IMG/VR virus record: IMGVR_UViG_3300022169_000035
Location: 1 to 22,905 of that record
Strand: one strand, 5' to 3'
DNA length: 22,905 bases
DNA from: a virus
Within the stretch, counting starts at the first letter, position 1, and every line of letters starts with the position of its first letter. A model generated the notes under the pieces. That model was given only the letters and a program-made list of their open reading frames with translations. It had not been told where the DNA came from and did no database searches. Below, piece by piece: positions 1-22,905 of this stretch. The position numbers were made by a program, and so were the translations under genes.

Positions 1-52
1 AAACCATAGGGAGGGGGGTGGTTGGGTATGACCGGGGCCTTGCCGAGGCTGG

Positions 53-70
53 TACCCCTCCATAGGGGTA
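53..70 (+). promoter_or_regulatory. Perfect hairpin upstream of terminase
   Basis: TACCCCT and AGGGGTA form a perfect 7-bp stem with a CCAT loop. No T-run follows, so it is not a classic intrinsic terminator, although actinobacterial and phage terminators often lack one. It lies before the proposed terminase promoter and may end the upstream transcript or act as an operator. The octamer CCATAGGG overlapping its right arm (60-67) also occurs at 4-11. Confidence 0.45.
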
Positions 71-96
71 TATATGCGGACAGTGTTGTTTTGTCA

Positions 97-133
97 TTGG
101 GGTTCGGTGTGTGGTTCTGCTATGGTTTGTGGG
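97..133 (+). promoter_or_regulatory. Extended -10 promoter for a leaderless terminase mRNA
   Basis: TGCTATGGT at 118-126 is an extended -10 (TGN followed by TATGGT). If the hexamer occupies -12 to -7, the first transcribed base is 133, which is the G of the in-frame GTG proposed as the terminase start. A weak -35 (TTGGGG, 97-102) lies 18 bases upstream, which an extended -10 can tolerate. No Shine-Dalgarno sequence precedes the GTG, as expected for a leaderless message. Leaderless starts are common in actinobacteria and their phages. The match is by eye only. Confidence 0.5.
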
Positions 134-1989
134 TGAAGAGGGTTGATTTGGATAGGTGGGGTAGGTTTTTTGAGGCGCGTAATGGTGGGTTGGGGGTTGA
201 GCAGGCTGCTAGGCGGGCGCGGTTGAGTGTTTCGTCTGCTTATCGTTTTGAGCGGGGTGATCAGGGGTCTTCTGGGTTGGAGGCTGCGTCTGTGCTTGGT
301 GTGTCTGTGGTGGGTGGGGTGGTTGTTGCTCCTCCTTTGAGTGTTGAGGCTCAGCGGGCTTTGGAGGATTTTGGGTTTTTTCGTTTGCGGTATTTTGGGC
401 GTAGGTCTACTCCGTGGCAGGAGAGGGCTGCGTATGAGATTTTGCGGCGGTTGGAGTCTGCGGATCGGGAGTTTGTTGTGATGAATGAGCCTCCGGGTTC
501 TGGTAAGTCTACGTTGTTTACGCATGATATTCCGTGTTGGATTATTGCTCGTGATCGTTCGATTCGTATTCAGATTGGTTCGCGTACTGAGCGTCAGGCG
601 CGCATGTATGCGGGTCGTATTAAGAAGAGTTTGGAGCGTGATGCTCCTTTGCGGGTTAATGCTGATGATTTGATTCTTGGTAAGTCGTTTGATGCTGAGG
701 CTACGTTGCAGGATGATTTTGGTATTTTTAAGCCGGAGGGTCGTTCAGATAAGTGGCGTGGTGATGAGTTGGTGGTTCGGCAGTTGGATGGTACTTCTCT
801 TGATGATAAGGAGGCTACGTTGTCGGCTTGGGGTCAGGATAGTGGTTTTCTTGGTGGCCGTTTTGATGTTGTGGTGTGGGATGACTTGGTGGATCGGAAG
901 AATGTTAAGACTGTTGAGTCGAAGGATAATATTCGGGAGTGGTGGGATACTGAGGCTGAGACTCGTTTGGAGCCGGGTGGGGTTTTGATTTTGCAGGGCC
1001 AGAGGATTGCTAATAATGATTTGTATCGTTATTGTCTTGATAAGAAGAATTTGGATGAGACTCCTAAGTACACGCATGTTGTGTTTAAGGCGCATGATAC
1101 GGAGGGGTGTGATGATGATCATGGGTTGGACGCTAAGCCGTGGCCTGAGGGTTGTTTGCTTGATCCGTATCGTTTGCCGTGGAAAATGTTGGAGCAGGTT
1201 AAGTTTCAGAATCCTCGCCATTATCAACTTATTTACCAGCAGGAAGAGGGTACTGATGTTGGTGGCCTGATTGATCCTGTGTGGATTGATGGTGGTTTGG
1301 ATAGTGAGGGTTATTATGCGCCGGGTTGTAAGGACCTTGAACGCAGCATCTACGAGATTCCCCCGCATCTTATAGATAGTGATGCTTGGTCGTTTATTAC
1401 AGTTGACCCTTCCCCTACTGAGTTTTGGGCTGTGATCTGGTGGATGTACGACCCGGACACGGACCGCAGGTATATTATTAATTTGTGGCGACAAAGAATG
1501 AACCCCGAAGATTTCATTAGCCTTGACCTTAATACGTTCGAGTGGACTGGCCTGATCCCTGAGGTGACAGAAGAATCAAACAACATGGGTGTGCCTATTA
1601 CGCATGTGGTGGTTGAGGTGAACGCTGCCCAGAGATGGTTGTTGTCTCAGCCTCACGTTCAAAAGTGGATGGAGCAGACGGGGCAAATATTTATTCCTCA
1701 CACAACCTCTGTGAACAAGCGTGACCCTAAGTTTGGGTTTGAATCTATTGGTGATTTGTTTCGACAGGGCATGATCCGTATTCCTTGGGCGACACCACAA
1801 TCTCGTTTACAGATGGGTTATTTAATACAAGAGGGTATATCCTATCCTGATGGAGACACGGATGATACCCTAATGTCTACGTGGTTTCAAAAACTTGCGG
1901 TAGAAAACCATTACACGCGGCGCAGGGAAGGCATGTATCAAATGGCTCGACCGGCATGGCTGTTTAACTCTCGTAGAGGAATTGCATGA
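133..1989 (+). CDS. terL: Terminase large subunit with N-terminal HTH
   Basis: This is the DNA-packaging motor, which translocates DNA into the prohead through the portal and cuts it. The frame is open from 22, and an ATG at 28 has a purine-rich stretch before it (GGGAGGGGGG, 9-18). I prefer GTG at 133 (618 residues) because the earlier stretch reads as non-coding and holds a hairpin and the promoter. Residues 18-43 resemble a helix-turn-helix (VEQAARRARLSVSSAYRFER), like small terminase subunits. The ATPase part has Walker A GSGKST (122-127) and Walker B VVVWDD (246-251). The RNase H-like nuclease shows VDPSP (Asp 425), VVVEVN (Glu 495) and an acidic DGDTDD (573-578). The stop overlaps the portal start as ATGA. 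Third-base usage changes near residue 400, between ATPase and nuclease. The function is firm and the start less so. Confidence 0.95.
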   Translation: MKRVDLDRWGRFFEARNGGLGVEQAARRARLSVSSAYRFERGDQGSSGLEAASVLGVSVVGGVVVAPPLSVEAQRALEDFGFFRLRYFGRRSTPWQERAAYEILRRLESADREFVVMNEPPGSGKSTLFTHDIPCWIIARDRSIRIQIGSRTERQARMYAGRIKKSLERDAPLRVNADDLILGKSFDAEATLQDDFGIFKPEGRSDKWRGDELVVRQLDGTSLDDKEATLSAWGQDSGFLGGRFDVVVWDDLVDRKNVKTVESKDNIREWWDTEAETRLEPGGVLILQGQRIANNDLYRYCLDKKNLDETPKYTHVVFKAHDTEGCDDDHGLDAKPWPEGCLLDPYRLPWKMLEQVKFQNPRHYQLIYQQEEGTDVGGLIDPVWIDGGLDSEGYYAPGCKDLERSIYEIPPHLIDSDAWSFITVDPSPTEFWAVIWWMYDPDTDRRYIINLWRQRMNPEDFISLDLNTFEWTGLIPEVTEESNNMGVPITHVVVEVNAAQRWLLSQPHVQKWMEQTGQIFIPHTTSVNKRDPKFGFESIGDLFRQGMIRIPWATPQSRLQMGYLIQEGISYPDGDTDDTLMSTWFQKLAVENHYTRRREGMYQMARPAWLFNSRRGIA

Positions 1990-3788
1990 ACGCTCAAGAA
2001 GTTATCCAACTTTACCGTCAGAGACTTTCTTTCTATGGTCCGTTGCACCAGAAAATGAAAATCATTCAAGCAATCTATAACGGCACTATGGAAATACCTC
2101 TTCCTGACATGGAAGACAGCACCATGCCGTCCGTCCCTAATTTGCTTGCGCAAGGCGTTGACCAAATGGCTGGACGTATCACTTCTGTTGTTCCTTCAGT
2201 AACCTTTTCCAGCATTAAACCCGGTGTCCGGGTAAGTGACCGTAGGGCTTTAACTGCTTCCCGTACCGTTACGGGTTGGTGGCAGTCAGATCGTTTATCA
2301 ATGAAAATGAAACAAAGAGGAAGGCACCAGATTGCTTATGGCATGTCTCCTGTTGTTATACGTTGGAATAATAAGGATAAGCGTCCGACTTGGCAGGTCA
2401 GGCATCCTTTAGAAACGTACCCTTCAACTGATATTCTTCCCGGTCACCTTTCACCAACTGACTGCATTTTTGCGTACCGCAGGTCAGTAGCATGGCTACG
2501 CTCAAAAGGCTACGGTGACAAACTACGCGCTCTTACAGGTGAAACAGAAATGCCAAACGATGCCAGCATCCTTCTTTTAGAGTACGTAAACACAGAACAA
2601 ACAATGCTTATTGCTGCTGGATACAAATCCGTAGACCCATACGCAATGATTGAAATGGAATCAAACGGGACACAAATGCGAGGCGTTATTTTAGAAAACT
2701 ATGCCAACATGAGTGGTGATGAAAACCCTGTTGTTATCCCAATGCGTATCACATTAGACACAGCAGGGGGACAGTTCGACAACATGATAGGCATGTACTA
2801 TCAGCAGGCTAAACTTATGGCACTTGAAACAATCGCTGTTGAGAAAGGCATTTTTCCTGACACATATTTGGTTAGTCGTTCAGGTGAAGTGGGTCGTTTT
2901 CTTGACGGGCCACATGATGGTCGAACAGGAATGGTTAATATCATTGCTGGTGGAGACATCAAAGAAGTCCAATCCCAACCGGGCTATCTCACTAACCCAA
3001 CCATTGATAGGTTGGAGCGTAGCCAACGTCTTACCGCTGGAATCCCCGCAGAGTTCGGCGGAGAATCAGGAAGCAACATACGCACTGGTAGGCGGGGCGA
3101 CGCTGTACTTTCCGCTGTCATTGACTACCCAGTAGCCGAAGCCCAAGAAACATTCGCTTACGCGCTACAAGAAGAAAACGAAGCAGCCATTGAACTGGCT
3201 AAAAATTGGGACGGCACAAATAAAAGAACCCTATATGTCGGCACAGGTAACTCAGCACGACCAATCTCCTACATTGCTGATGAAACATTTGAAACAAAAG
3301 AACACATCGTTTCATACCCAGCAAGCGGAGCAGACCTCAACAGCCTCATCATTGGTATCGGGCAACGTGTCGGTTTAGGAATCATGTCAAAAGAAACCGC
3401 ATCAACCTTAGACCCATACATTGACAACCCAGAATTTGAACACGACACAATTATTGCTGAAGGTTTAGAACAAGCCATAATGTCAGGATTACAACAACAA
3501 GCAGCATCCGGGGCAATCGCCCCCCTCGTTGTAGCCAAAGTAATGAAACTTGTACGAAGTGACAAAATGGAACTAGCAGAAGCACTCAACAAAGTAACAG
3601 AAGAAGCACTCAAAGAACAACAGGCGGAAGCAGAACAAACACCTAACTCTGTTAGCGCAGACGCAACCGTACAAGCAATGGCTGGCCCACAGGCCGCAGG
3701 AGGCCCACAGGCAGCCGTACAAGGCCCAAACCCCAGCCAGCAGAACTTAGGGTCCCTACTATCAACACTACGTAGAGGAGCAGCATAA
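1986..3788 (+). CDS. Portal protein
   Basis: The product is probably the dodecameric portal ring at the packaging vertex, partner of the terminase and later of the head-tail adaptor. The 600-residue length suits portal proteins of short-tailed phages, and the place directly after terL is the usual one. The N-terminal third has the character of portals of this kind, with a basic RGRHQIAYG segment and a Pro/Trp-rich stretch near residues 125-170. The last 60 or so residues are Ala/Gln/Gly/Pro-rich and likely disordered. Translation is coupled to terL by an ATGA overlap and to the next gene by TAATG. Codons here end mostly in A or C, unlike the terminase ATPase half and the giant gene. Identification rests on position, length and general pattern, not on a unique motif. 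Confidence 0.85.
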   Translation: MNAQEVIQLYRQRLSFYGPLHQKMKIIQAIYNGTMEIPLPDMEDSTMPSVPNLLAQGVDQMAGRITSVVPSVTFSSIKPGVRVSDRRALTASRTVTGWWQSDRLSMKMKQRGRHQIAYGMSPVVIRWNNKDKRPTWQVRHPLETYPSTDILPGHLSPTDCIFAYRRSVAWLRSKGYGDKLRALTGETEMPNDASILLLEYVNTEQTMLIAAGYKSVDPYAMIEMESNGTQMRGVILENYANMSGDENPVVIPMRITLDTAGGQFDNMIGMYYQQAKLMALETIAVEKGIFPDTYLVSRSGEVGRFLDGPHDGRTGMVNIIAGGDIKEVQSQPGYLTNPTIDRLERSQRLTAGIPAEFGGESGSNIRTGRRGDAVLSAVIDYPVAEAQETFAYALQEENEAAIELAKNWDGTNKRTLYVGTGNSARPISYIADETFETKEHIVSYPASGADLNSLIIGIGQRVGLGIMSKETASTLDPYIDNPEFEHDTIIAEGLEQAIMSGLQQQAASGAIAPLVVAKVMKLVRSDKMELAEALNKVTEEALKEQQAEAEQTPNSVSADATVQAMAGPQAAGGPQAAVQGPNPSQQNLGSLLSTLRRGAA

Positions 3789-4147
3789 TGCCACGAGGCG
3801 GAAAACGAGAAGGAACACCCGGCAAAGGCTATTCAAATCGTACCGATTTAACAAGCAATTACGACCAGCAAGCAGGATCACCTGCTGCTGGTGGCATGGA
3901 AGCACCTCCCGCCCCACCCATGCAAACCCCAGAAGACTCCCCTAACTTAACTGATCCAACCCAATTCCCAGAAGAACCTATTACCGCAGGTTTACGAAGT
4001 GGACCGGGAGCAGGACCAACACGAGACACAAGAATGGAAGAAACACAACAACTAGCCCGTTTCCTTCCCCTTATCGGATTGTATTTAGATAACCCAGATA
4101 CACCAGACAGCGTAAGGTCCCTGTTTCGTTACATTAAAGGTGCTTAA
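3788..4147 (+). CDS. Small Pro/Gly-rich protein after portal
   Basis: This 119-residue protein has no recognised function. It starts in a TAATG overlap with the portal stop. It begins with a basic Gly-rich segment (MPRGGKREGTPGKGYSNRTD) and has a disordered Pro/Ala/Met-rich middle. A PTQFPEEPITAGLRSGPG segment lies around residues 57-74, followed by a short helical end (about 83-119). Proteins of this build, with the NRTDL start and the EEPITAGL-like segment, recur next to the portal in actinophage genomes as far as I recall, but no role is known to me. It may bind the portal or sit at the vertex. A/C-ending codons match the portal, so the two probably travelled together. Confidence 0.75.
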   Translation: MPRGGKREGTPGKGYSNRTDLTSNYDQQAGSPAAGGMEAPPAPPMQTPEDSPNLTDPTQFPEEPITAGLRSGPGAGPTRDTRMEETQQLARFLPLIGLYLDNPDTPDSVRSLFRYIKGA

Positions 4148-4309
4148 ATGGACATGTTTGTGAAAAACCTTGCAGCATTTACTGATGCGTTGGGAGTAGA
4201 AAACGCCCCAACAATCGTTCACATGAGTATTATTCCGTGGCCTGATGACGCAACCAGAGACTCTTTCATTAAAGGTTTAACTGGTATTGACATGAGTAGG
4301 AATTATTAA
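4148..4309 (+). CDS. 53-residue hypothetical protein
   Basis: This short open frame lies exactly between two genes. Its ATG is the base after the upstream stop, and its TAA overlaps the next ATG as TAATG (4307-4311). AAAGG at 4131-4139 region precedes it as a possible ribosome-binding site. The product starts MDMFVKNLAAF, holds a HMSIIPWPDD segment near residues 25-34, and ends IDMSRNY. It has no membrane segment or Cys motif. The perfect packing with both neighbours is the main evidence that it is translated. The function is unknown; the neighbourhood suggests a virion or assembly factor. Confidence 0.65.
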   Translation: MDMFVKNLAAFTDALGVENAPTIVHMSIIPWPDDATRDSFIKGLTGIDMSRNY

Positions 4310-7300
4310 TGATTGGTACTGATAAAGAAAAAGCGCGTCAAAAACGTCTTGAAGAACAAAGAAAATTTGCTCAAGATATGGCTAACAACCGTGCCCAAAA
4401 ACAAGGCATAGCGAATCCTTTATACGCATCAAACCCGTTTGAACCATCAGCATACCTACCAAGTGTACCCAGCGACCCTGCTTTGTCACAACCATTACCT
4501 TCAGGTCGTTTCATTGACCCACTTATCCCTTCAGGTGCCGCTGTCGCGCGAGCAGCAGACATTGATGAATTTAGAAACAACCCTAAAGGATACGTTCAAG
4601 AAAATACTGCTAGCCTAAACAACGAACAGTCCCTTATTGATAAGGGCACAAGTATGATGGCTCGTATTTTTGATTACCGTGACGAAGCAGATTTATCTTT
4701 CTTTGGAATAAATCTTAGTGGTGTTGAATCAGTATTTGACGGTTTCTTCAAACACCTCGTTGGTGGATACGACTTGTTAAACATTGGACTTGGTGGATTA
4801 ATTTCTGCTGCACCCGGTGGTGTACGCACTTTGTCTTACGATGAACTTTCTGGCGGTTTAGATGTTGGGCAAGTTTTTAGTGGCGAGATGGAACCGGGTA
4901 TGGCTCCTTCACCCGGACAAATCGCTATCGCATCTGTGGCTGCGGAAGCAAAACGTATCCGTGAAGGTGGAGGACGTTTATCAGATGTTTTGTTAATGAA
5001 CCCTGCTACTGCACCGTTTATTCTTGCTGCGCTCGCTGCCGACACAAGCCCTTTGCAAAAAGACGGTTTCAACATTATGGACACGGAACAACGCGAAAAA
5101 GCGTTTTCTTCTGGGTTTGAACAATGGATGTCTGGCATTACTGATGCTGGTTTAATGTTCGTTGATCCTGCTATTGGTGCTGGTGTTGGTCTTAAAGTAA
5201 TGCGCCTTGGTTTGCTTGGTAAACCGGGTAGTGTTAAAACCGCTCAGGCTTTTAAGGCATTTGGTGATGACGCTGTTGAAGAAATGGGTACTGGTGGTAA
5301 TGCCCGTGTTGAAGAAATAATTAAAATGGGTGAAGCACGTAATCTTGCACAAGAAATGCCTGAAGGAATTATTAACCGTGTCACTTCTGATCCAAGTTTC
5401 CGCCCTCAACAACTAATTGATCCTGTTACGTTTAATGCAGTAGACCCTATTCCTGATTATAAAAATCCTTTGGCTAGGACACTTCATCAATGGCATACAG
5501 TTGATGATCAAGGTAGACGAACAATGTCTGTTGAAGAAATATCTCTTGATCCTAGTTTTAATGGTTTAACTGATAGAGCAACTATCGCTAGTCTTATTCA
5601 CAAGTCAGATAGCCCAGCGGTTTCTAACCTTATTCTTCAGTCGGCTATTGGTACTCCGGGTGCTTCACAAAAACTTGCTTTGCTTGATGCTGGTTATGCA
5701 GATATTATTTTTAGGTATCGTAGAGAAGAAGCAGCGTTTAAGTCACTTGGTACTGAACCTCAAAAGGTTAAAGAAGCGGGTGACGCTTATCTTAAAGAAA
5801 TTGAAAACACTAAACAAAACATTGCTAATCTTGAAGAGCAAATTCGTGGTATTGAAGGAATAGCAAAACCTACAACAAAAGATTTAACTTCTAATGGTTT
5901 ATTAACTCAACGGTTAAAAACATTGAAACAAAATTTAGATGAGTTAACTGAGTTAAATGATATTGCTTCTGGTAGGAAGCAAATAGATTATTTAGATCCT
6001 ACGAGTGCTTTCTACCGTCAAGATCGTGCTGACGCTATTGTCGAATCATTGTTTCGTTCTGGTGATGTTTATGATCAAATGTTGCACACTAATATGTTTG
6101 ATGCTGCTGCTACAAGTAGAACCTTTCTCCCTGCTTACAATAACGCTTACAGTCGTATGGTTATGGGTTCTCGTGAGCGTAGGCGTACAGCGAAGTATCA
6201 GTATTCTGCTGAAGGTACAAGTATTCTTCCAAAGAAAGTTACTACTAAAAATGAGTATGGTGAAATCATTCGTGAGAAAGATGGATGGTTTAGTAAATCA
6301 GCGTTTGAAGGAACAAGTAGATTACAAAGGAATGTTCGTGTTTGGCGTTGGATGGGTGCAGAAACACCTAATGGTTATATTGGTTTGAAGGGTACGGCTA
6401 CTGTTGGTTCTGAGCGTGAGTTTACTGCTGCTCTTGGTACAGAGTTGTTTACTGGAGAGTCTGTTAAAGTTTCTCGAAATATTGTAGATCCTAAAACTAA
6501 GCAAAATGTTTTTGAAACTATTGAAGATGGTGCTGGTAAAAAAACTTTACGTGTTAAAACTGAAGAAGTAGAAGTGGGTGGGCAAGCAGCAAGAGAAAAA
6601 TATTTTGGTGAGTTTTATGAAGCATTAAATAACCCTAATATAGATGCCAAGCAAGTTCTTGATGATATTGAAAGACGTATTGCAGATGATTACGCAGCGG
6701 CTTATGGTTTAGGTAAAGATGGTTTGGAAGAAATTTGGAATCAGGCTAATAAAAAACGTGCCGCCCAGTTGGAACTTATTTCCAAAAGAGGATATTTTGT
6801 TGATCCTGAAGATGGAACAATTCAAACTGTTGGATACCTTGATTCGCAACTTGCTAATGGTACGTACATGCAGAACTGGCATGAACTTGAAAAAATCCTT
6901 AAACAAACTTACGCCAAAGATAACGGTCAAACTCTTAAAGCAAAAATGAGTATGGCAGGTGAAGCAGCCGGTGGCGCATATGATTTGTTTAATAACTTTT
7001 GGCGACCAGCGACATTGATGCGTTTGTCGTATACGCAACGTAATATTTTTGAAGGTACTGTTCGTGCTATGGCTTATTCTGCAAGCCTTGCTCCTTTAAC
7101 GTGGCCTATTGCTGGTACTGCTTTTGGTATTCGTAATAAGATTGTTAAAACAACAGTAAGTAAGAGAAGTAAGAAAGCAACGGAAGCAATTGCTGATTCT
7201 GAATTTAGTCCTTATTTGCGTGAAGTAAATGATGCTGCTGTTGATGATTATTTTTGGCAAACAGCGGTTCCTGAGTTGGGTGCTACTGATATTGAAAAAA

Positions 7301-10300
7301 TGTATATTGTTACTCGTCCTGATAAGTCTCTTTCTAAAATGACTGAGGCTGATTATTTGGCTGGGGCGCAGTCTGCTTCTGATCGTTTAACGGCTGCTAG
7401 AGAAGCGGTGGCTGCAAACATTGACAAGTTTGATGCTGCTGTTGAAGGCACTGCTTTTGGGACATGGCGTAAAAAGAATCTTGCAGATTTAGATGAACAA
7501 ATAAAAAGCAATGATGCTTCTTTAGAGGCTCTTATCGAAACTGCTCAAGACATTATGGAAGAAGGGTTTGATAATGTTTTTGATGAGCGCACGTTGCAAA
7601 ATCTTTCGGAACTTATTGCTGCACAATCTAAAGTAGTTATGGATCGTGAAAATCTTGCTACTAGCCCTAGTAAAGCAATGTCTATGTATCGTACTCAGGC
7701 AGGGCGACAGAAGCGTATTGGTAGTGGTAGGTCACTTGGGCCTGATGGTGGATATTATGATGATGCGTTTACGGGTCCGTATGATCAGATTAACCGTGAT
7801 CTTATGTCGGCTGATGGAACTGTTACTCAATCGTTGTCGTTGAAGGCTGATATTTGGAACTCGTTTTTTAGAAAAGTAAGTATACGTCCTAATAGTTCTG
7901 TTAAATTTGAACCGGGCTTAGAAAAGCAATGGACTGCTGGGCTTGCTGACGCTATTGAAGAAGCATCTTCTTCTTGGATTATACGTTCTCTTGTTAAAAA
8001 TAAATGGAATCGTGAAGCGGTTCTTAAAGAAATGACTTCAACTGAAGAAGGTAATACTTTTCTTATTCGTTTGTTAAGCCAAATGGGTGAAGGTAATTTA
8101 GAGAGTGTTGCTAAAACTGTTCCTGATGCTTATGTTGGCGCTGCTCAAGCGGGAGAAAAGGTTGCTGTATCAGCACGTAAAGATGTTAAAAAGTTTGCTG
8201 AGATGGAGCGTTCAGCGGCAGGTGTTCAAAGGGTTACTGTTACTGATTTAGAACAGGCCCGTGTGTATCTTGATGAAGTTTCTTTGCAGGTTCGTGGGCA
8301 GATGCAGCATCGTTCTGAGTTTTTGTCTTTGCTTGAAACTAGGGCTAATGAAAAGTTGCGTGGTACTGCTACTGAAACAACTAAGATTACTCCTGAAATG
8401 GTTGGTGATGCGCTTAAGTTAATTCCTGAAGACCAGCGTGGAACTCTTGGATATATTCAAGGTTCTAATGTTGTCCAAATGGGTACAGATGGTGTTATGA
8501 ATATTTGGGCTAAGTTTACTAGCAAAATGTTTAGGGCTTTGGGTACTATTCCTGAAGACGCTATTACTCGTGGTGGTTTTTATAATACGCAGTATAAGGT
8601 TGCGCGAAATATTCTTATTGAACGTCATCTTGTTAATAGTGGGCAAGGCGATAAGTTGCTTAAGGGTAAGGCTCGTAGTGCTTCTAATGCTGAGCAGGGT
8701 GGGACTATTGCGCATGATTCGTTTAAGATTTCTGCTGCTGAATTGAATAGGATTCAAACTCAGGCTCATAGGCAGGCTTTGAAGGATACTCGTGAGTGGA
8801 TGTACACGATTGAGCGGCGTACTAATCTTGGTAAGTATGGGGAATGGATTTTCCCGTTTATTAGTGCTACTCAAAATAGTGCAACGGTGACGGGTAAGTT
8901 GTTGTTTAAGGAACCTTGGCTTGCTCCTATGATTGCTGATTTGTGGCGTATGCCTAGTCGTCTTGGTATTGAGGATGAGAATGGGAATCTTACTCTTCCT
9001 ATGCCTATGGATTGGGTGACTAAGAGTTTGCAGGATAATGTTGATTTTCCTGTTATTGGCGGTATTTTAAGTCCTGAAGATTTGTTAAATATTCCTAAAG
9101 ATGGTTTGAATGTGTGGATGCCTGAGACTGGGTTTGGTATTGTTCCTCGCCCAACTCCTTGGATTCAGGTTAGTGCTAGTGAGTTAATGAAGGCTAATGC
9201 TTTTCCTATTGAAACTCCTCAGGCTATTAAGTCTATTCTTGGTGAAGAGAATGGTAACGAGTTTTATGGTTTGTTTAAGGATTATATTTTTGGTGAAGGT
9301 CAGGGTGCTTCAACTAAATTGTTTTCTTGGGATAAGTTGATTCCTGCTTATGGTCAAAAGTTTTTGCAGTCTCGTGATGAGTTATCTGAACAGTATGGTT
9401 ACCAGTATGCGTTGCATATGCACACACAAAATATGCGGTGGAGGGCTGGTGAGCGTGATGATGCTCCTAATGCTGAAGAGATTAATAAGCGTGTAACTAA
9501 CTCGTTTTGGTTTAGTTTGCTGGGTAATCAGGGTGTTCCTACTCCTCTTACTCCGTTCCCTATTCTTACTCGTCCTAAAATTGAAACTCCTCAGGCTGCT
9601 TTGCAGGAAGTGTATAAGCAGTTGCAGGCTGCTAATCCTTTAACAGCGAACATGAATATGGATAATATGTTTGGTGATTGGGGTCTTGAGGCTTCTCTTA
9701 CTAAGGTTACTAAGAATGTTGGTGGGGCTAATCCTAATCCTCAGGCTGTTTCTGATAGTAAAACTTTGGAGCCTTTGATTCGGGAAGTTTCTTCTAATGT
9801 TGGGGAGAAGGATCTTAGTGTTCTTGGGATTCTTGTTAACAATCGTCGTGCTGCTGAAGATTACGATCAGGGTGCTTATAACTGGCAGAAGGTTGGTAAA
9901 ATTCCGGGTACTAATCGTGAGTGGCGTGAGGTGCAGTCTCCTCAGGAGGCTAATGCTGAGCGTCAGAAACTTGTTGGTTGGACTGTTTATCGTAAGGCTA
10001 TTGATCAGTTGGATGGGCAGTTGCGGTCGGCTGGTTTGAGTTCTTACGAGTTGAAGGCTGCTGCTCCGTATAAGGCTGCTAAGGATCGTTTGGTTGCTAA
10101 CATGATGTCTAATCCTGATTATGAGGGTTGGATTGTTGATTTTCAGGATCGTGGTGGTTCTAAAACTCAGTCGGCTGTGCGGGTTTTGGAGTCTGCTATT
10201 AATAATGATGATTTCCGTAATCTTCTTATTAATGGGCAAAAAGAAGGTTTGCTTGGGATAATGGATGAGTATGTGAGTATGCGCCGAAATCTTATTGCTG

Positions 10301-10506
10301 TTCTTGATCAGTCTGGGCACAGTATTGAGCATGATAGTAATTTGCAATGGAAAATTGGGTGGGATGCTATGCGTACTAAGTGGCGTAATCAAGATGAGCG
10401 GTGGGCTGAGATTGATAGCCTATACTTAAGCGGAGATAGTAATCCACAAGCACCGGGTAATATTTACTTGCAACAGTTGGCTAGTGAAGAAGGAGTTGGA
10501 CAATGA
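4309..10506 (+). CDS. Giant 2065-residue putative internal virion/ejection protein
   Basis: This is the largest gene by far, a quarter of the window. AGGAA (4298-4302) precedes the ATG. Residues 1-130 are polar and likely flexible. A Gly/Ala-rich, partly hydrophobic zone (about 140-310) includes GITDAGLMFVDPAIGAG. Coiled-coil-like helices lie near 480-555 and 1025-1125. A hydrophobic/aromatic zone with WRPATLMRLSYTQRN lies near 893-950, and YGEWIFPFISATQNS near 1509. The C-terminal 500 residues are helical and Trp-rich. Similar giant proteins sit between portal and capsid genes in short-tailed phages, where they are presumed to be packaged in the head and ejected with the DNA. I see no DxDGD-type polymerase motif, peptidase or lysozyme signature, so a virion RNA polymerase is not supported. 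Its stop overlaps the next start as ATGA. Confidence 0.6.
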   Translation: MIGTDKEKARQKRLEEQRKFAQDMANNRAQKQGIANPLYASNPFEPSAYLPSVPSDPALSQPLPSGRFIDPLIPSGAAVARAADIDEFRNNPKGYVQENTASLNNEQSLIDKGTSMMARIFDYRDEADLSFFGINLSGVESVFDGFFKHLVGGYDLLNIGLGGLISAAPGGVRTLSYDELSGGLDVGQVFSGEMEPGMAPSPGQIAIASVAAEAKRIREGGGRLSDVLLMNPATAPFILAALAADTSPLQKDGFNIMDTEQREKAFSSGFEQWMSGITDAGLMFVDPAIGAGVGLKVMRLGLLGKPGSVKTAQAFKAFGDDAVEEMGTGGNARVEEIIKMGEARNLAQEMPEGIINRVTSDPSFRPQQLIDPVTFNAVDPIPDYKNPLARTLHQWHTVDDQGRRTMSVEEISLDPSFNGLTDRATIASLIHKSDSPAVSNLILQSAIGTPGASQKLALLDAGYADIIFRYRREEAAFKSLGTEPQKVKEAGDAYLKEIENTKQNIANLEEQIRGIEGIAKPTTKDLTSNGLLTQRLKTLKQNLDELTELNDIASGRKQIDYLDPTSAFYRQDRADAIVESLFRSGDVYDQMLHTNMFDAAATSRTFLPAYNNAYSRMVMGSRERRRTAKYQYSAEGTSILPKKVTTKNEYGEIIREKDGWFSKSAFEGTSRLQRNVRVWRWMGAETPNGYIGLKGTATVGSEREFTAALGTELFTGESVKVSRNIVDPKTKQNVFETIEDGAGKKTLRVKTEEVEVGGQAAREKYFGEFYEALNNPNIDAKQVLDDIERRIADDYAAAYGLGKDGLEEIWNQANKKRAAQLELISKRGYFVDPEDGTIQTVGYLDSQLANGTYMQNWHELEKILKQTYAKDNGQTLKAKMSMAGEAAGGAYDLFNNFWRPATLMRLSYTQRNIFEGTVRAMAYSASLAPLTWPIAGTAFGIRNKIVKTTVSKRSKKATEAIADSEFSPYLREVNDAAVDDYFWQTAVPELGATDIEKMYIVTRPDKSLSKMTEADYLAGAQSASDRLTAAREAVAANIDKFDAAVEGTAFGTWRKKNLADLDEQIKSNDASLEALIETAQDIMEEGFDNVFDERTLQNLSELIAAQSKVVMDRENLATSPSKAMSMYRTQAGRQKRIGSGRSLGPDGGYYDDAFTGPYDQINRDLMSADGTVTQSLSLKADIWNSFFRKVSIRPNSSVKFEPGLEKQWTAGLADAIEEASSSWIIRSLVKNKWNREAVLKEMTSTEEGNTFLIRLLSQMGEGNLESVAKTVPDAYVGAAQAGEKVAVSARKDVKKFAEMERSAAGVQRVTVTDLEQARVYLDEVSLQVRGQMQHRSEFLSLLETRANEKLRGTATETTKITPEMVGDALKLIPEDQRGTLGYIQGSNVVQMGTDGVMNIWAKFTSKMFRALGTIPEDAITRGGFYNTQYKVARNILIERHLVNSGQGDKLLKGKARSASNAEQGGTIAHDSFKISAAELNRIQTQAHRQALKDTREWMYTIERRTNLGKYGEWIFPFISATQNSATVTGKLLFKEPWLAPMIADLWRMPSRLGIEDENGNLTLPMPMDWVTKSLQDNVDFPVIGGILSPEDLLNIPKDGLNVWMPETGFGIVPRPTPWIQVSASELMKANAFPIETPQAIKSILGEENGNEFYGLFKDYIFGEGQGASTKLFSWDKLIPAYGQKFLQSRDELSEQYGYQYALHMHTQNMRWRAGERDDAPNAEEINKRVTNSFWFSLLGNQGVPTPLTPFPILTRPKIETPQAALQEVYKQLQAANPLTANMNMDNMFGDWGLEASLTKVTKNVGGANPNPQAVSDSKTLEPLIREVSSNVGEKDLSVLGILVNNRRAAEDYDQGAYNWQKVGKIPGTNREWREVQSPQEANAERQKLVGWTVYRKAIDQLDGQLRSAGLSSYELKAAAPYKAAKDRLVANMMSNPDYEGWIVDFQDRGGSKTQSAVRVLESAINNDDFRNLLINGQKEGLLGIMDEYVSMRRNLIAVLDQSGHSIEHDSNLQWKIGWDAMRTKWRNQDERWAEIDSLYLSGDSNPQAPGNIYLQQLASEEGVGQ

Positions 10507-11318
10507 GTTTAATGCAACCGAGTCCGAGTACAGGACAGTTTCAGAACTCTCTTGAGGCTCAACAGTTGGCTGGATCTATGGGGCTTAGTGGTGTTTTTGG
10601 TCAACCTTCCGCTACAGATGGAATGGTTTATCTTGGACCTGATTATGATTTAACTAAAGGTGTTCCTACTTTGCTGCAAAAACCGGGGGCATCTAATGGA
10701 ATGTTTACTATTGATGAGGCTAAATCTCGTTATGTAAGTATGAACCCTCAAGAAATTAAGCGTTTTGATAATGCTATTGAAAAATTAACAGGTAAAAAAC
10801 CTACTGGATTAAATAACCAATATTATTGGGAACAGATGATTGATCAGGCTGGCGTTTATTCTAATGCGACAGGTAAACCGATCAGTCCTTGGGATGTGGC
10901 AGAAATGTTGGCTGCTCGTTCTCCTGCTGGCGCGGGTGCGGGTGGCGGATATTCGGGTCCAACTAGGACTGTTTATAACGATGAGAATGTTAATTTAACT
11001 GATCCTTCTAGTGCCCGTGCTCTTATTGATAATGCTATTGGTAGTTATTTGGGTCGTAAACCTTCGACTAAAGAATATAAAACTTTCTTGCAGGCGTTGA
11101 ACGCTACTGAGGAAGCGAATCCTCTTATTAGTAGGAGGGTTACTGATTCTTCTGGTTCTGCTAATCCTGCTTCTCAAACTGTTTCTAATAAGGGCACATC
11201 TGAGGGTGGGGTTTCTACTCAACAGTTTGCTAAGGAATATGCTAAGAGTGATGAGCAGTATGCTGAGACACAACTTTCTACTACTGGTTTGCAATCGTTT
11301 CTAAGTATGTTGGGATAG
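10503..11318 (+). CDS. Putative internal virion protein, 271 residues
   Basis: Function not recognised. The start overlaps the giant gene's stop (ATGA) and has a strong AAGGAG at 10490-10495, so co-translation with the giant protein is likely. The N-terminal 60 residues are Gly/Ser/Gln-rich. A helical middle (about 70-140) contains FDNAIEKLTGKKPTG, and a Gly-rich linker lies at about 144-155. A compact second domain (about 165-205) reads NLTDPSSARALIDNAIGSYL, then GRKPSTKEY. This 'Dxxxx-A-L...LGR-PS-xE' pattern recurs in actinophage virion proteins as far as I recall, without a defined role. The tail is Ser/Thr/Gln-rich. It may form part of an internal core or the ejected complex with its neighbours. 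Confidence 0.6.
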   Translation: MSLMQPSPSTGQFQNSLEAQQLAGSMGLSGVFGQPSATDGMVYLGPDYDLTKGVPTLLQKPGASNGMFTIDEAKSRYVSMNPQEIKRFDNAIEKLTGKKPTGLNNQYYWEQMIDQAGVYSNATGKPISPWDVAEMLAARSPAGAGAGGGYSGPTRTVYNDENVNLTDPSSARALIDNAIGSYLGRKPSTKEYKTFLQALNATEEANPLISRRVTDSSGSANPASQTVSNKGTSEGGVSTQQFAKEYAKSDEQYAETQLSTTGLQSFLSMLG

Positions 11319-11323
11319 GGATT

Positions 11324-12376
11324 ATGGCTGAAGAGACTAAAGATCAGGGTATTAAAAACTTAACTAAGGTTCCTAATAAGAAACTTACTGCTAACCAGCG
11401 GGAGAATAAAAGGACCGCTAAGGCTTCTGGTATTACTGACGTTAACTATGATGGTGTTCCTGATCAGGATCAACTTGATGTTAGTTCTTTGAGTCCTGAT
11501 CTTCAATGGATTACTAAGATCATTGATAGTAATGATGAGTTGAAGCAAATTTTTGAAGAGAGTTCTCGTAAGGGTTTCTTTGAACCTGAGGCTGGACAGC
11601 AGGGTTTGAACAATTTTCAAAACAAAATTATGGGTTCGACATGGTGGCAGGAAAATAATCAGTATGCTCGTGCTGCTTTTAAGTTACAGAAAACTGATCC
11701 TGCTGCTTATGCTGCTTCTCTTGATGAGTCTAAGGAAGTAATTAAACGTCAGGCTTTGTCTATGGGTATTGGTCCTTTGGATGAGGCTAAGTTAAATGAG
11801 TTGGCTCAGCAAAGGGTTAATGATGGTTGGGATCAGCCTGAGCGCGAGTTCAAACTTATTGATGCTATTGGTAAGTATGCTCAGGATACTCCTGCTTCTA
11901 TGGATGAGCCTAAGGGTGATATTAGGACGTATGCTATGCAGTTGCGTAATACTGCTTCAGCGAATGGTTTGAAATTTTCTGATGATTATTTTCAGAGTCA
12001 GGCTAGAAGTATTGTTATGGGGTTGACTAATAAGGAAGATGTTGAGTTGGATATTCGTGAGCAGGCTGCTAGTTTTTGGCCTTCTTACAGCGATAAGATT
12101 CTTGCTGGTCAGAATGTTCGTGATCTTGCTAGTAGTTATTTGTACACGATGGGTACTGAGTTAGAGATTGATCCTCAGAGTATTGATTTGAATGATCAGT
12201 ATATTCGTGGTGCTTTGACGGGTGTTGATGATAAAGGTAATTTTAAGCCTAAAAGTTTGTGGGAGTTTCAACAGTCGCTGCGTAATGATCCTCGTTGGAT
12301 GAATACGAATAAGGCTCAGAATCAAGTTGCTAGTACGGCTAGTAGGGTTATGGAAATGTTTGGATTGGTGGGCTAG
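11324..12376 (+). CDS. Putative internal virion protein, 350 residues, helical
   Basis: Function not recognised. The gene starts five bases after the previous stop with only a weak AGGG before its ATG (11324). The N-terminus is basic (KKLTANQRENKRTAK), followed by VNYDGVPDQDQLD. The rest is predicted largely helical, with WWQENNQYARAAFKLQKTDP near 105-125 and a LRNDPRWMNTNKAQNQ segment near 322-337 just before the C-terminus. The 'LR-DPRW-T-A' ending is, as I recall, typical of long helical virion proteins in actinophages. The product could be a tape-like or core protein, but no tail-tube genes exist here to support a long tail. Confidence 0.6.
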   Translation: MAEETKDQGIKNLTKVPNKKLTANQRENKRTAKASGITDVNYDGVPDQDQLDVSSLSPDLQWITKIIDSNDELKQIFEESSRKGFFEPEAGQQGLNNFQNKIMGSTWWQENNQYARAAFKLQKTDPAAYAASLDESKEVIKRQALSMGIGPLDEAKLNELAQQRVNDGWDQPEREFKLIDAIGKYAQDTPASMDEPKGDIRTYAMQLRNTASANGLKFSDDYFQSQARSIVMGLTNKEDVELDIREQAASFWPSYSDKILAGQNVRDLASSYLYTMGTELEIDPQSIDLNDQYIRGALTGVDDKGNFKPKSLWEFQQSLRNDPRWMNTNKAQNQVASTASRVMEMFGLVG

Positions 12377-12378
12377 TA

Positions 12379-13422
12379 ATGGAATTAACTCAAGAGCAAG
12401 TAAACGCGGCTTATAATAATCCGTTTGCTAACGTAGATCCTAATGCTGCTTTTATTGGTAGCAATGTTAGACAAGACCCTTATTGGAAATTGTGGGAAGA
12501 AACGCAGGCTAAGAATGCTGCTGCGGCAAATAAACCTCCTAAAAAAGAGGTAGAAAAGGTTGCTGTTGATCCTAATCAGTTTTTTATAGATCAGGCTAAT
12601 TTAGCGGAGACAAGGCGTGTAAACAACGTTGTGGCTACTTTACGTGGCTTGATGGATACTTATGGTCTTTCTTCTCTCATGGGAAAGATTGAATCGTATG
12701 TAAAAAGTGGTCTTGATGGTGACGCTGTTATTGCTCAGATTCGAGACACTCAGGAGTATAAGGATCGTTTTCCTGCTATGGCTGCTTTGTCTGCGAAGAA
12801 GAGGGCTATTAGCGAGGCAGCGTATATTGATTTTGAGCGTAATGCTGCTGGATTGGAACGTGCTTATGGTTTGCCTGCTGGGATGCTTGGCACAGACACT
12901 ATCACTAATCTTATAACCAACGAAGTATCTGCACAAGAACTAGAGAACCGTGTCACTATGGCAGCAGCCGGAGCGTTCCAAGCAAGCCAAGAAGTACGCG
13001 ACACTTTCCGCGACTACTACGGTATTGAAAGTGGAGGTTTAACAGCATACTTCCTTGATCCTGAGAAAGCACTACCGTTACTTAATAAACAGTATGCGTC
13101 TGCTCAAATTGGTGCTGAAGCCCAAATGCAAGACTTCTCTATTGCTTCTGGTATGGCTGAAAGACTTAACGAGGCTGGTATTACTCAACAAGAGGCTCGT
13201 CAAGGTTTCGCTCAAACCGCTAGACAACGAGGTTTCATGCAAGGGCGTGGAGATGTTGTTTCACAGGAGCAATTAATTTCTGGAAACTTGATGAATGATC
13301 AGCAAAGCCAGAAGGCTATTGAGCGTGTTCAAAAGGGTCGTGCTGGTCAGTTCCAACAAGGTGGGGGATTTACTTCTAACACACAAGGTGTTGGTGGTTT
13401 AGGTTCCGCAGCGACACGCTAA
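12379..13422 (+). CDS. Putative internal virion protein, 347 residues, helical
   Basis: Function not recognised. It follows the previous stop by two bases (TAGTAATG). The N-terminal 60 residues are Asn/Pro/Lys-rich. From about residue 65 it is almost all helix, with RDTQEYKDRFPAM near 117-129, then ERAYGLPAGML near 158-170, and YFLDPEKALPLLNKQ near 224-240. The end is Gln/Gly-rich and probably disordered. Similar proteins occur beside giant virion proteins in other phages as far as I recall. Codons 174-214 (12898-13020) abruptly prefer A/C at the third base (30 of 41) against 4 of 40 just upstream. A role in the ejected core is inferred from position only. Confidence 0.6.
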   Translation: MELTQEQVNAAYNNPFANVDPNAAFIGSNVRQDPYWKLWEETQAKNAAAANKPPKKEVEKVAVDPNQFFIDQANLAETRRVNNVVATLRGLMDTYGLSSLMGKIESYVKSGLDGDAVIAQIRDTQEYKDRFPAMAALSAKKRAISEAAYIDFERNAAGLERAYGLPAGMLGTDTITNLITNEVSAQELENRVTMAAAGAFQASQEVRDTFRDYYGIESGGLTAYFLDPEKALPLLNKQYASAQIGAEAQMQDFSIASGMAERLNEAGITQQEARQGFAQTARQRGFMQGRGDVVSQEQLISGNLMNDQQSQKAIERVQKGRAGQFQQGGGFTSNTQGVGGLGSAATR

Positions 13423-13570
13423 CCCTAAAGCAACATAAATGCTTCTTTGTGTCTATACTATGAACAGTACCTTATATTGGCCCTTCTGAAAAGTGGGTGT
13501 GCTAGTAGTTAAGGTTTTTTCCATTGAGACGTTGGCCTGTCTTATATGAGTATTTTGGCTAAACCATATC

Positions 13571-13590
13571 TTGAGACAAACCTGTCTCAA
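13571..13590 (+). promoter_or_regulatory. Perfect 8-bp hairpin, second copy of duplicated dyad
   Basis: TTGAGACA and TGTCTCAA pair perfectly around an AACC loop. An imperfect relative with the same arms lies 47 bases upstream (13524-13542). The site could be an operator, or an RNA hairpin in the leader of the scaffold-capsid message. The A-rich tail on the + strand does not make it a + strand terminator. A TTG inside it opens the longer reading frame but is not a credible start. Confidence 0.5.
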
Positions 13591-13604
13591 AAACACACAA
13601 CCTC

Positions 13605-13627
13605 CGTATGAATCTCCCATTCATGCG
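13605..13627 (+). promoter_or_regulatory. Leader hairpin just before scaffold ribosome-binding site
   Basis: CGTATGAAT and ATTCATGCG form a 9-bp stem (one G-U pair) around a CTCCC loop. Six bases later comes the purine-rich site AAGGAAGGGAAG (13633-13644), and the ATG is at 13649. CCTCC at 13601-13605 and the pyrimidine loop could pair with the GGAAGGG of that site, so the structure may adjust translation or protect the 5' end of the message. Confidence 0.4.
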
Positions 13628-13648
13628 AGTTTAAGGAAGGGAAGAGCA

Positions 13649-14116
13649 ATGTCCGATTATGAAGAAGATTTTGATTCCAATGAAGTTGATGCTGTTGGTG
13701 ATAATGGAGACATTAAAAGTCTTCGTCGCGCTGCTAATGGTAAGAAACAATTGGAAAAGGAATTGGCTGATTTGAAACGTGAACTGGCTTTTGCTAAGGC
13801 TGGACTTCCAATGAATGACCCGAAGATGAATTATTTTGTTAAGGGTTATGAGGGGGATATGACAGCGGAGGCTATTCGTCAGGCTGCTTTAGAATCCGGT
13901 TTCTTAACATCACAGGGGCAGGAAGATGATTCTGTCATTGATAATGTTGCTGCTGCTCAACAACGAGTTATGTCTGCATCATCTGGAGTCGCGTATGAGG
14001 GACTTTCAGAGGAAGCGGCTCTTGCTCAACTTGAGTCAGCGATGGAAGAAGGCGGGATGGAAGCCATGTTGGATGTTGCTCGACAGTTCGGTATTCCAAC
14101 AAACATTGACCAGTAA
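13649..14116 (+). CDS. Capsid scaffolding protein
   Basis: The 155-residue product probably guides assembly of the capsid protein into a prohead and is then lost or removed. I chose ATG 13649 because AAGGAAGGG lies 7-15 bases before it and the upstream extension crosses two hairpins. The protein has an acidic N-terminus (SDYEEDFDSNEVDAVGDNGD), a Lys/Glu coiled coil (about 23-52, KKQLEKELADLKRELAFAKA), then a conserved-looking MNYFVKGYEGDMTAEAIRQA near 62-81. A helical Ala/Glu/Met-rich C-terminus follows. Length, acidity, coiled coil and place just before the capsid gene all fit scaffolds of short-tailed phages. No protease motif is visible. Confidence 0.8.
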   Translation: MSDYEEDFDSNEVDAVGDNGDIKSLRRAANGKKQLEKELADLKRELAFAKAGLPMNDPKMNYFVKGYEGDMTAEAIRQAALESGFLTSQGQEDDSVIDNVAAAQQRVMSASSGVAYEGLSEEAALAQLESAMEEGGMEAMLDVARQFGIPTNIDQ

Positions 14117-14127
14117 AGGAAGTTAAA

Positions 14128-15165
14128 ATGCCAGCAGGTACAGGTACACCCGGCTCGAACCAGAACGGTCCAGCCACCAGTCCGATGTATTCGCCCGGTG
14201 AGATTGTCACCGCAGCGGGTCCACTATCCATTAACGCTCCAGCACCTATCGTAGACATTACGCTTGGTAGCCAGTTCGTTACTAAGGCGTATGACCTTGC
14301 GGTCTATCCGTCACTTCGCCCTGAACTGATCTTCGATCAATTCGCTACAGTTCGGGCTTCTAACACCACGCACCGTGGCGGTTCAGTTCGTTTTTCATTC
14401 GTGGATGACATTTCTGAGCAAACCACTCCGTTGCTGGAAAACATTGATGTTGACTCCGTAACCTTGTCATCCAAGGCTCTTACGATTGCAATGCGCGAAT
14501 ATGGAACGGCTGTTACAAACACCGCTCTTATCCGTGGAACTTCAATGATCGCTATGGACCCACTTATCGCAGAGCGTGTTGGTTACAACGCCGGTCTTTC
14601 TGTTGATACGTTGGCTCGTGTTGCACTAGACGTAACATCTATTACTTATGATGACGCTACCACCGGAAGCGTTGGTTCTATTGGTGACGCTGCTGCTCCT
14701 CTTAGTGGCGATGCTCTTCGTGATGGTGTTGCTATTCTTCGGTCGAACAATGTTCGTCCGTTGCGTGGTGGCAACTATGTTGCTGTCATTAGCCCATATC
14801 AGGCTCAGCAGTTGATGTCTGATACTACCGATACCGGCTTCCGTTGGATGGTTGGTTATGCAGGTGGTATGGGTACTGCTGGTAACAGCGTGTTCATGGG
14901 TGAGGTTGGAACTTACGAAGGCGTTCGTCTCGTTGTTAACAACCACCTTACGAATCAAGGTCGCGGTTACCTGATGGGTGCTGAGGCTCTTGCTAAGGCG
15001 TACAGCACGGCTCCCGGTTTCGGTCCTCAGCCCGGAACTGTTGTTGCTCCTGTTGTTGATAAGTTGAAGCGTTTTGCTTCGGTTGGCTGGTACCACCTTG
15101 TTGGTTACTCAGTGTTCCGTTCAGAAGCACTTCTTCACATTAATACTCAAGCAACATTGGCTTAA
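14128..15165 (+). CDS. Major capsid protein (HK97 fold, N4 gp56-like)
   Basis: This is the main shell protein, 345 residues. AAAGGAAG (14115-14122) overlaps the scaffold stop and gives near-ideal spacing to the ATG. A flexible Gly/Pro/Thr N-terminus (1-40) precedes the core, with SQFVTKAYDLAVYPSLRPEL near 48-67. A GGSVRFSFVDDISEQTTPL stretch near 85-103 has the look of the E-loop region. The pattern GGNYVAVISPYQAQQLMSD near 210-230, then a G-x-VG-x-YEGVRLVVNN stretch near 260-275, matches the N4-gp56 group of HK97-fold capsids as I know it. Codon use is more balanced than in the neighbours, as often seen for highly made proteins. A strong hairpin follows the gene. Confidence 0.9.
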   Translation: MPAGTGTPGSNQNGPATSPMYSPGEIVTAAGPLSINAPAPIVDITLGSQFVTKAYDLAVYPSLRPELIFDQFATVRASNTTHRGGSVRFSFVDDISEQTTPLLENIDVDSVTLSSKALTIAMREYGTAVTNTALIRGTSMIAMDPLIAERVGYNAGLSVDTLARVALDVTSITYDDATTGSVGSIGDAAAPLSGDALRDGVAILRSNNVRPLRGGNYVAVISPYQAQQLMSDTTDTGFRWMVGYAGGMGTAGNSVFMGEVGTYEGVRLVVNNHLTNQGRGYLMGAEALAKAYSTAPGFGPQPGTVVAPVVDKLKRFASVGWYHLVGYSVFRSEALLHINTQATLA

Positions 15166-15172
15166 TGAGTAG

Positions 15173-15205
15173 CCCCTCCTCCTGATTTAAGATTGGGGGG
15201 AGGGG
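15173..15205 (+). terminator. GC-rich hairpin after capsid gene, likely partial terminator
   Basis: CCCCTCCTCC (15173-15182) pairs with GGGGGAGGGG (15196-15205), ten pairs including one G-U, around a roughly 13-base AT-rich loop. It sits 8 bases after the capsid stop. The following TCCTCTTATAAAATTT is AU-rich but not a pure U-run. It likely stops part of the transcription or protects the capsid message 3' end, letting less message reach the genes below. Confidence 0.6.
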
Positions 15206-15237
15206 AATCCTCTTATAAAATTTAGGAAGGTTTGAAA

Positions 15238-15747
15238 ATGGCTACAGCAGATAGTATGGCTCGCGCAGCAGCAGCGAAGAAAGCAGCAGCAGCAGCGAAG
15301 AAAGCAGCAGCGAGAAATAAAAGAATTGCAACAGCAAGAAAGACAAGTACCACAAGAACAAGTGCAGATCGCTTGTCGGGTGCTAAGCGTACTGGTGTTA
15401 CTGCTGGTAAACCGTCTGGGACTATGGCTCAACGCGCTAAGCAAAATGCTGGTGTTAAAGATGGAACTGTTCGTCTTGGTGCTAAGGGTAAGGCGTATAA
15501 CATGTATGACGCTAAGACCGCTACTTGGAAAAGAATTAAATCGGCTGGTGGTGTTAAGAAAGCCGCGCCTAAGAAACCGTTTACTCAGTATGGTGGCGTA
15601 AAGAAACCTTCTGCTGGAATGGTTGGTCCGGCGACGGTTGGTGTTAAAAATCCTAAGGATGGTTCTTTGTATCGTTTTGGTCCTCCTAACAATATTGAAA
15701 CGTATCGTTGGAACGGTAAAACTAAAAAGTTTGTAAAGACTAAGTAA
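15238..15747 (+). CDS. Lys/Ala-rich basic protein, histone H1-like N-terminus
   Basis: This is a 169-residue, strongly basic protein. The ATG at 15238 has AGGAAGG (15224-15230) before it. Residues 9-26 are Ala and Lys/Arg repeats (AAAAKKAAAAAKKAAAR), like the tail of histone H1, followed by a Thr/Arg/Ser stretch. The C-terminal half is less repetitive and may fold (GSLYRFGPPNNIETYRWNGK near 142-161). The basic tail suggests binding to DNA or to the acidic capsid inner face. It could be an internal DNA-condensing protein or a capsid-associated protein; the sequence alone does not decide. Its stop is directly followed by the next ATG. Confidence 0.6.
   Translation: MATADSMARAAAAKKAAAAAKKAAARNKRIATARKTSTTRTSADRLSGAKRTGVTAGKPSGTMAQRAKQNAGVKDGTVRLGAKGKAYNMYDAKTATWKRIKSAGGVKKAAPKKPFTQYGGVKKPSAGMVGPATVGVKNPKDGSLYRFGPPNNIETYRWNGKTKKFVKTK
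15265..15315 (+). repeat. Tandem GCA/GCG-AAG-AAA repeat coding Ala-Lys tract
   Basis: Runs of three or four GCA codons, then GCG-AAG-AAA, occur twice and a third shortened copy ends in GCG-AGA. The unit is 18-21 bases and in frame, so copy number can change by slippage without breaking the gene. Confidence 0.75.
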
Positions 15748-16017
15748 ATGGCTACTCCTGCGTGGCAGCGGAAAGCGGGTAAGAACCCTAAGGGGGGCTT
15801 GAACGCTAAAGGTCGTGCGTCTTATAACAAGGCTACTGGTGGCAAATTGAAACCTCCGGTGAAGAAGGCCGCTGCTAAGAAGTCACCTAAATCCGCTGCT
15901 CGTAGGAAGTCGTTTTGTGCCCGTATGGAGGGTATGAAGAAGAAGAATACTTCGGCTAAGACAGCGAAGAATCCTAATAGTCGTATTAATAAGTCGTTGA
16001 GAGCGTGGGATTGTTAA
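15748..16017 (+). CDS. Small basic conserved phage protein (SFCARM/NPNSRINKSL type)
   Basis: This 89-residue, very basic protein starts on the base after the previous stop. It carries features I recognise from a family widespread in podoviruses: an N-terminal TPAWQRKAGKNPKGGLNAKG, a Lys/Pro middle, then RRKSFCARMEGMKKK and NPNSRINKSLRAWDC to the very end. I believe a DUF (perhaps DUF6321) covers this family, but I cannot check the number. Its function is not known to me. The two Cys (one in SFCARM, one the last residue) are a conserved feature in my memory of the family. The place after the capsid gene suggests a capsid or DNA-bound role. Confidence 0.75.
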   Translation: MATPAWQRKAGKNPKGGLNAKGRASYNKATGGKLKPPVKKAAAKKSPKSAARRKSFCARMEGMKKKNTSAKTAKNPNSRINKSLRAWDC

Positions 16018-16280
16018 TGGCTTCTCTTGGTGAGACTTTTGTTACTAAGTCGTATGAGAAAGGTAAACCTAAAGTGAAGAAGAAGTCTGTGAAGATCACT
16101 GGGGTTAAGCACACGGTTAAGAAGGTTGGTGGTCGTGTTGTTGTTGATCATGCGGGTAACAAGGGTAAGAAGTGGGATAAAATTAATTTGACGAAGAAGG
16201 CTGGTGCTAAGACTGTTAAGCAGGGTGTTGCTGCTAGTCGTAAGTATCATTCAAGTAAGCCTCATGGAAGGGGTAAGTAG
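16017..16280 (+). CDS. Small Lys-rich protein, 87 residues
   Basis: The start ATG overlaps the previous TAA as TAATG (16015-16019); upstream in-frame starts would run into the neighbour. The product begins MASLGETFVTKSYEKGKPKV, with basic KKKSVKITGVKHTVKKVGGR at about 20-40 and a C-terminal KYHSSKPHGRGK. Alternating Val/Lys in the middle suggests short beta strands. It is very basic and has no Cys. The function is unknown. It belongs to the run of basic genes after the capsid protein and its TAG is followed directly by the next ATG. Confidence 0.65.
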   Translation: MASLGETFVTKSYEKGKPKVKKKSVKITGVKHTVKKVGGRVVVDHAGNKGKKWDKINLTKKAGAKTVKQGVAASRKYHSSKPHGRGK

Positions 16281-16409
16281 ATGTGTTATAAGTGTGGGTG
16301 TTCTACACCTAATGATAAGAAGGTCGCTGCTCCTATGATTTTGGGTAAGTCGGGTGGTAAGTCGGAGGTTAAGAAGCCTACGGATACTAAACCGGGTAAG
16401 TATGCCTAA
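16281..16409 (+). CDS. 42-residue Cys-motif protein (MCYKCGC)
   Basis: This tiny gene begins on the base after the previous TAG and overlaps the next start by 8 bases. The N-terminus MCYKCGCS places Cys at residues 2, 5 and 7, a possible metal-binding knuckle, although a single CxxCxC would need another ligand or a dimer. The rest is Lys/Gly/Pro-rich (SGGKSEVKKPTDTKPGKYA). It is too short for general gene finders but packed exactly between neighbours. The function is unknown. Confidence 0.6.
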   Translation: MCYKCGCSTPNDKKVAAPMILGKSGGKSEVKKPTDTKPGKYA

Positions 16410-16557
16410 ACAGTTTTGGGATAAGCCTAATCCTAAAAAAAAGTCTACGCCTTTGACAGCGAGTCAGAAGGCTGCTGCTAAGCGGAGGGCTAAGGCTGCT
16501 GGTCGTCCGTATCCTAATCTTGTTGATAATTCTGCTGTTCGGAGGAAGAAGAAGTAG
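16402..16557 (+). CDS. 51-residue Arg/Lys-rich protein (GRPYPNLVDN type)
   Basis: I chose the ATG at 16402 because the upstream extension overlaps the Cys-motif gene almost wholly. The product starts MPKQFWDKPNPKKKSTPLTA, has an Ala/Lys/Arg helix (SQKAAAKRRAKAAGR), then GRPYPNLVDN and a basic end RRKKK. The GRPYPNLVDN signature is one I have seen in small proteins near capsid genes of environmental phages, with no assigned role. The gene contains A8 (16435-16442) at Lys codons. Its TAG overlaps the next GTG. Confidence 0.65.
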   Translation: MPKQFWDKPNPKKKSTPLTASQKAAAKRRAKAAGRPYPNLVDNSAVRRKKK

Positions 16558-16889
16558 TGACTATTCAGGTGCAGTTGTTGGGGCGTGGTACTTATGGTCC
16601 TCGTACTATTCAGGGTCAGGGTATTAGCCCGTTGTGGTCTTTTATTTTGCCTCCTCCTGCACAGAATAGTGTGATTATTTATACGGATGGGAGTGTCGCT
16701 GAACGTGCTACTTTTGAGAATGATGATATTCAAAACGATGATGTCCACACGTTTATTCTTGGGGGAACTGATTATCGTACTGATGTTGATTCCTTTGAGT
16801 ATGAGTCGTTGACAGCGGCAGGGTACACTTGGCGTAATGTTTATACGGATAACGTGTATCCTGAAACCTACGATTCACAGTTTGATTAG
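16557..16889 (+). CDS. Small beta-rich virion protein, 110 residues
   Basis: This gene starts with GTG overlapping the previous TAG (TAGTG, 16555-16559). The product is acidic to neutral, unlike the basic run before it, with beta-like segments: VQLLGRGTYGPRTIQGQG at about 5-22, NSVIIYTDGSVAE near 37-49, HTFILGGTDYRTD near 64-76, and an aromatic end. The 'IYTDG' and 'GGTDY' pattern occurs in small phage structural proteins as I recall, with no known role. Its place before the fibre, adaptor and nozzle suggests a capsid or vertex component. Confidence 0.6.
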   Translation: MTIQVQLLGRGTYGPRTIQGQGISPLWSFILPPPAQNSVIIYTDGSVAERATFENDDIQNDDVHTFILGGTDYRTDVDSFEYESLTAAGYTWRNVYTDNVYPETYDSQFD

Positions 16890-16898
16890 GAGTTATTG

Positions 16899-18230
16899 AT
16901 GGCTGATTTGACGCTGCCTACCCCGAATAAGAATCCGGGTGATGGTGCTCCTGCTGATGATACTAATCTTATTATTGAGGCGATTAATACTCTTAATTCT
17001 GCTGTAGAGGGATTGCCTGCTGGTCCTCAGGGTCCTGTTGGACCGCAGGGTGTGCAGGGTGTTCAGGGTGTTCAGGGTGATACTGGTCTTACTGGGGCGC
17101 AGGGTCCTACTGGTGCTGAGGGTCCTACGGGTCCTGCTGGTGTGCAGGGTCCTCAGGGTGATACGGGTCCTGAGGGTCCTCAGGGTGATTCGATTAATGT
17201 TAAGGGAACTAAAGCGACTGTTGCTGCTTTGCCTGCTCTTGGTAATTATCCGGGTGATGCTTGGATTGTTGATGAGGATGGGCATTTGTATGTTTGGAAT
17301 GGTGGTTCGTGGATTGATGCTGGTACGTTCCAAGGTCCTCAAGGCGATCAGGGTATTCAGGGTATTCAGGGGATTCAGGGTATTCAAGGTGAAACTGGTT
17401 TAACTGGTGATACTGGACCTACGGGACCTCAAGGTCCTATTGGTAACACGGGTCCTCAGGGCGATCAAGGTATCCAAGGTATTCAAGGGATTCAAGGGTT
17501 AAAGGGTGATACTGGCGATACGGGTGCTACTGGTGCGACAGGTGCGACTGGGGCTACTGGTGCTACAGGTCCACAGGGACCTCAGGGTGACCCGACTACG
17601 GTTAATGGTAAAACTGGTACTTCTATTACTTTGACTGCTAGTGACGTTGGTGCTTTGGCTACTACTGGTGGAACTGTCACTGGTTCTACTGTTGTTAATG
17701 CCAACACCACGACCCCCGCTTTGCTTGTGACGCAAACGGGTACAGGTAACGCGTTGGTGGTAGAGGATTCGACTAACCCTGATGCGACACCGTTTGTTGT
17801 GAATGCTGCTGGCAATGTTGGTATAGGTACAAGTAGTCCGTCTGAACGGCTGCATGTTACAGATGTTGACTCAACAGGATTTGCTGGTATCTCAGTACAA
17901 AACAACAACGCTAATCTTGGTATCGCTGGCATTGATTTCGGCTCTGATCCAACGTATCGGAAGGCTGCAATTGGTCAATTGCGGCAGAGTCCTAACGGTA
18001 ACGGGCCTCTTGTTTTCTATGTTGACTTAAATACTGATGCAGCAAACTGGGTTCCTGCTGATGAGAAAATGCGTATTATGCCTAGCGGCAATGTTGGTAT
18101 AGGTACGAGCAGCCCCGCATACAAATTAGATATTAACGGAACAGTCAACGCAACAGCGGTTCTTGTTAATGGATCACCTTTGTCTGGAGAAACAGATTTT
18201 AGTCCATCATTTTTCCTTGGAGGTATGTAG
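16899..18230 (+). CDS. Collagen-like fibre protein
   Basis: This is a 443-residue putative trimeric fibre; AGGAG (16888-16892) precedes the ATG. An N-terminal head (1-41) is followed by 19 Gly-X-Y triplets (42-98). A short globular insert (99-145) contains GDAWIVDEDGHLYVWNGGSW, a module common in phage and bacterial surface fibres. A second set of 29 triplets (146-232) includes IQG and GAT runs. Then comes VNGKTGTSITLTASDVGA, frequent in tail fibres, and two GNVGIGTSSP segments (about 305 and 397). The end is FSPSFFLGGM. It may be a tail fibre or a capsid-bound fibre; position before adaptor and nozzle fits either. The stop overlaps the next GTG. Confidence 0.8.
   Translation: MADLTLPTPNKNPGDGAPADDTNLIIEAINTLNSAVEGLPAGPQGPVGPQGVQGVQGVQGDTGLTGAQGPTGAEGPTGPAGVQGPQGDTGPEGPQGDSINVKGTKATVAALPALGNYPGDAWIVDEDGHLYVWNGGSWIDAGTFQGPQGDQGIQGIQGIQGIQGETGLTGDTGPTGPQGPIGNTGPQGDQGIQGIQGIQGLKGDTGDTGATGATGATGATGATGPQGPQGDPTTVNGKTGTSITLTASDVGALATTGGTVTGSTVVNANTTTPALLVTQTGTGNALVVEDSTNPDATPFVVNAAGNVGIGTSSPSERLHVTDVDSTGFAGISVQNNNANLGIAGIDFGSDPTYRKAAIGQLRQSPNGNGPLVFYVDLNTDAANWVPADEKMRIMPSGNVGIGTSSPAYKLDINGTVNATAVLVNGSPLSGETDFSPSFFLGGM
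17022..17594 (+). repeat. Two blocks of collagen-coding tandem repeats
   Basis: Blocks 17022-17192 and 17334-17594 consist of 9-base Gly-X-Y units. Near-identical runs of GGTATTCAG-type units (Gly-Ile-Gln) occur in both sub-blocks near 17349-17390 and 17464-17500, giving scope for in-frame expansion or loss. This is protein-coding repetition, not CRISPR. Confidence 0.85.
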
Positions 18231-19114
18231 TGACTACTGTTGCTGATCTTGTTGCGGATGTTCGTAGGCGCGTGTATGGGTCTATGACTGAGAATGTGAA
18301 CCTTGCTCAGGTTTCAGCGTCAGCGGGTCAAACAAGTATTCAACTTGAACTTGGTGTTGATGGTATTCAGAAGGGCATGTTGCTTTCTAGTGGTTTGAAC
18401 GTGTGGTTTGTTAAGGGTGTTTATTCTACGGATAACACGGTGTTTGTTATTCCGGGTTACGATAACTCACCTCGAAACTCTGTTGCTGCTGGGGACATGG
18501 TGTATGTGCGTCCTCGTATGACTGACTGGTATGCGTTTAACGCTATCAATGACCAGTTGCGTTCTATGTCTTCTCCTGAGGCTGGGTTGTACAAGATTGG
18601 TACTTGGGTTGCTGAGGTTGATCCTACTTATCAAACGTATGAGGTTCCTGTTGAGGCAGCGGATATGATTAACATTCTTCGTGTGCGTTGGCGTTGGCCC
18701 GGTACTACTGATGTGTGGAGTAATCTTGCTCCTCGACATTACCGTTGGCAGTACAGTACTGAACAGAATGTGGTTCGTTTGTTGTTGTCTATTCCTTCTG
18801 GTACTAAGATTGAGTTTACTTATAAGGCTCCGTTTAGTCAGGCTACGAGTCTTGCTGATGATCCTGTTGTTAATCTTGGGTTGTCTGATTCTATGTTGGA
18901 TATTCCTGCTTTGGGTGCATCGGTTGAGTTGTTGTTGACTACTGAGTCTCGCCGTACACAGATTAGTTCTCAGGGTGATTCTCGTCGTCCTGATGAGGTT
19001 CCTGTTACTTCTAATAGTTCTATTGCTAATCAGTTGCAGCGTATGTATAAGTCTCGTGTTCAAGAGGAAATGTCTAGGCTTGTTACTCGCATCCCTATCT
19101 ATAGGGGAGTTTAG
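18230..19114 (+). CDS. Head-tail adaptor / connector protein
   Basis: This 294-residue protein probably docks under the portal ring and joins it to the tail nozzle. It starts with GTG in a TAGTG overlap. The N-terminus is helical (TTVADLVADVRRRVYG), with beta-rich sections after about residue 25 (SIQLELGVDGIQKGM, YVRPRMTDWYAFNAIND). A helical C-terminal part contains LGASVELLLTTESRRTQ, then VPVTSNSSIANQLQRMYKSR and a final QEEMSRLVTRIPIYRGV. That 'helix, VP loop, helix with RV-EEMSRL, P' ending is what I recall for adaptor proteins of short-tailed actinophages. The assignment relies on this and on the place just before the nozzle. Confidence 0.7.
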   Translation: MTTVADLVADVRRRVYGSMTENVNLAQVSASAGQTSIQLELGVDGIQKGMLLSSGLNVWFVKGVYSTDNTVFVIPGYDNSPRNSVAAGDMVYVRPRMTDWYAFNAINDQLRSMSSPEAGLYKIGTWVAEVDPTYQTYEVPVEAADMINILRVRWRWPGTTDVWSNLAPRHYRWQYSTEQNVVRLLLSIPSGTKIEFTYKAPFSQATSLADDPVVNLGLSDSMLDIPALGASVELLLTTESRRTQISSQGDSRRPDEVPVTSNSSIANQLQRMYKSRVQEEMSRLVTRIPIYRGV

Positions 19115-20997
19115 TGCCTACACAAATAACTCAACCTTTTGATGAACCATTTTACGGCGGTGGTAGCGAGGCTGGTAGTAGTGCTTTAGCAAACCTTGGT
19201 GGTTCTATGGTTGCTATTAATGGTCATATTTATCCTATTGATACTGCGTCTAAGGCTTATTCGCAAAGGTCTATTGATGTTTTGCAACAACGTAACACTG
19301 CTGACAATCGTGACTTGTTGTTGCTTCCTCAAAACATTTGGAGGCAGCAAGTTTCTGATTGGAGTTCTGGCGCTGGTCAGTCTAACTTGGATCGTGATAA
19401 CGCTATTCAGTCTCGTTACGAGGATTCGTTTGGTATTGATCCGTGGACAAGTTGGCGTTTTAGTTTGCTCCCTGAGACTACTAAGTTGCAAACGCTTAGT
19501 GGTAAGTCTTGGTTGACTTTGCATGATGGTTATCTTGTTGTTGTTAATGGTAATTACACTTATTGGTATTCTGATTTTGGGACTATGACTGCGAGTGTTG
19601 CTCTTGGCCCTGATCCTATTATTGATATTGCTGATCGTGGTGATGCGATTATGGGGTTGAATGATAATGGGTACATTTATCGTCTTGATGGGCCTGCTGA
19701 TACGGCAGCGCGTTATTACAACGTTGTATTAACTGGCGCTAACATGATTGAGTGGGAGAAAGATTATCTTCTTGTTGGTCACGCTAACGTGTTGAAGTGG
19801 ATTAAGACTGATAATCAGATTGAAACTATTTACACTAACCCTGATCCTTCTTTTAGGTGGGAGTCTGCGTGTGAGGGTCCTAATGCTATTTATCTTCTTG
19901 GTGGTAAGGGAGATAAGTGGGTTGTTCATAAGGTAACTATTAAAGATGATGCTACTGGTTTGAATCCAGCGATTGTTGCTGCTCAACTTCCTGATGGGGA
20001 GATTGGTTACACGATTAGCGAGTATCTTGGTTTTATTTTTATTGGTACTAATAAGGGTGTGCGTATGGCGCAACCTGATGCTAATGGTGATCTTCTTCTT
20101 GGTGCGATTATTCCTACTGATGAACCTGTTCGTTGTTTTGAGGCTCAGGATCGTTTCATGTGGTATGGGGTTTCTTCTATGAACCCCGGTTATGTTCCTG
20201 TGAATAGTGACACGGTTAACGTTTTTCCTACGAGTCCGGTTCCGGGTTTGGGTCGTTTAGATTTGACTACGTTTACTACTACTAATTTAACTCCTGCTTA
20301 CGCTAACGATATTGCTGCTTGGGGTGAAGCGGCAGCGAATGTTACTTCGTGTGTTACTTGGTTGGATAAGCGCGTGTTTTCTGTTGAGGGTTCTGGTGTT
20401 TATTTTGAGGGTGTTGATCGTGTTCCTGCTGGTTGGCTTACGCAGGGTTCGATGTCGTTTAGTGTTGAGGATTTGAAGGCTTCTTTGTATATGCAGGCTA
20501 AGTGGGTTCCTAATTGTCAGGGGTTTTTGTATCTTGATTTGTCGTATGACGCTAGTTTGTATGCCCGTTATGCCCGTATACAGGTAAGTCCTAACAGTAT
20601 TCGTAGCGACAACATTAACCTTTATGGCACTAAGTTCTCCAGAATCAACGTCCGTTATGTCATTATTCGCTGCCCTATTGATAATACTAAAGGACCTATC
20701 CCTACCCGCTGGGAGTTACGCGCCTTCCCTGTTAAAGGTCAAGCATCACGTTGGGATGTCCCTGTTTTAATCGCTGACGAAGTTGAAATCAACGGAATGG
20801 TAGAATCTAGGAACTCGTTAAACGATAAAAATGCGTTACTGGGTTTGATTCAAAACGGAACTGTCTTCCAGTATCAAGAGTCAGGTCAGTCGTATCAGGT
20901 TCTTGCCCGTGATTTTGTGTGGCAACCTGAACGTCTGTCTACTACTGGTAATGGTTGGCAGGGCACGTTTTTGATTACTCTTGAGGAAGTGGTGTAA
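19114..20997 (+). CDS. Tail nozzle / beta-propeller tail protein
   Basis: This 627-residue, beta-rich protein is likely the nozzle at the tip of the short tail, analogous in place to tail tubular protein B. It starts with GTG in a TAGTG overlap. Repeated beta-strand units with Asp/Gly turns (for example NGHIYPIDTASKAYSQRSID early, then DGYLVVVNGNYTYW and NVLKWIKTDNQIETIYTNPD) suggest a propeller. The C-terminal 100 residues hold PTRWELRAFPVKGQASRWDV and then VFQYQESGQSYQVLARDF, ending in GTFLITLEEVV, as in nozzle and distal tail proteins that I know from other phages. Codons 490-529 or so (20581-20700) shift to many A/C endings (19 of 40), against 4 of 40 just before. Confidence 0.7.
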   Translation: MPTQITQPFDEPFYGGGSEAGSSALANLGGSMVAINGHIYPIDTASKAYSQRSIDVLQQRNTADNRDLLLLPQNIWRQQVSDWSSGAGQSNLDRDNAIQSRYEDSFGIDPWTSWRFSLLPETTKLQTLSGKSWLTLHDGYLVVVNGNYTYWYSDFGTMTASVALGPDPIIDIADRGDAIMGLNDNGYIYRLDGPADTAARYYNVVLTGANMIEWEKDYLLVGHANVLKWIKTDNQIETIYTNPDPSFRWESACEGPNAIYLLGGKGDKWVVHKVTIKDDATGLNPAIVAAQLPDGEIGYTISEYLGFIFIGTNKGVRMAQPDANGDLLLGAIIPTDEPVRCFEAQDRFMWYGVSSMNPGYVPVNSDTVNVFPTSPVPGLGRLDLTTFTTTNLTPAYANDIAAWGEAAANVTSCVTWLDKRVFSVEGSGVYFEGVDRVPAGWLTQGSMSFSVEDLKASLYMQAKWVPNCQGFLYLDLSYDASLYARYARIQVSPNSIRSDNINLYGTKFSRINVRYVIIRCPIDNTKGPIPTRWELRAFPVKGQASRWDVPVLIADEVEINGMVESRNSLNDKNALLGLIQNGTVFQYQESGQSYQVLARDFVWQPERLSTTGNGWQGTFLITLEEVV

Positions 20998-21498
20998 ATG
21001 AGACGTTCATATGCTGGTAATGCTAAACTCGCTGTTTTAACTGCTGTTTTGAACGGGTCTACAGCGGCTCTCACTATTGAGTGTGGTGATCTTTCTAACT
21101 ACCCTACAGGTTCTTCTGGACCGTTCTATGTGGTTGTTGATCGTGGTAAGGTTGTCGAAGAGAAGATTCTTTGTTCTTCTCGTGCCGGAAATGTTTTGAC
21201 TGTGTTTGATAATGGGCTTGTTAATGGTCGTGGGGCTGACCAAACAACTGTAACTCCTCACCAAATTGGTGCTGAACTGGAGCACATTTTTACTGCCACG
21301 GACGCTGACGAGGCTAACTTGCACGTTAATTCAGCCTCAAATGTGCATAGTGTGACTGGTAGCGTGGTGGGAACTACTGATACTCAAAATTTAACTAATA
21401 AGACTCTTACTGATGTTTCCATTAATGGTGCTACCTTTAGCGGTACTATTAATGGTATTGAGGTAGGATTAAACCCGTTCTTTCTGATTGGAGCATGA
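20998..21498 (+). CDS. Minor tail / fibre attachment protein
   Basis: The 166-residue protein starts on the base after the nozzle stop. The first 100 residues form a beta-rich domain (YVVVDRGKVVEEKILCSSRA, VLTVFDNGLVNGRGAD) that resembles an attachment module to the tail. Then comes HIFTATDADEANLHVNSASN and the motif VGTTDTQNLTNKTLTDVSI, common in phage fibre proteins just before a host-contact tip. It ends GLNPFFLIGA, similar to the end of the collagen-like fibre. It probably anchors or extends the fibre array. Its stop lies within the 13-base junction shared with the 21832-22385 boundary. Confidence 0.65.
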   Translation: MRRSYAGNAKLAVLTAVLNGSTAALTIECGDLSNYPTGSSGPFYVVVDRGKVVEEKILCSSRAGNVLTVFDNGLVNGRGADQTTVTPHQIGAELEHIFTATDADEANLHVNSASNVHSVTGSVVGTTDTQNLTNKTLTDVSINGATFSGTINGIEVGLNPFFLIGA

Positions 21499-21499
21499 C

Positions 21500-21832
21500 A
21501 TGGCAACAGCATACAAATACGCACAGGTACAAGGCACAGCGAGTACAGGGACGTACGCTACTTTGTACACGACACCCGCTGCTACTGAGGCAGTGATCTC
21601 TTCCCTCGTTATCACTAACCAGTCATCCTCTGCTATCACGGTGCGGATTGGTTTGGATACGACCGCTGGTACACCGGGTGCGAGCGAGTGGCTTGTTTAT
21701 GATGCTGCTATTGCTGGTAATGACACGGTGGCTTTGACGTTGGGTGTGACGTTGGATGCCGCGAAGTTTGTGCGTGTGTCTTCGTCTGCGAATACTTGTA
21801 ACTTTACTGCGTTCTTGTCGGAGATTTCATAA
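21500..21832 (+). CDS. Small beta-sandwich virion protein, 110 residues
   Basis: I chose ATG 21500 because GGAG (21490-21493) lies 6 bases before it; the earlier in-frame TTG would overlap its neighbour. The sequence has the pattern YKYAQVQGTASTGTYATLYT, then AVISSLVITNQSSSAITVRI, EWLVYDAAIAGNDTVAL and ITL-like GVTLDAAKFVRV. I know this pattern from a family of small phage virion proteins widespread in environmental and actinobacterial phages. All segments alternate hydrophobic and polar, as in beta sandwiches. It may decorate a fibre or the tail. The TAA overlaps the next ATG. Confidence 0.65.
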   Translation: MATAYKYAQVQGTASTGTYATLYTTPAATEAVISSLVITNQSSSAITVRIGLDTTAGTPGASEWLVYDAAIAGNDTVALTLGVTLDAAKFVRVSSSANTCNFTAFLSEIS

Positions 21833-22383
21833 TGGCTATGAATTCATTGTCCGTTCTTGGCGGAAATTTTGCTACTAAAGGTGACCTAGAAACTGCTGGT
21901 GGTTTAGTGCATATCAACACGACCACGTTTAGTGCCGTGTCGAGTGTGTCGCTGGATAACGTGTTTACGAGTGATTACGAAAATTACAAAATAATGATGT
22001 TTTCCACCAATTCAGTCCAAGCGCTGCTAAACTTTAGATATAGAGCATCCGGCACTGATAACTCTGGGGCGTTGTATTACATGCGCGGAGTCAACCAAGG
22101 CGCAGTTACTACAACCGAAGCAAACCTCGTCACTTTGCACGAAATTATCCAAACAGGAATTGAAACCACATCCTTCACAATGGACTTGTTCAACCCGCAA
22201 GAAACCAAGTTCACATCCAATGCATACATTGCGGGATCTTTGGCCGTGGGAATCCTCGGAATGTATAGAACAGGAAGCGGAACTTATGGCGCGACTACAG
22301 CCTTTGATGGCTTTACATTATCGTTGTCTACTGGAAATATGACAGGCACTATCCGCGTTTACGGCTATGCAAACGGAGCATGA
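21832..22383 (+). CDS. Receptor-binding / fibre-tip module, 183 residues
   Basis: The N-terminus includes VLGGNFATKGDLETAGGLVHI, and a beta-sandwich-like part follows: SSVSLDNVFTSDYENYKIMM near 37-57, LLNFRYRASGTDNSGALYYM near 65-84, and an end FTLSLSTGNMTGTIRVYGYA. This 'NVFTSDYENY...RASGTD...GTIRVYGY' arrangement is frequent in phage tail-fibre and tail-tip proteins as I recall. It is probably an outer host-contact domain. Codons end mostly in A/C (30 of 40 in 22081-22200), against 4 of 40 in the gene upstream, which suggests recent exchange of this cassette. The start overlaps the previous stop (TAATG). Confidence 0.65.
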   Translation: MAMNSLSVLGGNFATKGDLETAGGLVHINTTTFSAVSSVSLDNVFTSDYENYKIMMFSTNSVQALLNFRYRASGTDNSGALYYMRGVNQGAVTTTEANLVTLHEIIQTGIETTSFTMDLFNPQETKFTSNAYIAGSLAVGILGMYRTGSGTYGATTAFDGFTLSLSTGNMTGTIRVYGYANGA

Positions 22384-22384
22384 C

Positions 22385-22624
22385 ATGACTGAAAAAATAC
22401 TAATCGTAAACGCCGCAACAGGGGAACGTATCGAACGTGACTTCACCCCTGAGGAACAGGCACAACGTGAGGCAGACATTGCTGCTGCCCTCGCTGCTGA
22501 AGCCGAGCATGCTGCCGTGTTATCGGCTGAGGCGCAAGCGAAAACGGATGCTATTGAGCATGCTAAGTCTCTTGGGTTTACGGACGAAATGATTAACGTC
22601 ATGTACCCTAATTTAGGAGTTTAA
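22385..22624 (+). CDS. Small helical protein, possible fibre accessory
   Basis: The product has 79 residues. GGAG before the overlapping stop region supports ATG 22385. The N-terminus is KILIVNAATGERIERDFTPE, followed by an Ala/Glu-rich helix (about 20-60) and an end AKSLGFTDEMINVMYPNLG. The 'ATGE...R..TPEE' start with a long Ala/Glu helix is common in small proteins beside tail-fibre genes, some of them fibre chaperones. It may be a fibre assembly factor, but nothing in the sequence proves it. Confidence 0.6.
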   Translation: MTEKILIVNAATGERIERDFTPEEQAQREADIAAALAAEAEHAAVLSAEAQAKTDAIEHAKSLGFTDEMINVMYPNLGV

Positions 22625-22628
22625 CTAA

Positions 22629-22905
22629 ATGACTATCTCTAAACTTTCAACCGCTCTCGGTGCAGGATCAACAATCCCTACAGCGGGTAGGTTCGCACAG
22701 ATTTCTAGCGGTGGCACTCGTACTACATACACGGATGGTGGTGTGACGTATGAGGTCAGGACGTTTACGTCTTCTGGTTCGCTGGTTGTTGCTAATAGTG
22801 GTGTTGTTGATTTGCTCGTTATCGGTGGCGGTGGTGCGGGTGGTTGTGACAGTGCTAATAACGTCAATTATACGGGTGCTGGTGGGGGTGCGGGTGGTGC
22901 ATATT
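22629..22905 (+). CDS. Gly-rich receptor-binding protein (5' part)
   Basis: The frame stays open to the window edge (92 codons visible), so this is the start of a longer gene. AGGAG (22615-22619) precedes the ATG. The first 45 residues include TIPTAGRFAQISSGGTRTTY, then a beta segment YEVRTFTSSGSLVVANSG. A DLLVIGGGGAGG motif and Gly-rich GAGGGAGGAY follow. The 'VDLLVIGGGGAGG' pattern marks Gly-rich fibre-tip or adhesin proteins of many phages, in which Gly-rich loops contact the host. It is probably the receptor-binding tip. Confidence 0.65.
   Translation, partial: MTISKLSTALGAGSTIPTAGRFAQISSGGTRTTYTDGGVTYEVRTFTSSGSLVVANSGVVDLLVIGGGGAGGCDSANNVNYTGAGGGAGGAY

What the first reader, a model, noticed from the sequence alone, without database searches (positions are those of the whole stretch)
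13524..13590. Duplicated dyad TTGAGAC...CCTGTCT before the scaffold gene
Seen: TTGAGAC-N5-CCTGTCT at 13524-13542 and TTGAGAC-N3-CCTGTCT at 13571-13587, 47 bases apart; the second extends to a perfect 8-bp stem. Two spaced dyads in the only long gap suggest an operator pair or RNA processing hairpins for capsid gene control.
Basis: seen in the sequence. Interest (0 to 1): 0.5.

Follow-up and report, generated by a model that had tools for sequence, protein, structure and literature searches.

The report
Folded RNA leader before capsid genes
The two small mirror-image repeats are two hairpins of a larger folded RNA just ahead of the shell-building genes in a family of bacterial viruses; it may act as a built-in translation switch, while the likeness between the two repeats looks like chance.

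Summary
The dyads exist as stated, but their likeness is not conserved: in L004, the closest relative that differs, they change independently. They are two hairpins of a ~180-nt structured leader RNA between a conserved gene and the scaffold and major-capsid (N4-gp56 family) genes. Parts: a -10-like box; hairpin P1 (GNRA tetraloop, 3-nt bulge); hairpin P2 (dyad 1), whose UUGGCC loop pairs with downstream GGCUAA (pseudoknot); optional hairpin P3 (dyad 2, in 17 of 25 relatives compared); and hairpin P4 before the ribosome-binding site, whose CUCCC loop is complementary to the scaffold gene's own Shine-Dalgarno (SD). Strand-swap tests support P2 and P4 very strongly, P1 and the pseudoknot clearly. 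Rfam 15 has no match. The slot, and a last hairpin with a C-rich loop, recur in diverged relatives, including the 8 Streptomyces phages read, where the same gap also holds tRNA arrays. Best reading: a cis-acting leader that can hide the SD and so controls scaffold/capsid translation. The fold is well supported; SD pairing, regulation and any ligand are inferred. In the window itself the lowest-energy fold hides the SD with a P1 strand instead, so which partner is used is open.

The parts
13454..13459 (+). -10-like box TATACT; implied start of transcription about 13466
   Evidence: 19 nt before GG of P1b; in 16 of 17 relatives with any sigma-70-like hit the -10 ends 15-21 nt before that point; the window itself has no TT-type -35 and gave no hit. 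Start site inferred.
13469..13515 (+). P1 hairpin: ACCTTA/TAAGGT (P1a), TTGGC/GCTAG (P1b), 3-nt bulge TGT 13498-13500, CCTTCT/AGTGGG (P1c, one U-U), GAAA tetraloop 13488-13491
   Evidence: Folds so alone; strand swap P1a, P1b, P1c each 0/5000; not in the lowest-energy fold of the whole window leader, where CCCTTC pairs the SD
13522..13548 (+). P2 hairpin (dyad 1), loop GTTGGCCT 13531-13538
   Evidence: Strand swap z -11.4, 0/5000
13532..13537 (+). Pseudoknot 5' strand TTGGCC in the P2 loop
   Evidence: Strand swap 2/5000
13557..13562 (+). Pseudoknot 3' strand GGCTAA
   Evidence: co-changes read
13571..13590 (+). P3 hairpin (dyad 2), optional
   Evidence: Region folds at -7.4 kcal/mol or better in 17 of 25, not in 8
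13605..13627 (+). P4 hairpin CGTATGAAT/ATTCATGCG with loop CTCCC 13614-13618
   Evidence: Strand swap z -13.3, 0/5000; covariation 0.883 vs 0.297 in shuffles
13601..13603 (+). P4a 5' strand CCT (partner AGG 13634-13636)
   Evidence: Weak: 40/5000
13633..13644 (+). Ribosome-binding stretch AAGGAAGGGAAG; GGGA 13639-13642 complementary to P4 loop TCCC; GAAGGG 13636-13641 complementary to P1 strand CCCTTC
   Evidence: pairing inferred
13649..14116 (+). Scaffold gene (155 aa, pI 4.2)
   Evidence: PHROG 7813, unknown function; the gene in this place is named scaffolding protein in phage Dennebes
14128..15165 (+). Major capsid gene, N4-gp56 family
   Evidence: TIGR04387 72.9 bits, cut-off 60

Best explanation
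The gap encodes a conserved cis-acting structured leader RNA of the scaffold/capsid mRNA. Transcription probably starts at the base of P1. P1 (GNRA tetraloop, 3-nt bulge) and the P2 pseudoknot form a 5' platform; P4 sets an anti-Shine-Dalgarno loop (CUCCC) beside the scaffold gene's own ribosome-binding site. When the SD is paired (by the P4 loop as an H-type pseudoknot with a 9-bp first stem, 4-bp second stem and 11-nt linker; or, in the window, by the P1 strand CCCUUC) ribosomes are kept off; when a partner holds the platform, or P4a (CCU/AGG) forms, the SD is freed. This would set the timing or dose of scaffold and capsid protein. Shown by comparison: the helices, their place, one copy per record. 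Inferred: SD pairing, switching, effect on translation, the ligand. The scaffold is very acidic, so I do not favour it as the RNA binder; basic proteins after the capsid gene or host factors are candidates.
For: Relatives: 25 loci by capsid protein in IMG/VR, one MAG contig, L033 by the P1 pattern, L060 and L073 by the upstream protein. Strand-swap tests on 25 leaders (24 for P1b, P1c): P1a, P1b, P1c, P2, P4 each 0/5000, pseudoknot 2/5000, P4a 40/5000. P4 on the alignment: 91.1% of cells paired vs 61.5% shuffled and 28-47% slid. The P1 pattern, made from these sequences, has 18 hits in all of IMG/VR, all in contigs of this family, one per record in 18 of 18. Hairpin loop complementary to the gene's SD: 33 of 57 non-redundant scaffold leaders vs 14 of 200 control gene starts; looser rule 45 of 58 vs 58 of 379. 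In 34 non-A leaders the strands round the C-rich loop also match their own partner best, 0/5000.
Against: Loop and SD hardly vary inside class A, so their pairing has no covariation support (z 0.0). In the window, L004 and L013 the lowest-energy fold breaks P1 and pairs its strand with the SD; P1 forms in 21 and P4 in 23 of 25. P4a is weak. Single-sequence folding is unremarkable (z -1.76; P1 -1.82; P4 region -0.43). The strict loop-SD rule passes in only 2 of 11 class B, 1 of 5 D and 0 of 5 Streptomyces leaders, and the L033 pass is by another hairpin. In one search the count of pairs with a change on both sides (8) was reached by 36 of 500 shuffles. No expression data, no known ligand.
Confidence: 0.55

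Rival explanations
1. Long-range switch between P1 and SD: the P1 strand CCCUUC pairs GAAGGG of the ribosome-binding site when P1 is open; P4 is only a spacer or protein site.
For: Lowest-energy fold of the window leader and of the window, L004 and L013; 21 of 25 leaders have 4 or more complementary bases, 6 have 5 or more, 2 have 6.
Against: The P1 hairpin covaries within itself (P1c 0/5000) and forms in 21 of 25; the SD pairing is predicted in 3 of 25; a CCCU strand matches AGGG easily by chance.
Confidence: 0.15
2. Structured 5' end that stabilises the mRNA or boosts its expression without a switch: hairpins starting at the transcript end block decay.
For: The implied start lies near the base of P1; strong expression of capsid genes is expected (general knowledge).
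Against: Does not explain the covarying pseudoknot or a C-rich loop facing the SD in several leader classes.
Confidence: 0.2
3. Transcription attenuator or terminator.
For: P1 is followed by 5 or more T in the window, L004 and L016 (3 of 25); the Streptomyces hairpin is followed by TTT or TTTT.
Against: No + strand terminator was called; the one call, on the - strand at the P3 dyad, is at the chance rate (1 found, 0.8 expected). 22 of 25 lack the T run after P1.
Confidence: 0.06
4. Free RNA acting in trans or in packaging (as the phi29 pRNA, recalled).
For: Own promoter-like site; compact fold with a GNRA loop.
Against: P4 abuts the SD and the leader always precedes the scaffold gene in the relatives read; no Rfam match.
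Confidence: 0.03
5. Duplicated DNA operator for a repressor.
For: Both dyads match exactly in the window.
Against: Sequence not kept in relatives, pairing kept.
Confidence: 0.01

Closest known systems
T4/T2 gene 32 translational operator
   Same: Pseudoknot in a phage mRNA leader, 67 nt upstream of the start codon of the gene it controls (PMC3014915, passages).
   Different: No sequence likeness that I know of; here a further hairpin faces the SD, the gene is scaffold/capsid, and neither a binder nor autoregulation is shown.
Translational riboswitches and ribosomal-protein leaders that hide the SD (recalled)
   Same: Structured 5' domain plus an anti-SD stretch beside the SD.
   Different: No Rfam match, no ligand known, and the gene is a phage morphogenesis gene.
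Phage P22 scaffold autoregulation (recalled; not found by the searches)
   Same: Scaffold synthesis under post-transcriptional control.
   Different: I know of no RNA element there; the scaffold here is acidic, pI 4.2.
phi29 packaging RNA (recalled)
   Same: Phage structured RNA of similar length.
   Different: Not a capsid-operon leader.

Membership tests
Any Rfam 15 family | Score at or above the gathering cut-off | tested here: not met
   Window 0 hits; leader at E<=5 one chance hit on the other strand, 11.1 bits vs cut-off 35; 7 relatives 0; 20 further loci only 5 tRNA hits and one tmRNA hit in L093
Phage leader pseudoknot operator (gene 32 type) | Pseudoknot in the leader of the mRNA | tested here: met
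   P2 loop x downstream strand, 2/5000; by comparison only, no probing
Phage leader pseudoknot operator (gene 32 type) | Gene product binds its own leader and represses translation | not testable with these tools
   Scaffold pI 4.2 speaks against the scaffold as binder
SD-hiding translational switch | Anti-SD stretch complementary to the gene's own SD, near it | tested here: met
   Class A 21 of 25 under the strict rule, one of them (L033) by another hairpin
SD-hiding translational switch | Anti-SD and SD co-vary | tested here: inconclusive
   No variation to test inside class A (z 0.0); differences between classes were only read by eye
SD-hiding translational switch | Two exclusive folds | tested here: inconclusive
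   P4a 40/5000; P1 strand with SD in 3 of 25 predicted folds
DNA operator pair | Dyad sequence conserved in relatives | tested here: not met
tRNA or tmRNA gene | ARAGORN call | tested here: not met
   0 in the window; 0 in 24 related loci, 21 in FlowerPower
Intrinsic terminator | G+C-rich hairpin followed by a T run on the coding strand | tested here: not met
   None on the + strand of 13300-14200

The most novel reading that the evidence does not exclude
A family-wide phage RNA switch: a 5' domain made of a GNRA hairpin and a pseudoknot senses a phage or host factor and flips the ribosome-binding site between an open state (P4a formed) and a closed one (SD paired with the P4 loop), gating scaffold and capsid synthesis. 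The C-rich loop facing the SD has been kept through several diverged leader classes of phages with N4-type capsids, including cultured Streptomyces phages, while the stems were rewritten.
Probability: 0.3. Interest if true: 0.8.

Novelty: new variant of a known kind. Interest (0 to 1): 0.6.

Why it matters
[quoted passage not shown] A second, unrelated pseudoknot leader, placed before scaffold and capsid genes, would make it testable whether tailed phages set their scaffold and capsid supply by an RNA switch, and would add an RNA family for annotation. Eight cultured Streptomyces phages that I read carry an SD-facing hairpin in the same place, so part of it can be tested at the bench.

Tried and rejected
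Operator pair: disfavoured, the dyads are not conserved as a repeat. Known RNA family: no Rfam match. Hidden tRNA or tmRNA in these leaders: none. Terminator: no + strand call. DNA-level homology in cultured phages: none by distant blastn; only protein-level relatives. MAFFT alignments of the core (A3; A6) misplace P2, and A4 shifts the short P1 forms; I therefore used strand swaps and hand-placed blocks, and built no covariance model. An automatic choice of scaffold starts was wrong for many class B-E loci and was redone. Five distant loci (L037-L041, capsid 27-28%) had no match to the upstream or scaffold protein; I read only part of L038 and saw no such gap there.

Biases and dropped rows: the helices were first read on the same sequences that were then tested. 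In one search the P1 bulge and stem lengths were set by me, and each P4 row got the best of offsets 0 or 1 on either side in the observed set only. In one search the loop core was named per class by eye and the best site per leader taken. One search tested the first 200 of the 379 control genes. L021 was dropped as a near-copy of L012, L018 from P1b and P1c, L003 as identical to the window, L019 because its contig starts inside the leader; 7 loci end before the scaffold gene. L093 and L109 have an unclear (TTG) start: left out, counted with a wrong start (L093 as a miss), used with the TTG. Classes A-E and S are my labels. Of 27 Streptomyces records I fetched 8; the Bacteroides and Paenibacillus phages and other records listed there were not looked at. 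In print or not: seven searches of an open-access library, listings only apart from the passages named, showed no such element; only sought the phage groups.

Full report
What was claimed. The two dyads are at the stated places and are the only matches in the window; 0 of 100 shuffles had two. The second is a perfect 8-bp hairpin with a 4-nt loop. The gap 13423-13648 lies between a gene of PHROG 8424 (unknown function) and the scaffold gene, followed by the major capsid gene, a member of the N4-gp56 family (TIGR04387, 72.9 bits; PF13252). The gene in the scaffold's place is named scaffolding protein in one relative, Dennebes.

Relatives. The capsid protein finds 25 loci in IMG/VR (one, L003, is the same sequence) and one contig of a MAG named Actinomycetales bacterium. 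The P1 pattern adds L033 (capsid 45%). An alignment of the upstream protein gives the best 80 of 265 loci, among them L060 and L073 (capsid about 60%). Of 34 cultured or deposited phage records with a related capsid protein, all under 60% identity, 27 are Streptomyces phages; the upstream protein finds 29 Streptomyces records of 30. DNA of the leader finds nothing there.

The dyads are parts of a bigger fold. Side by side the gaps show, in order, a -10-like box; P1; P2 with a loop that can pair downstream; an optional P3; P4 against the SD. Dyad 1 is P2 and dyad 2 is P3. In L004 the stem of dyad 1 became TTAAGGC/GCCTTA with pairing kept, while dyad 2 changed in another way. P3 folds at -7.4 kcal/mol or better in 17 of 25 and not in 8 (fold column; its printed count of 13 of 25 uses a stricter rule). 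So the duplicated look is best taken as coincidence; I have no better account of why the match is so exact.

Tests of the fold. For each helix the duplex energy of a sequence's own strands was compared with strands swapped between sequences (25 leaders). P1a: self -7.74, cross -5.68 kcal/mol, z -4.5, 0/5000. P1b: z -3.3, 0/5000, and P1c: z -6.5, 0/5000 (24 rows each). P2: -9.67 vs -4.69, z -11.4, 0/5000. Pseudoknot: z -3.8, 2/5000. P4: -11.56 vs -4.89, z -13.3, 0/5000. P4a: z -2.5, 40/5000. P4 loop with SD: z 0.0, as both hardly vary. In hand-placed blocks P1b pairs in 117 of 120 cells and P1c in 135 of 138; the tetraloop is GNRA in 22 of 24, the bulge 3 nt in 23 of 24 as I set it. On the MAFFT alignment A5 (26 rows, 25 distinct) the P4 stem pairs in 91.1% of cells against 61.5% in shuffles and 28-47% when slid; covariation 0.883 against 0.297 and 0.10-0.20; the count of pairs with a two-sided change, 8, was reached by 36 of 500 shuffles. 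Pseudoknot changes can be read directly: UUGGCC/GGCUAA (window), UUGGUCC/GGACUAA (L006), UGACC/GGUCA (L015, L020), UGGCG/CGCUA (L023), GUGAC/GUCAU (L033). By eye no good partner is seen in L017 and L073, and only a short one in L014, L027, L042 and L060.

Results against. Folded singly, the leader is only mildly more stable than shuffles (z -1.76; P1 -1.82; P4 region -0.43). In the lowest-energy folds P1 forms in 21 of 25 and P4 in 23 of 25; in the window, L004 and L013 the P1 strand (CCCUUC in the window) pairs with the SD instead. This, seen when I checked the report, made me lower the confidence in the loop-SD version from 0.60 to 0.55 and add it as a rival; 21 of 25 leaders have 4 or more P1-strand bases complementary to the SD, but a CCCU/AGGG match is easy to get.

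Uniqueness. The pattern GGCCCYNCYGNRARGYRGGNGNGCY, made from these leaders, has 18 hits in all of IMG/VR: 17 contigs of the capsid search and L033. It is found once in each of 18 records searched whole. It misses the short P1 forms (L013, L014, L015, L020, L060, L073) and L018.

Promoter. Of 25 leaders 17 have some sigma-70-like hit; in 16 of these the -10 ends 15-21 nt before P1b. The window is one of the 8 without a hit, as it lacks a TT-type -35. Scores of 8 or more: 12 of 25 leaders, 26 of 1000 control windows. The transcript would then begin near the base of P1 (inferred).

The SD-facing hairpin beyond class A. In the same gap of diverged relatives a last hairpin with a C-rich loop recurs: CCUCC before an SD with GGAG (class C), CCCC before GGGAG (B, D), CCUCC before GGAGGGAG (E), UUCCCUAG before CUAGGAG in the 8 Streptomyces phages read. 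Strands round the loop match their own partner: 34 non-redundant non-A leaders, self -12.79, cross -7.76, z -12.4, 0/5000; B 0/5000 (12), C 0/5000 (10), Streptomyces 251/5000 (5). In Streptomyces phages an outer GCACG/CGUGC is GCAUG/CAUGC in Treat and Stella. Strict rule (loop with 4 or more bases complementary to a purine-only SD stretch containing GG): 33 of 57 leaders (A 21/25, B 2/11, C 7/9, D 1/5, E 1/1, S 0/5, other 1/1) against 14 of 200 control gene starts in the same loci, Fisher p 1e-15; the L033 pass is by another hairpin. Looser rule: 45 of 58 against 58 of 379. The rules were set after seeing the sequences and leaders are related, so p is a guide only. By eye, class B and D leaders also have a 5' hairpin whose loop can pair downstream (GACUGG with ACCAG; GACCGG with ACCGGU; GACCAG with GUCUGG).

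Mechanism. In the window the P4 stem is 9 bp, the loop CUCCC, and 11 nt lead from P4 to GGGA, which fits an H-type pseudoknot with a 4-bp second stem (geometry inferred). Forming P4a (CCU/AGG) would leave two nucleotides before GGGA and so exclude it; the two could be the states of a switch, the least supported step. The scaffold is acidic in the window and in the 5 relatives computed (pI 4.2-4.4), so I do not favour it as binder. Three very basic proteins follow the capsid gene (pI 10.7-11.5); one, DUF6321, has matches in 22 of 26 class-A and 6 of 23 class-B loci and none in the 38 others (low-complexity filter and composition correction were off, so weak matches may be spurious).

Known or new. 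Nearest in action is the T4 gene 32 leader pseudoknot (PMC3014915, passages). Seven searches of an open-access library showed no report of such a leader before phage scaffold genes (listings); passages were also seen of PMC3185693, PMC2864571 and PMC11536984, none of which described it. P22 scaffold autoregulation is recalled, not found. I file it as a new variant of a known kind: a phage leader RNA with a pseudoknot and an SD-facing anti-SD hairpin.

Noticed in passing
L043 1269-3340 (FlowerPower); L074 1948-2385; L103 4892-5043: The same gap before the scaffold gene holds tRNA genes in relatives: 21 in FlowerPower, 4 in L074, 2 in L103.
   Followed up: partly
L093 2705-2786: 82-nt Rfam tmRNA hit (51 bits) spanning both model ends without room for the middle, i.e. 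a tRNA-like domain without tag part, in the gap before the scaffold; a like stretch in L109 by eye.
   Followed up: no
L043 2540-2778: About 240 nt between tRNA-Glu and tRNA-Phe in FlowerPower with no annotated feature and no Rfam hit, rich in inverted repeats by eye.
   Followed up: no
window 15238-16277: Three very basic proteins (pI 11.3, 11.5, 10.7) in a row after the capsid gene; one is DUF6321.
   Followed up: partly
L017 about 5030-5110: Very stable hairpin (-36.6 kcal/mol) with an SD-complementary loop before a gene start just after the capsid gene.
   Followed up: no
window 13569-13592, - strand: On the - strand dyad 2 reads as a terminator-like hairpin; 1 found, 0.8 expected by chance in the stretch.
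   Followed up: no
window 4309-10506: A single ORF of 2065 codons in the structural module.
   Followed up: no
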